64,000 bases of DNA from an uncultured Tateyamaria sp. (GTDB lineage: Bacteria > Pseudomonadota > Alphaproteobacteria > Rhodobacterales > Rhodobacteraceae): the NCBI RefSeq assembly GCF_947488715.1, contig NZ_CANLAG010000004.1:124001-188000 (forward strand). The letters run 5' to 3'. Of the stretch, positions 1 to 64,000 are shown piece by piece. The translations under genes were made by a program, and so were the position numbers. Position 1 is the first letter of the stretch. Every line of letters starts with the position of its first letter. A model generated the notes under the pieces. The model worked only from the letters and a program-made list of their open reading frames with translations, was not told where the DNA came from and made no database searches.

Positions 1-103
1 TGTCGGCAAGCGTGGGTTGCAGCAAAGTGTTGCGTTGAAGTCGCCGACTTGCGCCTGCGGGCGGTCCTGCTAGAAGCGGGCCAAGCGACGCGGAGAGGGT
101 GCT

Positions 104-1201
104 ATGGGTTTCAAGATGGGAATTGTCGGTCTGCCGAATGTGGGCAAATCGACCTTGTTCAATGCGTTGACCAAGACGGCGGCGGCGCAGGCTGCGAACT
201 TTCCTTTTTGCACCATTGAGCCGAATGTCGGTGAAGTGGCCGTGCCGGATACGCGTCTGGACAAGCTGGCCGCGATTGCGGCGTCCAAGCAGATCATCCC
301 GACCCGCATGACGTTTGTGGACATCGCGGGTCTGGTCAAGGGTGCCTCCAAGGGTGAAGGGCTGGGCAACCAGTTTCTGGCGAACATCCGCGAGGTGGAC
401 GCGATTGCCCACGTGCTGCGCTGTTTCGAGGACGGTGATGTGACCCACGTGGAGGGGCGCGTTGACCCCGTGGCCGACGCCGAAACCATCGAGACGGAGT
501 TGATGCTGGCCGATATCGAGAGCATCGAGAAGCGCCTGCAGAACATCGTGCGCAAGGTGCGCGGTGGCGACAAGGAAGCAGTGCAGCAGGAACGCCTGAT
601 GCGCGCGGCTCTGGCGGCGCTGGAGGACGGTCAACCGGCGCGGGTCGTGGATGTGGACGATGAAGACGCCAAGGCCTGGGCGATGCTGCAACTGCTGACC
701 ACCAAGCCGGTGCTTTATGTTTGCAACGTGGGCGAATCTGAGGCGGCAGAGGGCAACGCCCATTCTGCGGCCGTGGCCGACATGGCGGCCGCACAGGGCA
801 ACAGCCACGTGGTGATCTCGGCCCAGATCGAGGAAGAAATCAGCCAGCTTGAACCCGACGAGGCGCAGATGTTCCTCGAAGAGATGGGGCTGGCCGAGGC
901 GGGCCTCGACCGGTTGATCCGCGCAGGCTACGAGCTGTTGCACCTTGAGACCTATTTCACGGTTGGCCCCAAAGAGGCGCGGGCGTGGACGATCCCCACT
1001 GGCACCTCAGCCCCCAGGGCCGCAGGCGTGATCCACGGCGATTTCGAAAAGGGCTTCATCCGCGCGGAAACCATCGCCTACGACGATTTTGTCAGCTTGG
1101 GCGGCGAACAACCGGCCAAAGAGGCGGGCAAGATGCGCGCCGAAGGCAAGGGCTACATCGTCAAGGACGGCGACGTACTGCACTTCCTGTTCAACACCTG
1201 A
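104..1201 (+). CDS. ychF: Redox-regulated ATPase/GTPase YchF
   Basis: This is a 365-residue OBG-type P-loop NTPase of the YchF/Ola1 family, a cytosolic ATPase that binds ribosomes and is linked to oxidative-stress responses in other bacteria. The P-loop GLPNVGKST is at residues 9-17. The switch-II region reads DIAGLVKGASKGEGLGNQFL, close to the family consensus. A central helical part follows, and the C-terminal TGS-like domain ends in GDVLHFLFN. Length and the MGFK N-terminus match the family. The start at 104 is preceded by GGAGAGG. The gene appears monocistronic, with a stem-loop just after its stop. Function is assigned from the family; the call itself is very secure. Confidence 0.97.
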   Translation: MGFKMGIVGLPNVGKSTLFNALTKTAAAQAANFPFCTIEPNVGEVAVPDTRLDKLAAIAASKQIIPTRMTFVDIAGLVKGASKGEGLGNQFLANIREVDAIAHVLRCFEDGDVTHVEGRVDPVADAETIETELMLADIESIEKRLQNIVRKVRGGDKEAVQQERLMRAALAALEDGQPARVVDVDDEDAKAWAMLQLLTTKPVLYVCNVGESEAAEGNAHSAAVADMAAAQGNSHVVISAQIEEEISQLEPDEAQMFLEEMGLAEAGLDRLIRAGYELLHLETYFTVGPKEARAWTIPTGTSAPRAAGVIHGDFEKGFIRAETIAYDDFVSLGGEQPAKEAGKMRAEGKGYIVKDGDVLHFLFNT

Positions 1202-1214
1202 CACGGTGAAAAAG

Positions 1215-1242
1215 GGTGGCAGGGTACGCGCACCCTGCCACC
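1215..1242 (+). terminator. Stem-loop after ychF
   Basis: GGTGGCAGGGT (1215-1225) pairs perfectly over 11 bp with ACCCTGCCACC (1232-1242), leaving a six-base loop. It begins 14 bases after the ychF stop. No T-tract follows, so it is a likely 3' end or RNA-stabilising structure rather than a textbook intrinsic terminator. Confidence 0.6.
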
Positions 1243-1917
1243 AACTTGGCCCGAGACGCCGCACGACAGATGTTCGTGGTGGTGGCTTCACCTATCGCTC
1301 TCGAGCGGGCCAATTCAATGTGTGTTCCGAGGCAGCCGCGGAATGCGGGCCGGCGGCATGTTGCTACCCGACCCCATGACGAGGAAACGGGCGACAAACG
1401 GGACGGTCAGGCACAAAAAATAGACCGCCGCGTTGATCCACAAATCCAATTCATCGCAAAGACTGCCGCATGCAACTGAATGCGAAAGAACGAGTGAAAC
1501 GAAAAGCGTTGCGTTGATTTGGCTTGGTGTTTCGGAAACTTGCCTGTTTGACGAGGAGTACATTGCTAACCTCTTTTTTGCTCACTTTTTAAGCGTATAC
1601 GAGGCTCTGCATCATCCGATAGCGCGCTTCTTGCAGCCCCGAAACTGCAAAAATGCGCGTTTACTTCGGCCCTGTCGTTCGGTTTTCATTGGATCAATCC
1701 TACCTATCTTTTTGTTTTAATGGCAATTTTTGGTGTCTGGTTGTGTTTCTGTTCTGATGGGCGAGGCGCGTTTGTCTGTATCCAAAAGTATAGGTCTGTA
1801 TACCGATGCCCTTTTCCCTGTCCTTTTGGTCGATAGAGCCGCTTTTGCTGCGTTGATACGTGAGGCGCAGGACAAAGCCGGCGGTGTAAACGCGCCCAAG
1901 AAACAAGGCGGCGCAAA
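1243..1917. other. Gene-free, AT-rich gap
   Basis: I see no convincing gene in this stretch between ychF and the LysR gene. The part from about 1480 to 1900 is visibly richer in A/T, with several T-runs, than the flanking genes. The short open frames here have no ribosome-binding site or recognisable motif. It probably contains the promoter of the LysR gene and may be a decayed or acquired spacer. Confidence 0.5.
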
Positions 1918-2796
1918 ATGCGTGACTGGAACGACCTGCAGTATCTGCTCGCCTTGAAAGAAGGGGGTACGATGAAACGTGCGGCCGAGTTGTTGGAAAC
2001 AAACCCGACAACCGTGTCGCGCCACATCAAGCGGCTATCGAAAAAGCACGGTCAAATGCTGTTCAGCCAATACAAAGGCGAAGGCTGGCGCATGACGGCG
2101 GCCGGGCGAAAGCTGGCGGAAATGGCCGAGGAATTCGCTCGAAAAATGGATGAATTCTCCAGTGCTGCACCCGGTGAATCTGAGGAAGTTGTCACAATCA
2201 CATCCCTGGATTTTCTGACGACATATTACCTGGCGCCGCGTGTGCATGAATTGACGCGTCTACACCCGAATATCAGCCTCATTCTGGCTGGCAGTGACAA
2301 GCGCTTGTCGCTTGCCTTTCGTGAGGCGGACATCGCGCTGCGGTTCGGCCGACCTATGGAGGGGCAGTTGGTCGCGCATAAGGTCGCGGACGTACAGTTT
2401 CGGTTGTGGCAGCCCGCCATGGGCGAGGCGCATGAGTGGGTCGGTATGACGGACGACCTGGATTGGACCCCTGACATGGTGTTGGGGTTCACGGTGTTTG
2501 GCAAACCACCCATCCTCCGGGCCAGTTCCTATGCCGCCGCGAGGCGCGCAGCGGCAACAATGGGTTATGCAACTGTTGGGCCGGATGCCGTCATGGCCCG
2601 GTGCCCAGAGTTGCGTGCATGGACTGAGGTCGAAGGCGTCACCCGCGAGGTGTGGAGCGTGATCCACGAAAGCAGGCGTCTTGATCAGACCCTTGCCGCG
2701 GTCCGCAACTGGACGGACAGTGTGTTTGGTCGACGCGACTATACCAATGTGTCGGATGTGCAGGCGGCATCGCAGGTGTGCCCCGAAACACACTGA
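1918..2796 (+). CDS. LysR-family transcriptional regulator
   Basis: A 292-residue LysR-type regulator. Residues 1-60 form the winged helix-turn-helix (MRDWNDLQYLLALKEGG, then AAELLETNPTTVSRHIKRL). The rest fits a periplasmic-binding-protein-like effector domain, with the typical ITSLDFLTTYYLAPRVHEL segment near residues 93-111. The ATG at 1918 is chosen because the HTH begins almost at the first residue, as usual in LysR proteins that start 'DWNDLQ'. No divergent target gene lies next to it: the 0.7 kb upstream is empty and a tRNA follows. Target and effector cannot be inferred, although this subgroup often regulates its own or distant genes. The family call is secure. Confidence 0.9.
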   Translation: MRDWNDLQYLLALKEGGTMKRAAELLETNPTTVSRHIKRLSKKHGQMLFSQYKGEGWRMTAAGRKLAEMAEEFARKMDEFSSAAPGESEEVVTITSLDFLTTYYLAPRVHELTRLHPNISLILAGSDKRLSLAFREADIALRFGRPMEGQLVAHKVADVQFRLWQPAMGEAHEWVGMTDDLDWTPDMVLGFTVFGKPPILRASSYAAARRAAATMGYATVGPDAVMARCPELRAWTEVEGVTREVWSVIHESRRLDQTLAAVRNWTDSVFGRRDYTNVSDVQAASQVCPETH

Positions 2797-2899
2797 TGGG
2801 TCTGGGCGTCAGAGCGGCAGAGATGCGCGCTTGGACTTTGATGGTCGGCTGGTTGAATTCTGCTTGTCCTGATGTTGCGAAGTGATTAGACGGGTCGAC

Positions 2900-2989
2900 G
2901 GAGACGTGGCCGAGTGGTCGAAGGCGCTCCCCTGCTAAGGGAGTAGGCCCGGAAGGGTCTCGAGGGTTCGAATCCCTTCGTCTCCGCCA
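2900..2989 (+). tRNA. tRNA-Ser(GCT)
   Basis: The acceptor stem GGAGACG (2900-2906) pairs with CGTCTCC (2979-2985), followed by discriminator G and an encoded CCA (2987-2989). The anticodon GCT is at 2934-2936 in the loop CTGCTAA. A long variable arm (AGGCCCGGAAGGGTCT region) and the T-arm GGGTTCGAATCCC give the class II shape of a serine tRNA reading AGC/AGU. A weak promoter, TTGTCC (2864) with a 17-base spacer and TAGACG, precedes it. Confidence 0.97.
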
Positions 2990-3053
2990 CCCGCACTTTT
3001 CGTTCAATCCTGTTGGCAGTCATTTCAGCTCTGACTCATGAATGAACTCGCCT

Positions 3054-3659
3054 CTAGCTAAACACCATGGCTACGCGGTCATCGAGGTCTTTGAGCAGCG
3101 CATCGGCGGACCAGCCGGCGCGGCTGCGGTGGACGAGGCCCTGGCGCATGTCGTGGAGTAGGCACCCTCGCTGGTAGGCTGGGAAATCGGGGGGCAATGT
3201 GCCGTCGTCCACCGCGTTCTGGAACTTCTGGGCCAATCGCGCGTCTGTGTCGTTGATGGCTTTCTCCATGCGCTCGGCAACGCCTTCGACTTCGCCCACG
3301 GTGGTGGCGACGCAGGAGGCCAGGAAACACCCCTTGGGACCGTCCTCGGCCTGGGTTGAATAGGACACGACGGTCGTCAGGAAGTCGCGCACCGCCTTGC
3401 GCACGTTCGGTTCCGCCTCAAACGCGACGACAGGGGCGCAGCCGTCCACATCCGCGTAAAAGTCGATGGTTTTCAGGTACAGCTCTCTTTTGTCCCCGAA
3501 GGTCGAGTAGAGGCTCGGTCCGCTGATGCCCATGGCGGAGGTCAGATCCTTGATGGATGTCCCGTCATAGCCTTTGGCCCAGAACGCGTTCATCGCCGCT
3601 TCGAGCGCGGTTTTTTCATCGAAGGTCCGGGGGCGCCCCATTTTTTTTGGATTGTTCAT
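3054..3659 (-). CDS. TetR/AcrR-family transcriptional regulator
   Basis: A 201-residue TetR-family repressor. After MNNPKKMGRPRTF, residues of about 12-60 form the HTH domain, with the recognition-helix region GISGPSLYSTFGDKRELYLK typical of the family. The C-terminal ligand domain is unremarkable in length. The start at 3659 is preferred over an upstream ATG because TetR proteins of this type begin a few residues before GRPR. It diverges from the redoxin/SnoaL/NTF2 operon, with 71 bp between start codons that include a promoter-like sequence. By position it is the likely repressor of that operon and of itself. The ligand is unknown. Confidence 0.92.
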   Translation of the reverse strand: MNNPKKMGRPRTFDEKTALEAAMNAFWAKGYDGTSIKDLTSAMGISGPSLYSTFGDKRELYLKTIDFYADVDGCAPVVAFEAEPNVRKAVRDFLTTVVSYSTQAEDGPKGCFLASCVATTVGEVEGVAERMEKAINDTDARLAQKFQNAVDDGTLPPDFPAYQRGCLLHDMRQGLVHRSRAGWSADALLKDLDDRVAMVFS

Positions 3660-3670
3660 TATAAAAGTCC

Positions 3671-3699
3671 TTGACCGCATCTGGTTGCTCTATTTATGT
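3671..3699 (+). promoter_or_regulatory. Predicted sigma70-type promoter of the redoxin operon
   Basis: TTGACC (3671-3676) and TTATGT (3694-3699) are separated by 17 bases and lie 31 bases before the redoxin start codon, in the short gap shared with the divergent TetR gene. This is a visual consensus match only. Confidence 0.4.
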
Positions 3700-3730
3700 A
3701 ACGATCAATATCAAAGTCAAGGAGCACATC

Positions 3731-4264
3731 ATGCCACATACTCTTCCGCGCCCCGGCGCGCCGTTTCCGTCGATCACAGTGCCGCAACTCGGGGGCGGGA
3801 CGCTCGCCCTGGGACAGCCACAAGGGGGCCATGACTGGCAACTTGTTGTTGTGTATCGGGGCAAGCATTGCCCGCTTTGCACCCGCTACCTGTCCGAACT
3901 GCAAAGCATCGTTGAACCGCTGGCAGAGTTGGGTATCGACGTGGTTGCAGTATCGGCAGATGCCGAGGATCGCGCAGCGCATCAGGTTGCCGAGGCCGGA
4001 GTGACATTGCCCGTTGGCTACGGATTGGCTGTCGATCAGATGCGGGACCTTGGCCTGTACGTGTCCGGGCCCCGGCACGGTGTCGATGTCGAGGGGCCGT
4101 TTGCTGAACCGGGTCTGTTCGTCGTCGGCAGCGCCGGGGATTTGAGGATGGTCGACATCTCGAACGTGCCGTTCATGCGGCCCCAGTTGAGCGCGCTGGT
4201 TGGTGGGCTGCGCTTTATGCGGGGGCGGCCCGAGGATGTGCCCGCCAATGGCACCTTTGCGTGA
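3731..4264 (+). CDS. Thioredoxin-fold redoxin / peroxiredoxin-like protein
   Basis: A 177-residue AhpC/TSA-type redoxin. The segment VVYRGKHCPLC places a CPxC motif at C47/C50, at the N-terminus of the first thioredoxin-fold helix where peroxiredoxins carry the peroxidatic cysteine. The PLFVVGSAG-like strand and a conserved late MRPQLSALV region follow. There is no signal peptide, so it should be cytosolic. The start at 3731 is preferred over an earlier in-frame ATG because AAGGAG lies just upstream and the fold begins here. It is the first gene of a three-gene operon facing a TetR regulator. Peroxide reduction or thiol-disulfide exchange is inferred from the fold; the substrate is unknown. 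Confidence 0.82.
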   Translation: MPHTLPRPGAPFPSITVPQLGGGTLALGQPQGGHDWQLVVVYRGKHCPLCTRYLSELQSIVEPLAELGIDVVAVSADAEDRAAHQVAEAGVTLPVGYGLAVDQMRDLGLYVSGPRHGVDVEGPFAEPGLFVVGSAGDLRMVDISNVPFMRPQLSALVGGLRFMRGRPEDVPANGTFA

Positions 4265-4292
4265 CACAGCTGATCAACGAAAGGACAGAAAA

Positions 4293-4760
4293 ATGATCCG
4301 ACGCCATATTCTCATTTCCACTGTGGCCGCGCTTGCGGTGATGGCCGGTGGGGCAACCGCCGATCCGGTGGATGCGGACACCCGCCAGAGTCTGCTGGAT
4401 TTCAACGCCACCTTTAACAGCTACGCGGCAAACCATGACATCGAGGGTCTGGTGTCGCTCTACCACGAGGACGCATATTGGATCGCCCCGGATGCGCTCC
4501 CGGCCAAGGGGCGGGACGGTGTGCCACGCCAGACGATCACGTTCATGAGCGAGAACAAAGGCGAGCTGTCACATACGGTGGACGACCTCTTTGTGTCGCC
4601 TGATGGATTGCAGGCTGTGATGATGGGCGTCACCGATGCCGCAGTCGCCAGTGCCGGGTTCGAGCTGACAGGCACCTATGTCTACGTGCTGACCCGCGCC
4701 GATACGGACGCGCCCTGGCAGGTCGTGTTGGACATGTACAACCGCCACCCCTCCGAATGA
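4293..4760 (+). CDS. Secreted SnoaL/DUF4440-like protein
   Basis: A 155-residue protein with a clear Sec signal peptide: MIRRHI, then the hydrophobic LISTVAALAVMAGGA, with cleavage after about residue 23 at ATA/DP. The mature part has the pattern of an NTF2-like cone fold of the SnoaL/DUF4440 type: an opening helix (RQSLLDFNATFNSYAANHDIEGLVSLY), HEDAYWIAPD, and the final strand with WQVVLDMYNRHP. Such folds serve as small-molecule binding or isomerase domains, and no catalytic residue can be named here. It lies 28 bases after the redoxin gene and 35 before another NTF2-like gene, so it is probably co-transcribed with both. Periplasmic location is inferred from the signal peptide. Confidence 0.75.
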   Translation: MIRRHILISTVAALAVMAGGATADPVDADTRQSLLDFNATFNSYAANHDIEGLVSLYHEDAYWIAPDALPAKGRDGVPRQTITFMSENKGELSHTVDDLFVSPDGLQAVMMGVTDAAVASAGFELTGTYVYVLTRADTDAPWQVVLDMYNRHPSE

Positions 4761-4795
4761 CCCCGAACCCCAAGATTTTGCCGAAAGGACACCCT

Positions 4796-5197
4796 ATGAC
4801 GATGACCCCTGACCACCCTAACGTGCCTGCCGTCAAGGCGGCGCTGGATGCCTTGATCTCCGGCGTTGCCGGTCACGCGCTGGACGTGCTGGACCAAGTG
4901 TATCACGCGGATATGCGTACATATCTGCTGCCCGGTGGTGACGCGCTGATGCAGAATGACAAGGCGGGCTTTATCTCTCACATTCAGACGGCGCTGGCGG
5001 ATATGCCAGACCCCGATCCGTGGGCGCAGTTTCATCTGGTCGAGGCGAACGACACGCACGGTCACATCCTGATCAGCCGCAGGAACGGTGTGACCGGGCG
5101 CATGGAAGTGCTGACGCTGAGCATTGATTTCGTGTTGGAAGACGGTCGATGGCAGATCATCCGCGAGGTGATCATGAGCCGTGGTCAAGCGGCCTAG
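4796..5197 (+). CDS. NTF2-like (nuclear transport factor 2 family) protein
   Basis: A 133-residue cytosolic protein with an NTF2-like pattern: the helix VPAVKAALDALISGVAGHALDVLDQVYHADM, then strand-rich HILISRRNGVTGRMEVLTLSIDFVLEDGRWQIIREV. The start at 4796 is chosen because AAAGGAC is ten bases upstream; an in-frame ATG at 4757 would overlap the preceding gene. It is the third gene of the TetR-controlled operon. It resembles its neighbour at 4293 in fold but lacks a signal peptide, so the operon makes one exported and one cytosolic NTF2-like protein. A conserved function cannot be stated. Confidence 0.72.
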   Translation: MTMTPDHPNVPAVKAALDALISGVAGHALDVLDQVYHADMRTYLLPGGDALMQNDKAGFISHIQTALADMPDPDPWAQFHLVEANDTHGHILISRRNGVTGRMEVLTLSIDFVLEDGRWQIIREVIMSRGQAA

Positions 5198-5220
5198 CCC
5201 AGACCGGAACCGAAAGAAAC

Positions 5221-5247
5221 GGGCCACACCGGCGTGTGGTGTGGCCC
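5221..5247. terminator. Bidirectional stem-loop between convergent genes
   Basis: GGGCCACACC (5221-5230) pairs perfectly with GGTGTGGCCC (5238-5247) around a seven-base loop. It lies between the stop of the NTF2-like gene (5197) and the stop of the convergent GH64-like gene (5264). T-rich sequence on the far side of each arm makes it usable in both directions. Confidence 0.75.
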
Positions 5248-5263
5248 ATATTTGATTTGCCAA

Positions 5264-6652
5264 TCAGGTCCAGGGGCCAATGGCGACGGCAACAGTGCCC
5301 GAACCGATGTTGTAGGTCGTCTTCGACGGCACTTGCGGGCCGGAATAGGCGCCCATCGGTGCTTCATCCATGGAAAACCCATAGGCCGCGCCACCAATCA
5401 TGATCGGATCGGTGCCTGCGCTGCGGTAATCGTTGCCGTCCACGTCGCTGCAATGCAGGAACTTTGCAAAAAGGTGGCTGATCTTTTTATCGCCGTACCA
5501 TGTCGCGGGGTTGTTCCAGGCCGTTGTGCTGAATTGGGGGTCTTCGCTGATCTCTCCAGCGACGAATGTGCCGTCCAGCACCACGCCGCGACAGATCGCT
5601 TCCCAGATCGCGTCCTGAACCAGTTGCGCCTCACTCACGCCGACAATGCCGGGGGTCAAGGTATCGGTGAACGCCTGTTGGAACACATATTGTGCGCCTT
5701 GCAGGTCATTGGGCGCAGTGATCGGGTCCGCCCCCAGCGGGTTGAAATAGTAATAGGTCCTGTCACCCGTCGAATTCACCAGCCGGTAGGCCAGCATGTC
5801 GGTCTTGGTGGTGGGGTTGGTGTAGGTGATGCAAGACCCTGAATAGATGTTGTTCGGGTTTTCGGAGACCGGGATGCTAATGGCCAACGTGTTCCCGGCG
5901 ACAAAGAATTTTTGCAGGGTGGATGTCCAATAGGTCTTTAGACCGCTGGTGGTGTCGTTGACGTAGTTCCCGGTGATGGCCGCCAGATAGTCATTGGGGT
6001 CCGCGATCGAGAAATACTGCCCGCCGATCATTGGGGGCGTATAGGTGCTGCCCGACATCGGGCCATCATAGAGCAGGTCACCAAAGGCATCCGCACCGGG
6101 CACACCCGATTGGTTGGTCAGAAAGCTGCTAAAGGCGGCGCCGACCTGTGCGCGGCTGACCTTGCCGTGCACACCAAATTCCTGTGCGGGCTGATCACCG
6201 TTCTCTGGCACTGCGAACCGCAGGTTCAGGGCAAAACCGTTCACCGCCGACAGATCAAACGCGGCGTTCATGCCGAATTCAAAAACGTCATAGGGACCTT
6301 CGGGTGCCACCCCAGGCGCGGCGGAGTAGGGGGATTGAGTGTACATCTGTACGTCGTCATAAACACCCGCTTTGTTCTTGAGCAGTGACAACCCGCTGGG
6401 CGTCGTTGGCGTGGCCGTGAACAACAGACGGTCGTTGCCATTTGTGCTTTCCGACAGGGTGACAGCTTCGATGTTGGACAGCTTGTGGAACTTCAGTTTC
6501 GTGTCCGTGCTGCCCAGCGGGACAAATTTACCCTTGTCGTTCATCGTCTTGAAACCCGAACTTCCCCCGTTGATCCAGCCAGCGACGTAAATGGCGCCAT
6601 CCGTTTCAGGCAGCTTGGAGAGATCTTTGAGCGTGATCGTGATTGTGTTCAT
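5264..6652 (-). CDS. GH64 / thaumatin-like beta-1,3-glucanase-like protein
   Basis: A 462-residue protein whose order of motifs resembles the GH64/thaumatin-like beta-1,3-glucanase family. It opens with ITITLKDLSKLP and IYVAGWINGG (the 'ITNNSG..vYIY' start), then GPYDVFEFGMNAAFDLSAVNGF and NDYLAAITGNY. It ends with GAAYGFSMDEAPMGAYSG followed by GTVAVAIGPW, like the family's 'YGFAFDD' close. I cannot place catalytic Glu/Asp with certainty. No Sec signal peptide is visible, which is unusual for a glucanase. The start at 6652 is chosen where the family similarity begins; a 49-residue longer frame overlaps the neighbour. It is last in a leftward three-gene operon with two unassigned proteins. 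Confidence 0.5.
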   Translation of the reverse strand: MNTITITLKDLSKLPETDGAIYVAGWINGGSSGFKTMNDKGKFVPLGSTDTKLKFHKLSNIEAVTLSESTNGNDRLLFTATPTTPSGLSLLKNKAGVYDDVQMYTQSPYSAAPGVAPEGPYDVFEFGMNAAFDLSAVNGFALNLRFAVPENGDQPAQEFGVHGKVSRAQVGAAFSSFLTNQSGVPGADAFGDLLYDGPMSGSTYTPPMIGGQYFSIADPNDYLAAITGNYVNDTTSGLKTYWTSTLQKFFVAGNTLAISIPVSENPNNIYSGSCITYTNPTTKTDMLAYRLVNSTGDRTYYYFNPLGADPITAPNDLQGAQYVFQQAFTDTLTPGIVGVSEAQLVQDAIWEAICRGVVLDGTFVAGEISEDPQFSTTAWNNPATWYGDKKISHLFAKFLHCSDVDGNDYRSAGTDPIMIGGAAYGFSMDEAPMGAYSGPQVPSKTTYNIGSGTVAVAIGPWT

Positions 6653-6720
6653 TGTGGTTCCCTGTTTGGAAAATTGGGTTGCATGGAAAATATGCGGCGG
6701 GCCGTGGTGCTCACCGCGTT

Positions 6721-7725
6721 TCAAGCAAGCGGGGTGTCCTTGACGGCGCAGACCAGAAATCCGGCATTTGCAGATTGATAGAGGTCGCCGCTGTCCCATG
6801 ACGACGAAAATGATAGCCCTTCGAGCAGGTTATCGTTGGGTTTGAAGGTTCCAAAGGGGAAAACGATGTTGCGGGACAGAACAAGACGCCCTTTGCGCGT
6901 GGCTTTGGTCGTCATGCGTTCCAACAGGGCAACTTCGGGTTCCGCAACCAGTTCTGTGATGTCGATTTCGCTGCCGACATCGCGGTCAAACTGGACGCGC
7001 CCCACCATCACATAGGCGGTGGCACGGGCGAAATCGGCGGTGTCGCCAAAGTTCGACTGCCGCATGAAGGTCACCCCATCATACGTGCCGTCGCGCATCC
7101 CCGACATCAGCGGCTGGGAATACCATCCCGTTGTGTCGCCAAGCTGTTGCGGAGTTAGGTACACGATGCGGAAATCGCTATAGATCAGTTTGGCCTTCAA
7201 CCGGTAGCCGCCGGGTTGGATCGTCGCCTTTTGCCATGGTGCTGCGTCGTTGGGCCGCCAGACATCTATATCGACGGTCAACGTCGGAATGCTGGGCGAA
7301 GTATCCCAATGGGCGTCGTAGCGCGGCACAAACCCATCCCCGGAGGGCAGGGCGGAAAACGGGTTCAGGTGCAACCCGCCATTGATGTCGTTGCTGTGCG
7401 TGGTGTTGATCCGGGCCTGTGTCTGCTTGTTGGCGAGCGTGGCAATGGACTGGCCGGACCCGCCGCGCAGGATCGTCGCGGACAGGTATCGCGCGTAGGC
7501 CGCGGAAAAGCTGTTGGATGTGACAGTGACCGGTTGCTTGCTCGACAACTGACCGTCGATCAGCGGCCAGGCATCGGCGTTCATGGTGTCCCCACTGATG
7601 GGAACCAGCGGAAAGTACCGCACTGAATTGGTAAATTCCGGCGTGGCACCGGCCGCTAGTGCCGGCGAGGCCTGTACGTGTTGCGACAGTTTTGCGGCAA
7701 CCAGGGTTTCCAGATAATCGCTCAA
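6721..7725 (-). CDS. Unassigned protein, middle gene of the accessory operon
   Basis: A 334-residue protein I do not recognise. It has no signal peptide or membrane segment. It begins with a helical stretch (SDYLETLVAAKLSQHVQASPALAAG), and the remainder is rich in predicted strands, with many Ser, Thr, Asn and aromatic residues. Motifs that would be useful for searching are LTVDIDVWRPND, GTYDGVTFMRQSNFGDTADF, and RNIVFPFGTFKPNDNLLEGL. It lies between an unassigned 441-residue gene upstream and the GH64-like gene downstream, all on the minus strand with gaps of 94 and 68 bases, so it is probably co-expressed with both. Composition is like the neighbouring genes, so the reading frame is probably real. 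Confidence 0.65.
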   Translation of the reverse strand: MSDYLETLVAAKLSQHVQASPALAAGATPEFTNSVRYFPLVPISGDTMNADAWPLIDGQLSSKQPVTVTSNSFSAAYARYLSATILRGGSGQSIATLANKQTQARINTTHSNDINGGLHLNPFSALPSGDGFVPRYDAHWDTSPSIPTLTVDIDVWRPNDAAPWQKATIQPGGYRLKAKLIYSDFRIVYLTPQQLGDTTGWYSQPLMSGMRDGTYDGVTFMRQSNFGDTADFARATAYVMVGRVQFDRDVGSEIDITELVAEPEVALLERMTTKATRKGRLVLSRNIVFPFGTFKPNDNLLEGLSFSSSWDSGDLYQSANAGFLVCAVKDTPLA

Positions 7726-7769
7726 AGCATGTGCCCTTTTTCTTGAGACGGTGGGTCAGAACGAAAGTT

Positions 7770-7795
7770 GACCGGTCCCGCGAACGGGGCCGGTC
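7770..7795 (-). terminator. Intra-operon stem-loop (attenuator candidate)
   Basis: GACCGGTCCC (7770-7779) pairs with GGGGCCGGTC (7786-7795), ten base pairs with one G-T wobble and a six-base loop. It is in the 94-base gap after the first gene of the leftward operon, where it could reduce expression of the two downstream genes. Only a weak T-rich stretch follows on the minus strand. Confidence 0.45.
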
Positions 7796-7819
7796 GTTGG
7801 TTATCGAAAATCACGGGGA

Positions 7820-9145
7820 TCAGTCCGTCGGGTTCTCAAGGAACGCGCCATGCACAACCATGTTGTTCTTGTCGCCCGCCGGATTGATGTCGACTTCCAT
7901 CTTGTAGTTCTTGTCCGAAGAGCCGGACGACGACTTGGTGAACGACGTGCTCGACGATGCAATCGGGATGATGCCAAACAGGCTGACCGAAGCATGCGAC
8001 TGCGTGTGGAAGTATTTTTGGAACGAGGAGTAGTCGTCCGAGGCAAAGAACATCTTGCCCGTTGGCATGGTCGACACCAACAGCCCGCGCAGGGATTGCA
8101 ACCCGCCGCCCTTGAGGACAGCCTTGTGCGTTGCCTCGTTCGAGATGAAGTACGGTCCGGTGTCACCGGCGGTGTTGTTGAACGCCTGCTTGAGGATGGT
8201 CGCCAGATACCAGCCGATGGTGTTGTTGGCGGTCAGGTTCGACGGCGAGGCCGCGAGATAGCTGACATTGGTGAACTCCAGCTGGATCTTGGCCTTGGAC
8301 ATCAGGCTTTGGAAATCGCTCTGGCTGTACTGGGCGCTGGTCGCACCGGCGATGTTGAGGAAGTCGATCGGGAACGAACCGCCCGCGCCACCTTCGATGG
8401 AGAAGCTGGAAGACGACTGACCCACATCCGTCAATTCGACAGTGATGTTCACGGTCTGACCGTTGGCAAATGCCGTGGGGAAGTTCGGGTCGACGTTGTA
8501 GCCGGGGAACCAGACCTTGGCGTTGTTGCGGTCATAGGCCTGAAGGCCGCCGTTGGTTTGCGACGGCGTGGCGATATTGCCTTTGACCGCGGTGATCTGG
8601 CGACCAAATTCGACCATGGCGGAGTTGATGTTCGACATGATGTCGATGGCCGCCTTGGCCTGGTTGTAGTCCGATGCGAACCGGGCCCAGTTCAGCGACT
8701 GTTTGAATTGCGGCGTGAATTGCGCAGTCACATAGTCGATCTTGGAGTGGACGCCCGCCGCAGTCATTTCGGCCTGCGTGATGGGGGCAAAGGTTTGCTC
8801 CCAGGTGGTGACGAGGTTGTTCAGGACAACAGCGTTCTGCGTCTTGATCTGTGTGATCTGGTTCTGGTCGGCCTGCGAAAGACCGTATGCCATGTCCTGG
8901 ACCATCTGCAGGTAGGCAGAGGTGAACATGTCCGCAGTGGACCATGTGTTCAGAGCGCCGTTGGTGCCGGGCACAAAGGTGCCTGCGATGATGTCGTGTG
9001 CGCCGTGGTCCAGAACACCCATGTTCAGCACCGGACGTGCGATCATTTCGGGGATTGTGAACTGTTGTGGGTTGGGCATGCCGGGGGGCAGGCTGGATTG
9101 AAATTGCTTGAGAATCTGTGCCTTGGCGGTGTCGAGATCAGCCAT
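7820..9145 (-). CDS. Unassigned protein, first gene of the accessory operon
   Basis: A 441-residue protein I do not recognise, without signal peptide or clear membrane helix. The N-terminal half looks helical (MADLDTAKAQILKQFQSSL, later DYNQAKAAIDIMSNINSAMVEFG). The C-terminal half looks beta-rich with a Ser-rich segment (IPIASSSTSFTKSSSGSSDKN) and ends NNMVVHGAFLENPTD. Gly/Ser stretches such as SSFSIEGGAGGSFPIDFLN are notable. The start at 9145 is preferred to an upstream ATG because the N-terminal helix begins here. It is the promoter-proximal gene of the leftward operon and faces the winged-helix/TPR regulator across 491 bp. No enzymatic motif is visible. A structural or binding role is a guess only. 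Confidence 0.65.
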   Translation of the reverse strand: MADLDTAKAQILKQFQSSLPPGMPNPQQFTIPEMIARPVLNMGVLDHGAHDIIAGTFVPGTNGALNTWSTADMFTSAYLQMVQDMAYGLSQADQNQITQIKTQNAVVLNNLVTTWEQTFAPITQAEMTAAGVHSKIDYVTAQFTPQFKQSLNWARFASDYNQAKAAIDIMSNINSAMVEFGRQITAVKGNIATPSQTNGGLQAYDRNNAKVWFPGYNVDPNFPTAFANGQTVNITVELTDVGQSSSSFSIEGGAGGSFPIDFLNIAGATSAQYSQSDFQSLMSKAKIQLEFTNVSYLAASPSNLTANNTIGWYLATILKQAFNNTAGDTGPYFISNEATHKAVLKGGGLQSLRGLLVSTMPTGKMFFASDDYSSFQKYFHTQSHASVSLFGIIPIASSSTSFTKSSSGSSDKNYKMEVDINPAGDKNNMVVHGAFLENPTD

Positions 9146-9636
9146 TGTAATATGTCCTATCTTTAAGATTTTTTGACTTCCTGCGGAGCTGGCGGTTGAC
9201 CAACCCACGATTGCAGCCTGCCTGTGAGCGGCGGCAGTGTCCTGAAACCCGTCCGAAACTTCCTTGAAATCTGGGCGAAACCGAACGCGTCCGATTTCGG
9301 AAGGATTTCGGATTTGTTTCAGGCGGACGGTCGGATTTCGGGGCAGAGTCTAAGGTATTCGGGTGCAAGATCCGCAGTGACGGATCGGACAAATGCAGGA
9401 TGGGGTGACATGACGGGATCAATTCGTGCACGGGACGAGGCGGCGCTGTGCGCGCGCGCGTACGTTCCGTGGGCGCGCATGCCGTTTGCCATACTGCATC
9501 ACCCGACACACCGCGCGGTCCACCAAGCTTATCCCGCGGGCATTCCGGTCCCCAGTGTGCGCCTGCCTTGCACACTTGACGCTCCCACGACATCTCGGCC
9601 GGTATTTTGCCGCGCACGTTGTTCTGAGTTTGCCAG
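9146..9636. promoter_or_regulatory. Divergent control region with GATTTCGG direct repeats
   Basis: This 491-base gap separates the leftward three-gene operon from the regulator gene and should hold promoters for both. Three direct repeats are visible: CGATTTCGG (9292-9300), GGATTTCGG (9303-9311) and GGATTTCGG (9333-9341). Their starts are 11 and 30 bases apart, roughly one and three helical turns, as expected for tandem sites of an OmpR-type winged-helix protein. Open frames inside the gap have no support as genes. Confidence 0.45.
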
Positions 9637-11442
9637 ATGACGCAGGGTCTATCGTCAAACGGGAATGCCTGTTACGCTGCCAATGGGTTAGGTGGATCGC
9701 CGGTTGTTGGCATGGCATGGAAAAAACTGGCAGGCCGTTTTCCGGCTGCCAGAACGGAACATGTGCCAGCGCAACGCCCGGTGCTGCATGAACCAAGTGT
9801 TCTGCAAAAGGGGCGAGAGACGGACATTTTCGGCAATGAGCGCCAAACACCAGACCGCATCCGTCTTGGTGAAACGACGTATGACAGGACGAACCAACGC
9901 CTGAGCGATGCGACAGGTCGTGAAATCCTGTTGCGTGCGCAATCCGCGCGCGTGCTGCAGGTGCTGGCGGAAACGCCGGGCGTGCTCGTGGCGCGTGATG
10001 ATCTGATTGAACGTATCTGGGGCGATGTGTCGGTGACCGATGACAGCCTCACACAATGCGTGGCCGACATCCGCCGCGCCTTGGCTGACCATGACCGCGC
10101 GCTCCTGCGAACGATGCCGAAACGCGGCTATGTCCTCAACGGTGTCGTGTTGGAGGTCGCCGCCGCAACCGCTGCCGCGCCCGTAGATGCGCCGACAGAC
10201 CATGCCATTATAGAGCCCGAAGGCACCATTACCGCCCAACTGGACCCGCGCGACGTCTTGCCGACACTCGCCGTGATGCCGATGCGCAGCGCGCTGGAGG
10301 GCAAGCAGGAACCGCTGGGCATTTTCATTGCAGATGAAATCGCAGGCGCGCTTGGACGGTCCGAGGACGTCAACGTGATCTCGCGGCTGTCCACGGCACA
10401 GGTGACCGATACACCGGGTGGCGTCAGCGACCTGCGGCGCGTCCTGAATGCCGATTTTGTCGTGTCAGGCCATGTTCTGACCGAAGGCGACCGCGCCATG
10501 CTGTCGGTCGAATTCGTGGAAACGGACACGCAATACATCCTTTGGTCCGAACGGGTGAGTTTGCCGTTGGGGCCGTTGCTGACTGACACGGATTGGGTCG
10601 CGCATATCGCGTCGCACGTGCGCAACGCCATCATGGTGAATGAGGTGCGCCGCTTGCGCACGCGCCCACTGGCTGATCTGAAACTGTTCAGCGTACTGCA
10701 CGGTGCCGTGGGCCTCATGCACCGCTTGTCGCCACGCTATTTCAACGAAGCGCGGGACCTGCTCACCTATCTGATTGAACGTGCACCCAACAATCCGTCG
10801 CCACTGGCCTGGATGGCGCGCTGGCACGTGTTGCGCGCGATGCAGGGCTGGTCGCAGGACGTTCAGAAAGAAGCACAGGCCGCGATCGAGTGCGCTGAAC
10901 GGGCGCTCGACATCGATTCCGAAAACACGTTGGCGCTGACCAGCCTCGGCTTTGTGATGACCAACCTGCTGCACCAGTTGGATGATGCGCGCGGCTACTA
11001 TGACAGCGCGCTTGTGATCAATCCAAACGACGCTCAAGCCCGTGCGCTGCGCGGTATGTTGCAGGCATTCACGGATCATGCCGACGATGGCAAACGCGAC
11101 GTAGAGCGTGCTTTGCATCTGACGCCAAGAGACCCGCACCGGTTTTTCTATTTGATCCTGGCCGCGGGCGCGAACCTGTCGGCAGGGGACTACACACGGG
11201 CCGTGACGTTGGCCCAGGAATCGCTCCGCCTGAACCGAACCCATGTGTCGACGTTGCGAACACTGGCGGCTGCGCAAATGGGGGCCGGTCAGGCAGACGC
11301 ATCCCAAAAGACAGTGCGCGAGTTGATGCGGCTGCAACCTGATCTGCGGGTCAGCACCTGGCAACGCAATGCACCCAGCCGAAATTTTGAAAACGGACGC
11401 AGGTTCGCCGAGCTGCTGAAAAGCGCTGGCGTGCCGGATTGA
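9637..11442 (+). CDS. Winged-helix (OmpR/CadC-type) regulator with TPR domain
   Basis: A protein of up to 601 residues. Residues of about 75-169 form a Trans_reg_C winged helix (LLRAQSARVLQVLAETPG, then LRTMPKRGYVLNG). Residues of about 205-310 resemble the FlgO/TolB-like module common after such HTHs (LAVMPM... LGIFIADEIAGAL... VVSGHV). Residues of about 390-580 carry tetratricopeptide-like helices (ALDIDSENTLALTSLGF; ALVINPNDAQARALRGML). No transmembrane helix is seen, so unlike CadC it should be soluble. The start is uncertain: 9637 is the longest option and ATG at 9712 is an alternative, neither with a good ribosome-binding site. By position it is the likely activator of the flanking operons; the effector is unknown. 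Confidence 0.85.
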   Translation: MTQGLSSNGNACYAANGLGGSPVVGMAWKKLAGRFPAARTEHVPAQRPVLHEPSVLQKGRETDIFGNERQTPDRIRLGETTYDRTNQRLSDATGREILLRAQSARVLQVLAETPGVLVARDDLIERIWGDVSVTDDSLTQCVADIRRALADHDRALLRTMPKRGYVLNGVVLEVAAATAAAPVDAPTDHAIIEPEGTITAQLDPRDVLPTLAVMPMRSALEGKQEPLGIFIADEIAGALGRSEDVNVISRLSTAQVTDTPGGVSDLRRVLNADFVVSGHVLTEGDRAMLSVEFVETDTQYILWSERVSLPLGPLLTDTDWVAHIASHVRNAIMVNEVRRLRTRPLADLKLFSVLHGAVGLMHRLSPRYFNEARDLLTYLIERAPNNPSPLAWMARWHVLRAMQGWSQDVQKEAQAAIECAERALDIDSENTLALTSLGFVMTNLLHQLDDARGYYDSALVINPNDAQARALRGMLQAFTDHADDGKRDVERALHLTPRDPHRFFYLILAAGANLSAGDYTRAVTLAQESLRLNRTHVSTLRTLAAAQMGAGQADASQKTVRELMRLQPDLRVSTWQRNAPSRNFENGRRFAELLKSAGVPD

Positions 11443-11473
11443 TAGACAACCTACAAAGACTGGAGGACTTCCG

Positions 11474-12661
11474 ATGAGCATTTTCCCACAAGGTGCCTAT
11501 GGCGCGTATGGAGCATATGGAGCGTACGGCGCCTACGGGGCGTATGGCGCCTATGCAGGTGCGGGGGCATACGGGGCCTATGGCGCCTACGGGGCATATG
11601 GCGGTGGTTCGGAAAACCCGATGCTGGCGAACGCGTTCATCACCACCCATGACGGCATCACCGGTGCACAATTGGATCACGTGGGCACCGTCAACCCCGG
11701 CGCAGCAGACAGCACCGAAAACCTGACCCGCCTGTCGGCCGGCGTACGCGCAGCGCTCTATCAGGCCGAACTGACGCCCACAGTCGACGTGAATTTTGAC
11801 GCCGATGGTGATTTCCCTCAGGCGGTGCTTTGGCGTCGTGGCAAGGAAAAGCGCGGCGGCACTGTGATCAAGCAGGAAAAGATGGTCCAGATGATCGCGC
11901 CCGAAGTCGGGCAGTTGCAGGCGCAAATGAAACAGGTGTGGGGCTATGCTCAGATCCGCCCTGACCGGTCGAGCGAGATCCTGACGCAGGTGTCCGTCCC
12001 GGCACCGTTCTTTTCGACCATCGGCTTTATGGATCCAGCGCGCACGCCGTATACGCTTGAATTCCTCTATGCTGCACTGGCCTTTGCCTCCTCGGCCTAT
12101 CAGCGGATGAAATACACTCTGGCGGTCAAGCGCCCGATCGAGTTCTCGCCGCAACTGCAACCGATGATCCCGACGCCGACGCACGGCTCGCTGCCCAGCG
12201 GCCATGCGACCGAAGCATTCCTGATGGCCCGCTTGATCTGGAAACTTTTGCGCCACAGTAACGCACCGCAATACAGCGACACGGCCTATTGGGGTGAGAT
12301 GCTGATGCGGCTGGCCGCGCGTATTGCCACCAACCGGACTGTGGCGGGCGTCCACTTCCCCGTGGACAGCGTGGCAGGTGCCATCCTGGGTTCAACACTG
12401 GCCGAGCATGTCTTTACCCAATGCTGCGGTGGCGACTGGTGGTCCACGTCCTTTGACGGGACCAAATTCGATCCCAACGATGATCTGAATTGGCACCTTC
12501 TTTACGACGCGGCTACAGATACGATGGAACCCAGCGCGGGCGAATGGATGCAGGGTGAAACCCAGAGCGGTGACCCAAGGTTTGAACCATCCCCGATCCT
12601 GGCCTGGCTCTGGTCCAAGGCTGTGGCTGAATGGCAGGACATCGAAACCGGTGCGGGTTGA
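11474..12661 (+). CDS. PAP2 / vanadium-dependent haloperoxidase-type protein with GAY-repeat N-terminus
   Basis: A 395-residue protein carrying the complete vanadate/phosphate pocket of the PAP2-vanadium haloperoxidase superfamily. K213 and R220-P221 form KX6RP, P241-S242-G243-H244 form PSGH, and R288, H294 and D298 form RX5HX3D. The wording TPTHGSLPSGHATEAF resembles vanadium-dependent haloperoxidases more than lipid phosphatases, and no membrane helices are seen. Which anion and substrate it uses cannot be read from sequence. Residues 7-45 are a Gly-Ala-Tyr tandem repeat with no counterpart in the family that I know. It lies 31 bases after the regulator, with GGAGGA before the start, and 11 bases before the subtilase gene, suggesting co-transcription. 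Confidence 0.85.
   Translation: MSIFPQGAYGAYGAYGAYGAYGAYGAYAGAGAYGAYGAYGAYGGGSENPMLANAFITTHDGITGAQLDHVGTVNPGAADSTENLTRLSAGVRAALYQAELTPTVDVNFDADGDFPQAVLWRRGKEKRGGTVIKQEKMVQMIAPEVGQLQAQMKQVWGYAQIRPDRSSEILTQVSVPAPFFSTIGFMDPARTPYTLEFLYAALAFASSAYQRMKYTLAVKRPIEFSPQLQPMIPTPTHGSLPSGHATEAFLMARLIWKLLRHSNAPQYSDTAYWGEMLMRLAARIATNRTVAGVHFPVDSVAGAILGSTLAEHVFTQCCGGDWWSTSFDGTKFDPNDDLNWHLLYDAATDTMEPSAGEWMQGETQSGDPRFEPSPILAWLWSKAVAEWQDIETGAG
11492..11608 (+). repeat. In-frame 9-bp tandem repeat coding Gly-Ala-Tyr
   Basis: Thirteen consecutive 9-base units encode seven GAY triplets, one AGA, four GAY and one GGG. The units differ at synonymous positions (GGT/GGC/GGA/GGG, GCC/GCG/GCA, TAT/TAC), so the peptide is better conserved than the DNA. 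This argues against very recent slippage and for selection on the protein. Confidence 0.9.
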
Positions 12662-12672
12662 GGAGCGGGACC

Positions 12673-14703
12673 ATGTACAACTGGACCGATACCCAAACCC
12701 GGGATGACGCGCCGCTTCTTGACGAGGTGACCGATTTCCGGCTCACCCTCGCCCAGGCGCAAGTGTCAGAATTTGTGGATGAAATATGGTGGTCTGTGCT
12801 GATCGAAGTGGCCAATGTGTCCATCGATGAGTTCGAGGCATCGGTGGTGGACTATGGCAGCGATCTGCTGATCCCGGCGGCCTATGATGCGGCGGATCGG
12901 TCACGCGAAATGGCGCGGCAGCCCATCACAATCTACGCCCGCAAGCGCTTGATCGACACGCTGAACCAGGCGGACAACCCGCACCACGTGGTGTCTCTGC
13001 ACCTCGGTGCACAGACCTCTGACACCTACCTGGACTTTGATGCGACTTCGCCGGAATTGACCCCGGTCACGGTTTCGGACGACGCTGTGGTCATGGCGGT
13101 TGTGGATGACGGCATCGCAATCGCCCATGACCTTTTGCGCAAAGGGCGCGTCACCACGCGCGTCGCCCATGCCTCGATCCTCGAAGCACAGCCCGTGCTT
13201 GGTGGGCACAGTTCCGTCGGCCGGGGCCTCGACAGCGAGGCAATCGACGCGGCACTGGATGCGGCGACATTCAACGATCTGCTGGACGAGGACCTGTTCT
13301 ACCGTTCCGTTGGCATCGTGGATTGGGCTGCGACGGCGGTGTCGACAGTGGCCGCGCGTACGTCGCATGGCACCCATGTCTCGGGGCTGGCTGCGGGCTA
13401 TCCGATGGAGGCCGCCTGTGACAATCGGCCGGTGATCTGCGTTGCCCTTCCGAACCCCGCGGTCGAGGACACAACCGGGCTCGATTCCCTGCCGATCCTT
13501 TACCTCGCATTCCATATCCTCGCCAAACAGGCCCAGCGGTTCTGCCGGGCGGACGGATCGCTGGTGCCGGTTGTGTTCAACTTTTCCTTTGGCAATTCGG
13601 GCGGGCCGCACGATGGCACGGGCCTCTTTGCGACCCTGTTTGAACACTACTTTGGCGACAATCGCCAATGGCCCGGCCCGGATCAAAAAGCGTGGCTGAC
13701 CCTGCCTGCGGGCAACATCAACCTGGGCCGCCTGCACGGCGTGGCCGAGGAGGCCGGACCAACACATTTTGACCTGTCCGTACTGCCCAATGACCAGACG
13801 CCAACCGTTGTGCAGATTTGGATGCCCACCGGCACCGCCGACAGCGCACCAGGGCTGGCGCAGATTGCAGTCACCACACCGGGCGGGCAAAGCGCCGTGA
13901 TCCCGACCGTGCCGGGGCAGGTGGCGTCCCTTGTCAATGAGGCTGGCGCCGAGATTGCGCGCCTGGCCTGTCAGGCGGGTGGGGGCGTGATCCACCGCGA
14001 TCTTGTGACCGTTTCGATCAATCCTACCGCGCATCTGGATACGCCGGGGCCGAATGCCCCGCATGGGATGTGGGCGATTGATGTCACCCGCGATGACGGC
14101 CCGTCCGAAGCAGCCATCCACTTTTGGGTGCGCCGCGACGAAACGCTGCCGGGAACGCGGTCGGGTGGTCGTCAGGCGTGGTTCAGCAACCCAGACTACG
14201 TGCGGTTTGACCGCTTTGGCGTGCCGCTGGCCACAGATCCCACAGGCACCGATTGCCCGGTGCGCCGTCACACCACGCTCAGCGGGTTTGCCGGTGGCGA
14301 AGCCCCCATCGTCGTGGCCGCCTACACCGAACGGGACGCGCAAGTGTCGCTCTATTCCGGCAGTGGACCACTGGCGCGCCGCGATGTGCCGCCCGTGCCA
14401 ACGCGCGACGGTCCGGACCTCGCGGCCAAAGGCGACGACAGCTATGCGTTGCGTGGCGTGATCAACGCAGGCTCGCGCAGCGGCTCTTGGGTGCGGTTGT
14501 CGGGCACCAGCGTGGCTGCGCCGCGTGTGGCCCGTGCTGCGTCTGACGGGATTTGTGATGCCGCTGGCGGTGGTCGTGACTGGTCGGCGCATGCGGCGGC
14601 CCAGTCGCCGTTCCCGCTTGCGGATACAACCACGCCAGAGCGCGCGGGTGTGGGTGGCATCGACATTCCTATTCCGGGATTTGGACGCCCTCCCTCGTCC
14701 TGA
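12673..14703 (+). CDS. Subtilisin-like serine peptidase (S8 family)
   Basis: A 676-residue subtilase with an intact catalytic triad: D145 in VVDDGIAIAHD, H232 in SHGTHVSGLAAG, and S613 in SGTSVAAP. The distance between His and Ser is long (about 380 residues), implying a large insert between the oxyanion region and the Ser motif. An N-terminal region of about 130 residues precedes the Asp motif and may act as a prodomain. No signal peptide is visible. The start at 12673 follows GAGGAGCGGG and is only 11 bases after the haloperoxidase-type gene, so the two probably form one transcript. A role in processing a product of this locus, such as the GAY-repeat protein, is speculative. Confidence 0.88.
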   Translation: MYNWTDTQTRDDAPLLDEVTDFRLTLAQAQVSEFVDEIWWSVLIEVANVSIDEFEASVVDYGSDLLIPAAYDAADRSREMARQPITIYARKRLIDTLNQADNPHHVVSLHLGAQTSDTYLDFDATSPELTPVTVSDDAVVMAVVDDGIAIAHDLLRKGRVTTRVAHASILEAQPVLGGHSSVGRGLDSEAIDAALDAATFNDLLDEDLFYRSVGIVDWAATAVSTVAARTSHGTHVSGLAAGYPMEAACDNRPVICVALPNPAVEDTTGLDSLPILYLAFHILAKQAQRFCRADGSLVPVVFNFSFGNSGGPHDGTGLFATLFEHYFGDNRQWPGPDQKAWLTLPAGNINLGRLHGVAEEAGPTHFDLSVLPNDQTPTVVQIWMPTGTADSAPGLAQIAVTTPGGQSAVIPTVPGQVASLVNEAGAEIARLACQAGGGVIHRDLVTVSINPTAHLDTPGPNAPHGMWAIDVTRDDGPSEAAIHFWVRRDETLPGTRSGGRQAWFSNPDYVRFDRFGVPLATDPTGTDCPVRRHTTLSGFAGGEAPIVVAAYTERDAQVSLYSGSGPLARRDVPPVPTRDGPDLAAKGDDSYALRGVINAGSRSGSWVRLSGTSVAAPRVARAASDGICDAAGGGRDWSAHAAAQSPFPLADTTTPERAGVGGIDIPIPGFGRPPSS

Positions 14704-14716
14704 TCCCGTGACTGTT

Positions 14717-14744
14717 GCCGGGTCCCGCACCTTTGGGGCCCGGC
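14717..14744 (+). terminator. Stem-loop after the subtilase gene
   Basis: GCCGGGTCCC (14717-14726) pairs with GGGGCCCGGC (14735-14744), ten base pairs with one wobble and an eight-base loop, starting 13 bases after the stop codon. No T-tract follows. Confidence 0.55.
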
Positions 14745-14846
14745 GCCCGACGCCGTTTGACGAAATTCGGCGGCCCCTCTTGTGCGCAGATGGCACATCG
14801 TGTCCAAATCCATGTGACCCCTCTTGCACCCGGAGCCCGCCGCGCC

Positions 14847-15809
14847 ATGGATTTCAAACCAATCGGAACATCCGGACTGACCGTATCCTCCATCTGCTTT
14901 GGTGCTTCGGGGCTGGGCAACATGCCCGACACCTACGGCTACGAAGTGTCGGATGAAACCGCCCGCGCGACGCTGCACGCGATCTTTGACGGTCCGGTGA
15001 ATTTCCTCGACACTTCAAACAATTATGGCTTTGGCCGTAGCGAAGCACGCATCGGTGACGCCATCCGCGAGCGCGGTGGCTTGCCGGACGGTTTTGTCCT
15101 GTCGACCAAGGTGGACCGCGACATGGACACCGGGCGGCTCGATGCTGACCGCGTCAAACAATCGGTCGAGGAAAGCCTGTCCCGTCTGGGTGTGGACCGG
15201 GTTCCGCTCTTGCATCTGCACGACCCCGAACATGCACGTGATCTCGATGAAATCACCGGAACGGGGGGCGCTTTGGACGCGCTCTTTGCGCTCCGGGACG
15301 AGGAGGTCGTCGATGCGGTTGGTCTGGCGATGGGACGTCTCGACATCATGTTTCCGATCCTGCGCGACCGCCCGTTCGACGCGATCATCAGTCACAACCG
15401 GTACACGCTGTTGAACCGGTCGGCAGATGCAATATTTTCCCACGCACATGAGCGCGGCATCGCCGTTCTGAACGCCGCACCCTATGCGGGCGGCGTGTTG
15501 GCCAAGGGCAGCGCCGCCATGCCGCGCGTCACTTATCAGCCCGCGACCGAAGCCGATCTGGCACCCGTTCGGGCTATCGAACAGCTGTGCAACAACCACG
15601 GGGTCGCGCCCGGCGCTGCGGCGTTGCAGTTTTCCATGCGCGATCCGCGCATCACGTCCACGATTGTCGGCGTAACCTCGGCGGCGCGTGTCGCGCAAAC
15701 GCTGGAATGGGCGGACGCGACATTGGGCGATGCGGCGTGGACCGCACTGGGCGCATTGCCCTTTTCGACCGAAGACCCCGAAGCCAACCGCGCCTACAAG
15801 CCGGGGTAA
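14847..15809 (+). CDS. Aldo/keto reductase
   Basis: A 320-residue NADPH-type aldo/keto reductase of the (beta/alpha)8 fold. The tetrad is visible: Asp and Tyr in FLDTSNNYGFGRSE, Lys in VLSTKVDRD, and His in LLHLHDPEH. The C-terminal cofactor-binding region includes ITSTIVGVTSAARVAQTLEW. It resembles the branch containing aldose dehydrogenases such as D-threo-aldose 1-dehydrogenase. The start at 14847 is where the family N-terminus (MDFKPIGTSGLTVSS) begins. It is 31 bases upstream of iolB and probably in the same transcript, pointing to a sugar or cyclitol-derived substrate, but the exact reaction is unknown. Confidence 0.9.
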   Translation: MDFKPIGTSGLTVSSICFGASGLGNMPDTYGYEVSDETARATLHAIFDGPVNFLDTSNNYGFGRSEARIGDAIRERGGLPDGFVLSTKVDRDMDTGRLDADRVKQSVEESLSRLGVDRVPLLHLHDPEHARDLDEITGTGGALDALFALRDEEVVDAVGLAMGRLDIMFPILRDRPFDAIISHNRYTLLNRSADAIFSHAHERGIAVLNAAPYAGGVLAKGSAAMPRVTYQPATEADLAPVRAIEQLCNNHGVAPGAAALQFSMRDPRITSTIVGVTSAARVAQTLEWADATLGDAAWTALGALPFSTEDPEANRAYKPG

Positions 15810-15840
15810 CGCGCCCTCCACCCCCAAAAGGGAACGACCT

Positions 15841-16650
15841 ATGCAAGACCTGTTGAGAAAACCGTTTGGCACCCACGGCAAAGTGCACGACATCACACCG
15901 GCAAGTGCCGGCTGGCGCTACGTCGGTTTTGCCGTTCACCGGTTGCGCGCGGGAGATACAGTCGCCGAGATCACCGGGGCGAATGAGGTCATCCTCGTGA
16001 TGGTCGAGGGCAAGGCGCACCTGACAGGCGCGGGACAGGACTGGGGCGTTCTGGGCGACCGGATGAGCGTGTTTGAAAAGTCGCCGCCGCACTGCCTGTA
16101 TCTGCCCAACGGCTCCGAATGGTCCGCCACCGCTACAACCGATTGTGTGATCGCCGTCTGTGCCGCACCGGGCAAAGGTGCGCATCCGGCCCGGCGCATT
16201 GGCCCGGACGGCATTTCCCTGACCAAACGCGGCAAGGGCACCAACACCCGCTACATCAACAACATCGCGATGGAGCACGAAGACTATGCCGACAGCCTGC
16301 TGGTGACCGAAGTGTTCACCCCTGCGGGCCACTGGTCCAGCTATCCCAGCCACCGCCACGACGAAGACGACTATCCCCGTATCACCTATCTCGAAGAAAC
16401 CTATTACCACCGCCTGAACCCCGCCAACGGGTTTGGTGTTCAACGGGTCTATACCGATGACGGACAGTTGGACGAGACCATGGCGGTGCGGGACGGTGAC
16501 GTCGTTCTTGTGCCGCGCGGGCATCATCCCTGCGGCGCACCCTACGGGTTCGAGATGTACTATCTGAACGTCATGGCCGGCCCGTTGCGCAAGTGGCGGT
16601 TTGTGCCGTCACCGGATGTGGAATGGATCATGGAACGCGACGCCGACTAG
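15841..16650 (+). CDS. iolB: 5-deoxy-glucuronate isomerase (canonical IolB)
   Basis: A 269-residue bicupin that closely follows the classical IolB sequence. IolB converts 5-deoxy-D-glucuronate to 2-deoxy-5-keto-D-gluconate in myo-inositol breakdown. The metal-site motifs are YPSHRHDEDD, LEETYYHRL, and PRGHHPCGAPYGFEMYYLNVMAGP. N-terminal MQDLLRKPFG is also typical. It lies outside the inositol operon, 30 kb away from iolD/iolC, paired with an aldo/keto reductase gene. A second, divergent IolB-like gene is inside the operon at 46122. Because this copy is the canonical one, it probably supplies the standard pathway step; the arrangement is unusual. Confidence 0.93.
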   Translation: MQDLLRKPFGTHGKVHDITPASAGWRYVGFAVHRLRAGDTVAEITGANEVILVMVEGKAHLTGAGQDWGVLGDRMSVFEKSPPHCLYLPNGSEWSATATTDCVIAVCAAPGKGAHPARRIGPDGISLTKRGKGTNTRYINNIAMEHEDYADSLLVTEVFTPAGHWSSYPSHRHDEDDYPRITYLEETYYHRLNPANGFGVQRVYTDDGQLDETMAVRDGDVVLVPRGHHPCGAPYGFEMYYLNVMAGPLRKWRFVPSPDVEWIMERDAD

Positions 16651-16709
16651 AGCGTCCATTCGCTGTGCTGCATCGGCCTGATTGTAGTGATAAGGCCCCG
16701 GACCTCACA

Positions 16710-16736
16710 GGCTGGCACATGAAACCTGTGCCAGCC
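16710..16736. terminator. Bidirectional stem-loop between iolB and the minus-strand ABC operon
   Basis: GGCTGGCACA (16710-16719) pairs perfectly with TGTGCCAGCC (16727-16736) around a seven-base loop, between two convergent stop codons. It probably ends both transcripts. Confidence 0.7.
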
Positions 16737-16745
16737 ATATGTGGA

Positions 16746-17864
16746 TCAAAGCGTAACCCAGGCCGCATTGCGCGCCGAGGATCGCACGCAGGCATCCACG
16801 AACTGCACCCCCCGCAACCCGTCCTGAATATCGGGATAAAGCGCATCCGACGTGGCCCCGTCACGATGGGCCTCAATGGCGTCCGCAGCCTCGCTGTAGA
16901 TATTGGCAAAGCCTTCCAGATACCCCTCGGGGTGACCGGGCGGAATGCGGCTCATCTTGGCGGCGGCGTCACCGGCACCCGCACCGTTGCGCGTGATCAA
17001 CCGCTTGGGTTCGCCAAAGGGCGTGTGCCACAGATAGTTCGGATCCTCCTGCGCCCACTCCAGACCGCCTTTGTCCCCATAAACCCGCAGCCGCAGCGCG
17101 TTTTCATTGCCCGGTGCGACCTGGCTGCACCACAGCATCCCCTTGGCCCCGCCGGCAAAGCGCAGCATCACGTGGCCGTTGTCATCCACCTGCCGGCCCG
17201 GCACAAACGCATCCAGATCGGCGGCCAGCGCCTCGACCGTCAGGCCGGTGACAAAACAGGCAAGGTTGTGCGCATGGGTGCCGATGTCACCGGTCGACCC
17301 GCCCGCGCCTGAGCGTTTCGGATCGGTGCGCCACTCCGCTTGCTTGAAATCCTGCTCCACGGTCAGCCAGTCCTGCGGATACTCGACCTGCACCACGCGC
17401 ACCTTGCCGATCTCCCCGGCGGCCACCATCTCGCGCGCCTGCCGGACCATGGGATAGCCGGTGTAATTGTGGGTCAGCACAAACAGCGCATCCGACTTCT
17501 CCACCGCCTTCACCAGCTTCTTGGCATCCGCCAGGGTCGAGGTCAGCGGCTTGTCACAGATCACGTGGATCCCGCGTTTCAGGAACTCGTTGGCGGCGGC
17601 ATAGTGCATGTGATTGGGCGTCACGATGCTCACCGCATCGATCCCGTCCTTCAGGCGCGCCTCGCGGATCGCCATCGCCTTGAAATCATCGTAGATGCGC
17701 GGCAAGCCCAGCGCCTCACCGCTGGCGCGCGCCTTCTCGGGCGTGGACGACAACGCCCCCGCCACCAGCTCGAACCGGTCATCGATCCGCGCGGCAATGC
17801 GGTGCACACCGCCGATAAAGGCGTCATTGCCGCCCCCCACCATGCCCAGTTTGATACGTGCCAT
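16746..17864 (-). CDS. Gfo/Idh/MocA-family oxidoreductase
   Basis: A 372-residue NAD(P)-dependent dehydrogenase. The Rossmann motif is at the N-terminus (KLGMVGGGNDAFIGGVHR), followed by VSIVTPNHMHYAAANEFL. The family's 'EKP' is replaced by CDKPLT, keeping the catalytic Lys. The dimerisation and substrate domain contains GDIGTHAHNLACFVTG with the usual Asp-x-x-x-His pair. It is the last gene of the ten-gene operon running leftward from 27477, immediately after the TIM-barrel isomerase gene with a 71-base gap that holds a repeat element. It likely oxidises or reduces a polyol or sugar imported by the operon's transporter. Substrate unknown. Confidence 0.9.
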   Translation of the reverse strand: MARIKLGMVGGGNDAFIGGVHRIAARIDDRFELVAGALSSTPEKARASGEALGLPRIYDDFKAMAIREARLKDGIDAVSIVTPNHMHYAAANEFLKRGIHVICDKPLTSTLADAKKLVKAVEKSDALFVLTHNYTGYPMVRQAREMVAAGEIGKVRVVQVEYPQDWLTVEQDFKQAEWRTDPKRSGAGGSTGDIGTHAHNLACFVTGLTVEALAADLDAFVPGRQVDDNGHVMLRFAGGAKGMLWCSQVAPGNENALRLRVYGDKGGLEWAQEDPNYLWHTPFGEPKRLITRNGAGAGDAAAKMSRIPPGHPEGYLEGFANIYSEAADAIEAHRDGATSDALYPDIQDGLRGVQFVDACVRSSARNAAWVTL

Positions 17865-17891
17865 CGCTTCTCCTCTCCGGGGATGCCCCCG

Positions 17892-17915
17892 CCCTTCATT
17901 GTTCCAAAAATATGC
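17892..17915 (-). repeat. Intergenic repeat element, copy 1
   Basis: A 24-base sequence containing ATATTTTTGGAACAATGAAG on the minus strand. It is identical, in inverted orientation, to 24034-24057. It lies between two genes of the same operon. Similar A/T-rich tails after GC-rich sequence recur in Rhodobacteraceae intergenic regions as I remember them. Confidence 0.7.
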
Positions 17916-17935
17916 CCGCCGGAGGCGGTCCCGGC

Positions 17936-18991
17936 CTAGTCGATCCCCAGCATCTTCCGGTTGGCCGCCTCATCGGTGCCACCATCGGCAAAATCGTCAA
18001 AGGCGCGTTCGGTCACGCGGATGATGTGATCGGACACAAACTGCGCCCCTTCGCGCGCGCCGTCCTCGGGATGCTTGAGGCAGCATTCCCACTCCACAAC
18101 CGCCCAGCCGTCAAAATCAATCGCCGCCATTTTCGAGAACACCGCCCCGAAATCGACCTGCCCGTCGCCAAGGCTGCGGAACCGGCCCGCGCGGTCAACC
18201 CAGGACTGATAGCCCGAATAGACACCCTGCCGCCCCGTCGGATTGAATTCCGCATCCTTGACGTGGAACATTCTGATCCGATCTTTGTAGATGTCGATAT
18301 TGTCAAGGTAATCAAGGCATTGCAGCACATAGTGGCTGGGATCATACAGCATGTTGCAGCGCGCGTGGTTGTCCACCCGCTCCAGGAACATCTCGAATGT
18401 CACGCCGTCATGCAGATCCTCACCGGGGTGGATTTCGTAGCAGATGTCCACGCCATTGTCCTCGGCGTGATCCAGGATGGGCCGCCAGCGTGCCGCCAAT
18501 TCGTCAAACGCCGTCTCGACCAGACCCGCAGGGCGCTGCGGCCAGGGATAGATATAGGGCCAGGCCAGCGCGCCCGAAAACGTCGCGTGCGCGCCGATGC
18601 CCATATGGGCCGACGCGCTGATTGCCTTTTTCACCTGTTCCACGGCCCAGGCCTGCCGCGCTTTGGGATTGCCGCGCACCTCGGGGGCCGCAAACCCGTC
18701 AAAGGCGTCGTCATAGGCCGGATGCACCGCCACCAACTGGCCCTGCAAATGGGTCGACAGCTCGGTCACCTCGACCCCGTTCTCGGCCGCCTGGCCCTTG
18801 AACGTGTCGCAGTAATCCTTGCTGCTGGCCGCGGCGTCCAGATCGATCAGACGCCCGTCCCAGCTTGGCACCTGCACACCTTTGTAACCGCAATCGGCGG
18901 CCCATTTGGTGATGCTGTCCCAGCTATTGAACGGCGCGTCGTCGCCTGCAAATTGCGCCAGAAACAGCGCCGGTCCCTTGATGGTTTTCAT
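17936..18991 (-). CDS. Sugar phosphate isomerase/epimerase (xylose-isomerase-like TIM barrel)
   Basis: A 351-residue TIM-barrel protein of the AP-endonuclease-2/xylose isomerase-like superfamily. Metal-site motifs are recognisable: ICYEIHPGEDLHDG (Glu), MLYDPSHYV (Asp-x-x-His), RMFHVKDAEF (His-x-x-Asp) and a late VVEWECC (Glu). It is slightly longer than the usual 260-300 residues. The start at 18991 has GGAGGATC upstream and follows the LacI gene by 28 bases, in the same operon. In related gene sets such enzymes isomerise ketoses or act as dehydratases, so an isomerase acting with the dehydrogenase downstream is a reasonable inference. The substrate is unknown. Confidence 0.88.
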   Translation of the reverse strand: MKTIKGPALFLAQFAGDDAPFNSWDSITKWAADCGYKGVQVPSWDGRLIDLDAAASSKDYCDTFKGQAAENGVEVTELSTHLQGQLVAVHPAYDDAFDGFAAPEVRGNPKARQAWAVEQVKKAISASAHMGIGAHATFSGALAWPYIYPWPQRPAGLVETAFDELAARWRPILDHAEDNGVDICYEIHPGEDLHDGVTFEMFLERVDNHARCNMLYDPSHYVLQCLDYLDNIDIYKDRIRMFHVKDAEFNPTGRQGVYSGYQSWVDRAGRFRSLGDGQVDFGAVFSKMAAIDFDGWAVVEWECCLKHPEDGAREGAQFVSDHIIRVTERAFDDFADGGTDEAANRKMLGID

Positions 18992-19019
18992 GAGTGATCC
19001 TCCCTGATTGGTGGTGCCG

Positions 19020-20093
19020 CTAGGGCGGCATGTTTTCCTTGAGATAGACGTCGATGCGAATGCGTTCCTGGGCGGCCTGTATCGGCAAACGATCCCGCTC
19101 GGCGCGCATGATGCGCACGGCACTGCGCACCAGATGGCCGGTATCCTGGCTGATGACCGCATCGAAAATGCCATTGGACAGGGCCTGCCGCGACAGTTGC
19201 GTCAACTCGTGCGCGACGACCACAGGGCGGCTGCCCACAGGTTGTGTTTCAAAGAAACGCAACAGTCCTTCGTTACCAGCCGCAGAGGAATAGATTCCGA
19301 TCACGCCCGTGTTGGACGCCAGCGCATCGGGCAGCAGCCGCGCGATCAAGTCCGGGTCGTCGCGCCCCTCAAGCGAGGCCAGCACATCCAAATGCCCGAA
19401 ATCCCGCGCCATCACCGCGTCAAACCCCAATCGCCGTTCCAGGTGATCACGGGCCAGCATCGACCCGGTCAGAACCAGGATCTTGCCAGGCCGGGGGCCG
19501 ATGAATTTGCCCAACAACTGCGCGGCGGTGCGCCCTGCTGCGATGTTGTCCACGCCCACATAGTGGTCGCGCTCTGATGACGGGATGTCGGCGACCAATG
19601 ACACAACCGTCACGCCGTTGTCCTTGAGGTGCGCAATGCTGTCGCGGACGGATGGGGTCTCTGGACCAAAGATGGCAACGCCATCGACGGATTTGGTGTC
19701 GATGGCGTCAATCGCCTCGGCCAGCGCCACAGGGTCAAACGCCGCCACCCGCACAAAGCTGAGCCGCGTGCGTTCGTGCCGGATGTCGCGCCCCAGCTGC
19801 GCGATCTCCGCTTCGAGCGCTGTCAGGAACTCGTTGCTGTTGGCAGGCAGGATAAAGACAAAGTTGTAGGTCCGCCCCCGTGCCAGGTTCGCCGCCGCCG
19901 CATCACGCACGTAACCCAGTTCCGCAATGGCGCGGTTCACCTTTTTGACCGTTGTTTCACGGACACCGGGACGTGCGTTCAGAACCCTGTCAACCGTCGC
20001 AAGGCTGACTTTGGCGACACGGGCAATGTCGTTGATCGTCGGGTTTGAAAGGGGGGGCTGTCCGTGCTTCATCGGTGTCTTATGCGCTGTCAC
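19020..20093 (-). CDS. LacI-family transcriptional regulator of the polyol/ketose ABC operon
   Basis: A 357-residue LacI-type regulator. The HTH is at residues of about 18-42 (PTINDIARVAKVSLATVDRVLNARPGV) followed by the hinge AAAANLARGRTYNFVFILP. The ligand domain resembles ribose-binding-like periplasmic proteins. It starts within ATGTGA, overlapping the stop of the upstream kinase gene by four bases, so translation is probably coupled. It is inside the operon it most likely regulates; the paired palindromes at 27553 and 27584, before the first gene, have the central CpG typical of LacI operators and are the best candidate sites. The inducer is probably the transported substrate or its phosphate. 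Confidence 0.93.
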   Translation of the reverse strand: MTAHKTPMKHGQPPLSNPTINDIARVAKVSLATVDRVLNARPGVRETTVKKVNRAIAELGYVRDAAAANLARGRTYNFVFILPANSNEFLTALEAEIAQLGRDIRHERTRLSFVRVAAFDPVALAEAIDAIDTKSVDGVAIFGPETPSVRDSIAHLKDNGVTVVSLVADIPSSERDHYVGVDNIAAGRTAAQLLGKFIGPRPGKILVLTGSMLARDHLERRLGFDAVMARDFGHLDVLASLEGRDDPDLIARLLPDALASNTGVIGIYSSAAGNEGLLRFFETQPVGSRPVVVAHELTQLSRQALSNGIFDAVISQDTGHLVRSAVRIMRAERDRLPIQAAQERIRIDVYLKENMPP

Positions 20094-21715
20094 ATGGCCT
20101 TGGCCAAGCCCTCGAACAGGCGCGCAACCGCTTCTGCGCCGGGATCATTATGTCCAATCAGATTTTCTGACGGCACATATGATGCGCGCCCGGCTTTGGC
20201 CCGTCCTATGGTTGCTGTTGCGTCTGCCCCGGCCCGTGCCGCAGCCGCCGCAGCCGCGACCCCGTTGGGCAGGGCGGCCAGCGCTGGTTCCAGCGCGTCG
20301 ATCATGGTCCGGTCACCCTTGGCCGCACCGCCGACCTGACGGATACGGTCCAGCCCGGCCATCAACGCCATGGTCGTAGGCTTGCCATTCGCGCAGGCAT
20401 CCCCCGTCGCACCAAAGAAGATGGCGAGGATCACGCCCGAAGACCCGCCCATGGTCTGGCTCAGCTCGTTGCCAATCGCACGGAACAATTGCGTTGGATC
20501 GGCCAGCGGCAAGGTGTCCAGCGTCCCCTTGAGCGCGTGTGACGCGGTGGCCAGCGTGCTGCCTGTATCGCCGTCGCCGGATTTGGCATCCAGCGTGTTC
20601 AGGTCCGGTTCTGCCGCGATCAGCAGATCACAGCACTGCTCGAGCAACGCGCGGGTCGCGGGTTTGGCCGAAGGCACAGGGCGGATCGGGCTCAGCCCAT
20701 CGGGCAGGGGGCGCGTCTTGACCGGCGCGATGCTGTGCATACCGGGCCATGCAGGCAGATCGACGGCATAGTCCAACTGTGCGCGGTTGGTGTCATCGAC
20801 CGGCAGGACAGAGACCGAGAACCCGTGCATATCGAGGGATGTCATCATCGGTGCCGGGCCGATCACATGTTTGATCCGGGACGCTTTGTCCGATGCGGCA
20901 AGCGCTTGGGCCAACACACTCATTTCGAGCGGCGTGGTCGCGCCGAGGTTGTTCAGGATTGCAACGTATTCACCATCCCCCATATGCGGCGTGAGCTTGT
21001 CCAGCACCTGATCCATCGCGGTTGTCGCGTCCTGAAACGGCACCTGCTGCACGCCTGCTTCGCCGTGGATACCGAGGCCCAGCTCGGCCATGCCGGGGGC
21101 AATGCGCGCTTCTTTGGCCGACCCTGGCACTGTGCAAGTGTCCAGCGACGTCCCGATAGAGGCCATTTGCTCGATTGTGCGTTTCGCCGCTGCGGTGACG
21201 GTTTCCAGATCAGCGCCGTCCTCGGCCAGCGCGCCCGAGATCTTGTGCACGAACAAGGTTCCGGCCACGCCGCGCGCCTGTGGCAGATCGGGCAGTGCGA
21301 TGTCATCATCGACCACCACCATCGCCACATCTAGCCCAAAGGCCCGCGCCCGTTCGGCAGCGAGGCCAAAATTCAGACGGTCACCGGTGTAGTTTTTGAC
21401 GATCAGCAAACAGCCTGCGGTGCCTGTCACGGCTAGGATCGCGGCCAGCACGGCATCCACAGAAGGCGAGGCGAACACTTCACCGCAGACCGCAGCGGTC
21501 AGCATGCCGCGCCCGACAAAACCGGCGTGCGCAGGTTCGTGACCCGATCCGCCGCCCGAAATCAGGGCCACCTTGGATTTATCCAGATCGGTGCGGCACA
21601 CCACCTTGATATGCGGATACCCATCCAGCCGCGTCAGCGTGCCACCGGTGGTTTGCAACAACCCGTCGATGGCGTCGGTCACCAGGGTGTCTTTGGCGTT
21701 GATAAACTGGGGCAT
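20090..21715 (-). CDS. Fused DhaK-DhaL ketose kinase (dihydroxyacetone/erythrulose kinase family)
   Basis: A 541-residue single-chain ATP-dependent kinase. DhaK occupies residues of about 1-330, with ISGGGSGHEPAHAGFVG and the substrate-binding His217 in GLGIHGEAG. DhaL occupies about 350-541 with SGDGDTGSTLATA, the Mg-ATP site, and MGGSSGVILAIFF. Members phosphorylate dihydroxyacetone, or in tetritol pathways D- or L-erythrulose. The gene sits between the ATPase and LacI genes of an ABC operon and overlaps the latter by four bases. The transporter layout, which recalls glycerol uptake systems, fits a C3-C4 ketose or one derived from a small polyol, but the sequence does not settle the substrate. 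Confidence 0.92.
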   Translation of the reverse strand: MPQFINAKDTLVTDAIDGLLQTTGGTLTRLDGYPHIKVVCRTDLDKSKVALISGGGSGHEPAHAGFVGRGMLTAAVCGEVFASPSVDAVLAAILAVTGTAGCLLIVKNYTGDRLNFGLAAERARAFGLDVAMVVVDDDIALPDLPQARGVAGTLFVHKISGALAEDGADLETVTAAAKRTIEQMASIGTSLDTCTVPGSAKEARIAPGMAELGLGIHGEAGVQQVPFQDATTAMDQVLDKLTPHMGDGEYVAILNNLGATTPLEMSVLAQALAASDKASRIKHVIGPAPMMTSLDMHGFSVSVLPVDDTNRAQLDYAVDLPAWPGMHSIAPVKTRPLPDGLSPIRPVPSAKPATRALLEQCCDLLIAAEPDLNTLDAKSGDGDTGSTLATASHALKGTLDTLPLADPTQLFRAIGNELSQTMGGSSGVILAIFFGATGDACANGKPTTMALMAGLDRIRQVGGAAKGDRTMIDALEPALAALPNGVAAAAAAARAGADATATIGRAKAGRASYVPSENLIGHNDPGAEAVARLFEGLAKAM

Positions 21716-21727
21716 GCGTCACCTCCT

Positions 21728-22723
21728 TTAGCGAATGCGGTTGCCGTCGGCGTCAAAACACAAGGGATTGCGGGGCGAAACCTTGAGCGTTGTGCCAGCG
21801 GCGTAGTCAGTTGCGGGGTCTGCGATGGTAATGAGCGGATGCCCACGCAGGGTCAGGTGCAGGCGGTTCTGGTCGCCCAGATGTTCAACCCTTTGCACCT
21901 GTGCCTCCTGTCCTTCGCCCTGCTGGATGTGTTCGGGGCGCAGACCGATCTGGGTTGTCCCCGCGGGGACACCGCCAAACACATCCGCAGGCAACACGTT
22001 GATGCGCGGCAGCCCGAGGCGCGAGGCGACGTAAAGCGAGTTGGGGTTTTCGTAGATTTCGCGGGGGGTGCCGAACTGTACGAGGTGCCCGTCGTTCAGA
22101 ACGCCCACGTGGGTCGCCATGGTCATCGCCTCGATCTGGTCGTGCGTCACATAGAGCAATGTTGCGCCAAGGCTGGCTTGAATGCGTTTCAGCTCCACCC
22201 GCAGATCGGTGCGCAGTTTTGCATCCAGAGAGCTGAGCGGTTCATCCATCAGGTAGATCGACGGCTCGCGCACCAGTGCGCGGCCGATGGACACGCGCTG
22301 CATCTCGCCGCCCGACAGGGCTGTGGCCTTGTTGTCGAGTTTGTGGCTGATCTGGAGCACGCGGGCGACCTCGTCGACCTTGGCCGTGATCTCGTCCGCG
22401 GGCGTGTTGAGGATCGGGGATTTTAGCGGAAAGGCGAGGTTTTCGCGCACCGTCAGGTGGGGGTAGAGCGAATATTGCTGGAACACCATCGCCACGTCGC
22501 GCTGGGCCGGCGTTTCGTTGGCCACGTTGCGACCCCCGATCCAGACCTCGCCCCGATCGGCCTTTTCCAGCCCTGAGATCAGGCGCAGTGTCGTGGTTTT
22601 GCCCGCACCAGTTGGTCCAAGCAGCACGACAAACGCGCCATCCGGGATGGTCATCGAGATGTCTTCGACACCGATCTGGTCGCCAAAGGATTTGCTCAGG
22701 TTTTTGAGTATGACTTCAGCCAT
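21728..22723 (-). CDS. Carbohydrate ABC transporter ATPase (second of two)
   Basis: A 331-residue MalK/UgpC-type ATPase. Walker A is GPTGAGKTT (about residues 36-44), the signature is LSGGEMQR, Walker B is IYLMDEP with SSLDAK, and the H-loop is YVTHDQIEA. A C-terminal TOBE region (INVLPADVFGG, IGLRPEHIQ) follows. Its start overlaps the stop of the other ATPase gene by eight bases. Two distinct ATPases in one importer operon is uncommon for MalK systems but known in rhizobial glycerol transporters (GlpS/GlpT), suggesting a heterodimeric nucleotide-binding pair here. It acts on the cytoplasmic side of the inner membrane. Confidence 0.93.
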   Translation of the reverse strand: MAEVILKNLSKSFGDQIGVEDISMTIPDGAFVVLLGPTGAGKTTTLRLISGLEKADRGEVWIGGRNVANETPAQRDVAMVFQQYSLYPHLTVRENLAFPLKSPILNTPADEITAKVDEVARVLQISHKLDNKATALSGGEMQRVSIGRALVREPSIYLMDEPLSSLDAKLRTDLRVELKRIQASLGATLLYVTHDQIEAMTMATHVGVLNDGHLVQFGTPREIYENPNSLYVASRLGLPRINVLPADVFGGVPAGTTQIGLRPEHIQQGEGQEAQVQRVEHLGDQNRLHLTLRGHPLITIADPATDYAAGTTLKVSPRNPLCFDADGNRIR

Positions 22724-23813
22724 TGGACAACACCCCGTCGTTCAGTTCTGATCGCAAGGCCTGTCCACCCGCGCGGTCAAACAGCGTGACCTTGGGCGCT
22801 TCAAAGCTGAGCCCGACCTTTTCGCCCACCTTGGCCACCTGAGCGCTGTCGATACGGGCCTTGGCCTCGCCGTTGGGGGTGGCAAGGGTGATGATCTGTG
22901 TCGTGCCAAGGTATTCCGTGGCGAGGATCTCGCCCCGGTACGCCCCGTCATCGGACAGTTTGATATGTTCGGGCCGCACACCAAAGACCAGATCGCCGGA
23001 CGCGCCTTGCATCTGGCGCGGGATACCGTGGGCCTGACCGCCAAGGTCGACCGAGGTCGCCCCATCCGCGACCTTGCCGCTGAAATCGAGAAAGTTCATG
23101 GACGGCGATCCGATAAAGTCGGCCACGAACATCGTGGCAGGTTTGTCATAGATTTCCTGCGGCGTGCCGAACTGTTCGACGACGGCGTTGTTCATCACCA
23201 CGATCTTGTCGCCCATCTGCATCGCCTCGAGCTGATCATGGGTCACGTAGACGGTGGTGGCCCCCATGCGGTCGTGCAGGGCGCGCAGCTCTTCGGACAT
23301 GTGCTCGCGGAACTCGGCATCGAGCGCGCCCAGCGGTTCGTCCATCATGAACGCCTTGGGGTCCCGCACGATGGCGCGGCCCAGGGCCACACGCTGGCGG
23401 TCGCCGCCCGAAAGGCCGCCCACGGGTTTGTTCAGGATGTCGGTGATGCCCAGGATGCCCGCGACCTCCTCGACCTTGGCCTTGACGTCGCGCCGGGCCA
23501 TGCCTTGGCTGACCAGCGGATAGCTGAGGTTCTTGCGCACGTTCATATGCGGGTAGAGGGCGAACATCTGGAAGACAAAGGCGATGTCGCGCTGGCTGGG
23601 TGGTTTCTGGCTGATCTCTTCGCCGTCGAGATAGATCTCGCCGGAGGTGGGCAGTTCGAGGCCTGCAATCATGCGCAGGGTCGTGGTCTTGCCGCAGCCC
23701 GAGGGGCCCAGCAGCATGAAGAACTCGCCGTCTTCGATGGTAAAGCTCGATTCCTTCACGGCGGTGAAGTCTCCGAATTCCTTGCGGACATTCTTGATGA
23801 TGATTTGCGCCAC
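22716..23813 (-). CDS. Carbohydrate ABC transporter ATPase (first of two)
   Basis: A 365-residue UgpC/MalK-type ATPase. Walker A is GPSGCGKTT, the signature is LSGGDRQR, Walker B is AFMMDEP with GALDAE, and the H-loop is YVTHDQLEA. A C-terminal TOBE-like domain contains VFGVRPEHIKL. It differs enough from its neighbour at 21728 to be a paralogue rather than a recent duplicate. The second Walker-B-side residues (ALDAEFREHM) deviate slightly from the usual 'LDAKLR'. The gene overlaps the next one by eight bases and follows the small membrane protein gene by four, so it is tightly coupled in the operon. It energises uptake through the permeases at 24059 and 25104. Confidence 0.93.
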   Translation of the reverse strand: MAQIIIKNVRKEFGDFTAVKESSFTIEDGEFFMLLGPSGCGKTTTLRMIAGLELPTSGEIYLDGEEISQKPPSQRDIAFVFQMFALYPHMNVRKNLSYPLVSQGMARRDVKAKVEEVAGILGITDILNKPVGGLSGGDRQRVALGRAIVRDPKAFMMDEPLGALDAEFREHMSEELRALHDRMGATTVYVTHDQLEAMQMGDKIVVMNNAVVEQFGTPQEIYDKPATMFVADFIGSPSMNFLDFSGKVADGATSVDLGGQAHGIPRQMQGASGDLVFGVRPEHIKLSDDGAYRGEILATEYLGTTQIITLATPNGEAKARIDSAQVAKVGEKVGLSFEAPKVTLFDRAGGQALRSELNDGVLSNG

Positions 23814-23817
23814 TGGG

Positions 23818-24006
23818 TCAGTCCTTGAAATGAGAGACGATGATGAACATGACCGTGCCCACCAGCGTGGTGACGAACGAATAGGTGAAGGCCCAGAGCA
23901 CGAAGGGTTGCATCAGCATGAAGACGCCAAGGCCGATCAGGATGGTGGCCAGCATCTCCCATGGGCCGCGCTTGAGGCGCAGGAGACCGGTGAAGAAATT
24001 GCTCAT
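23818..24006 (-). CDS. Small two-helix membrane protein of the ABC operon
   Basis: A 62-residue protein, MSNFFTGLLRLKRGPWEM..., with two predicted membrane helices: LATILIGLGVFMLMQPFVLW and FVTTLVGTVMFIIVSHF. It lies between a permease gene and an ATPase gene on the same strand, with only four bases to the ATPase. Small membrane proteins (the DUF2160 group) occur at this position in glycerol ABC operons; this one is shorter, and I could not confirm that it belongs there. Tight spacing and full hydrophobic helices support it as a real gene. A role as an accessory transporter subunit is inference from position. Confidence 0.7.
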   Translation of the reverse strand: MSNFFTGLLRLKRGPWEMLATILIGLGVFMLMQPFVLWAFTYSFVTTLVGTVMFIIVSHFKD

Positions 24007-24033
24007 GTCAGCGCCTCCGACAGGGTGGGATGT

Positions 24034-24057
24034 GCATATTTTTGGAACAATGAAGGG
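24034..24057 (+). repeat. Intergenic repeat element, copy 2
   Basis: Identical over 24 bases, in opposite orientation, to 17892-17915, with the core ATATTTTTGGAACAATGAAG on the plus strand. It lies directly after the stop of the permease gene at 24059, within the operon. A shorter, degenerate relative (GGTATTTTGGGCGAAAGGAAG) is at 25072-25092, in the next gap. Confidence 0.7.
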
Positions 24058-24058
24058 A

Positions 24059-24997
24059 TCATTTGCGCACTGCTCCGAAGGTGATGCCCCGCAGCAGGTG
24101 TTTGCGCAGCAGGATGGTGAAGATCATGACCGGCAGCAGGAAGATCGTCGCGCCAGCGGCGACCGCGGGCCAGTCGAGGCCACCCACGCCGATGATGGTC
24201 GGGATGAAGGGCGGTGCGGTCTGGGCCGTGCCGGAGGTCAACAGGACGGCGAAGGCGTATTCGTTCCAGGCAAAGATCAGGCAGAAGATCGCGGTGGAGG
24301 CGATGCCGGTGGCGGCCTGGGGCAGCACGACCTTGTAGAAGGCCTGGAACCGTGTGTAGCCGTCGATCAGGGCCGCTTCTTCGTATTCGCGGGGGATTTC
24401 GTCGATGAACCCTTTGAGTAGCCAGACCGCGAGGGAGATATTGACGGCCGTGTAGAGCAGGATCATGCCCAGATGCGTGTCGGAGAGGCCCAGTTGCCGG
24501 TACATCAGGAAGATGGGGATGGCCACGGCGATGGGCGGCATCATCCGCGTGCTGAGGATGAAGAACAGCAGGTCATCTGCCAGCGGGATTTTGAACCGTG
24601 AAAAGGCGTAGGCCGCAAGGGTGCCGAGCACAATGCTGAGGAAGGTCGAACCGAAGCCGATGATCACCGAGTTGAGGAAGCGTTCGCCAAATTTCGAGGG
24701 GCCTGCGATGACCATGTCGTATTCGCGCACGATCTCTTCGTACCAGGTTTCGGGCGGGTTGGCGGCGAGGAATTCGTCGGTTTGCCGAGTGCGTGTGGTG
24801 AAGAGGTTCACGTAGCCTTCGAGCGTGGGTTCGAACACCACTTTGGGCGGGTAGCTGATGGCGTCGGCGGGGGATTTGAACCCGGTCATCATGATCCAGG
24901 CCAGCGGCAGCATGGTGATCAGCGCATAGACGATGACCATTGTGCCGGCGAACCACTTGGTGCGTTTGGTCGGTTCGGTGACGGAAAAGCTGCTCAT
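24059..24997 (-). CDS. Carbohydrate ABC transporter permease (MalG-type)
   Basis: A 312-residue inner-membrane permease with about six membrane helices. The EAA loop that contacts the ATPase is clear: EYEEAALIDGYTRFQAFYKVVLPQAATG. A periplasmic insert of about 60 residues after the first helix (residues of about 50-110) is longer than in MalG and is common in glycerol-type systems. The start at 24997 gives a cytoplasmic N-terminus before the first helix TMVIVYALITMLPLAWIMM. It lies between the other permease (106 bases upstream, with a degenerate repeat element) and the small membrane protein gene. Confidence 0.92.
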   Translation of the reverse strand: MSSFSVTEPTKRTKWFAGTMVIVYALITMLPLAWIMMTGFKSPADAISYPPKVVFEPTLEGYVNLFTTRTRQTDEFLAANPPETWYEEIVREYDMVIAGPSKFGERFLNSVIIGFGSTFLSIVLGTLAAYAFSRFKIPLADDLLFFILSTRMMPPIAVAIPIFLMYRQLGLSDTHLGMILLYTAVNISLAVWLLKGFIDEIPREYEEAALIDGYTRFQAFYKVVLPQAATGIASTAIFCLIFAWNEYAFAVLLTSGTAQTAPPFIPTIIGVGGLDWPAVAAGATIFLLPVMIFTILLRKHLLRGITFGAVRK

Positions 24998-25103
24998 TGT
25001 GGGCGTCTTTCTGCTGGGCGGGCCTTGGGGTGGGGGCTGTCTGCCCCCCGCGCTGGCGCGCGTCCCCCGAAGGTATTTTGGGCGAAAGGAAGGGTGGGGT
25101 TGG

Positions 25104-26057
25104 TCATCGTTCTTTGACCTTGTTCAGGGCCTTGACGTAGATGCTGGCCAGGCCAAAAACGGTGACAAAGAGGATGATCGCGTAGGCGCTGGCGTAGCCG
25201 GTGCGCCATTTCTCGAACGCCTCGCGTTTGAGGTTGATCGAGGTGAGTTCAGTGGTGGAGCCGGGGCCGCCGCCGGTGAGTTGCACGACGAGGTCAAACA
25301 TCTTGAAGTTCTCGATACCGCGAAAGAGGACGGCGAGCATCAGGAAGGGCAGCACCATTGGGATGGTGATCGTGAAGAACTGGCGCAGCTTGGAGGCCCG
25401 GTCGACCTCGGCGGCCTCATAGATGTAGTCGGGGATCGACCTCAGCCCGGCGAGACAGATGAGCATCACGAAGGGCGTCCACATCCACGTGTCGACGATG
25501 ACGATGGACCAGGGCGCAAGCTGGACCGAGCCGAGCATTTCGAAGCTGGAGGGATCCTTGCCGGTGAAGAAGGCGACGATGTAGTTGAAGAGGCCGATTT
25601 GCGGCTGGTAGAGGAATTTCCAGAAGTTGCCGACCACCGCCGGAGACAGCATCATGGGCAGCACGATGATCGTGGTCCACAGGTCGTTGCCCTTGAACTT
25701 CTTGTTGATCAGGTAGGCGAGGGTAAAGCCGATCAGGACCTGAAAGAAGATCGTCCAGAACAGGAAATGCGCCGTGGCCTGCATGTTCAGCCAGATGTCG
25801 CTGTCGGTCAGGATGCGCTCGTAATTGCGGGTGCCGATCCACTCGACCTCGCGGTTGCGGTTCGCCTTGAAGTTCGTAAACGACAGGCGGATCGTCCAGA
25901 TCAGCGGGAAGATGTTGATCGCCAGCAACAGGAAGATGGTGGGGCCGACAAAGATCCACGCGATGGCGCGGTCGCTCAGACCTTTGATCTTGCGGGCGAC
26001 ACGCGGTGGTGTGGCGGTTGCGGCATATGTAGCAGGATCTTGGGGCATGGGCACCAT
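25104..26057 (-). CDS. Carbohydrate ABC transporter permease (MalF-type)
   Basis: A 317-residue permease with six predicted helices. The first is IAWIFVGPTIFLLLAINIF and the EAA loop is YIYEAAEVDRASKLRQFFTITIPM. The start at 26057 is the longest; ATG at 26048 is equally possible. It pairs with the MalG-type permease at 24059 to form the membrane channel. Upstream is a strong stem-loop (26077-26144) separating it from the binding-protein gene, consistent with lower expression of the membrane components. A 106-base gap with a short GC-rich and A/T-tail element follows. Confidence 0.92.
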   Translation of the reverse strand: MVPMPQDPATYAATATPPRVARKIKGLSDRAIAWIFVGPTIFLLLAINIFPLIWTIRLSFTNFKANRNREVEWIGTRNYERILTDSDIWLNMQATAHFLFWTIFFQVLIGFTLAYLINKKFKGNDLWTTIIVLPMMLSPAVVGNFWKFLYQPQIGLFNYIVAFFTGKDPSSFEMLGSVQLAPWSIVIVDTWMWTPFVMLICLAGLRSIPDYIYEAAEVDRASKLRQFFTITIPMVLPFLMLAVLFRGIENFKMFDLVVQLTGGGPGSTTELTSINLKREAFEKWRTGYASAYAIILFVTVFGLASIYVKALNKVKER

Positions 26058-26076
26058 CGGGCAAAGAGGGGGTGTG

Positions 26077-26144
26077 GTGCGCCGGGACGGCGCACCCTAC
26101 GGGATTGATTGTCGAGAGGGGTAGGGTGCGCCGTCTCGGCGCAC
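26077..26144 (-). terminator. Long stem-loop after the solute-binding-protein gene
   Basis: Two 24-base arms (26077-26100 and 26121-26144) are complementary at 23 positions plus one wobble, separated by 20 bases. Each arm is itself nearly palindromic (GTGCGCC...GGCGCAC). Its position between the binding-protein gene and the permease gene fits an mRNA-stabilising or attenuating structure. Confidence 0.8.
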
Positions 26145-26157
26145 CTCAGGTTGCTGA

Positions 26158-27477
26158 CTAGAGCTTGCCTTCGTCTTCGAAGACTTCGGTCCAGTCCTCG
26201 ACCAGCTTGTCGAGTGCTTCTTGTGCCGTGCCCTGATCGGCCACGATGTAGTCGTGCAGGCGTTTCTGCATCGCCAGCAGCAGTTCGGCATAAGCCGGTT
26301 CCTGCCAGAAGTCCTGCACGCCGCCCATCGCCTCGAGGAAGTCACCGGCGAACGGTGCGCTGTCCTTGAAACCGGGGTCGTTCAGCACCGAGTTGTGCGC
26401 TGAATAGCCGCCCAGCGACCACCACTTGGCCTGAACATCGGGGTTGGCGAACCACTTGATGTACTCAAGGGCCGCGTCCTGCTTGTCCGAATAGGCCACA
26501 ACCGAGATACCCTGACCGCCCAGTGTGGAGCCGGCCTGGTTCTGTGGGGGGTTCACGAAGAAGTCGATCTTGTCGCCACCGGTGTTCGGATCGGCATAAA
26601 GGCCGGGGAAGAACGCGAACCAGTTCATCGCCATGGCGACCTGACCCGATTTGAAGGCGTCGAGGCTCTCACCCATGTAGGAGTTGGTGTAGCCAGGTGG
26701 TGTCGCTGTCTCGTAGAACTCTTTATAGAATTCCAGCGCTTCGACCGCTTCGGCAGAGTTCACAGCGCCGTCCATGTCGTAGGAGCCGGGCGTGTTCTCG
26801 TATTTGAAACCCCACGGATACAGCGCGGACGTCACACCCATCGTGATGCCTTCGGACCCGCGCTCGGTAAAGATCGAGGCGCCATAGACGGTCTGGCCGT
26901 CAATCTCGCGGCCCTGGAAGAATTGCGCGATCTGCAGCATTTCTTTCTGGCTTTGCGGCTCGCGCAGGTCCTGGCCTGTGGCTTCTTTGTAGGCGGCCTG
27001 GATGTCTTCGCGGCCAAACCAGTCCTTGCGATAGAACCAGCCGTTTGCGTCGCCCATCGCGGGCAGGGCGTAGTAGTTTGGCGTGCCTTTGGGCCATGTC
27101 GAATAGGCATAGACCGTCGCATCCGCGAAATCGGACATCGAGATGCCTTCGGCGTCAAAGAAGTCGTTCAGTTTCACGTAGTGGCCGTTTTCCGCGCCGC
27201 CGCCAATCCACTGGCTGTCGCCGATCAGCAGGTCGCAGAGCTTGCCGCCCGAGTTCAGCTCGTTCAGCATCCGGTCGGCGAAGTTGGGCCACGGGATGAA
27301 CTCAAAGCTCATGTTGTGGCCGGACTGTGCCTCAAATTCCTTGGACAGTTCCACCAGCGCGTTTGCGGGGTCCCAGGCGGCCCAGCACAGGGTCAGGTCA
27401 TCGGCCTGTGCGGTGCTGGCCATGGACGCAGCCACAAGGCTGAGCGCACTGACGGATGCCAGTTTAAAGGTCTTCAT
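26158..27477 (-). CDS. Extracellular solute-binding protein of the polyol/ketose ABC importer
   Basis: A 439-residue family 1-type periplasmic binding protein. The signal peptide is about 25 residues (MKTFKLASVSALSLVAAS... ending TAQA before DDLTLCW). The mature sequence shows typical patterns (FEAQSGHNMSFEFIPWPNF; GKLCDLLIGDSQWIG; FFPGLYADPNTGG; GGQGISVVAYSDKQDAALEYIKWF). The start at 27477 is set by the signal peptide and GGGAGGAA upstream. It is the first gene of the leftward operon, downstream of paired LacI-type operators, and is followed by a long stem-loop. It captures the substrate for the permease pair; the ligand is unknown. Confidence 0.93.
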   Translation of the reverse strand: MKTFKLASVSALSLVAASMASTAQADDLTLCWAAWDPANALVELSKEFEAQSGHNMSFEFIPWPNFADRMLNELNSGGKLCDLLIGDSQWIGGGAENGHYVKLNDFFDAEGISMSDFADATVYAYSTWPKGTPNYYALPAMGDANGWFYRKDWFGREDIQAAYKEATGQDLREPQSQKEMLQIAQFFQGREIDGQTVYGASIFTERGSEGITMGVTSALYPWGFKYENTPGSYDMDGAVNSAEAVEALEFYKEFYETATPPGYTNSYMGESLDAFKSGQVAMAMNWFAFFPGLYADPNTGGDKIDFFVNPPQNQAGSTLGGQGISVVAYSDKQDAALEYIKWFANPDVQAKWWSLGGYSAHNSVLNDPGFKDSAPFAGDFLEAMGGVQDFWQEPAYAELLLAMQKRLHDYIVADQGTAQEALDKLVEDWTEVFEDEGKL

Positions 27478-27552
27478 GGATATTCCTCCCAGTTTGAGAA
27501 CGGCTGTTTTATGTCTTTTTGCCGAATCGTCGTTGTGACTTCTAAACGCTAT

Positions 27553-27570
27553 TTGAGGTACGCACCTCAA
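27553..27570. promoter_or_regulatory. LacI-type operator, site 1
   Basis: TTGAGGTACGCACCTCAA is an 18-base near-palindrome with central CG, 76 bases upstream of the binding-protein start codon. It is the exact reverse complement of site 2 at 27584-27601. The most likely ligand is the LacI regulator encoded at 19020 in the same operon. Confidence 0.75.
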
Positions 27571-27583
27571 GTCTACCTTCTTT

Positions 27584-27601
27584 TTGAGGTGCGTACCTCA
27601 A
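27584..27601. promoter_or_regulatory. LacI-type operator, site 2
   Basis: TTGAGGTGCGTACCTCAA, the exact reverse complement of site 1, lies 31 bases further from the gene. The centre-to-centre spacing of about three helical turns puts both sites on the same face of the DNA, favouring cooperative binding. Confidence 0.75.
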
Positions 27602-27663
27602 AACCGCTGAATTTCAATTTAACGTATTGCGATGGATGGATATTTTTTTGCGGGTTTCTGGCA

Positions 27664-29247
27664 CTATACGTCATGTCCTACGTAGGTGAACTGTGTAAAC
27701 GTGGCCTGCCGCGCACCACCGGATGTGTCAAAAGCGGCCATGCCGACGAATGCTCCGGTAAAGCTGGCGTGCTCGCCGCGCCCGCCCTCGTCCGAGATGG
27801 CGGATGCGTCCAGAGTGGGGCCAATCGGGGTCCACGCGCCTGTCTGTCGCCAGTAGAACTTTTGGGTTTCGTGATCGACATCCACGCGCAGTGCGACGGG
27901 GCCGTCGTTCAGCGGAACAGGTGCGATGGGGTGGGTCAGTGCGCCTTCGGGCCAGTCCCCCGGACAGGACAGGATGGTCAGAACGCGGCCAAGTGTGGGG
28001 TCATGGCTGACCATCAGGGCGTGAAATTTGGATCGGTTGTAGTAGGTCGTGAGGCCCGCGGCCTGTTGATAGTTAACGGGGTCAAAGGACATCACGGTGC
28101 TGGCGGAATAGGCTGCATGTTCTTGCCTGCGTGCAACCAACGCCTGTTCAAACCAACTGCCGATGCTTTCGCGACCAATCAGGGTCAGGCCAAGGGGTGT
28201 CGCGGCAAAGATCCGGTCACTGTCGGGCGTGCGCAACCATTGAAAGTCGGGGTGCAGCGTCGGCGCGTTGAGGTCGTAGGTGATGGGCTCCGACGCTTGC
28301 GTGCTGCTGTGATGTGGCACGGCGCTGCGTGGCAGGGTGCCACCCGCCTCCAGCACAGGCCAACCGTCTTGCCAGACCACGCGTTCGATCCCCGTTTCGC
28401 GTCCCATGGGGCAGAACCGACCGGGCAGGGGCCGCCCCATCAGGAACGTGTGATAGCCGGTGCCGTCTGGTGCCTCGACATATTGGCCGTGGCCGCTGCG
28501 CTGTACTGGATGATCCGGGGCGTCCCGACAGGTCATCAGGTGATCGCCGGGCTGTACCTCGTATGGCCCCCAGATGTCGCGCGCGCGGGCGGTGGTGACG
28601 GCGTGGTCATAGCCGGTGCCGCCCTCGGCGGTGGTCAGGTAGTACCAGCCGTCGCGTTTGAAGATATGCGGGGCCTCGGTCAGCCCGCGCGCCGTGCCGT
28701 CAAAGATGTTGCGCACCGGGCCGGTCAGCCCGTCCTCAGGCGACCATTCCTGCAACAGGATCCCGTCAAAGGACGCATGCGCCGGGTTGCCGCCCGTACC
28801 TTTGCCGCGGTGGTTCCAGCGGACGTTCATAAAGTACTTGCGCCCATCCGCGTCGTGAAACAGCGACGGGTCAAAGCCGGAGGAATTGACATAGATCGGG
28901 TCCGACCAAGGGCCGTCGATCGCGGGCGCGGTCACGACATAGTTGTGCGCATCCTTGAATGCCCCGTCCAGCCGCTTCACATCCGTATAGACCAGCCAGA
29001 AGAGCCCATCGGCATGACTGAGGCAGGGAGCCCATATGCCGCAACTGTCTGGATTGCCTCGCATATCCAACTGCGCGGCACGGGTCAACGGCCGCGTCGC
29101 CAGCGTCCAGTTGGCAAGGTCGCGTGAGTGGTGGATCTGGACGCCGGGGTACCATTCAAAGGTGGATGTCGCGATATAGTAATCTTCCCCGACCCGGCAG
29201 ATTGACGGGTCGGGGTTGAAGCCGGGCAGGATCGGATTGCGGATCAT
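27664..29247 (-). CDS. Glycoside hydrolase family 43 (beta-xylosidase / arabinofuranosidase-like)
   Basis: A 527-residue GH43 enzyme. The three catalytic acids of the five-bladed propeller are visible: Asp13 (base) in GFNPDPSI, the modulating Asp in SGFDPSLFHD, and Glu (acid) in GLTEAPHIF. A C-terminal beta-sandwich (residues of about 330-527), as in beta-1,4-xylosidases of this family, follows. No signal peptide is seen, so it should act in the cytoplasm on imported oligosaccharides. It is the last gene of the second ABC operon, six bases after a Gfo/Idh/MocA gene. The precise bond (xylosyl or arabinosyl) cannot be decided. Confidence 0.93.
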   Translation of the reverse strand: MIRNPILPGFNPDPSICRVGEDYYIATSTFEWYPGVQIHHSRDLANWTLATRPLTRAAQLDMRGNPDSCGIWAPCLSHADGLFWLVYTDVKRLDGAFKDAHNYVVTAPAIDGPWSDPIYVNSSGFDPSLFHDADGRKYFMNVRWNHRGKGTGGNPAHASFDGILLQEWSPEDGLTGPVRNIFDGTARGLTEAPHIFKRDGWYYLTTAEGGTGYDHAVTTARARDIWGPYEVQPGDHLMTCRDAPDHPVQRSGHGQYVEAPDGTGYHTFLMGRPLPGRFCPMGRETGIERVVWQDGWPVLEAGGTLPRSAVPHHSSTQASEPITYDLNAPTLHPDFQWLRTPDSDRIFAATPLGLTLIGRESIGSWFEQALVARRQEHAAYSASTVMSFDPVNYQQAAGLTTYYNRSKFHALMVSHDPTLGRVLTILSCPGDWPEGALTHPIAPVPLNDGPVALRVDVDHETQKFYWRQTGAWTPIGPTLDASAISDEGGRGEHASFTGAFVGMAAFDTSGGARQATFTQFTYVGHDV

Positions 29248-29253
29248 TGCGGC

Positions 29254-30378
29254 TTAGACCAGCAACGCCTGCGCGGCATCAGCGGGCAAGGGGGTGGGGC
29301 GGTCGCATGTGGTGGTCAACGTTACAACCTCGCCCCTTTCCCCGGCAGTCAGGATTGAGGTCATGACGTCTACGGCGTGAATGGCCAGTTCCAGCGCGCA
29401 GCGGTGCGGGCGGCCCTCGTTCATCGCTACGGCCATCTCGGCCAGCCCAGCGGTGCGGTAGTTCGCCATCGGCGTGCCGCCGTGATCCTGATTGGGCACA
29501 CCCAGCGGGTGCGACGCGGTATCCAGCGCTGTGGTTGTCCCATCCGCCCCCGTCACCTCAACCGTGCCGGAGAACCAGTTTGGGTCGGGCATGAACATGG
29601 TACCGTCTGTGCCATAAAGCTCCATATGCCCGTGCCGGTGTGCCCAGACATCCCAGGACGTCGACAGGGTGATCGTGGCACCGGATGTAAAATCCAGCAG
29701 CGCGTGGATGTTGGTTGGTGTCTTGACCGGGATCACCTCGCCCTTGCGCGGCTCGGACAGGATGGTGCGCGTGTCCGACGCCATCGAGGTCAGCGCGCTG
29801 ACCCGTTTGACCGGCCCCAGAAGCTGGATCAGGTTCGTGATGTAGTACGGCCCAATGTCCAGCATCGGCCCCGCGCCGGGCAAAAAGAAGAAGTCGGGGT
29901 TGGGGTGCCAGTGTTCCATCCCATGCGACATGACATGGGCGGTGCCGGCAATGACCTTGCCGATCTGGCCCGCGTCAATCGCCGTGCGGGCCGCCTGATG
30001 CGCGCCGCCCAGAAACGTGTCGGGGGCCGACCCGATGCGCAGCCCCTTTGCGTCCGCCAGCGCGCGCAATTCCTCACCCTCGGCCAGTGTCAGCACGATG
30101 GGCTTTTCGGTATAGGCATGCTTGCCCGCCTCCAGGATGCTCTTGGTCACAGCGAAATGCGCATCCGGAATGGTCAGGTTCACGATGATGTCGATGTCAT
30201 CCGCGCCCAGCAGTCCATCGACCGTCTCGGCACGCACGTTGAACTCATCCGCCCGCGCCTTGGCCGCGTCGAGGTTCATATCTGCGACGGCACGGACCTC
30301 CAGCCCTTTGAACAGTGGTGCAAGCCGCAGGTAGGCTGCGGAAATGTTGCCGCAGCCGATGATGCCGATACCTTGCAT
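29254..30378 (-). CDS. Gfo/Idh/MocA-family oxidoreductase of the glycan operon
   Basis: A 374-residue dehydrogenase. The Rossmann motif GIGIIGCGNISAAYLRLAP is at the N-terminus, followed by VNLTIPDAHFAVTKSILEAG and the catalytic-lysine motif TEKPIV. The substrate domain contains PGAGPMLDIGPYYITNL, the Asp-Gly-Pro-Tyr variant common in sugar dehydrogenases with plant-glycan operons. The start at 30378 follows GGAGA and lies 11 bases after the isomerase gene; longer frames run back into that gene. It probably converts a monosaccharide released by the GH2 and GH43 enzymes, but the exact sugar is not evident. Confidence 0.91.
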   Translation of the reverse strand: MQGIGIIGCGNISAAYLRLAPLFKGLEVRAVADMNLDAAKARADEFNVRAETVDGLLGADDIDIIVNLTIPDAHFAVTKSILEAGKHAYTEKPIVLTLAEGEELRALADAKGLRIGSAPDTFLGGAHQAARTAIDAGQIGKVIAGTAHVMSHGMEHWHPNPDFFFLPGAGPMLDIGPYYITNLIQLLGPVKRVSALTSMASDTRTILSEPRKGEVIPVKTPTNIHALLDFTSGATITLSTSWDVWAHRHGHMELYGTDGTMFMPDPNWFSGTVEVTGADGTTTALDTASHPLGVPNQDHGGTPMANYRTAGLAEMAVAMNEGRPHRCALELAIHAVDVMTSILTAGERGEVVTLTTTCDRPTPLPADAAQALLV

Positions 30379-30389
30379 GTGTCTCTCCT

Positions 30390-31145
30390 TCAGAATGACT
30401 GTGCCGACGCAAGCGCGCGTCTGGCAAACCGTTGGTGATCGCTGGGATTGTCGTGTTCGGCCACGAAATACTGGGTGCCTGCCGCCTTGAACGCCGCAAA
30501 CAGTGCGGCCCAATCCATCGTGCCGTGGCCCACATCGGCCCACCCGTCCTCATCTTCGTTCTCGCCCGGTGCGGCGATATCCTTGAGGTGCACCGACAGG
30601 ATGCGCGACCCGTGCTGCGCAACCGTGTCCATCGGGTCGGCACCGGCACGCACGGCCCAGGCAACGTCGAACTCGTACACAACCGATGGCGCATTGCGCA
30701 GCAGATGGTCGATGGGCAACGAGCCGTCGGCCAAGGTCGCGTATTCAAAGTCGTGGTTGTGATATCCCAGACCCACGCCATGTCCCGCCAGCGCCTTTGC
30801 CGCACTCTCCAGCCCCGCGCCATAGGCCGACCAGCCCGCCGCATCCGTGGGCCGCACGTCCGGCATGATGTAAGGCACAATGGCGGTACGCATCCCCAGC
30901 CGTTTGGCTATCTGTGCCACGCCTGCCGGGTCGCTCTGGATCATGTCGAGGCCCACATGGCTGGTGGGCATCTCGAGGCCCGCGTCCTTGAGCGCTACCT
31001 CCAACGCAGTGACGGCATCGGGGTCGGCCACCAGCGCGCCGTATCCCTCAACCTGCGCGTAACCAAGGCCCGCCAGCATGGTCAGGGTGTCGCCCAAGGG
31101 GGGGAAATTGCGCGAGCTGTAGAGCTGATAAGAGAAGGCAGTCAT
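30390..31145 (-). CDS. Sugar phosphate isomerase/epimerase (TIM barrel)
   Basis: A 251-residue protein of the xylose-isomerase-like TIM-barrel superfamily. Recognisable metal-site elements are GLGYHNHDFEY, VVYEFDVAWAV, SVHLKDI, and the final YFVAEHDN. It begins with FSYQLYSSRNFPPLGD, typical of the group annotated simply as sugar phosphate isomerase/epimerase. It lies between the GH2 gene (12 bases upstream) and the Gfo/Idh/MocA gene (11 bases downstream). Such isomerase-dehydrogenase pairs often act on 3-keto sugars or the same monosaccharide in turn. The reaction is therefore only inferred. Confidence 0.88.
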   Translation of the reverse strand: MTAFSYQLYSSRNFPPLGDTLTMLAGLGYAQVEGYGALVADPDAVTALEVALKDAGLEMPTSHVGLDMIQSDPAGVAQIAKRLGMRTAIVPYIMPDVRPTDAAGWSAYGAGLESAAKALAGHGVGLGYHNHDFEYATLADGSLPIDHLLRNAPSVVYEFDVAWAVRAGADPMDTVAQHGSRILSVHLKDIAAPGENEDEDGWADVGHGTMDWAALFAAFKAAGTQYFVAEHDNPSDHQRFARRALASAQSF

Positions 31146-31157
31146 GGGGCGAACCTT

Positions 31158-33548
31158 TCAGGTGTTGTAAGTGGCAGAATGCAGATCGCGCAGCACAAAG
31201 CGCTGTGGCGCGTCCGGCGTATCGGGGGTGAAATGCAAGGTGACCGGCTGGCCCGGCAGCAGCGTGATGGCATTGCCGGAAAAGCGGCCCGGCTGATCCG
31301 CTTCGACCGCAACATAGAGCGCCAGCGCATCCGCCCGCAGCGTGATGTCCCACCCATCGCCCGCTTGCGTGGCGCTGTGCTGCACCGCTGCCGGTTGGAG
31401 ATCGTAGGCCTTGTAGGGACGGGGGGCGAAATGGTCCTGCCCATGGGTGCCGTCCGGGGCCTCCCATGTGAACAGCAGGATCTCATCGTCGCGCAGCGCA
31501 TCGGCGGGCAGGGTCAACAGGGTGACCGCCGCGTCGGGTGAGACCACTTTTGTGCCTGTGGTGAGGGTGCGGCGCGCGCCGGACATGTCCACGGCCTCGG
31601 CCTCGACCGCCAGCGTTGTGCGCTGGGCCGTGTCGTTGATGGCGCGCAGCGCGATCCCGTCTGGCCCCGGCACGGCACTCACATGCATTGGCGCATAGAA
31701 CGCCCGCGCCATGTGGTGCAGCAGCTTCCAACCCCCGCCATGGTCCAGCGACGACCACGAACAGACGGGCCATGTGTCGTTCAACTGCCAGATCAGCGTG
31801 CCCATGCAATGGGGTTTCAGGCTGCGCCAATGGGTGACCGCCGTCTTGATGGCCAGCCCCTGCTGCACCTGGCTGAGATACACGAAATTCTCGAAATCGA
31901 CCGGGAAGCGGAAATAGCGGAACATCGTCTCGGCGATGCGCGCATTGCCGCCCGCGTTCTTCTGGTGGCTCTCCATCACCGGGGCGGCGATGTTGAAATC
32001 ACCCGGATCGGCAAAGCGGCGGATCACGTCCATGGACGGATAGGATTGAAACCCGAATTCGGAGCAAAACCGCGGGGATACGTCGCGGTAGTGGTCGAAA
32101 TCGCGGCCCTCGTGCCAGACGGACCAGAAATGCATGTCGCCCGACCGGTCGTCATGCCACGCATCACCAAAGCGCATGGGCCCGGGCGACGGGCTCGACG
32201 GCCACCAGTGCGCAGTGGGGGCGGTGGCACGCAGCGCGGTCTCGATCGTGCGGTTCAGCCGGTCATAGGCCACAAGGTACGTGTCGCGGTTGGCGCGGCT
32301 TTCCTCGTACCAGGTCAGCGCGCCCAAAAGTTCGTTGTCGCCGCACCAGAGCGCAATGCAGGCACGGTGGTTGAGGCGGGCGACCTGTGCGCGGACCTCG
32401 GCGTCGACCTCGGCCAGAAACGCATCGTCAGACGGATAAAGGTGGCAGGCGAACATGAAATCGTGCCAGACCATGAGGCCCAGTTCGTCGCAGATGTCAT
32501 AGAACCAGTCCGGCTCGTACCGCCCACCGCCCCAGACGCGGATCATGTTCATATTGGCATCGACCGCCGATTGCAGCAGGTCGCGCACGACGTCGGGCGT
32601 GATGGCCGACGCCAGCGCATCTGCCGGGATCCAGTTGGCACCCTTCATGAACACAGGCCGTCCGTTGATGTGAAAGGCGAACCCGCTGCCCGTGTCATCC
32701 GGCGCGGTGATCAGTGCGATGTCACGCAATCCGATGCGCCGCGTGGTGCTGTGGCCGGGCAGGGCGACGGTGAGCGTATGGAGCGGCTGCGCCCCCTGAC
32801 CCACTGGCCACCACAGGTCCGGCGCGTCGATCTCTATCGTGGCCACGGCCACGCCGTTTTGCACCTTTGCCTGTACCTCCTGATCCGCCAGCGCAAAGGT
32901 GACAGGCGTGCCGTCCGTCGCGCGCTCGGTCCGGGCGGTGACGGTCACGGACACTGCCCCATCGCCGTGCACCTGTTCCACGATCAGATCGGCAACGCGC
33001 GCGAGTTTCGGCTCCAACCGGATCGCGCCATAGATGCCGAACGGGGCCAGCGCGATGTTCCAGTCCCAGCCGAAATCACATTCGGGTTTGCGCAGCATGT
33101 TGCCGTGCGGGATCGGACAGTTATCCCGTTGAAACGGCACGGGAAACGGTTGCGCCTGGGCGCGCGCGGTTGCCTCCGCCACCGGGGACGCAAAGCGGAT
33201 CGCGATGGTATTTTCACCCTGCCGCAAAGCGCCGCTAGCATCCACACGGTGGGTGCGAAACATGCTGTCGGCGTGCAAGACGCTGACCCCGTTGATCGCG
33301 ACCTCCGCCACGGTGTCGAGCATCTCGATCACCAACTCGGCGTCCGTCTCCTCGGCCTCGAACGTCCGCGTCGCCAACCAATCCCGTTCGCAAATCCAGC
33401 GCAGGTCATATTCGTTCTGACCCACATACGGATCAGTGATCAGGCCAGCATCCCGCAGCGCGCTGATCCCGTCGCCGGGCAGCGGCATGGGGGCGGCATA
33501 GTCACCCGCCGCATCGGTCAGATGCCAAAATCCTGCGAGGTCGATCAT
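31158..33548 (-). CDS. Glycoside hydrolase family 2, beta-mannosidase-like
   Basis: A 796-residue GH2 enzyme with the architecture of beta-mannosidases. The N-terminal jelly-roll domain contains FGWDWNIALAPFGIYG, a signature of the mannosidase branch. A central TIM barrel carries FMKGANWIPADAL and VWGGGRYEPDWFYDICDELG. The acid/base Glu is in ALWCGDNELLG and the nucleophile Glu in FCSEFGFQSYP. No signal peptide is seen, so it should act on imported beta-mannosides such as short mannan or glucomannan fragments. It lies two bases after the ATPase gene, inside the operon. The family call is strong; substrate follows from the subfamily wording. Confidence 0.94.
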   Translation of the reverse strand: MIDLAGFWHLTDAAGDYAAPMPLPGDGISALRDAGLITDPYVGQNEYDLRWICERDWLATRTFEAEETDAELVIEMLDTVAEVAINGVSVLHADSMFRTHRVDASGALRQGENTIAIRFASPVAEATARAQAQPFPVPFQRDNCPIPHGNMLRKPECDFGWDWNIALAPFGIYGAIRLEPKLARVADLIVEQVHGDGAVSVTVTARTERATDGTPVTFALADQEVQAKVQNGVAVATIEIDAPDLWWPVGQGAQPLHTLTVALPGHSTTRRIGLRDIALITAPDDTGSGFAFHINGRPVFMKGANWIPADALASAITPDVVRDLLQSAVDANMNMIRVWGGGRYEPDWFYDICDELGLMVWHDFMFACHLYPSDDAFLAEVDAEVRAQVARLNHRACIALWCGDNELLGALTWYEESRANRDTYLVAYDRLNRTIETALRATAPTAHWWPSSPSPGPMRFGDAWHDDRSGDMHFWSVWHEGRDFDHYRDVSPRFCSEFGFQSYPSMDVIRRFADPGDFNIAAPVMESHQKNAGGNARIAETMFRYFRFPVDFENFVYLSQVQQGLAIKTAVTHWRSLKPHCMGTLIWQLNDTWPVCSWSSLDHGGGWKLLHHMARAFYAPMHVSAVPGPDGIALRAINDTAQRTTLAVEAEAVDMSGARRTLTTGTKVVSPDAAVTLLTLPADALRDDEILLFTWEAPDGTHGQDHFAPRPYKAYDLQPAAVQHSATQAGDGWDITLRADALALYVAVEADQPGRFSGNAITLLPGQPVTLHFTPDTPDAPQRFVLRDLHSATYNT

Positions 33549-33550
33549 GG

Positions 33551-34627
<1,077 letters not shown>

Positions 34628-34630
34628 GGG

Positions 34631-35521
34631 TCAGCCTTTCACCGCGCCGGCGGCGATGCCCCGGACAAACAGCTTGCCGGAAGCGAAGTAGATGATGAGG
34701 GGGACAAGACCGGTCAGCAGCGTGGCGGCCATGTTGACGTTGTATTCCTTGATGCCCTGCACCGAGTTGACGATGTTGTTCAACTGCACGGTCATCGGGT
34801 AATCGGCGGGCTTGGTATAGATCACGCCAAACAGGAAATCGTTCCAGATCCCAGTGACTTGCAGGATGATCGCCACCACAAAGATGGGCAGGGACATGGG
34901 TAACATGATGCGGAAGTAGATGCCCCAGAACCCGGCGCCATCGACGCGTGCGGCCTTGAACAGCTCTTCCGGAACGGACGTGAAGTAGTTGCGGAAGAGC
35001 AGCGTCAGGATCGGCATGCCGAACACCGTGTGCACCAGCACCAGCCCCCAGACGTTGCCGTATAGGCCCAGCTCGCGCAGGATGATCACCAGCGGATAGA
35101 GCATCACCTGATAGGGGATAAACGCGCCCACGATCAGGATGGTAAAGAACACCTCCGACCCTTTGAACTTCCAGTTGGCCAGCGCATATCCGTTCACTGA
35201 CGCAATCGCGATGGACAGGATCACCGAGGGGATCAGGATCTGGACCGAGTTCCAGAAACCGCGGGACAGCCCTTCGCAGTTGATACCAGTACAGGCCTCG
35301 GCCCAGGCTTTGACCCAGGGTTGAAACGTGATCTCAACCGGGGGGGAAAAGATGTTGCCCAACCGGATTTCCGGCATGCCCTTGAGCGATGTGACAATCA
35401 TCACATAGAGCGGCAGGGCATAGTACAGCGCGACCACGATCAGCGTGCCATAGAGCATGACATTGGCGCGCGAAAAGCGGCGGCGGGGTTTCGGCCCGCG
35501 GGGTGTGACGGCATCAACCAC
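34631..35521 (-). CDS. Carbohydrate ABC transporter permease (MalG-type)
   Basis: A 296-residue permease with six predicted membrane helices, beginning with NVMLYGTLIVVALYYALPLY. The EAA loop is ELFKAARVDGAGFWGIYFRIMLPM. A short periplasmic insert includes ACTGINCEGLSRG with two cysteines that could form a disulfide. Its start overlaps the stop of the MalF-type gene by eight bases, indicating translational coupling. It forms the channel with the permease at 35514 and is driven by the ATPase at 33551. Confidence 0.93.
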   Translation of the reverse strand: MVDAVTPRGPKPRRRFSRANVMLYGTLIVVALYYALPLYVMIVTSLKGMPEIRLGNIFSPPVEITFQPWVKAWAEACTGINCEGLSRGFWNSVQILIPSVILSIAIASVNGYALANWKFKGSEVFFTILIVGAFIPYQVMLYPLVIILRELGLYGNVWGLVLVHTVFGMPILTLLFRNYFTSVPEELFKAARVDGAGFWGIYFRIMLPMSLPIFVVAIILQVTGIWNDFLFGVIYTKPADYPMTVQLNNIVNSVQGIKEYNVNMAATLLTGLVPLIIYFASGKLFVRGIAAGAVKG

Positions 35522-36416
35522 GTTTCTTGCCTCCGAATTCGAGATAGGCCCACGGGATCAGGATGATCACCACGCTGAGCAGCATCATGGTCGAGGCCGC
35601 GAACCCCTGGGCGAGGTTCTGGGCGCGGAACATGTAGTTGATGACGTATTTTGCGGGCACTTCGGACGCGATGCCCGGCCCGCCATTGGTCTGGGCGACG
35701 ACAAGGTCGTAGATCTTGATGATACCCGACGCGATCAACACGAGGGCAGTCACAAAGACGGGGCGCATCATCGGGATGATCACGCGGATATAGGTCTTGA
35801 CCGTGCCGATCCCGTCGACGCGCGCGGCCTTCCAGATGTCTTCGTCGATGCCGCGCAGACCCGCCAGCATGATCACCATGATCAGCCCCGTACCTTGCCA
35901 CAGCCCCGCGATGAGAATGCCGTAGATCACGATGTCCGGGTCGTTCAGCGGGTTGAAGGTGAAACTCTCCCACCCCATCTGCCGCACCACGTTCTGAATG
36001 CCCAGATCGGGGTTCAGAATCCACTGCCACGCCAGCCCCGTCACCACGAAACTCAGCGCAAAGGGATAGAGAAAGATCGTGCGAAAGATGCTCTCGCCGC
36101 GGATCTTGCGATCCAGCATGGCGGCAAGCGTGAACCCGATCACCAGCGTAAAGATCATCGAGAAAAAGCCGTACACAGCCAGGTTTTCGATCGAGATGAT
36201 CCAGCGCCGCGTACTCCACAGCCGCTCGTATTGATCAAGGCCCACAAAATTCAACTTGGGCAACAGTTTGGACGAGGTAAAGGAATACAGAACCGTCCAC
36301 GCCGTGCCACCGACAAAGACCACCAAAGCGGTAAGCACCATGGGCACCGAGGCGATCTTGGCCGACATATTGCGGAACAGCCCCGAAGGCTTCCGCGATT
36401 TGGAAGAAGAAGACAT
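35514..36416 (-). CDS. Carbohydrate ABC transporter permease (MalF-type)
   Basis: A 300-residue permease. An N-terminal cytoplasmic segment (MSSSSKSRKPSGLFRN) precedes the first helix (PMVLTALVVFVGGTAWTVLY), and the EAA loop is DIWKAARVDGIGTVKTYIRVIIPM. It is separated from the upstream binding-protein gene by 79 bases containing a stem-loop, and overlaps the MalG-type gene downstream. It is a standard component of an oligosaccharide importer; nothing in the sequence narrows the substrate beyond the operon context. Confidence 0.93.
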   Translation of the reverse strand: MSSSSKSRKPSGLFRNMSAKIASVPMVLTALVVFVGGTAWTVLYSFTSSKLLPKLNFVGLDQYERLWSTRRWIISIENLAVYGFFSMIFTLVIGFTLAAMLDRKIRGESIFRTIFLYPFALSFVVTGLAWQWILNPDLGIQNVVRQMGWESFTFNPLNDPDIVIYGILIAGLWQGTGLIMVIMLAGLRGIDEDIWKAARVDGIGTVKTYIRVIIPMMRPVFVTALVLIASGIIKIYDLVVAQTNGGPGIASEVPAKYVINYMFRAQNLAQGFAASTMMLLSVVIILIPWAYLEFGGKKRG

Positions 36417-36443
36417 GACACCACCCCGTTACATGTCGCACTG

Positions 36444-36479
36444 CACCTGTCCGGGGCCGCAAATGACCCCGGGCAGGTG
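36444..36479 (-). terminator. Stem-loop after the second solute-binding-protein gene
   Basis: CACCTGTCCGGGG (36444-36456) pairs with CCCCGGGCAGGTG (36467-36479), 13 base pairs including one wobble, with a ten-base loop. Like 26077-26144 it lies between a binding-protein gene and the first permease gene, where it could keep binding-protein mRNA in excess. Confidence 0.78.
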
Positions 36480-36495
36480 ACTGGGAGGCGCGCCC

Positions 36496-37722
36496 TTATT
36501 CGGCGGACGCGATGATGTCGACGTAACGCGCCTGCGCGTCACCGGCGGACATGTCCGACGTCCAGAACTCGGCCATCAGGTCCTCGATCTGGGTCTGGGT
36601 GTCGGCGGTCAGGTTCATGTCGCCCGACGGCAGGATGTTGCCATCCGCAAGGATCGAAAGACCCTTTTGCATGCAGTCGTTGGCCGACGACATATCGATG
36701 TCACCACGCACCGGCAGCGACCCTTTTTTTAGGTTGAACGCAACCTGCACCTCGGGCGAAATCAGGGTGGAGGCCAGCTCCATCTGCGCCTTCTTGGTGG
36801 CTTCGTCGTCGATCACGGGGAAATAGAATGCGTCGCCCCCGGTATCGAGCACCTCGTTCACTCCCAGACCGGGCAGGCAGGTGTAATCAACGCCGGCCAC
36901 TTCGCCCGCGACCTGGAATTCACCCTGCGCCCAGTCGCCCATGATCTGGCCCGCGGCCTGATCGGTGATGACGAGGTTGGTGGCCAGGTTCCAGTCCTGA
37001 ACATTGGAATTGCGCGCCAGTTCGCGGGCATTTGCGACCGCTTCGAACACGGCCTTATAGGCGGGGCCAGCGGCGGTGTCGGCATTGCGCTCGACCGACA
37101 CTTCGCGCCAGGCATCAATGCCCGCAATCGCGATGGTGATCGTGCCAAAGGCGAGGTTTTGCTGCCAACCCTGCTGACCCATGGCCAGCGGCGTGATGCC
37201 TGCTTCTTCGAGCTTGGGGGCGGCGGCAACGAATTCGTTCCAGTCGGCGGGCACATCAAGGCCGACCTTTTCAAATGCACCATGGCTCAGCCAGATCCAC
37301 TGGCCGGAATGGATGTTGACCGGCACGCAATAGACGCGGCCGTCCAGCGTACAGGCGTCCAGCAGCGATGGCGGGTTCACGATGTCTTTCCAACCCTGCG
37401 CCTCGGCCAGTTCGGTGAGGTCGGTCATCAGACCGGCTTTGATCAGCTCTTCGGCCTGGCGACCGTGGTTCAGCTGTGTGGCGCCCATCGGGTCACCGCC
37501 CAGAATACGGCTGATGATGATGGGGCGCGCTGTGCCGCCAGACCCGGCGATGGCGCCGTCCACCCATGTGTTGCCCGTGGCGTCGAACGCCTTGGCAAAT
37601 TCGGCCACCGCGGCGGCTTCGCCCCCGGATGTCCACCAATGCGTGACCTCCAGGTCCGTGGCATGTGCCGCAGTCGCGCCAACCAGCGCGGCCGAGGCCA
37701 GCAGATGTGTCATTGTCTTCAT
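36496..37722 (-). CDS. Extracellular solute-binding protein of the hemicellulose-oligosaccharide importer
   Basis: A 408-residue periplasmic binding protein. The signal peptide is about 21 residues (MKTMTHLLASAALVGATAAHA before TDLEVTHWW). Typical motifs of sugar-binding family 1 follow: VTHWWTSGGEAAAVAEF, LGGDPMGATQLNHGRQAEELI, and GDAFYFPVIDDEATKKAQ. Several Trp residues (WKDIVNPP, SGQWIWLSHG) could stack on sugar rings. The start at 37722 is set by the signal peptide and GGGAGGA upstream. It is first in the operon, directly downstream of an inverted repeat that probably binds the divergent LacI regulator. The GH2 and GH43 genes downstream point to mannan- or xylan-derived ligands. Confidence 0.93.
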   Translation of the reverse strand: MKTMTHLLASAALVGATAAHATDLEVTHWWTSGGEAAAVAEFAKAFDATGNTWVDGAIAGSGGTARPIIISRILGGDPMGATQLNHGRQAEELIKAGLMTDLTELAEAQGWKDIVNPPSLLDACTLDGRVYCVPVNIHSGQWIWLSHGAFEKVGLDVPADWNEFVAAAPKLEEAGITPLAMGQQGWQQNLAFGTITIAIAGIDAWREVSVERNADTAAGPAYKAVFEAVANARELARNSNVQDWNLATNLVITDQAAGQIMGDWAQGEFQVAGEVAGVDYTCLPGLGVNEVLDTGGDAFYFPVIDDEATKKAQMELASTLISPEVQVAFNLKKGSLPVRGDIDMSSANDCMQKGLSILADGNILPSGDMNLTADTQTQIEDLMAEFWTSDMSAGDAQARYVDIIASAE

Positions 37723-37740
37723 TTTGAGTCCTCCCTGACT

Positions 37741-37776
37741 TCTAAATCGTTATAGAAATTGCTACAACGATTTAGA
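37741..37776. promoter_or_regulatory. LacI-type inverted repeat between the glycan operon and its regulator
   Basis: TCTAAATCGTT (37741-37751) and AACGATTTAGA (37766-37776) are perfect 11-base inverted arms with 14 bases between them, 19 bases upstream of the binding-protein start codon. The divergent LacI gene at 37910 is the obvious binder. Confidence 0.7.
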
Positions 37777-37909
37777 TTTCTCGATCAAGCTAGAATTTTG
37801 CCGAGAGTCGAATTAATTGTGAAGGGAGGTGCAACGCGCTGATTCCGTTGGTATTCATGGCGGACCCCATAGCGTGCCTTGTACCGATTTTTGCCCGAAA
37901 GGGGCTGAT

Positions 37910-38956
37910 ATGACCAAATCCGGGACCCCGGACACACCCACCGGCCCTACGCTGGAATCAGGCGAACGCCCGACGCTCAAGACCATTGCGCGCCTGTCTG
38001 GTCTTGCTGTGCCAACTGTGTCGCGTGCGCTCGCTGACGCGCCGGATATTGGCAAGGACACCAAGGCGCGGATCCGCGATATCGCACGTCAGATTGGTTA
38101 CCGGCCCAACCGCGCAGGGGTGCGCCTGCGCACGGGGCGTACGAACGTGATCAGCATGGTCATGTCGACCGAACATGACATGATGAACCACACGGCGCGG
38201 CTGATTTCGTCGGTGTCGTCGGGCATCCGCCACACGCCCTACCACATGATCATCACGCCCTATTTCCCGGACGAAGACCCGATGGTCCCGATCCGCTACA
38301 TCGTCGAAACTGGCTCTGCCGACGGGCTGATCATCAACCAGATCGAACCCGAAGATCCGCGCGTGAAATACCTGATGGAAAACAAGTTTCCATTTGTCAC
38401 CCATGGCCGGACCGCGATGTGTGATCAGCACGCCTATTTCGACTACGACAACACCGCATTCGGGGCGCTGGCGGTGCGCGCACTGGCGGCACGTGGCCGC
38501 ACGCGGATCGCGATGCTGGCACCACCGCTGACCCAGACCTACGGCCAGAACATGGTCGGCGGTGCCACGCAGGCCGCCGCAGAACTGGGCGTATCGTTTC
38601 AGGTGATACCGGGCGCGGACGCCCATTGCGACAACCCGGTCATCGAACAGGCGATGGGGCCGCTCTATACCAGCGACACGCCGCCCGACGGTTTGATCGC
38701 CTCCAGCATCGGCGGCTGCGTCACCATGATTTCCAGCGTCGAGGCGCTGGGCAACCAACTGACCCAGGATTTCGACATGGTCGCCAAAGAGGCGATCACC
38801 TTTTTACGCCGGTACCGTGCGGGCATCATGATCGTGGACGAAGATATCGACCATGCCGGAAATTTCCTGGCCCGCGCGTTGATGCACCGCATCTCCAGCC
38901 CCGCTGAGCCTCCGATGCAGCATCTGGCACGGCCTGATCCGGACATGACTTTCTGA
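37910..38956 (+). CDS. LacI-family transcriptional regulator of the glycan operon
   Basis: A 348-residue LacI regulator. After an N-terminal tail of about 20 residues, the HTH is PTLKTIARLSGLAVPTVSRALADAPDI, with hinge NRAGVRLRTGRTNVISMV. The effector domain is the usual two-lobe type. The start at 37910 follows AAAGGGG; an upstream in-frame ATG at 37829 would run into the operator region. It diverges from the ABC/GH2/GH43 operon with a perfect inverted repeat between them. Repression of the operon in the absence of oligosaccharide is the likely role; inducer unknown. Confidence 0.93.
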   Translation: MTKSGTPDTPTGPTLESGERPTLKTIARLSGLAVPTVSRALADAPDIGKDTKARIRDIARQIGYRPNRAGVRLRTGRTNVISMVMSTEHDMMNHTARLISSVSSGIRHTPYHMIITPYFPDEDPMVPIRYIVETGSADGLIINQIEPEDPRVKYLMENKFPFVTHGRTAMCDQHAYFDYDNTAFGALAVRALAARGRTRIAMLAPPLTQTYGQNMVGGATQAAAELGVSFQVIPGADAHCDNPVIEQAMGPLYTSDTPPDGLIASSIGGCVTMISSVEALGNQLTQDFDMVAKEAITFLRRYRAGIMIVDEDIDHAGNFLARALMHRISSPAEPPMQHLARPDPDMTF

Positions 38957-39006
38957 TGGCAACAGGGAACGAAACATGACGCAGGCGGCTTTGTTGGGCG
39001 AGGCAT

Positions 39007-39201
39007 ATGGATCAGTTTGACCACCCGTTCTTTGCGCCGCCCTGGCGCCGGTACGCGACTGTTGCGGTCTGCATCCTGTGGGGCCTGTTCGAGTTGTGGA
39101 ACGGCACCGTGCTGTGGGGCATTTTGTTCCTGTGCATCGGGATGTTTGCACAGCGCCAGTTTGGCCTGGTTGACTGGTCCAAATACGATGCCGGAGAATA
39201 G
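39007..39201 (+). CDS. Small conserved-looking membrane protein
   Basis: A 64-residue protein with aromatic-rich N-terminus (MDQFDHPFFAPPWRRY) and two hydrophobic segments (ATVAVCILWGLFELW and GTVLWGILFLCIGMFAQ), ending in FGLVDWSKYDAGE. I recall similar short proteins (labelled DUF3329) in Roseobacter genomes, but could not confirm it. It stops three bases before the LacI gene at 39205, so the two are probably co-transcribed. GC content and codon use match the neighbours, supporting a real gene. Function unknown. Confidence 0.7.
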   Translation: MDQFDHPFFAPPWRRYATVAVCILWGLFELWNGTVLWGILFLCIGMFAQRQFGLVDWSKYDAGE

Positions 39202-39204
39202 ACA

Positions 39205-40206
39205 ATGCCCGTAACCCTGCGCGATGTGGCCGAACGGGCCGGGGTGTCACGCTCTGCGGTGTCGCGGTGTTTCACCCCCGGTGCCTCGATCAGTGACAAG
39301 ACACGGGCCAAGGTTGAAAAGGCGGCGGGCGATCTGGGCTACAGCCCAAACGCGTTGGCGTCGTCCCTGACGACCGGGCGCACCAAACTGGTCGGCGTCG
39401 TGTCCAACAACTTTCACAACCCCGTCTTTCTCGAATTCTTTGATCTGGTCACCCGCGAGTTGCAGGCGCGCGGCCTGCGCCCGCTGCTGGTGAACCTGTC
39501 GGATGAAACCGACCCGACCCAATCCATGCGCATGCTGCAACAGTATTCCGTGGACGCGGTGATCGTGGCCTCGTCCACCCTGCCGGTCAGCTTTGCCACC
39601 AGCTATGTCGAGGCTGGGATGCGGGTTGTACACTCCTTTGGCCGCCTGTCGGACAGCCCCAAGATCCACGTGCTAGGCATCGACAACGTCGAGGCCGGGC
39701 GTGTGGCCGCGCGCGAACTGTTGCGCCGCGGCTACCGGCGTGTCGGCTTTCTGGCGGGCCCGCTTTCGGCCACGTCGACACGCGACCGCCACACCGGCTT
39801 TGCCGAGGAACTGGGGCGGCATCCGGACGTGTCTCTCTCTGTGTCCTATGCCGAGGCTTACACGTTTCACGCGGGCCGCGCCGAGATGGCGCGCCTGCTG
39901 TCCATGGGACCGGCCGAGGCCTATTTCTGCGGCGACGACGTGCTGTCGATCGGGGCCTTGTCGGCAATCCGGGATGCGGGCCTGTCGGTGCCGCAGGATG
40001 TGGGCATCCTCGGGCTCAACAACATGGAAATGGCGGGGTGGGAGTTGATCGACCTGACCACAATCCACAACCCCGTAGACGAGATCGCGCGCGGGTCCGT
40101 CGATCTGGTGGCCGCGATGCTCGATGGCGAGGATATACCAACCCAGTCCATCGCCTTTGCCTGTCCGGTCATCGAACGCGGTACGCTACGCCCGGTGCCG
40201 GACTAG
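39205..40206 (+). CDS. LacI-family transcriptional regulator, probable inositol-cluster repressor
   Basis: A 333-residue LacI regulator. The HTH starts at residue 4 (TLRDVAERAGVSRSAVSRCFTPG) with hinge PNALASSLTTGRTKLVGVV. The effector domain includes RYRRVGFLAGP-like and IGILGLNNMEMAGWELIDLTTIHNPV segments. It is three bases after the small membrane protein gene and convergent with the iolE-like gene. It is the only regulator in the inositol cluster, so the perfect palindrome at 42299-42314, between the two halves of the cluster, is its probable operator. The inducer may be an inositol intermediate by analogy with other Iol repressors, though those are usually of different families. Confidence 0.92.
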   Translation: MPVTLRDVAERAGVSRSAVSRCFTPGASISDKTRAKVEKAAGDLGYSPNALASSLTTGRTKLVGVVSNNFHNPVFLEFFDLVTRELQARGLRPLLVNLSDETDPTQSMRMLQQYSVDAVIVASSTLPVSFATSYVEAGMRVVHSFGRLSDSPKIHVLGIDNVEAGRVAARELLRRGYRRVGFLAGPLSATSTRDRHTGFAEELGRHPDVSLSVSYAEAYTFHAGRAEMARLLSMGPAEAYFCGDDVLSIGALSAIRDAGLSVPQDVGILGLNNMEMAGWELIDLTTIHNPVDEIARGSVDLVAAMLDGEDIPTQSIAFACPVIERGTLRPVPD

Positions 40207-40254
40207 AACGGCGCACTCGGGCGCGCCGCTCTCGCTCTTGGTGTCGCGGGTGCC

Positions 40255-41142
40255 CTAGAACCCGATGGATTGCAGATAGCCCCGGTTCAGTTTGGAATCG
40301 TCGATGGGGGACGTGTCGCCCGCCGGATCGCAATCCTGTTCTACCGTGCACCAGCCGTCGAACCCATTGTCGAGCAGCACTTGCCGAACAGCCGGGAAAT
40401 CCACGTCGCCATCGCCGAGGTTGCAAAAGATGCCCTGCCCACACGCGTCGTAAAACCCGGTCCGCTTGGCAATCACATCGGCCTTCACCTTGGGGTCGAT
40501 ATCCTTGAAGTGCATGTAGCTGATGCGCCCGATATGCCGCTTCATAAAGGCAACCGGGTCAAAGCCCGCATAGGAATGGTGGCCTGTGTCAAAGCAGATC
40601 TTGAGAATGTTCTCATCCACTTCGTCCAGCAAACGCTCCAGCTCGGGTTCAAAGTCGATGAACCCGGCGGCATGGGCGTGCATGCCCACGGTCAGGCCGT
40701 ACTCCTCGGCACCGATCCGCGCGACGGTGGCAATGCGGTCGCGGTATGCGGTCCACTCGGCCTTGTCCATCTGCTCGGCTTCCGAGGCGCGGCCCGCTGT
40801 GGGCGCGCGGCGTTCCGAGATGCTGTCGATCAGCACCAGATGCTCCGCGCCGTGTGCTTTCAGCGCCTTGCACGTGCGCACCGCGCCGTCCATCACGTCG
40901 TCCCAGGCATCAGGGTCATGGAACGGGCGAAAGACCACACCGCCCACCAGCTCCTGACCGAATTCCTCCAGCGCGTCACCCAGAACCGCGGGGTCCTCGG
41001 GCATGAACCCCACGGGCCCCAACTCGATCCCCGTGTATCCCGCATCCGCGTTTTCCTGCAGCACCTTGCGCCACGATGGGTTGCGCGGATCGTCCGCAAA
41101 TTCCACACCCCACGAACAGGGGGCATTGCCAATCTTGATCAT
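40255..41142 (-). CDS. iolE: IolE-like inosose dehydratase (TIM barrel)
   Basis: A 295-residue TIM-barrel protein resembling myo-inosose-2 dehydratase, which converts 2-keto-myo-inositol to the trihydroxycyclohexane-dione. Motifs fit the family: IGNAPCSWGVEFADDP, GIELGPVGFMPED, KICFDTGHHSYAG, ISYMHFKDIDPKV, and GDGDVDFPAVRQVL with VEQDCDP near the end. The start at 41142 is where the family N-terminus begins. It is 16 bases after the dehydrogenase gene at 41159 in the same minus-strand unit, facing iolD. The related inosose isomerase IolI is an alternative, but the D-cluster context favours dehydratase. Confidence 0.82.
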   Translation of the reverse strand: MIKIGNAPCSWGVEFADDPRNPSWRKVLQENADAGYTGIELGPVGFMPEDPAVLGDALEEFGQELVGGVVFRPFHDPDAWDDVMDGAVRTCKALKAHGAEHLVLIDSISERRAPTAGRASEAEQMDKAEWTAYRDRIATVARIGAEEYGLTVGMHAHAAGFIDFEPELERLLDEVDENILKICFDTGHHSYAGFDPVAFMKRHIGRISYMHFKDIDPKVKADVIAKRTGFYDACGQGIFCNLGDGDVDFPAVRQVLLDNGFDGWCTVEQDCDPAGDTSPIDDSKLNRGYLQSIGF

Positions 41143-41158
41143 GTCACTTCGCCTTCGT

Positions 41159-42274
41159 TCAAAAATCCGCCACGCTGACCCACGCGCCCATCCGGGACGA
41201 CGCAAGGCACGCAGCCACAACTTTGTTCACCGCCAACCCTTCTTCAAACGTCGGCCAGACGGCTGTGCCGCTGGCAATGGCGTTCAGGAAATCCTTGGCC
41301 TCGATGATGATCTGGTCCTGATACCCGGTGCCGTGTCCCGGCCCCTGACAAAACGGCAAGTAGTCGGGATGCTCCGGGCCGGTCAATATCTTGCGGAACC
41401 CGCGCTCTGCCTCCGGCCCCTCAGCCAGATAGAGCCACAGCGCATTCTGGTCCTCGCCGTCAAAGCGGATCGCGCCCTTGGTGCCATAGATGTCATAGGC
41501 ATAGCCCATCTTGCGCCCGGTCGCGATGCGACTGACAAAGATGCTGCCTGACACGCCGTTCTCGAACTCGACCTGCAAATGGGCCTGATCGTCATTGGTC
41601 ACCGCCACGCCACCGCGCTCGGCATGGACCGTTTCGACCACCGCATGCAGCCGCGTGATCGGTCCAATCAGCGCATGGGCGCAGTTGATCGGATGCGGTG
41701 CCAGATCCCCCATGCAGCCGTTGGCATCGCCGCTTGTGCGCCAGGATGCGGGCGCGTCCGGGTCGGCATAGAAATCCTCGGTCATCTCACCCCGAAAGGA
41801 TGTGACATCCCCAATCCGTCCCTCGGCAATCAGCTTGCGGGCAAATTGCGTGGCAGGGGTGCGCATATAGTTGAACCCGATGGCATTGGCGACGCCCGCC
41901 GCCTCTGCCGCCTCGACCATGGCGCGCGCGTCATCCGGCGTCTCGGCCAGCGGCTTTTCACACAGCACCGGCTTGCCCAGGGCAAAGGCGGCGAGCGCAA
42001 TGTCCTTGTGCGTCTCCTGCGGCGAGGCGATCACGATGGCCTCGACCTTCGGGTCCTCGACCAGCACCCGCCAGTCATCCGTCGCCCGCGCAAAGCCATA
42101 GGCCGCACGGTACCGTTCGGCAGAGGCCGTGCTGGTTGCGCACACCATTTCCAGACGGGGACGCAAGGTGGTGTCAAACAGCGTCGCAACGCTGGCAAAA
42201 GCTGCCGCATGGGCCTTGCCCATGTAACCGCCGCCGACAATTCCTATTCCAATTTCCGGCCCATTTTCGGACAT
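41159..42274 (-). CDS. Gfo/Idh/MocA-family dehydrogenase, probably inositol-related
   Basis: A 371-residue NAD(P)-dependent dehydrogenase. The Rossmann motif is GIGIVGGGYMGKAHAAAF, followed by VIASPQETHKDIALAAFALG and LCEKPLAE. The substrate domain has SGDANGCMGDLAPHPINCAHALIG with the Asp-x-x-x-His pair. It is transcribed divergently from iolD with 119 bases between starts, and the putative LacI operator lies 25 bases before its start. Oxidation of an inositol isomer or an oxidised/reduced inosose is likely; scyllo-inositol dehydrogenases belong to this family. A second family member, IolG-like, is at 47944. Confidence 0.88.
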   Translation of the reverse strand: MSENGPEIGIGIVGGGYMGKAHAAAFASVATLFDTTLRPRLEMVCATSTASAERYRAAYGFARATDDWRVLVEDPKVEAIVIASPQETHKDIALAAFALGKPVLCEKPLAETPDDARAMVEAAEAAGVANAIGFNYMRTPATQFARKLIAEGRIGDVTSFRGEMTEDFYADPDAPASWRTSGDANGCMGDLAPHPINCAHALIGPITRLHAVVETVHAERGGVAVTNDDQAHLQVEFENGVSGSIFVSRIATGRKMGYAYDIYGTKGAIRFDGEDQNALWLYLAEGPEAERGFRKILTGPEHPDYLPFCQGPGHGTGYQDQIIIEAKDFLNAIASGTAVWPTFEEGLAVNKVVAACLASSRMGAWVSVADF

Positions 42275-42298
42275 GTGCGGGGCTCCTCCCAAAAGCTG

Positions 42299-42314
42299 TT
42301 GCAACCGGTTGCAA
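42299..42314. promoter_or_regulatory. Perfect palindromic operator of the inositol cluster
   Basis: TTGCAACCGGTTGCAA is a perfect 16-base palindrome with central CG, the usual form of a LacI-family operator. It lies between the divergent dehydrogenase (start 42274) and iolD (start 42394) genes, so one site could control both arms. Confidence 0.75.
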
Positions 42315-42393
42315 GTTTGCTATCGTCATTCTCATGGACGGGTCAATACAGAATCGTCAATACTAGGGTTCGCACGTCCTCGGGAGGAACAAA

Positions 42394-44262
42394 ATGGCAG
42401 GTTCGGACACGGTGCGTCTGACAACGGCGCAGGCGATCATCCGCTATCTTGCGGCGCAATATATCCAGATCGACGGGCAGGAATGGCGCTTGTGTGGCGG
42501 TGGCTTTGGCATCTTTGGCCACGGCAATGTCAGCTGCTTGGGCGAGGCGCTCTATGATCACAAGGACGTGCTGCCGCTCTATCGCGGACAGAACGAACAG
42601 GGCATGGGGTTTGCGGCTGCGGCTTATGGAAAGCAGTGGCTGCGCCAGCGGTTCATGTTCTGCACCGCGTCCGCGGGGCCGGGCACGGCGAACCTGCTGA
42701 CGGCGTCGGCGTTGGCCCATGCCAACCGTCTGCCAATGCTGATGCTGTGCGGCGATACGTTCATCACGCGTTTGCCCGATCCCGTGCTGCAACAGCTCGA
42801 ACATTTTGGCGATCCGACGTTTGGCGTAAACGACGCGTTCAAATCCGTGACCCGCTATTGGGACCGGATCACGCACCCCGCCCAGATCATCCAGTCGCTG
42901 CCCAATGCCATCGCCACCATGCTGGACCCCGCCGATTGCGGCCCGGCCTTCCTCGGGCTGCCGCAGGACGTACAGGGCTGGGCTTACGACTACCCCGTCG
43001 CGATGTTCGACAAGGTCGTGCACCGCATCCGCCGCCAGACACCCGACGCCGCCGAAGTGGCCGATGCCGCCGCCGCCCTGTGCGCGGCCAAACGGCCCAT
43101 GATCATCGCAGGCGGCGGGGTGCAGTATTCCGGCGCCGTGGCCGAACTCACCGCCTTTGCCGAGGCGCACAAGATCCCCGTCGTCGAAACCATCGCGGGC
43201 CGCGCCAACTTGCTCGACACGCACCCGCTCAACACCGGGCCCATCGGCGTCACCGGATCGGACAGCGCCAACACCATCGCCGAAGAGGCGGATGTGATCC
43301 TCTCCGTTGGCTGCCGGTTGCAGGACTTCACCACCGGGTCGTGGACCGCCTTTGCCCAGGACGCACAGATCATCGGCCTGAACGCGGGCCGCCATGACGC
43401 GGGCAAACACCGGTCCCTGCCCGTGGTGGGGGACGCCAAACTTGGCCTGACGGCGCTGGCCGCCGCGATGGGCGACTATACGGCCCCGTCCGGCTGGACC
43501 GACCGCGCCGCTGGTGAACGCGCCAAATGGGTGGACTACGTTGCGGAAAACGTCGCCACCGGCAACCGCCCCAACTCATATGCCCAGGCCATCGGGGCCG
43601 TGAACGCGCTCTGCGACCCGCGCGACCGCGTGGTCGCTGCCGCAGGCGGCCTGCCCGCCGAGGTCACCGCCAACTGGCGCACGCTGAACATCGGCACCGT
43701 GGACGTCGAGTTCGGCTTTTCCTGCATGGGTTACGAGATCGCGGGCGCATGGGGCGCGCGCATCGCACAGGCCGAACGTGAACCCGATCAGGACGTTATC
43801 ACCTTCTGCGGCGACGGCTCCTACCTGCTGATGAACTCCGACATCTATTCCTCGGTCCTCAGCCAGAAGAAACTGATTGTGCTGGTCCTCGACAACGGCG
43901 GCTTTGCCGTCATCAACAAGCTGCAAAACAACACCGGCAACGAAAGCTTCAACAACCTGCTGGCCGATGCGCCCACAATCCCGCAGGCCTTTGCCGTGGA
44001 TTTCGAGGCCCACGCCGCCGCCATGGGTGCCACCGCCGAAACCGTCGAAAATGCAAGCGAACTGGGCGCGGCTTTCAAACGCGCCAAGGCCAGCGACAAA
44101 ACCTATGTCATCTGCATGAAGGTCGACGCCTACGAGGGCTGGACAACCGAAGGACACACATGGTGGGAGGTCGGCACACCCCACGTGACCGACAACCCCA
44201 AGGTCGCCGCCGCTCACACCGACTGGGAATCCACCCGGCCTAAACAACGCAAAGGAGTTTGA
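42394..44262 (+). CDS. iolD: 3D-(3,5/4)-trihydroxycyclohexane-1,2-dione acylhydrolase (IolD)
   Basis: A 622-residue thiamine-diphosphate enzyme that opens the trihydroxycyclohexane-dione ring in inositol breakdown. Characteristic segments are RLTTAQAIIRYLAAQYIQIDG, FGIFGHGNV, YRGQNEQGMGFAAAAYGKQ (the ThDP-activating Glu), and AGPGTANLLTASALAH. The cofactor-binding end carries FCGDGSYLLMNSDIYS and LDNGGFAVINKLQNNTG (the GDG-N motif). Length and order match the family. The start at 42394 follows GGGAGGA. It opens the rightward inositol operon; the dioxygenase gene follows after three bases. Confidence 0.96.
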   Translation: MAGSDTVRLTTAQAIIRYLAAQYIQIDGQEWRLCGGGFGIFGHGNVSCLGEALYDHKDVLPLYRGQNEQGMGFAAAAYGKQWLRQRFMFCTASAGPGTANLLTASALAHANRLPMLMLCGDTFITRLPDPVLQQLEHFGDPTFGVNDAFKSVTRYWDRITHPAQIIQSLPNAIATMLDPADCGPAFLGLPQDVQGWAYDYPVAMFDKVVHRIRRQTPDAAEVADAAAALCAAKRPMIIAGGGVQYSGAVAELTAFAEAHKIPVVETIAGRANLLDTHPLNTGPIGVTGSDSANTIAEEADVILSVGCRLQDFTTGSWTAFAQDAQIIGLNAGRHDAGKHRSLPVVGDAKLGLTALAAAMGDYTAPSGWTDRAAGERAKWVDYVAENVATGNRPNSYAQAIGAVNALCDPRDRVVAAAGGLPAEVTANWRTLNIGTVDVEFGFSCMGYEIAGAWGARIAQAEREPDQDVITFCGDGSYLLMNSDIYSSVLSQKKLIVLVLDNGGFAVINKLQNNTGNESFNNLLADAPTIPQAFAVDFEAHAAAMGATAETVENASELGAAFKRAKASDKTYVICMKVDAYEGWTTEGHTWWEVGTPHVTDNPKVAAAHTDWESTRPKQRKGV

Positions 44263-44265
44263 ACG

Positions 44266-45129
44266 ATGCGCACATTCACCGCTGAAACCGCCGATCCCGC
44301 CGCCATCTGCGAAGAGTTGATGAACGGCCCCGGTGCCGTGCGCATCACCGGCCTCTTTTCACCCGACCAGATCGCCGATGCCCGCGCCATCATCATGCAG
44401 CACTCCGACAACGAGGGCGACAAGGTCACCCATTTCCAAGGTGCCGCGATGGAAGACGGCAAGGCCAACCTGCAACGCCGCGTCTGGAACCTGCTGGCCA
44501 AGGGCCCGGTCTTTTCCGAAATGGCCGCGCACCCGGTGCTGATGCAGATCCTCGGCCGTTGGCTGGGCAACGAGTTCATCATGGGCTCCATCGCCGCCAA
44601 CCGCATCCTGCCCGGCGGACCGGGGCAGGAGCCGCATATCGACTTTCCCTACTGGGATTTCTACAAACCAGACAGCCACCCGATGGGGCTGAACTCCAGC
44701 TTTCCGATGAACGCACAGGTCACCGTGGCACTCGATCACTTCACCAATGAAAGTGGTGCCACCGCCTATCTGCCAGGCAGCCAGAAAAACATGCGCTATC
44801 CCACGCCCGACGACCACGACGGCTTCTATGCCAACTGCGCCCGCATGACGGGCGAGCCGGGCGATGTCGTGATCTTTTACGGGGCCGCATGGCACTGTGC
44901 GATGCCCAACAACGCCGATCACGACCGCAACGCGGTGCTGATCAACTACATCCCCAAATTCGTCAAACCGCTCGAGGATATGCCCGGCGCACTGCCGCGC
45001 GCCTTCCTCGACGCGGCCAGCCCGGACATGCGCCAGCTTTTGGGTTTCAACTACAAATACCCCGAAATCCTCGATCAGGCCGACGCCGAAAACGCCGAGG
45101 GCATGGTCAACACAGGGGCCACTGCGTGA
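44266..45129 (+). CDS. Phytanoyl-CoA dioxygenase-family Fe(II)/2-oxoglutarate enzyme
   Basis: A 287-residue member of the PhyH superfamily. The iron triad is intact: H124 and D126 in EPHIDFPYWD, and H210 in YGAAWHCAMPNN. R221 in DHDRNAVLINY is placed to bind 2-oxoglutarate. The start at 44266 is three bases after iolD, and the stop overlaps the iolC start by four bases, so it is fully embedded in the inositol operon. The family hydroxylates many small molecules and can demethylate through hydroxylation. A role in processing a modified inositol, for example an O-methyl ether, is an inference from position; I know of no established inositol step for it. Confidence 0.88.
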   Translation: MRTFTAETADPAAICEELMNGPGAVRITGLFSPDQIADARAIIMQHSDNEGDKVTHFQGAAMEDGKANLQRRVWNLLAKGPVFSEMAAHPVLMQILGRWLGNEFIMGSIAANRILPGGPGQEPHIDFPYWDFYKPDSHPMGLNSSFPMNAQVTVALDHFTNESGATAYLPGSQKNMRYPTPDDHDGFYANCARMTGEPGDVVIFYGAAWHCAMPNNADHDRNAVLINYIPKFVKPLEDMPGALPRAFLDAASPDMRQLLGFNYKYPEILDQADAENAEGMVNTGATA

Positions 45130-46103
45130 GCGCGCTGCTGGACGGGATCAAAGCCAATGACTTTGTCATCGTAGGCCGCGCGGGGATCGACTTCTTCACC
45201 GATGTGGGCGTGCGCGCTGAAGATGCCGAACGGCTGACTGTCGACCTTGGCGGCTCTGCGGCGAATATCGGCGCAGGCATCTGCAAACTGGGCGGCAAGG
45301 CGGCGCTGGTCACCTCCGTCAGCGACGATTCCGTCGGCAGCTACTGCGTGAACCGGCTCCAGCACTACGGCGTGAACACCGACCACGTGCAACGTGTGGG
45401 CGGTGAATATCGCAACTCGCTCGCCTTCTACGAAAGCGTCCTCGAAGAGCACCGCAACGTGATTTACCGCAACGGGGCCGCGGATTTCCAAATGACGGTC
45501 GCGGATGTCGAAGCGGTGGATTACACCAAATACGGCGCGCTCATCACCGCAGGCACGGTGTTTGCCGCCGAACCCTCGCGCGCGGCCACCTTCCGCGCGT
45601 TCGAGCTGGCAAAACAGGCGGGCTTGCCCATCATCTTTGACGTGGATTACCGCCCCTATTCCTGGCCCTCGCCGCAGGTTGCCGCCGACGTGCTCAGCCG
45701 CGCGGCAGAGGCCTCCGACATGATCGTCGGCAATGACGAAGAGTTCGGCTTCATGGCCGGTGGCATGGACAAGGGGCAGGCCAAGGCGCGCGCGCTGTCG
45801 GAAACCACCGCTGAAATCGTTGTCTACAAGATGGGCGAACACGGCGCTGTCACCTACGCGGGCGGGGACGAGATCACCACCGGCATCTACCCCGTCACCG
45901 CCGTCAAACCCAACGGGGCAGGGGACGCGTTCATGGCGGGTCTGATGACCTCGATCGCCGAGGGGCGCGACCTGCGCACCGCCATCCTGCGCGGATCGGC
46001 CTGCGCCTCAATCACCGTGTCGCAACCGGGCTGCGCGCCCGCCATGCCCACACCTGACCTGCTGGATGATTTCCTGACCAATCATCCCGGTCCAACATCA
46101 TAA
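45126..46103 (+). CDS. iolC: 5-dehydro-2-deoxygluconokinase (IolC)
   Basis: A 325-residue PfkB-family sugar kinase that phosphorylates 2-deoxy-5-keto-D-gluconate. The N-terminal FVIVGRAGIDFFTDVG, the substrate region VDLGGSAANIGAGICKLGG, FDVDYRPYSW (characteristic of IolC) and the catalytic PNGAGDAFMAGL are visible. The start is a GTG at 45126, overlapping the dioxygenase stop in GTGA, which gives MSALLDG. Although the frame is open further upstream in the preceding gene, no start there would make sense. The next gene, IolB-like, begins 18 bases after its stop with AAGGGGGAGG before it. Confidence 0.93.
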   Translation: MSALLDGIKANDFVIVGRAGIDFFTDVGVRAEDAERLTVDLGGSAANIGAGICKLGGKAALVTSVSDDSVGSYCVNRLQHYGVNTDHVQRVGGEYRNSLAFYESVLEEHRNVIYRNGAADFQMTVADVEAVDYTKYGALITAGTVFAAEPSRAATFRAFELAKQAGLPIIFDVDYRPYSWPSPQVAADVLSRAAEASDMIVGNDEEFGFMAGGMDKGQAKARALSETTAEIVVYKMGEHGAVTYAGGDEITTGIYPVTAVKPNGAGDAFMAGLMTSIAEGRDLRTAILRGSACASITVSQPGCAPAMPTPDLLDDFLTNHPGPTS

Positions 46104-46121
46104 TCAAGGGGGAGGCCATCG

Positions 46122-46976
46122 ATGCATATAGCGCCTTACGACAACCAGAACAAACCCATCGTGGATGTGGGCGACGCCACCGTGCCGCTCAACTATTTCA
46201 ACATCGTCAAGCTCAAGAAGGGTCAGGCGTTTGAATATGCCGTGCCGGGGTTTGAAACCTGCATCGTGCCCGCCACCGGCGCCGTCGACATCAATGTCGA
46301 GGGGTTCAAGGCCGCAGGCATCGGCGGGCGTGGCGTCGACGTCTGGGATGGCGAGCCCGAGGGGGTTTACGTCCCCACGGCCGCACGGGCCGAAATGGTC
46401 TGCACCTCGGACGAGGCCGAAGTCTTCGTGGCCGGGGCCAAATACGACAAGGTGCTCGACGCCTTCGCCGTGCGTTCGGACGAATTGGACCTCGTGCAAT
46501 ACGGCTCCGACGACACCAAAACCCACCGCAAGATCAAGCACATCCTCGGCACCAAGTACCACGACAAGGTCGGTCGCCTGCTGGTCTCCGAGCTTTTCAC
46601 CGTGGGTGCTGGCGGCTGGTCCGGCTTTCCCAGCCACAAGCACGACACCGACCGCTCCGAGGGCGGCGAGATCATCGAAACCCGCCACGACGAGACCTAC
46701 AATTTCCGCTTCCGGCCCAATCACGGCTCGGGCGTGCAGATGCTGCAACGCGCGGACGGGACGGCGGGCGACGCCTACCACATCGTCGACGGCTCCACGA
46801 TCTGTCTCGACAATGGCTACCACCCCTGCGCGGCGCTACCGGGTTACGAGATGTACTATTTCACCATCCTCGGTGGCCTGAGCCAGCGCAGCCTGGTGCA
46901 ATACTTCCAGCCCAGCCACGCCTACCAGATCGAAACGATCCCCGGCATCAAAGACATGATCGCCAAGTTCAAATGA
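46122..46976 (+). CDS. Divergent IolB-like bicupin isomerase
   Basis: A 284-residue protein related to 5-deoxy-glucuronate isomerase but clearly different from the canonical copy at 15841. The shared framework includes GFPSHKHDTDRS, DETYNFRFRPNHGSGVQ, and DNGYHPCAALPGYEMYYFTILGG. The 'LEETYYHR' and 'PRGHHPCG' stretches of typical IolB are altered, and an insertion (EGGEIIE) follows the HKHD motif. The metal-binding His and Glu residues appear to be kept. It sits between iolC and iolJ, where standard iolB would be expected. It may act on the usual substrate or on a modified one, matching the unusual dioxygenase two genes upstream. Confidence 0.85.
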   Translation: MHIAPYDNQNKPIVDVGDATVPLNYFNIVKLKKGQAFEYAVPGFETCIVPATGAVDINVEGFKAAGIGGRGVDVWDGEPEGVYVPTAARAEMVCTSDEAEVFVAGAKYDKVLDAFAVRSDELDLVQYGSDDTKTHRKIKHILGTKYHDKVGRLLVSELFTVGAGGWSGFPSHKHDTDRSEGGEIIETRHDETYNFRFRPNHGSGVQMLQRADGTAGDAYHIVDGSTICLDNGYHPCAALPGYEMYYFTILGGLSQRSLVQYFQPSHAYQIETIPGIKDMIAKFK

Positions 46977-47007
46977 CGCCCGCCCTGTTTGCAGAAATGA
47001 GGGCAGC

Positions 47008-47057
47008 GCCCGTCCGCAGGCGTCGCGCAAAGCGCCCGCGCGTGGGGGCGGACGGGC
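47008..47057 (+). terminator. Stem-loop between the IolB-like and IolJ genes
   Basis: GCCCGTCCGC (47008-47017) pairs perfectly with GCGGACGGGC (47048-47057), with a 30-base GC-rich loop that can fold further. It occupies the 135-base gap after the IolB-like gene and may reduce read-through into iolJ-iolG or mark an mRNA-processing site. Confidence 0.5.
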
Positions 47058-47111
47058 GGTGCCCGGCGGTGCCCGCCGTGCAAGACATATGTTCAAATCG
47101 GGGTCCTGAAA

Positions 47112-47939
47112 ATGCCACTCGCAACACTCTCTGACGTCCTCAAACCCGCCCTCGCCAACGGCCACGCTGTCGCGGGCCTCGTCACCCTCGGGTGGGAGGA
47201 CATGCGCGCCTATGTCGCCGCCGCCGAGGCCGAAAACTGCGCGGTCATCCTTCAGGCCGGGCCGTCCTGCCGCGCGCACACCCCGCTGCCCGTGCTGGGC
47301 AAAATGTTCCGCCACCTCGCCGAACACGCCTCCGTGCCCGTCGTCGCCCATCTTGACCACGGCTACACCTTTGATGAATGCCGCGAGGCGCTCGGCAGCG
47401 GCTTTACCTCGCTCATGTTCGACGGCTCGCGCAAACCGCTGGCCGAGAACATCGCCGAAACCAAAGCTATCGCCGACATGGCCCACGCCGCCGGTATCTC
47501 CTGCGAGGGCGAGATCGGGTTTGTCGGCTACGACAATGGCGAGGCGTCGGCAGGCACCGACCCCGCCGAGGCCGCGCAGTTCGCCGCAGAGACGGGCGTG
47601 GACGCCATGGCGATCTCCGTGGGCAACGTGCACCTGCAAACCGACCAGTCCGGCGGGCTGGACGAGGCGCGCATCGCCGCCATTCAGGCACTCACCGACG
47701 TCCCCCTCGTGATCCACGGCGGATCCGGCGTGCCCGCCGCACAGCGCCGCGCGCTGGCCACCGGCACCAACATCTGCAAATTCAACATCGGCACGGAACT
47801 GCGCCAGGCCTTTGGCCATGCGCTCCGCACCGCCGTAAACAGCGATCCCGACCGCTTTGACCGGGTGCAGATTCTCAAGGACACCCATGACCCACTGGTC
47901 GCCGCCACCCGCACCGTCCTAAAAACGATGAAGGTTTAA
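47112..47939 (+). CDS. iolJ: Class II aldolase, IolJ-like (6-phospho-5-dehydro-2-deoxy-D-gluconate aldolase)
   Basis: A 275-residue class II (zinc) fructose-bisphosphate aldolase-type enzyme. Zinc ligands and phosphate-binding motifs are visible: VVAHLDHGYTFDE, ISCEGEIGFVG, ISVGNVHLQ, and LVIHGGSGVP followed by ICKFNIGTELRQAF. In inositol catabolism IolJ splits 6-phospho-5-dehydro-2-deoxygluconate, the product of IolC, to dihydroxyacetone phosphate and malonate semialdehyde. Length is typical. Position in the inositol operon favours IolJ over the glycolytic paralogue. The iolG gene begins four bases after its stop. Confidence 0.9.
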   Translation: MPLATLSDVLKPALANGHAVAGLVTLGWEDMRAYVAAAEAENCAVILQAGPSCRAHTPLPVLGKMFRHLAEHASVPVVAHLDHGYTFDECREALGSGFTSLMFDGSRKPLAENIAETKAIADMAHAAGISCEGEIGFVGYDNGEASAGTDPAEAAQFAAETGVDAMAISVGNVHLQTDQSGGLDEARIAAIQALTDVPLVIHGGSGVPAAQRRALATGTNICKFNIGTELRQAFGHALRTAVNSDPDRFDRVQILKDTHDPLVAATRTVLKTMKV

Positions 47940-47943
47940 GACA

Positions 47944-48939
47944 TTGATTAACATCGCACTTCTGGGCTGTGGCCGCATCGGACAGGTCCACGCCCGCAGC
48001 CTGATCGGCATCGACGGCGCACGCGTCGCCGCCGTTTCCGACGCCATGCCCGACGCCGCAGAGGCGCTTGCCAAACGCACCGGCGCGCAGGCCATGGACA
48101 CCGACGCCATCCTCGCCGATCCCGGCATCGACGCAGTGGTGATCGGCACACCCACGACCACCCATTACGACCTGATCCACGCCGCCGCCCGCGCGGGCAA
48201 GGCGATCTTTTGCGAAAAGCCGATCGACCTGTCGTCGGCCCGCATCCGCGACTGCCTCAAAGTGGTCAACGAAACCGGCGTGCCCTTCTTCATCGCGTTC
48301 AACCGCCGCTTTGACCCGAACTTTGCCGCCCTTCAGGCGCAGATCACCGCCGGGGCCATCGGTGATGTGGAAATGGTCACGATCCTGTCGCGCGATCCGT
48401 CCCCGCCGCCCATCGGCTACATCAAGACTTCCGGGGGACTTTTCCGCGACATGATGATCCACGACTTTGACATGGCGCGCTTCATGCTGGGCGAGGACCC
48501 GGTGGAGGTCTTCGCCCACGCCTCCTGCCTTGTGGACCCAGAGATCGGCAAGGCGGGCGACGTCGACACGGCGATGGTGTCCTTGCGCACCGCCAGCGGT
48601 AAACTGTGCCAGATCTCCAACTCGCGCCGCGCCACCTATGGCTACGACCAGCGGGTCGAGGTGCACGGCTCAGGCGGCATGCTGCGCGCCGACAATGTGC
48701 TGACCACCACGGTCGAGGTTTCGAACGCCGACGGCTTCCGCCGCGCCCCGACCGAGCCGTTCTTTCTCGAACGCTACGCCGCTGCCTACACCGCCGAGAT
48801 GCTGCATTTCATCGACGTGCTCAAGGCAGGCACCCAGACCAACCCCAGCGGCATCGACGGGTTCAAGGCGCAGGTGATGGCCGACGCCGCACAAGCGTCC
48901 CATGAGACGGGCAAGCCGCAGGTGCTGGTCTTCGACTGA
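47944..48939 (+). CDS. iolG: Inositol 2-dehydrogenase (IolG-like)
   Basis: A 331-residue Gfo/Idh/MocA dehydrogenase fitting myo-inositol 2-dehydrogenase, the first pathway step. Motifs are NIALLGCGRIGQVHARSL (Rossmann), VVIGTPTTTHYDLIHAAARAG, CEKPIDL with the catalytic Lys, AFNRRFDPNF, and GGLFRDMMIHDFDMARFMLG with the Asp-x-x-x-Asp/His pattern of IolG. The start is a TTG at 47944, four bases after the iolJ stop; no ATG or GTG is nearby, and the Rossmann strand begins at once. It ends three bases from the convergent hemN gene, with no room for a separate terminator. Confidence 0.92.
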   Translation: MINIALLGCGRIGQVHARSLIGIDGARVAAVSDAMPDAAEALAKRTGAQAMDTDAILADPGIDAVVIGTPTTTHYDLIHAAARAGKAIFCEKPIDLSSARIRDCLKVVNETGVPFFIAFNRRFDPNFAALQAQITAGAIGDVEMVTILSRDPSPPPIGYIKTSGGLFRDMMIHDFDMARFMLGEDPVEVFAHASCLVDPEIGKAGDVDTAMVSLRTASGKLCQISNSRRATYGYDQRVEVHGSGGMLRADNVLTTTVEVSNADGFRRAPTEPFFLERYAAAYTAEMLHFIDVLKAGTQTNPSGIDGFKAQVMADAAQASHETGKPQVLVFD

Positions 48940-48942
48940 CGC

Positions 48943-50295
48943 TCAGATCGCGGCGGAATAGGTGCGCTCGGCTTGTGTGTCCTGCGCGGGCGTGACCAGT
49001 TGCACGGTGATCAGCCGCACCAGTGGCTGCGCCCACCGCGCAATCTCCAGCCGCGCGCCGTCCCATGTCACGGCCCCCTCAAATCGGTCGGCAATGCGGG
49101 CGATGTCGGCCATGATGCCCGCATCCGCCCGTTGTTCTGCATCCAGTGTCGCGGCGTGATAGCACATCAATTGTTCGACTAGATCGGCCTTGCGCCGGTC
49201 ATGCGTACTCAGCCCATATCCCCGCCAGATCGCGGGCGCGGCTGCGTCCACCTGGGCCGCGTATTTCCCGGTCATGGGGATGTTCTGGGCAAAGCCCTGC
49301 GGGTAGGTCGAGATCGCCGAAGCCCCCAGTCCCACCAGCCAGGGCGCGGTGTCGTCGGTATAGCCCTGAAACGACCGCCGCAGGGTGCGCGCGTGAAAGG
49401 CCCGCGCCAGCGGGTCGTCTGGTCTGGCAAAGTGATCAATGCCAATCTGAACGTACCCCTGACCCAGCAGCGTGCGCCGCGCCTGATCGAACAGCGCCAG
49501 CCGCGCCTGCGGCTTGGGCAGCGCATCGGTGGGGATCAGCGATTGCCGTTTCGACATCCACGGCACGTGGGCATAGCCAAAAAGCGCGATGCGCGCGGGC
49601 GCCATGGCAAGCGCCGCGCGCAGTGTCGCGTCCAGCGTCTGCGCCGTCTGGAACGGCAACCCATAGAGCAGATCAAAGTTCAGCGCGCCGATGCCGAGCC
49701 CGCGCAGGTCATCGACGACCCCTTGGGTCAGCGCCTGCGACTGTTCGCGCCCGATGGCGGCCTGAACCTGCGGGTCGAAATCCTGAATGCCGAGGCTCGC
49801 GCGTGACAGACCATGTCGAGCCAGCATCGCCAGCCGCGCTGGCCCCACATCCGTCGGGTCTACCTCGACCGAGAATTCGTCGATGTGGTCAAAGCCCCAG
49901 ACCGCGCGCAGCCCGGTCAAGAGCCGGTCAAGGAGCGGCGCGGACAGGATCGTCGGCGTGCCGCCACCCAGATGCAGCCGCCGCACCCGCACGCCCGCGC
50001 CAAAGCCCCTGCGCACGCGCGCAGCCTCTGCCAGAACGCGGTCGACGTAAGGCGACAGCGGTGCGTCGTTGCGGGTGCCTTGGGTCCGGCAGGCGCAGAA
50101 CCAGCACAGTCTGCGGCAAAACGGAATGTGGACATAAAGCGAAATCTCTGCATCCTCGGGGGCAGTGGATTGCCAGGTGCGCACGTGATCCGCGGTGATG
50201 TCCTCGCTGAACCAATTGGCGGGCGGATAGCTGGTAAATCGCGGCACCTTAGCGTCAAACAGCCCAAATCGGGATAGGTCGGATACATGTTTCAT
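48943..50295 (-). CDS. hemN: Oxygen-independent coproporphyrinogen III oxidase (HemN)
   Basis: A 450-residue radical-SAM enzyme that decarboxylates coproporphyrinogen III under low oxygen, supplying haem for the nearby oxidase. The iron-sulfur ligands C60, C64 and C67 are in VHIPFCRRLCWFCAC, with C69 completing the HemN pattern. LHLGGGTPTIL and GLPFQTAQTL are typical SAM-barrel segments, and the C-terminal HemN domain with TYPQGFAQN follows. The start at 50295 matches the family N-terminus. It faces fnrL across 59 bases with an FnrL box centred 42 bases before its ATG, so microaerobic activation by FnrL is expected. Confidence 0.95.
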   Translation of the reverse strand: MKHVSDLSRFGLFDAKVPRFTSYPPANWFSEDITADHVRTWQSTAPEDAEISLYVHIPFCRRLCWFCACRTQGTRNDAPLSPYVDRVLAEAARVRRGFGAGVRVRRLHLGGGTPTILSAPLLDRLLTGLRAVWGFDHIDEFSVEVDPTDVGPARLAMLARHGLSRASLGIQDFDPQVQAAIGREQSQALTQGVVDDLRGLGIGALNFDLLYGLPFQTAQTLDATLRAALAMAPARIALFGYAHVPWMSKRQSLIPTDALPKPQARLALFDQARRTLLGQGYVQIGIDHFARPDDPLARAFHARTLRRSFQGYTDDTAPWLVGLGASAISTYPQGFAQNIPMTGKYAAQVDAAAPAIWRGYGLSTHDRRKADLVEQLMCYHAATLDAEQRADAGIMADIARIADRFEGAVTWDGARLEIARWAQPLVRLITVQLVTPAQDTQAERTYSAAI

Positions 50296-50329
50296 ATGCC
50301 CATCGTGCCCTTATGCGGCGCCCTGCGCT

Positions 50330-50343
50330 TTGACCCAGATCAA
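50330..50343. promoter_or_regulatory. FnrL box between hemN and fnrL
   Basis: TTGACCCAGATCAA matches the FNR consensus TTGAT-N4-ATCAA at nine of ten positions. It is 35 bases from the hemN start codon and ends 11 bases before the fnrL start, touching the fnrL ribosome-binding region (AAAGGGG). It could activate hemN while repressing fnrL. Confidence 0.85.
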
Positions 50344-50354
50344 AGGGGCGCGCG

Positions 50355-51095
50355 ATGACTGTGTCATTGGCTGCGGCACCCTCTTGTTCCAGTTGTCCGA
50401 TCCGGCACCGCGCGGTTTGTGCGCGCTGTGATGACGACGAATTGGTGCGGCTGAACGAGATCAAGTTCTACAAGACCTATGCCGCCGGACAGACCATCGC
50501 GATGCGCGGCGACGCGCTGGACGTGGTGGCGTCGGTGGTGTCGGGGACTGCCACGCTGGAACGCGCGATCGAGGATGGGCGCACGCAGATGGTGGGCCTG
50601 TTGCTGCCGTCGGATTTCATCGGCAGGCCGGGGCGGGCGACGTTGCAATATGATGTGACGGCGGTGTCTGACGTGACGCTCTGCTGTTTCCAACGCAAAC
50701 CGTTCGAGGCGCTGCTGATCGAGATCCCGCATGTGCAGGAACGCTTGCTCGAGATGGCGCTGGACGAGCTGGACGCGGCGCGCGACTGGATGCTTTTGTT
50801 GGGGCGCAAGACCGCGCGGGAAAAGATTGCGAGCCTGCTGATGCTGATGGCCAAGCGGACGATGCACCCCGACGGTCAGGTGATGGGGGACACCTCGCGG
50901 CTCGAGCTGCCGATCAGCCGCGAGACGATGGCGAATTTCCTTGGCCTGACGATTGAGACGGTGAGCCGTCAGTTCACCGGGCTGCGCAAGGACGGGGTGA
51001 TTGCGCTGGATGGCAACCGGGTGGTGCACATTCCCGATCTTGAGACATTGCTGATGGAAACCGGCGATGACAGCGACGGCGGACCGCTGATCTAG
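50355..51095 (+). CDS. fnrL: Crp/Fnr-family oxygen sensor FnrL
   Basis: A 246-residue Fnr-type activator. The N-terminal cysteines C11-X2-C14-X7-C22 plus an internal Cys in VTLCCFQRKP provide the four ligands for an oxygen-sensitive 4Fe-4S cluster, as in FnrL of Rhodobacter. The cNMP-like sensor barrel is followed by the long dimer helix and an HTH with ISRETMANFLGLTIETVSRQFTGL, whose recognition helix has the E-x-x-SR pattern that reads TTGAT. Neighbours hemN, uspA, ccoNOQP and ccoGHIS all carry matching boxes. The start at 50355 follows AAAGGGG. Oxygen sensing is inferred from the ligands; the regulon is read from the boxes. Confidence 0.96.
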   Translation: MTVSLAAAPSCSSCPIRHRAVCARCDDDELVRLNEIKFYKTYAAGQTIAMRGDALDVVASVVSGTATLERAIEDGRTQMVGLLLPSDFIGRPGRATLQYDVTAVSDVTLCCFQRKPFEALLIEIPHVQERLLEMALDELDAARDWMLLLGRKTAREKIASLLMLMAKRTMHPDGQVMGDTSRLELPISRETMANFLGLTIETVSRQFTGLRKDGVIALDGNRVVHIPDLETLLMETGDDSDGGPLI

Positions 51096-51101
51096 GCGGG
51101 A

Positions 51102-51115
51102 TTGACCCACATCAA
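51102..51115 (+). promoter_or_regulatory. FnrL box upstream of uspA
   Basis: TTGACCCACATCAA matches the FNR consensus at nine of ten positions. It is centred 65 bases before the uspA start, allowing a class II promoter start site about 41 bases downstream. Confidence 0.82.
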
Positions 51116-51173
51116 CGCGAAGGCGCGCGCGGGCGGCTAGACCTCCTCTTGGACACCAAGAAGGAGGACCATC

Positions 51174-51581
51174 ATGTATACCAATATCCTGATCCCGGTT
51201 GCGTTCGAGGAAGGGCGCGATGTCGACGGCGCCGTCACCGTGGCGCGCACGCTGGCCGCGACGGGCGCGCACATCACCTTTCTGCATGTGATGGAGCAGA
51301 TGCCCGTTTATGCGACTGAGTTTGTGCCCGTCGATATGATGGCGCAAACCAAGGACAAGGTTGGCGCGCGTCTGCGCGAGTTGGCGGAGACGCTGGAGGG
51401 CGCGCGCACAGCCGTGACCGAAGGGCCCTCGGGGCGGGGCATCACCAACTGGGCCGAAGAGAACGGTGCCGATTGCATCATCATCGCCTCGCATCGGCCC
51501 GTGATGTCTGACCTGCTGTTGGGATCCACCGCGGCCTGGGTCGTGCGGCATGCGCAATGCGCGGTGCATGTGATCCGATAA
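51174..51581 (+). CDS. Universal stress protein UspA family
   Basis: A 135-residue single Usp domain. MYTNILIPVAFEEGRDVDGAV opens the fold, ITFLHVMEQMPVY follows, and DCIIIASHRPVMSDLLLGSTAAWVVRHAQCAVHVIR contains the region equivalent to the ATP-binding G-x2-G-x9-G(S/T) motif, here reduced (SHRP...LGSTAAW). It is preceded by GAAGGAGG. Usp genes are commonly placed beside ccoNOQP and fnrL in the Rhodobacteraceae, and the upstream FnrL box suggests induction at low oxygen. The molecular role is unknown beyond stress survival in related bacteria. Confidence 0.92.
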   Translation: MYTNILIPVAFEEGRDVDGAVTVARTLAATGAHITFLHVMEQMPVYATEFVPVDMMAQTKDKVGARLRELAETLEGARTAVTEGPSGRGITNWAEENGADCIIIASHRPVMSDLLLGSTAAWVVRHAQCAVHVIR

Positions 51582-51591
51582 TCGCCGCCGC

Positions 51592-51605
51592 TTGATCCAG
51601 ATCAA
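51592..51605 (+). promoter_or_regulatory. FnrL box upstream of ccoNOQP
   Basis: TTGATCCAGATCAA is a perfect match to TTGAT-N4-ATCAA, 129 bases upstream of the ccoN start. It should give strong oxygen-responsive activation of the oxidase operon. Confidence 0.9.
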
Positions 51606-51734
51606 CGCGGGCCGGGTCAGGCCACCCTATCACCCAAACTGCGAACAGGTGCGCTGTCCCCGCGGGGACAGTGCGAAGACGCGCAGGAAGCGCACAGCGA
51701 GGTTAACGCTGTGCGCATATGCAAAGGACAGACG

Positions 51735-53336
51735 ATGTGGGACTACGTTAAACTCATTTTGCTGGGCCTTGTCGCCGTTTTGGCCGCCATTGGCGCGGAT
51801 TGGGGACATGACCTGGCCTATAAGGTGCACGCGGCGCTGATCATGGTGATCGCGGCGGCGATGTTCATCTGGCAGGTGCGCCAGCTCGACACCGCGCCCA
51901 GCACGGCAGACACCAGCGGCTATATGGACGGGGTGATCCGCGCAGGCGTGATCGCCACGGGGTTCTGGGGCGTCGTGGGCTTTCTTGTGGGCGTGGTGAT
52001 CGCGTTCCAACTGGCCTTTCCGGCGCTGAATTTCGACTGGGGCCAGCCGTTTACCAACTTTGGCCGCCTGCGCCCGCTGCACACAAGTGCGGTGATCTTT
52101 GCCTTTGGCGGCAACGCGCTGATCATGTCGTCGTTCTATATCGTGCAGCGGACCTGTGGCGCGCGCCTTTGGGGCGGGAACCTCGCGTGGTTCGTGTTCT
52201 GGGGCTATCAGCTGTTCATCGTGCTGGCCGCGACCGGTTATGTTCTGGGGGCCACGCAGTCCAAGGAATATGCGGAGCCGGAATGGTATGTGGACATCTG
52301 GCTGACCATCGTTTGGGTCGCGTTCCTCGCCGTCTATCTGGGCACGATCTTTCGCCGGCAGGAAAAGCATATCTATGTGGCGAACTGGTTCCTACTGAGT
52401 TTCATCATCACGGTTGCGATGCTGCATATCGTGAACAACCTGAGCATTCCGGTGTCTCTGCTGGGGTCGAAATCCGTGCAGGTGTTTTCGGGCGTGCAGG
52501 ATGCGATGACGCAGTGGTGGTACGGCCACAATGCCGTCGGCTTTTTCCTGACTGCCGGGTTCCTCGGCATGATGTATTACTTTGTCCCGAAGCAGGCCGA
52601 GCGGCCGGTTTACAGCTATAAACTCAGCATCATCCACTTCTGGGCGCTGATCTTTCTCTATATCTGGGCGGGTCCGCACCACTTGCACTACACTGCGCTG
52701 CCGGACTGGGCATCCACCCTGGGCATGGTGTTCTCGATCATCCTGTGGATGCCCTCGTGGGGCGGGATGATCAACGGCCTGATGACGCTGCAAGGCGCGT
52801 GGGACAAGCTGCGCACCGATCCGATCATCCGGATGATGGTGATTTCGCTGGCCTTCTACGGCATGTCCACTTTTGAGGGGCCGATGATGTCGATCCGGGC
52901 GGTGAACTCGCTGTCGCATTACACCGACTGGACCATTGGGCACGTGCATTCCGGCGCGCTTGGCTGGAACGGGATGATCACCTTTGGCGCGCTCTATTTC
53001 CTGACGCCGCGCCTGTGGGGCCGGGCGCAGATGTATTCGATGAAGGCGATCGACTGGCACTTCTGGCTCGCGACCATCGGCATCGTTCTTTACGCCGCGT
53101 CCATGTGGGTGACCGGCATCATGGAGGGCCTGATGTGGCGCGAAGTGGATGCGCAGGGCTTCCTCGTGAACTCTTTCGCCGACACGGTCAGCGCCAAGTT
53201 CCCGATGTACGTGGTGCGCGGGCTGGGCGGGGTTCTCTACCTCGCGGGCGGTGTGATCATGGTGTGGAACATGTGGATGACCATCCGGGGCGGCAAGCCC
53301 GTGGCCGTCACCACCCCCACCCCCCAAGCCGCATAA
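51735..53336 (+). CDS. ccoN: cbb3-type cytochrome c oxidase subunit I (CcoN)
   Basis: A 533-residue, roughly twelve-helix haem-copper oxidase subunit that binds haem b, haem b3 and CuB and reduces oxygen at high affinity. Recognisable are [15 protein letters not shown] (low-spin haem ligand region), [19 protein letters not shown] and [17 protein letters not shown] (CuB histidines), and [23 protein letters not shown] near the high-spin haem ligand. The start at 51735 is chosen because WDYVKL begins the family. It is first in ccoNOQP with 12 bases to ccoO. Confidence 0.98.
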
Positions 53337-53348
53337 AGGAGAGAGATC

Positions 53349-54074
53349 ATGGGATTTCTTCAAAAACACCAGGTGCTGGAACGCAGCCCGACGCTTTTGT
53401 TCATCTTTTCGCTGCTGGTGGTGACCATTGGCGGCATCGTGGAGATCGCGCCGCTGTTCTACCTTGAGAACACCATCGAAGAGGTGGACGGCGTGCGGCC
53501 CTATAGCCCGCTGGAGCTGGCCGGGCGCGACATCTACATCCGCGAGGGGTGTTATGTGTGCCACAGCCAGATGATCCGCCCGATGCGGGACGAGGTGGAA
53601 CGGTACGGGCATTATTCCTTGGCCGCAGAGTCGAAATACGACCACCCGTTTCAGTGGGGGTCAAAACGGACGGGGCCGGACCTGGCTCGTGTGGGCGGGC
53701 GGTATTCGGATGCCTGGCATGTGGACCACCTGAACGACCCGCAATCGGTGGTGCCGGAATCGATCATGCCGAAATACGCCTTTCTGGGCCGGACGGTGAT
53801 CGACGGCGACCAGATCGCGGCGCTGCTGAAAACGCACCGCTTTGTGGGCGTGCCTTACACGGATGCGATGATCGACGCGGCAGAGGCCGATTTCCGGGCG
53901 CAGGCCGATCCGGATGCGGATTGGGACGGGGTGATCGAACGCTATCCCGGTGCGGTGGTCGCCAACTTCGATGGGCAGCCCGAACTGACCGAGATGGACG
54001 CGCTGATTGCGTATTTGCAAATGCTGGGCACGCTGGTCGATTTTTCGACCTTCACCCCCGATGCCAGCCGATAG
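53349..54074 (+). CDS. ccoO: cbb3-type oxidase monohaem cytochrome subunit (CcoO)
   Basis: A 241-residue membrane-anchored cytochrome c. One N-terminal helix ([23 protein letters not shown]) anchors it to the inner membrane, and the haem c site C68-x-x-C71-H72 is in [36 protein letters not shown] and the distal methionine region ([10 protein letters not shown]) are typical. It shuttles electrons from CcoP to CcoN. AGGAGAG precedes the start and the CcoQ gene follows after nine bases. Confidence 0.98.
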
Positions 54075-54083
54075 GAGGCAAAG

Positions 54084-54275
54084 ATGGAAACCTATACCTT
54101 TCTGCGTGAGCTGGCGGACAGCTGGGTGCTGCTGGCCATGGTGATTTTCTATGTCACCGCTTGCCTTTGGGCGTTCCGCCCCGGTGCACGGCCCGCCAAC
54201 GAAGAGGCCGCGCGCATCCCCTTTCGACATGACGCTGCGGCCCCGGCCCAGCCCCAGGACCCGGAGGCCAAGTGA
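54084..54275 (+). CDS. ccoQ: cbb3-type oxidase assembly/stability subunit (CcoQ)
   Basis: A 63-residue protein with one membrane helix (WVLLAMVIFYVTACLWAF), followed by a short charged tail typical of CcoQ (RPANEEAARIPF). CcoQ is needed for stability of the oxidase in related bacteria. The gene sits between ccoO and ccoP; its stop overlaps the first base of the ccoP ATG (TGATG). GGAGG precedes its start. Low sequence conservation is usual for CcoQ, so the call relies on position and helix. Confidence 0.92.
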   Translation: METYTFLRELADSWVLLAMVIFYVTACLWAFRPGARPANEEAARIPFRHDAAAPAQPQDPEAK

Positions 54276-55138
54276 TGGCGGACAAGGATATCGATCAGGT
54301 GACTGGCACCGACACCACCGGCCACGAATGGGACGGCATCAAGGAGCTGAACAACCCTTTGCCGCGCTGGTGGCTGTGGACGTTCTACGGGACGGTTGCG
54401 TGGGGGTTGGTCTATACGGTGGCGTTCCCGGCCTGGCCGTTGGTCAATTCGGCGACGGCGGGCCTCTTGGGCTATTCCACGCGGGCCGAGGTGGCCGAGC
54501 AGATTGCCGCGGTGGATGCGCAGAATGCCCAAGTGGCGGGGCGTTTGGCCACGGCGGATCTGGCGACGCTTGCGCCTGATGACCCGGCGCATCGCTACGG
54601 GGTTGCGGGTGGCGCGTCGGTGTTCGCCTCGCATTGTTCGCAGTGCCATGGATCGGGGGCGGCGGGGGCCAAGGGCTATCCCAACCTGCTGGATGACGAT
54701 TGGCTGTGGGGCGGCGATCTGGAGGCGATCGAGTACACGGTGCGCCATGGCATCCGCAACGAGGTGGACGCCGATGCGCGCTGGTCCGAGATGCCGGCCT
54801 TTGGCGAGATCCTGGAGGACGCAGAGATCGCGGCCACGGTGGAATACGTGCTGCAATTGTCGGGGCAGGACCATGATGCGGGTCTGGCCGGGCAGGGCGC
54901 GGTGCTGTTCGAGGAACAGTGCAGCGCGTGCCACGGTGAGGCGGGCGAGGGGATCCGTGATCTGGGTGCGCCGCGCCTGAGCGATGCGATCTGGCTTTAT
55001 GGCGGGGACCGCGAGACGCTGACGCAGACCATCACCTATTCCCGCTTTGGTGTGATGCCCCCCTGGGGCGCGCGTCTGGACGAAGACGAGATCAAGGCGG
55101 TGACCTTGTATCTGCACCAGTTGGGCGGCGGCGAATAG
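54275..55138 (+). CDS. ccoP: cbb3-type oxidase dihaem cytochrome subunit (CcoP)
   Basis: A 287-residue membrane-anchored dihaem cytochrome c. The anchor helix is in WWLWTFYGTVAWGLVYTVAFP, and two haem c sites are visible: C121-x-x-C124-H125 (CSQCHGSG) and C216-x-x-C219-H220 (CSACHGEAG). It receives electrons from the cytochrome c pool and passes them to CcoO. The ATG at 54275 is chosen because it overlaps the ccoQ stop and gives the usual ADKDID start; GTG at 54272 is an alternative. The operon ends here, with a GC-rich stem-loop after it. Confidence 0.97.
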   Translation: MADKDIDQVTGTDTTGHEWDGIKELNNPLPRWWLWTFYGTVAWGLVYTVAFPAWPLVNSATAGLLGYSTRAEVAEQIAAVDAQNAQVAGRLATADLATLAPDDPAHRYGVAGGASVFASHCSQCHGSGAAGAKGYPNLLDDDWLWGGDLEAIEYTVRHGIRNEVDADARWSEMPAFGEILEDAEIAATVEYVLQLSGQDHDAGLAGQGAVLFEEQCSACHGEAGEGIRDLGAPRLSDAIWLYGGDRETLTQTITYSRFGVMPPWGARLDEDEIKAVTLYLHQLGGGE

Positions 55139-55152
55139 CCCCGCCCCTGCGT

Positions 55153-55178
55153 GGCGCGCGTTCGGAGGAGGGCGCGCC
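55153..55178 (+). terminator. Stem-loop after ccoP
   Basis: GGCGCGC (55153-55159) pairs with GCGCGCC (55172-55178) over seven base pairs, with a 12-base loop, 14 bases after the ccoP stop. No T-tract follows. Confidence 0.45.
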
Positions 55179-55244
55179 CCGGTTCCGGTCCCCGTCCTGT
55201 TCGTACCTAGCGGGGGCCGGAATTCTCTGATTTGCGTCGTGCCG

Positions 55245-55258
55245 TTGATCCAGATCAA
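55245..55258 (+). promoter_or_regulatory. FnrL box upstream of ccoGHIS
   Basis: TTGATCCAGATCAA, identical to the ccoN box, is centred 59 bases before the ccoG start. A transcription start 41 bases downstream would leave a short leader of about 18 bases. Confidence 0.9.
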
Positions 55259-55310
55259 GGACGCGGGCGGCGTGTCGGCCCATGGTCGGGCCACGAACAG
55301 GACAAATGAC

Positions 55311-56741
55311 ATGCCACAAGACGCAGCCCCTCCGCCGCTCTATGCCCCGCGCGAGCCTATCTTTCCGCGCCGGGTCAAGGGCACATTCCGCACGCTGAAA
55401 TGGTGGATCATGGGGGTGACCCTCGCGATCTACTACCTGACCCCGTGGATCCGCTGGGACCGGGGGCCGAACCTGCCGGATCAGGCGGTGCTGATCGATA
55501 TGGCCGGGCGGCGGTTCTATTTCTTCTGGATCGAGATCTGGCCACATGAGTTCTATTTCGTGGCCGGTCTCTTGATCATGGCGGGGCTGGGCCTGTTCCT
55601 CTTTACGTCCGCGCTGGGCCGGGTCTGGTGCGGCTATGCCTGTCCGCAGACGGTGTGGACCGACCTTTTCATCCTCGTGGAACGCTGGATCGAGGGCGAC
55701 CGCAATGCGCGGGTGCGCCTGTGGAATGCAGGCTGGTCAGCGCGCAAGCTGCGCCTGCGGGTGACCAAGTGGGCCGTGTGGTTCGTGATTGCCATGGCCA
55801 CGGGCGGGGCCTGGGTGTTCTATTTCGCGGATGCGCCGACGCTGGCGCGCGATCTGGTGACGTTTGATGCGCCGCTGGTGGCCTATTCCACCATCCTCGT
55901 GCTGACCGCGACCACCTTTGTGTTCGGCGGGTTCATGCGCGAGCAGGTCTGCAACTACATGTGCCCGTGGCCGCGCATTCAGGCGGCGATGATGGACGAA
56001 AGCACGCTGACTGTCGCCTATCGCCACTGGCGGGGAGAGCCGCGGGGCAAACACCGCAAGGCCGAAGGGGCGGACAAGCTTGGCGACTGCATCGACTGTA
56101 TGGCCTGCGTGAATGTTTGCCCGGCGGGCATCGACATCCGCGACGGGCAGCAGATGGAGTGTATCACCTGCGCGCTGTGCATTGACGCCTGCGACGAGGT
56201 GATGGCGCGGATCGGCAAGCCGCGTGGCCTGATCGATTATCTCGCACTGTCGGACGAGGCGGCAGAGACCCAAGGGGCGCAGCCGCGCCCGATCTGGCAG
56301 CACGTGCTGCGCCCGCGCACGGTCCTTTATACCGCGATGTGGGCGCTGATCGGGGTGGCGCTGGTCTATGCGCTGTTTATCCGGTCGGACATCGACATGA
56401 CGGTGGAGCCGGTGCGGAACCCGCAATTCGTGACCCTGTCGGACGGGTCGGTGCGCAACACCTACACGCTGCGCATCCGCAACCTGACGGCGGAGGACCG
56501 GGAGTTTCGCGTCATGCTGACCTCGGACGAGATCCTGCGCATCGATGTGGAGGCAGAGGGCCGGGTGCCCAACCATGTGGCCGTGCCCGCCAACGAGACA
56601 TTGCAGGCGCGTGTGTATGTCATCGCCCGCCCGCAGGATGCCGCCGCCGCGCAAGCCACGACCGACCTGCGGTTGTGGGTCGAGGATGTGGAAACGGACG
56701 ACCGGGCCGGTGTGGCCACCATTTTCAACGGAAAGGGCTGA
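55311..56741 (+). CDS. ccoG: Cytochrome oxidase accessory ferredoxin-like protein CcoG (RdxA)
   Basis: A 476-residue polyferredoxin-like membrane protein. A cysteine pair in CGYACPQTVW and two 4Fe-4S motifs in CIDCMACVNVCPAG and CITCALCIDACDE are visible, with about five helices around them and a C-terminal Ig-like periplasmic domain (RNTYTLRIRNLTAED). CcoG is implicated in reducing copper for cbb3 oxidase assembly in related bacteria. The start at 55311 is preferred over an earlier in-frame ATG that would overlap the FnrL box. The ccoH gene follows after three bases. Confidence 0.96.
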   Translation: MPQDAAPPPLYAPREPIFPRRVKGTFRTLKWWIMGVTLAIYYLTPWIRWDRGPNLPDQAVLIDMAGRRFYFFWIEIWPHEFYFVAGLLIMAGLGLFLFTSALGRVWCGYACPQTVWTDLFILVERWIEGDRNARVRLWNAGWSARKLRLRVTKWAVWFVIAMATGGAWVFYFADAPTLARDLVTFDAPLVAYSTILVLTATTFVFGGFMREQVCNYMCPWPRIQAAMMDESTLTVAYRHWRGEPRGKHRKAEGADKLGDCIDCMACVNVCPAGIDIRDGQQMECITCALCIDACDEVMARIGKPRGLIDYLALSDEAAETQGAQPRPIWQHVLRPRTVLYTAMWALIGVALVYALFIRSDIDMTVEPVRNPQFVTLSDGSVRNTYTLRIRNLTAEDREFRVMLTSDEILRIDVEAEGRVPNHVAVPANETLQARVYVIARPQDAAAAQATTDLRLWVEDVETDDRAGVATIFNGKG

Positions 56742-56744
56742 GAG

Positions 56745-57200
56745 ATGATCCGGGAGCTTAACGGCTGGCATGTGCTGGCGATTTTTGGCAGCGCGTTTGC
56801 GGTGATCATCGGGGTCAACCTGACGCTGGCCTTTCAGGCGGTCGCAACCTTTCCGGGATTGGAGACGCGCAATTCCTATGTGGTGAGCCAGGCGTTCGAG
56901 GCGGACCGCGCCGCGCAAGAGGCGCTGGGCTGGGACGTGCGGGCCGAGGTCGGGGGCGGTGCGCTGCTGCTGTCTATCGATGATGCAGTGGGGCCGGTGG
57001 TGCCGCATGTGACGGCGGCCACGCTGGGGCGCGCGACCCATGTGGGGGCCGATATCACGCCGGTCTTCCGCCATGATGGCCTGCGGTTCGTGGCCGATAT
57101 TCCAGAACTGGCGCCCGGCAACTGGAACCTGCGGCTTGAGGCCGTGGCGCCGGATGGCACGCGGTTTCGTCAGCGCATCGTGTTGCGGGTGCCGGCATGA
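56745..57200 (+). CDS. ccoH: cbb3 oxidase assembly protein CcoH (FixH)
   Basis: A 151-residue FixH-family protein with one N-terminal helix (HVLAIFGSAFAVIIGVNLTLAFQAVATF) and a periplasmic domain ending in GNWNLRLEAVAPDGTRFRQRIVLRVP. SYVVSQAFEADRAAQEALGW is the characteristic FixH stretch. It is needed for assembly or stability of the oxidase in studied species. It lies between ccoG and ccoI, overlapping the ccoI start by four bases (ATGA). Confidence 0.95.
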   Translation: MIRELNGWHVLAIFGSAFAVIIGVNLTLAFQAVATFPGLETRNSYVVSQAFEADRAAQEALGWDVRAEVGGGALLLSIDDAVGPVVPHVTAATLGRATHVGADITPVFRHDGLRFVADIPELAPGNWNLRLEAVAPDGTRFRQRIVLRVPA

Positions 57201-59320
57201 CCATGGCCGCCTGTCCGGGCTGCATTGCGGGTGCGCCCATGGCCGAGAATCGCGCGCCTGCGGGCATGCCTACGCATATGCTTGTGCTGCCGACGATCCA
57301 TTGTTCGGCCTGTATTCAGGCGGTGGAACAGGCGCTGGGCGCGCGTGACGACATCGTCGCGGCACGTGTGAACCTGAGTGCCAGACGGGTCGCCATCACT
57401 GCGACACCGGGGGCCGATCCCACACCGTGGATCTCGGCCCTTGCAAACATCGGATTCGAGGCGCATGAGGCCCGGCCCGGTGAGGTCCAGACAGAGGACG
57501 ATGGGCTAATCCTGCGCCTTGGGGTGGCGGGGTTTGCGATGATGAACGTGATGTTGTTGTCCGTTGCGGTGTGGTCGGGGGCCAGCGACAGCACGCGGGA
57601 TTTCATGCACTGGATCGCCGCCACCATTGCGATGCCTGCTGCGATTTATTGTGCCGACCCGTTTTTCCGCTCGGCCTGGCGGGCGCTACGGGTGGGGCGG
57701 CTGAACATGGATGTGCCGATCTCGCTGGCGATTGTGCTGGCCTGTGGTCTGTCGCTCTATGAGACGATGACGGGGGGGGCGCATGCCTATTTCGATGCGG
57801 CGCTGTCGCTGACGTTTTTCCTGCTGGGGGGGCGGGTGCTTGAGACTCGGATGCGGCGGGCGGCGCGCTCGGCAGCGGCGGATCTGGCCGCGCTGGAGCC
57901 GCACCGTGTGACGCGGGTCACGGGTCAGGGCCACCAAAGTGCGTCGGTCGAAGAGGTCCGCGTGGGTGACGTGTTGTGGTTGGCGGCGGGCAGCCGGGTG
58001 CCGGTCGATGGTGTGCTACAGGCGGCAACTGCGCAGGTGGATCGCAGTGCGCTGACCGGCGAAAGCGATCCGGTGGCCGTGGGGCAGCGGGCTGTGCTGA
58101 CGGCGGGGGAGGTTGTGTTGACTGGCCCGGTCACCATGCAGGCGCGGGTGGATGCCAAGGGGTCCACGCTGCGCCGTTTGGTGGAATTGGCGGCGTCGGC
58201 GGAGGGTGCGCGCAGCCGCTACACCAGCCTCGCCACCCGTGCGGCCGGGGTCTATGCGCCGCTGGTCCACGGGCTTTCGCTGGCGGCGTTTCTGGGCTGG
58301 TGGTGGGGGTCGGGGGATGCCTATCACGCGCTGACCATTGCGATTGCGACGCTGATCATCACGTGCCCCTGCGCGCTGGGTCTTGCGGTGCCTGCGGTGG
58401 CGACGGTGGCCACGGGGCGGCTTTTCCGGGCGGGCGTTCTGGTGAAATCCGAGACCGCGCTGGAGCGGTTGGCAGAGGTCGACACGGTGGTTTTCGACAA
58501 GACCGGCACGCTGAGTGACAGCGCGTTGGTGCCGCCGGTGGACCTGTCCGATGAGGCGCGCGCGGTGCTGAAGGGGTTGGCCGAGGCATCCCGTCACCCG
58601 CTCAGCCGTAGCGTGTTGGGGCCGCTGTCGGATGTGCGCGCCGCCGCCATCGAGGACGTGGACGAGACACGAGGGCGCGGCCTGCGCGGCGTGTGGCGGG
58701 GTCAGCCCGTGGGGCTGGGTGCCGCCGATTGGCTGACCGGAGACGGGCAAGGCACCGTGCTGCAGGTTGGGGACTGCATCTATCCGCTGGCGCGGCGCGA
58801 GCAGGCGGTGACGGATGCCGCACAGGCGCTGGACGCGCTGCGGGCGATGGGGTTGGACGTGCATATCCTGACGGGTGACACAGCGCGCAACGCGCAACGT
58901 GTCGCCGCGACGCTTGAGGTGAGGCAGGTGCATGCCGGTGTCGGGCCAGAGGACAAACAGGCGCTGATCCAGTCGCTACAGGCGGGTGGCGCCAAGGTTC
59001 TGATGATCGGCGACGGGTTGAACGACACGCTGGCTTTGACCGAGGCGTGGGCGTCCATCGCGCCGGGCACCGCGCTGGAGGCGAGCCAGAACGCGGCGGA
59101 TGTGGTCCTGTTGGGTCAAAAGATGCTGGGCGTGCCGCTGGTCCTGCGCATCGCGCGCAGTGCGCGGCGGCGCATTCTGGAGAACTTTGCGCTGGCGGCG
59201 GGGTACAATGCCGTGGCCATTCCGTTATCTCTTATGGGTTTTGCGTCACCACTGATGGCAGCCCTTGCGATGTCCTCAAGCTCGCTGACGGTCACATTGA
59301 ACGCGCTGAGAACGAGGTGA
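57197..59320 (+). CDS. ccoI: Copper-translocating P1B-type ATPase CcoI (FixI)
   Basis: A 707-residue heavy-metal P-type ATPase that exports copper for insertion into the oxidase. Domains in order: N-terminal CPGC (C6/C9), an HMA-like metal site C36-x-x-C39 in HCSACIQAVEQ, membrane helices, the actuator motif LTGESDPV, the translocation motif C390-P-C392 in ITCPCALGLAVP, and the phosphorylated D434 in FDKTGTLSD. MIGDGLNDTLALTEA forms the hinge. It overlaps ccoH by four bases. The ccoS gene starts four bases after its stop. Confidence 0.97.
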   Translation: MTMAACPGCIAGAPMAENRAPAGMPTHMLVLPTIHCSACIQAVEQALGARDDIVAARVNLSARRVAITATPGADPTPWISALANIGFEAHEARPGEVQTEDDGLILRLGVAGFAMMNVMLLSVAVWSGASDSTRDFMHWIAATIAMPAAIYCADPFFRSAWRALRVGRLNMDVPISLAIVLACGLSLYETMTGGAHAYFDAALSLTFFLLGGRVLETRMRRAARSAAADLAALEPHRVTRVTGQGHQSASVEEVRVGDVLWLAAGSRVPVDGVLQAATAQVDRSALTGESDPVAVGQRAVLTAGEVVLTGPVTMQARVDAKGSTLRRLVELAASAEGARSRYTSLATRAAGVYAPLVHGLSLAAFLGWWWGSGDAYHALTIAIATLIITCPCALGLAVPAVATVATGRLFRAGVLVKSETALERLAEVDTVVFDKTGTLSDSALVPPVDLSDEARAVLKGLAEASRHPLSRSVLGPLSDVRAAAIEDVDETRGRGLRGVWRGQPVGLGAADWLTGDGQGTVLQVGDCIYPLARREQAVTDAAQALDALRAMGLDVHILTGDTARNAQRVAATLEVRQVHAGVGPEDKQALIQSLQAGGAKVLMIGDGLNDTLALTEAWASIAPGTALEASQNAADVVLLGQKMLGVPLVLRIARSARRRILENFALAAGYNAVAIPLSLMGFASPLMAALAMSSSSLTVTLNALRTR

Positions 59321-59324
59321 AACG

Positions 59325-59600
59325 ATGAATATCCTGATCATTCTGGTGCCGTGTTCGCTGTGCCTGGGGCTGGGCGCGCTGGCCGCGTTTGTCTGGACCC
59401 TGCGCCACGACCAATACGACGATCCTGCGGGTGATGCCGAACGCATCCTGCTCGAAGACCGCCCGCCGCGCAGCCAGAGCGCCACAGGGTCTGCGCGCGG
59501 GGATATCGGTTTGACGCCTCGGGGCGCAGGTTCCAAGATGGCGCACATCCCCGGATCAAAGGAAACGGCCCCATGCAGATCGAACGACTGGACCATGTGA
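59325..59600 (+). CDS. ccoS: cbb3 oxidase assembly protein CcoS with extended tail
   Basis: A 91-residue protein. The first 50 residues match CcoS: one membrane helix (NILIILVPCSLCLGLGALAAFVW), then TLRHDQYDDPAGDAERILLEDRP. CcoS is required for cofactor insertion into the oxidase in Rhodobacter. The usual length is 50-60 residues; here a further 40 low-complexity residues follow and run 28 bases into the VOC gene in another frame. The extension may be real or may reflect loss of the original stop. The start at 59325 follows GAGGTGAAACG. Confidence 0.9.
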   Translation: MNILIILVPCSLCLGLGALAAFVWTLRHDQYDDPAGDAERILLEDRPPRSQSATGSARGDIGLTPRGAGSKMAHIPGSKETAPCRSNDWTM

Positions 59601-59953
59601 ACCTGCGCACGTCGCAACTGGACCACATGACGGCGTGGTACGTGGATGTACTGGGACTGCGGAACGGACACCGGCCTGACTTCGATGTGCCGGGTGTGTG
59701 GCTATATGCCGGAGACACGGTGGTGGTGCATCTGGTTGGGGTTGAGGGTGATCCCGGCGCGGGGTCTGAAACCGCGCTCAAGATGGAGCACTTTGCCCTG
59801 ACGGCGCGCGGTGCGGCGACGTTTGAACAGCGTCTGACGGATCGTGGCGAGACATTCCGCAAGTCGCCGATCGGGGACACGGGCATGATTGCGTTCAACA
59901 TCTGGGATCCGGATGGCAACCATATCCATGTCGACTTTGCCGCGGAGGAATGA
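59573..59953 (+). CDS. VOC (glyoxalase/bleomycin resistance-like) protein
   Basis: A 126-residue vicinal-oxygen-chelate fold protein. IERLDHVNLRTSQLDHMTAWYVDVLGL opens the first beta-alpha-beta unit, with the first metal-site His in LDHVNL. GVWLYAGDTVVVHLV, KMEHFALTARG with a second His, and DPDGNHIHVDFA with a terminal Asp/His site complete the fold. Possible metal ligands are therefore retained. The gene overlaps ccoS by 28 bases, so it is read from the same transcript. Many VOC proteins act in thiol or dioxygenase chemistry; the substrate here is not apparent. Confidence 0.87.
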   Translation: MQIERLDHVNLRTSQLDHMTAWYVDVLGLRNGHRPDFDVPGVWLYAGDTVVVHLVGVEGDPGAGSETALKMEHFALTARGAATFEQRLTDRGETFRKSPIGDTGMIAFNIWDPDGNHIHVDFAAEE

Positions 59954-59987
59954 CGCGGCAACCGCGCAAAAGGCGTGTCGGTCATTC

Positions 59988-60016
59988 TTGACCCTGTGCC
60001 ACGGCTGGCTTATGGA
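59988..60016 (+). promoter_or_regulatory. Predicted promoter of tRNA-Gly
   Basis: TTGACC (59988-59993) and TATGGA (60011-60016) are separated by 17 bases, and the tRNA begins 11 bases after the -10 element. Placement is as expected for a tRNA promoter. Confidence 0.5.
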
Positions 60017-60027
60017 ACGCGCACTGC

Positions 60028-60101
60028 GCGGGCGTTGTGTAGTGGTAAGACCTTAGCCTTCCAAGCTAATGACGCGGGTTCGATTCCCGCCGCCCGCTCC
60101 A
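60028..60101 (+). tRNA. tRNA-Gly(TCC)
   Basis: The acceptor stem GCGGGCG (60028-60034) pairs with CGCCCGC (60091-60097), followed by discriminator T and an encoded CCA (60099-60101). The anticodon TCC is at 60060-60062 in the loop CTTCCAA. D-arm, five-base variable loop and the T-arm CGGGTTCGATTCCCG are regular. Confidence 0.97.
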
Positions 60102-60199
60102 AAATCCCGTTTCTTTGATCGACCTGCGCGGCCCTGTCCACTTGACCTGACAGCGGCGTTGCGTCCAAGTGCAATCCACGCGCATCGCACGGAGACCGC

Positions 60200-62011
60200 A
60201 TGACTGATCAGACGACCGCCCCGCCGCCACCGAATGCCGGTGACAAGGAGCGTGAGAAATCCAAGCGGATCGGAGCCTTGCGCGCGCTGTTCCCGTTTTT
60301 GCTGCCCTATTGGAAGCTGATGGCTGCGGCCCTGGCCGCCCTGATTGCGACGGCGATCATATCGCTGACCCTGCCGCTGGCGGTGCGCCGTGTTGTGGAC
60401 AATTTCGACACGGCAGAGGCGGCGGTTCTGGACCTCTATTTTCTCGCGGCCATTGGCATCGCGGGCCTGCTGGCGATTGGCACCGGCCTGCGCTACGCGC
60501 TGGTGACGCGGTTGGGCGAACGTGTGGTCGCGGACATCCGCAAGGCGGTGTTCAACCGCGTGATCGGCATGTCGCCCAGTTTCTACGAAAACATCATGAC
60601 TGGTGAAGTGCTAAGCCGGATTACCACCGACACGACGCTGATCCTGAGTGTGGTGGGCTCGTCCATTTCCATCGCCTTGCGCAATGTGCTGATCTTTTTC
60701 GGTGGTCTGGTGCTGATGTTGCTGACTTCGGCCAAGTTGACGGGGCTGGTGTTGCTGATTGTGCCGGCGGTTGTGGTGCCGATCCTTGTACTGGGGCGGC
60801 GTTTGCGGGTGCTGAGCCGGGAAAATCAGGACTGGATTGCGGCCTCGTCCGGGCGTGCGTCGGAGCAGTTGAGCGCGGTGCAGACGGTGCAGGCCTTTAC
60901 CCATGAGGCGGCCAGCCGGGCGATGTTCTCGGACGTGACCGAGGCCAGCTATGGGTCGGCCAAGCGCCGCATCACCACGCGGGCGGCGATGACTGTGATT
61001 GTCATTTTCCTCGTGTTTGCGGGCATCGTGGGTGTGTTGTGGATTGGGGCCAATGACGTGCGGTCGAACCTGATGACCATGGGCGCGCTGATCCAGTTTG
61101 TGATCTATGCGGTCATGGTGGCGGGCGCGGTTGCAGCCCTGTCCGAGATCATCGGTGAATTGCAGCGGGCAGCAGGTGCGACCGAACGGCTGGTTGAACT
61201 GTTGCAGACGGATGATGCGGTGCGGGATCAGGCGGCCCCGTTGGCGCTGCCGTCGCCGGTGCGGGGGCATATCGCGTTCGAAGACGTCCGCTTTGCCTAT
61301 CCGGCGCGTCCGGGGATCAATGCGCTGGACGGTGTGACGCTGGACATTCAGCCCGGTGAAACGGTGGCCTTTGTCGGGCCGTCCGGTGCGGGCAAGACGA
61401 CGATCATCCAGATGCTCTTGCGGTTCTATGATCCTCAGGCGGGGCGTATCTGTCTGGACGGTGTGGACGTGGCGCAGATGGCGCGCGAGGCGTTCCGTCA
61501 GCACATCGCACTGGTGCCGCAGGATCCGATGATCTTTGCTGCGTCGGCGGCGGAAAACATTGCCTTCGGCCGTCCCGGTGCCACGCAGGCCCAGATCGAA
61601 GCGGCGGCACGTGCGGCTGCGGCTCATGACTTTATCGTGGGGCTGCCGCAGGGTTATGACAGCCCGCTGGGAGAGCGCGGCGTGATGCTGTCGGGTGGTC
61701 AAAAGCAGCGCATCGCCATTGCGCGCGCGATCCTGCGGGATTCGCCGGTGTTGCTGTTGGATGAGGCGACCAGCGCATTGGATGCCGAAAGCGAGCGGGC
61801 CGTGCAGGAGGCCGTGGATGCCTTGGCACAGGGGCGCACGACATTGATCGTGGCGCACCGTTTGGCCACGGTGAAGAAAGCCGACCGGATCATCGTTTTG
61901 GACCAGGGCCGGGTCGTTGCCCATGGGTCACACGATGAATTGGTAGCCGAAGACGGGCTTTATGCCCGTTTGGCACGCTTGCAGTTCACAGATGGCATCG
62001 CAGCCGAATAA
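60200..62011 (+). CDS. ABC exporter (fused transmembrane and ATPase domains)
   Basis: A 603-residue half-transporter of the ABCB/MsbA-type. Residues of about 25-320 form the six-helix exporter domain (LLPYWKLMAAALAALIATAI, LNVLIFFGGLVLMLL). Residues of about 355-595 form the ATPase with Walker A GPSGAGKTT, signature LSGGQKQR, Walker B VLLLDEATSALD and H-loop VAHRLATV. It most resembles the group annotated as lipid A/multidrug exporter, common in alphaproteobacteria. It is monocistronic after tRNA-Gly and followed by the LysM gene. Substrate unknown. Confidence 0.93.
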   Translation: MTDQTTAPPPPNAGDKEREKSKRIGALRALFPFLLPYWKLMAAALAALIATAIISLTLPLAVRRVVDNFDTAEAAVLDLYFLAAIGIAGLLAIGTGLRYALVTRLGERVVADIRKAVFNRVIGMSPSFYENIMTGEVLSRITTDTTLILSVVGSSISIALRNVLIFFGGLVLMLLTSAKLTGLVLLIVPAVVVPILVLGRRLRVLSRENQDWIAASSGRASEQLSAVQTVQAFTHEAASRAMFSDVTEASYGSAKRRITTRAAMTVIVIFLVFAGIVGVLWIGANDVRSNLMTMGALIQFVIYAVMVAGAVAALSEIIGELQRAAGATERLVELLQTDDAVRDQAAPLALPSPVRGHIAFEDVRFAYPARPGINALDGVTLDIQPGETVAFVGPSGAGKTTIIQMLLRFYDPQAGRICLDGVDVAQMAREAFRQHIALVPQDPMIFAASAAENIAFGRPGATQAQIEAAARAAAAHDFIVGLPQGYDSPLGERGVMLSGGQKQRIAIARAILRDSPVLLLDEATSALDAESERAVQEAVDALAQGRTTLIVAHRLATVKKADRIIVLDQGRVVAHGSHDELVAEDGLYARLARLQFTDGIAAE

Positions 62012-62080
62012 TTCCCCTTAACCCACATGTTCGATCCGTGATCCACGGACGAGGCAACATGTATGAAAAAGGGGTTGGCT

Positions 62081-62509
62081 ATGGGTTTGTGGAGTTTTGT
62101 CAAAGGCAAGGGCAAGAAGCTGTTTGGTGGCGCGGATGACGCGGAGCTGAACGGCGGTGCGCTGAAGGACGAAATCAAGGAATTGGGTCTGGATGACAGC
62201 GGCCTGGACATCGTGGTCGAAGGCGACACGGTCAAGGTCACAGGTGAGGCTGTCAGCCAGGAGATGAAGGAAAAGGTGATCCTTGCCGTGGGCAACGTCG
62301 AAGGCGTGGCCGCGGTCGAGGACGCCGTGCCAAGTGCAACGGACCCGGTATTTCACACCGTGGTGCCCGGTGACACGTTGTGGGGGATTTCGGCGTCGAC
62401 GCTTGGCAACGGTGCGCGCTACGAAGAGATTTTCGAAGCGAACAAGCCGATGCTGTCTCACCCGGACAAAATCTATCCCGGTCAGGTGCTGCGTATTCCG
62501 CAGGACTGA
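62081..62509 (+). CDS. BON-LysM potassium-binding-type protein (Kbp/YgaU-like)
   Basis: A 142-residue cytosolic protein with a short N-terminus MGLWSFVKGKGKKLFG, a BON domain (residues of about 25-80, LKDEIKELGLDDSGLDIVVEGDTVKVTGEA) and a C-terminal LysM domain (about 90-142, HTVVPGDTLWGISASTLGNG). This layout and length match E. coli Kbp/YgaU, a potassium-binding stress protein. The start at 62081 is preferred over an earlier ATG because the family begins MGL(F/W)xFVK and GGGG precedes it. It is followed by a good intrinsic terminator. Function is by family only. Confidence 0.92.
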   Translation: MGLWSFVKGKGKKLFGGADDAELNGGALKDEIKELGLDDSGLDIVVEGDTVKVTGEAVSQEMKEKVILAVGNVEGVAAVEDAVPSATDPVFHTVVPGDTLWGISASTLGNGARYEEIFEANKPMLSHPDKIYPGQVLRIPQD

Positions 62510-62537
62510 CCCAATACGCCAGAAAATGGCGGTGTGG

Positions 62538-62570
62538 GGCGGTGGGCCAAATTGGCCTGCCGCCTTTTTT
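62538..62570 (+). terminator. Intrinsic terminator after the BON-LysM gene
   Basis: GGCGGTGGGCC (62538-62548) pairs with GGCCTGCCGCC (62554-62564), an 11-bp stem with two wobbles and a five-base loop, followed directly by TTTTTT (62565-62570). This is the clearest rho-independent terminator in the window. Confidence 0.92.
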
Positions 62571-62716
62571 GTGACCTTAGGTCACGGCATCTGACGCGGC
62601 GTCGGGCGGCGCGGGCGCGCCTTGGAATCCTTGAACATTGCGTCAATCCACCGCATCTTGTCCCGCAAGGAAGAGACATGACGCCAGACACTCAAGGCGC
62701 ATCAGGGAGGATCACT

Positions 62717-64000
62717 ATGACGTTTGCAGGAATCGCGGACCGCGACGCAATTCAGAACGAAATGCCGTGGGAAGAACGCGACGTTGCCAAGACCGTTTTC
62801 GGTATGCTGAGCGACACGGCGGCGAAGTATCCGACGCACAATGCGATCAGTTACCAGATCTTTTCGGACCCCAAGTCGAAGGCGGAAACGCTGACATGGA
62901 CGCAGTTGCGCGACCGCACGGCGCAAACGGCCAACCTGTTCCGCAGCATGGGGATCGGACCGACGGACGTTGTGGCCTTTATCCTGCCCAATGCGACCGA
63001 GACGGTTCTGACCCTGCTGGGGGGTGAGGTTGCGGGCATTGTGAACCCGATCAACCCGCTGCTGGACGCCGAACAGATCGGTGCGATCCTGCGCGAGACA
63101 AATGCCAAGGTTGTCGTGACCCTGCGCGCCTTTCCCAAGACAGACGTCGCCGAAAAGACCGCCAAGGCGGTTAGCCTCGCACCCAATGTCAAAACCGTGC
63201 TCGAGGTCGATCTGCTGACCCATGTGTCGGGGCTGAAATCGTTCATCATCCCGCTGATCCGCCCCAAGATGGAGAAAGCGCCTGGCGTCACCTACAAGGA
63301 CTTTAGCGCCGAGGTTGCCAAGCAGCCCACCACGCTGACCTTTGAGGACGTGCAGGAAGACCGGGTGGCCGCCTATTTCCATACCGGTGGCACCACGGGC
63401 ATGCCCAAGGTCGCGCAGCACAAGTATTCGGGCATCGTTTACAACGGCTGGGTCGGGGCGACGGTGCTATTGAGTGCCGAGGACAACATTCTGGCCCCTC
63501 TGCCGCTGTTCCACGTGATGGCGGCGCAAGTGCTGTTGATGGGTGCGGTTGCATCGGGCGCGCACTGTATTTTCCCGACACCGCAGGGCTATCGGGGCGA
63601 GGGTGTGTTCGACAACATCTGGAAGCTGACCGAACGCTGGAAGATCACCTTTATCGCCTCTGTGCCCACGGCGATTGCCGCGATGATGCAGCGGCCCATT
63701 GATGCTGACATTGGCACGGTCAAGTCGACGTTCTCGGGTTCTGCGCCGCTGCCTCAAGAGCTGTTCAAGCGGTATGAGACAGCCGCCGGTGTCGACATTG
63801 TCGAAGGCTACGGCATGACCGAGGCGACGTGCCTTGTGTCGGGCAACCCCATCGACGGCGAAAAGAAGATCGGGTCGGTGGGCATTCCGTTCCCCTACAC
63901 GGACGTGAAGATCTACAAAGGCACGCCCGAGGGTCCCATCGAGGCGGATCTGGAAGAGGTTGGCGAGATCTGTGTCAGCAATCCGGGTGTCTGGCCGGGC
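62717..64000 (+). CDS. Acyl-CoA synthetase (AMP-binding), cut at the window end
   Basis: The first 428 residues of an ANL-superfamily enzyme. The AMP-binding signature YFHTGGTTGMPKVAQH and the adenylate motif EGYGMTEAT are clear. It opens MTFAGIADRDAIQNE, and the substrate-side wall includes PLPLFHVMAAQVLLMGAVASGAHC. Together with the family order this fits an acyl-CoA synthetase, which activates an acid to its CoA ester through an acyl-adenylate. The start at 62717 follows AGGGAGG. The open frame runs off position 64000, so the C-terminal domain is missing only because of the window. The chain length of the substrate cannot be read. Confidence 0.93.
   Translation, partial: MTFAGIADRDAIQNEMPWEERDVAKTVFGMLSDTAAKYPTHNAISYQIFSDPKSKAETLTWTQLRDRTAQTANLFRSMGIGPTDVVAFILPNATETVLTLLGGEVAGIVNPINPLLDAEQIGAILRETNAKVVVTLRAFPKTDVAEKTAKAVSLAPNVKTVLEVDLLTHVSGLKSFIIPLIRPKMEKAPGVTYKDFSAEVAKQPTTLTFEDVQEDRVAAYFHTGGTTGMPKVAQHKYSGIVYNGWVGATVLLSAEDNILAPLPLFHVMAAQVLLMGAVASGAHCIFPTPQGYRGEGVFDNIWKLTERWKITFIASVPTAIAAMMQRPIDADIGTVKSTFSGSAPLPQELFKRYETAAGVDIVEGYGMTEATCLVSGNPIDGEKKIGSVGIPFPYTDVKIYKGTPEGPIEADLEEVGEICVSNPGVWPG

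Follow-up and report, generated by a model that had tools for sequence, protein, structure and literature searches.

We analyzed a locus of six genes within a 64-kb window, the whole stretch of DNA under study. An earlier note had placed six open reading frames here, and the ORF list confirmed every one at its position, as well as the arrangement of a leftward operon C-B-A facing a rightward D-E-F (Table 1). Taken overall, that description held for the gene positions and failed for the GH64 identity of A. The winged-helix/TPR identity of D was verified by Pfam. Its true start is uncertain, with homology starting at about residue 52-75. F proved to be a subtilase, as had been proposed. Across 64 family sequences (one locus represented twice), the catalytic triad is aligned as Asp in 64, His in 64, and Ser in 63, with one gap.

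Table 1. Features of the locus, with positions in the 64-kb window
Feature	Position	Strand	Description
Gene A	5264..6652	-	462 aa, orphan; the GH64-like protein of the earlier note, identity not confirmed
Gene B	6721..7725	-	334 aa, starting with TTG; probably paralogous to C
Gene C	7820..9145	-	441 aa, from a rare family; fold weakly similar to bacterial gasdermins over the full span
Divergent region	9146..9636		Separates C from the longest reading frame of D
Gene D	9637..11442	+	Winged-helix and TPR regulator; Trans_reg_C 4.9e-13, TPR_19 2.8e-12 (Pfam)
Gene E	11474..12661	+	PAP2-fold enzyme with N-terminal GAY array; PAP2 5.3e-13 (Pfam)
GAY array	11492..11599	+	N-terminal tail of E, made up of 7 units, an in-phase AGA, and 4 further units
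Gene F	12673..14703	+	Subtilase (S8), intact Asp-His-Ser triad; Peptidase_S8 7.7e-10 (Pfam)

E had been described as a haloperoxidase-type enzyme. The PAP2 fold was borne out, but the nearest structures to the E model (pLDDT of at least 90 for 289 of 395 residues) are class A acid phosphatases, and vanadium-dependent haloperoxidases are structurally farther away. The catalytic motifs of class A/PAP2 enzymes are kept, namely, KX6RP, PSGH, and (S)RX5HX3D, although the last has NR where SR is expected in 106 of 108 frames. Catalytic motifs are thus conserved in both E and F. E shares the PAP2 superfamily with the acid phosphatases PhoN and PhoC, but differs from them in this NR, in about 90 extra N-terminal residues that include the array, and in its setting beside a regulator and a protease.

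We examined the linkage of these genes in a set of 67 different loci with their flanks; almost every one had been picked for holding E or C. E is present in 66 of them, in 67 copies altogether (L178 is the same as L072 and was counted once). All 67 copies have D within 3 kb, and in 66 it is directly upstream (46 on the same strand, 20 on the opposite strand); the exception is L176, where D is not adjacent to E but placed beyond F. F lies beside E in 63 of 67 copies (57 on the same strand, 6 on the opposite strand) and is missing in L171, L172, L177, and L182. Because the linkage persists through changes of orientation, a joint function of D, E, and F is well supported. Conserved gene order, which the earlier note had set as a test of a common system, therefore spoke strongly for D-E-F, for C in one clade only, and against A.

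The cassette occurs in many lineages. Relatives of E were found in 87 of 394 sampled family genomes at an E value of ≤1e-30, using a profile that included arrays. With a core-only profile, 14 of 20 genomes of the genus were positive at 1e-30, as were 26 of 398 genomes in the phylum sample at 1e-15, some of these being merely distant phosphatases. The cassette is present on plasmids of cultured Phaeobacter and also in other Proteobacteria. On plasmid pGal_C110 of Phaeobacter gallaeciensis DSM 26640, D, E, and F carry the annotations winged helix-turn-helix protein, phosphatase PAP2 family protein, and S8 family serine peptidase, respectively.

By inspection, the N terminus of E is the array. 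The three-unit GAY pattern occurs at a single place in its own genome (G000:C4:135492-135599), and residues 1-45 of E, modelled alone, gave a pLDDT below 50. The earlier note had seen the GAY repeat, which is indeed present, but could not show that arrays at this place vary by lineage and that GAY is the local form. To place it, we used 113 unique E-like frames (E core match at an E value of ≤1e-12), scoring as an array any tandem block with a score of at least 6 before or at the core start; congeners are included, so the frames are not independent. A clear N-terminal array was found in 104 frames, while 4 were doubtful (L107, L113, L158, and L161, with two-residue NK or DF blocks) and 5 had none (L108-L112, which are distant, short, and by eye look Sec-exported). 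After rotation, the 104 arrays comprise 58 different units, among them GAY, NAY, DAL, TGW, GHT, and AGN, with a period of 3 residues in 97, 4 in 3, 2 in 2, 5 in 1, and 6 in 1. As a control, none of 604 other ORFs (at least 150 aa, 48 loci) reached the array score in the first 100 residues, versus 43 of 44 E ORFs.

The array is very probably translated, since it begins a median of 4 residues after the likely start and a Shine-Dalgarno-like motif precedes 79 of 108 array-side starts versus 16 of the 94 start codons that come first downstream of the array. Among 120 listed of 681 database homologues, 12 pass a repeat score of 7, a point that we count against the recognition tail proposed below. 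We put this low share down mostly to start calls, based on two cases checked: in P0029 and P0032, the two database homologues matched to genome frames, the annotated start follows the array. Database start calls being unreliable, we judged the generality of the array from the genome frames. A gene annotation that starts after the array can conceal it.

The units follow a loose rule in part of the family. Units of the form [GNSDTA][AGST][YFWLI] were found in 31 of 31 frames with an E profile score of at least 390 and in 4 of 77 below, both the pattern and the cut-off having been chosen after the units were seen. The unit is thus variable yet not arbitrary in those high-scoring frames. In three genomes, each tested with its own unit, the three-unit array occurred only at E, which speaks against a motif common to other proteins, and we rejected the idea of a motif shared by E and a partner. 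Likewise, the array was at E only in 40 loci with three-residue units. Amyloid-signalling pairs carry one short motif on both receptor and effector, and in these genomes and loci the array was found on E alone. The reversed control pattern also gave 17 matches in one genome; reversing this repeat only rotates it, so the pattern does not serve as a control in that genome.

Within each array, the peptide is uniform and the codons are scrambled. Of 994 units, 985 equal the consensus of their own array, a uniformity partly favoured by the way blocks were chosen, and these are written in 775 distinct DNA encodings. Exact units cover 95.2% of the residues from first to last unit in the 104 arrays; 18 arrays are interrupted or uneven, and in several of them the cause is an in-phase insertion of three residues, for example AGA or SGS. 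Codon heterogeneity among units was 0.65 versus 0.57 expected from core codon use (108 frames). Adjacent units shared fewer codons than shuffles (0.265 versus 0.354, p about 2e-13, 94 arrays), so neighbouring units avoid or purge DNA repetition but preserve the peptide. Units two apart shared slightly more (0.388 versus 0.361, p 0.018), and at lag 4 sharing no longer differed from shuffles. Copying over longer DNA blocks may also occur.

The unit changes as a whole. All eight Phaeobacter plasmid copies that we sampled use the unit NSF; the copy number is 5-7, and the array differences seen are synonymous. In one genus with 7 of 7 genomes positive, whole arrays are TGV, AGV, or SGV by species, and one TGV array contains a single AGV unit. 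Congeners therefore switch the unit across the whole array, with codons scrambled. At an E-core distance of 0.3-0.4, only 4 of 28 locus pairs have the same unit. A neutral low-complexity linker homogenised by slippage would account for the single-unit copy-number variation among Phaeobacter, for codon blocks visibly duplicated in some g324 arrays, and for the slight excess of sharing between units two apart. Slippage should, however, make neighbouring DNA units alike, and their observed likeness is below chance, which contradicts slippage as the sole cause; the variation within arrays is also nearly all synonymous. We consider this explanation very improbable.

Our preferred reading, to which we assign a probability of roughly 0.3, is that the array serves as a multivalent recognition tail, which D reads and F cuts. 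D-E-F would then be a cytosolic regulatory cassette moving between replicons. The tail would be multivalent and register-free, probably an extended chain with three residues per turn and the same residue on each face; the dominant period of 3 favours such a chain with uniform faces. The TPR domain of D would be the main reader, with E thereby tethered or reporting to D, and cleavage of the tail or of E by F would switch the state. The array would be uniform because the reader must bind any unit, and the unit would switch as the reader co-evolves. In the clade of the window, the divergent C-B pair would likewise be under the control of D; C may be a membrane-active effector, with B as its paralogue.

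In favour of the recognition tail, we count the linkage of D (67/67) and F (63/67) in more than one orientation, the uniform units written in scrambled codons, the predominance of period 3, the unit rule of the high-scoring frames, the constant NSF unit in Phaeobacter, and the relation of unit similarity to D distance given below. Against it, we count the units of two, four, and five residues, the four E copies that lack F, and the gene order of L176. GGA, found in many members of genus g425, is not specific there, which also counts against a recognition tail. Given E-core distance, unit similarity was correlated with D distance (partial r of 0.18-0.20, 0/500 permutations, 56 loci) and more weakly with F distance, from 0.06 (50/500 permutations) to 0.16 (0/500); the partial Mantel test is liberal, and this small signal is prone to phylogenetic inflation. 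By part of D (one locus counted twice), partial r was 0.11-0.14 for the winged helix, 0.16-0.17 for the middle, and 0.15-0.19 for the TPR domain. We rejected a TPR-specific co-variation of unit and D, as the signal is small and spread over all parts. Three roles would each suit the array facts: multivalent ligand of the TPR regulator, tag for self-assembly, and precursor of multiple peptide copies.

A self-assembly tag is a possibility to be taken seriously, though with less than even odds. The array would drive homotypic filaments, bundles, or condensates of E, and differing units would keep paralogous systems separate. Units of low complexity, in which G, A, S, and N are frequent alongside a variable residue, are consistent with this, as are a tail that alone has no predicted structure and the finding of one array only in each of the three genomes searched with their own unit. 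Two-E genomes differ in their units in the examples examined (NAY and GHT in G335, NAL and TAM in G016), but these paralogues come from different clades, where differing units are expected anyway. Perfect uniformity, moreover, is not required of condensate tails.

Somewhat doubtful, in our estimate, is a lineage barcode, in which each D (or F) would read only the word of its own array, insulating related or paralogous cassettes from one another. Selection would hold the word identical as protein and scramble its codons against DNA slippage, and the whole word would occasionally be replaced.

A different role for the cassette is suggested by gene C in the clade of the window. B and C had been noted as lacking any nameable family, and this stood: genes A, B, and C have no Pfam match at an E value of ≤1, and NCBIfam, PHROGs, and PADLOC add nothing, although C has a weak gasdermin-like fold match. 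Foldseek gave no match for C at an E value of ≤0.001, and the end-to-end fold matches among the 50 matches listed are three bacterial gasdermins, all weak. C-like genes are rare (4 of 394 sampled family genomes); they occur in 11 loci with flanks and adjoin D-E-F in 9 of these. In the other two, L013 (from a gammaproteobacterial MAG) and L213, D-E-F is missing. We confirmed no relative in viral contigs and no PHROGs family, and rejected a viral origin of C; a search for plasmid relatives found none.

B sits beside C in four loci, its relatives adjoining C in L010, L012, and L013, the last being without D-E-F. The direct profile comparison of B and C was weak (E value of 0.0076, probability 5%), while in a 33-kb search the B profile picked up both C-like genes of L213, at 2.7e-7 and 1.1e-5. 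These matches make it probable that B and C are paralogues belonging to one rare family. In one clade, C and B adjoin D-E-F; most D-E-F loci examined have neither by profile.

These features raise the idea of a clade-specific cell suicide system, in which C, with its paralogue B, would form a gasdermin-like pore activated by F cleavage under the control of D. An N-terminal cysteine is conserved in most bacterial gasdermins. C-family sequences had a Cys in the first 10 residues in 0 of 23 cases, and membrane hairpins, sought as charge-poor windows, found no clear support. C also differs in length (441 aa versus chains of 240-263), in being absent from most D-E-F loci, and in being divergently transcribed. 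What such pairs share with this locus, both the bacterial ones with a caspase-like protease and HET-Q1/HET-Q2, is that the gene of a protease lies close to that of a candidate pore. Fungal HET-Q1 is described as cleaved by the S8 protease HET-Q2, and a protease gene as lying close to most fungal gasdermin genes (PMC10989679). Given the three gasdermin matches and the 9 of 11 adjoining loci, we regard cell suicide as conceivable but doubtful.

We think it unlikely that the array is a multi-copy peptide precursor, from which F or another protease would free short peptides to be sensed by the TPR domain of D in the manner of RRNPP systems. This would account for the identity of the copies, the differences in unit between lineages, the presence of a protease and a TPR regulator in the same cassette, and the weak correlation of unit and D. 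Yet two-residue units (GS, QG) and GGA are poor signals, an export signal was not seen by eye, F is absent beside 4 of 67 E copies, and the unit correlates less with F than with D. RRNPP systems likewise place a cytosolic DNA-binding and TPR regulator beside a possible source of short peptides. RRNPP regulators have HTH types other than the winged helix carried by D, however, and the candidate peptide here belongs to an enzyme.

His-Xaa-Ser repeat proteins (HxsA) also have three-residue tandem repeats, and residues 7-43 of E gave a weak NCBIfam match to them (E value of 0.033). Their partner is a radical SAM maturase; the E array differs in that its unit is not fixed and it is attached to an enzyme. 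PADLOC matched none of seven proteins of the locus to a known defence system, and we found no description of the array or the cassette in titles and abstracts of open-licence PMC papers. The component folds are known, but to our knowledge no described kind of system matches their combination here or the way the array behaves. With 58 different units in a single position of one enzyme family, this would be a natural protein repeat of conserved uniformity but unconserved content. If the partner is D or F, the family would supply orthogonal peptide-receptor pairs ready for use, along with a testable route for the joint switching of a repeated ligand and its reader.

The locus as a whole is a core cassette, D-E-F, plus clade-specific cargo. 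The earlier note had proposed that five proteins form one system, which was not borne out: A was seen only in the genome of the window, with no relatives in 393 other sampled Rhodobacteraceae genomes, B in 4 loci, and C-like genes in 11. Gene A has no family in Pfam, NCBIfam, PHROGs, or PADLOC, and we rejected it as a GH64 beta-1,3-glucanase because it had no PF16483 match at an E value of ≤10 in a search of its own genome and no Pfam match at ≤1. That guess was the sole argument for glucan, and nothing was found in support of a beta-glucan-directed device. A five-protein device against beta-glucan-containing eukaryotes has next to no chance of being right, although D-E-F and C do occur together in this clade, since A is confined to one genome and is not GH64 by profile, and many lineages have the cassette without C or B. 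In 12 other loci, an approximately 215-aa gene (X215) occupies the region between C and D or overlaps the start of D; the window is not among them. The G+C content of 5264..14703 is 0.58-0.62, within the range of the window.

An open reading frame of about 215 aa (X215) lies upstream of D, the winged-helix and TPR regulator, or overlaps it in 12 other loci (L010, L011, L012, L014, L015, L016, L017, L049, L050, L052, L053, and L059). X215 is absent from the window, and its L017 member matched no Pfam family at E<=0.1. Divergent from D, L050 and L055 carry a gene that by eye appears to be a distant relative of C, the rare-family 441-aa gene of the window; neither copy was recovered by the C profile search. 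L053 and L054 have a cysteine-containing gene of 117-128 aa in its place, likewise divergent.

Coordinates of genes in other loci
Locus	Position	Feature
L050	6876-8387	gene divergent from D (503-525 aa)
L055	12590-14167	gene divergent from D (503-525 aa)
L213	4109-11159	tandem pair of C-like genes
L224	2020-3801	gene upstream of E (Roseibium aggregatum)

On the other side of the cassette, L163 and L176 have a D-like gene beyond F, the subtilase, on the opposite strand, and in L176 no other D lies within 3 kb. Directly 3' of F, L064, L067, and L078 carry a gene of 525-608 aa, the L064 copy of which matches animal-type heme peroxidase (PF03098).

L221 and L223 are the loci of Phaeobacter inhibens M647 and Parasedimentitalea marina. 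In M647, D is annotated as two pieces and a short CDS occupies the place of F. In P. marina the match to E, the PAP2-fold enzyme, is covered only by a short CDS. In Roseibium aggregatum (L224), E is preceded by a gene whose annotated product is an adenylate/guanylate cyclase domain protein, and the N-terminal array of E there repeats SGV.

The L213 stretch of 19 kb that holds the C-like pair contains no D-E-F. Genes near the pair look, by eye, like one for a phage tail-collar protein and one for a LodA-like oxidase.
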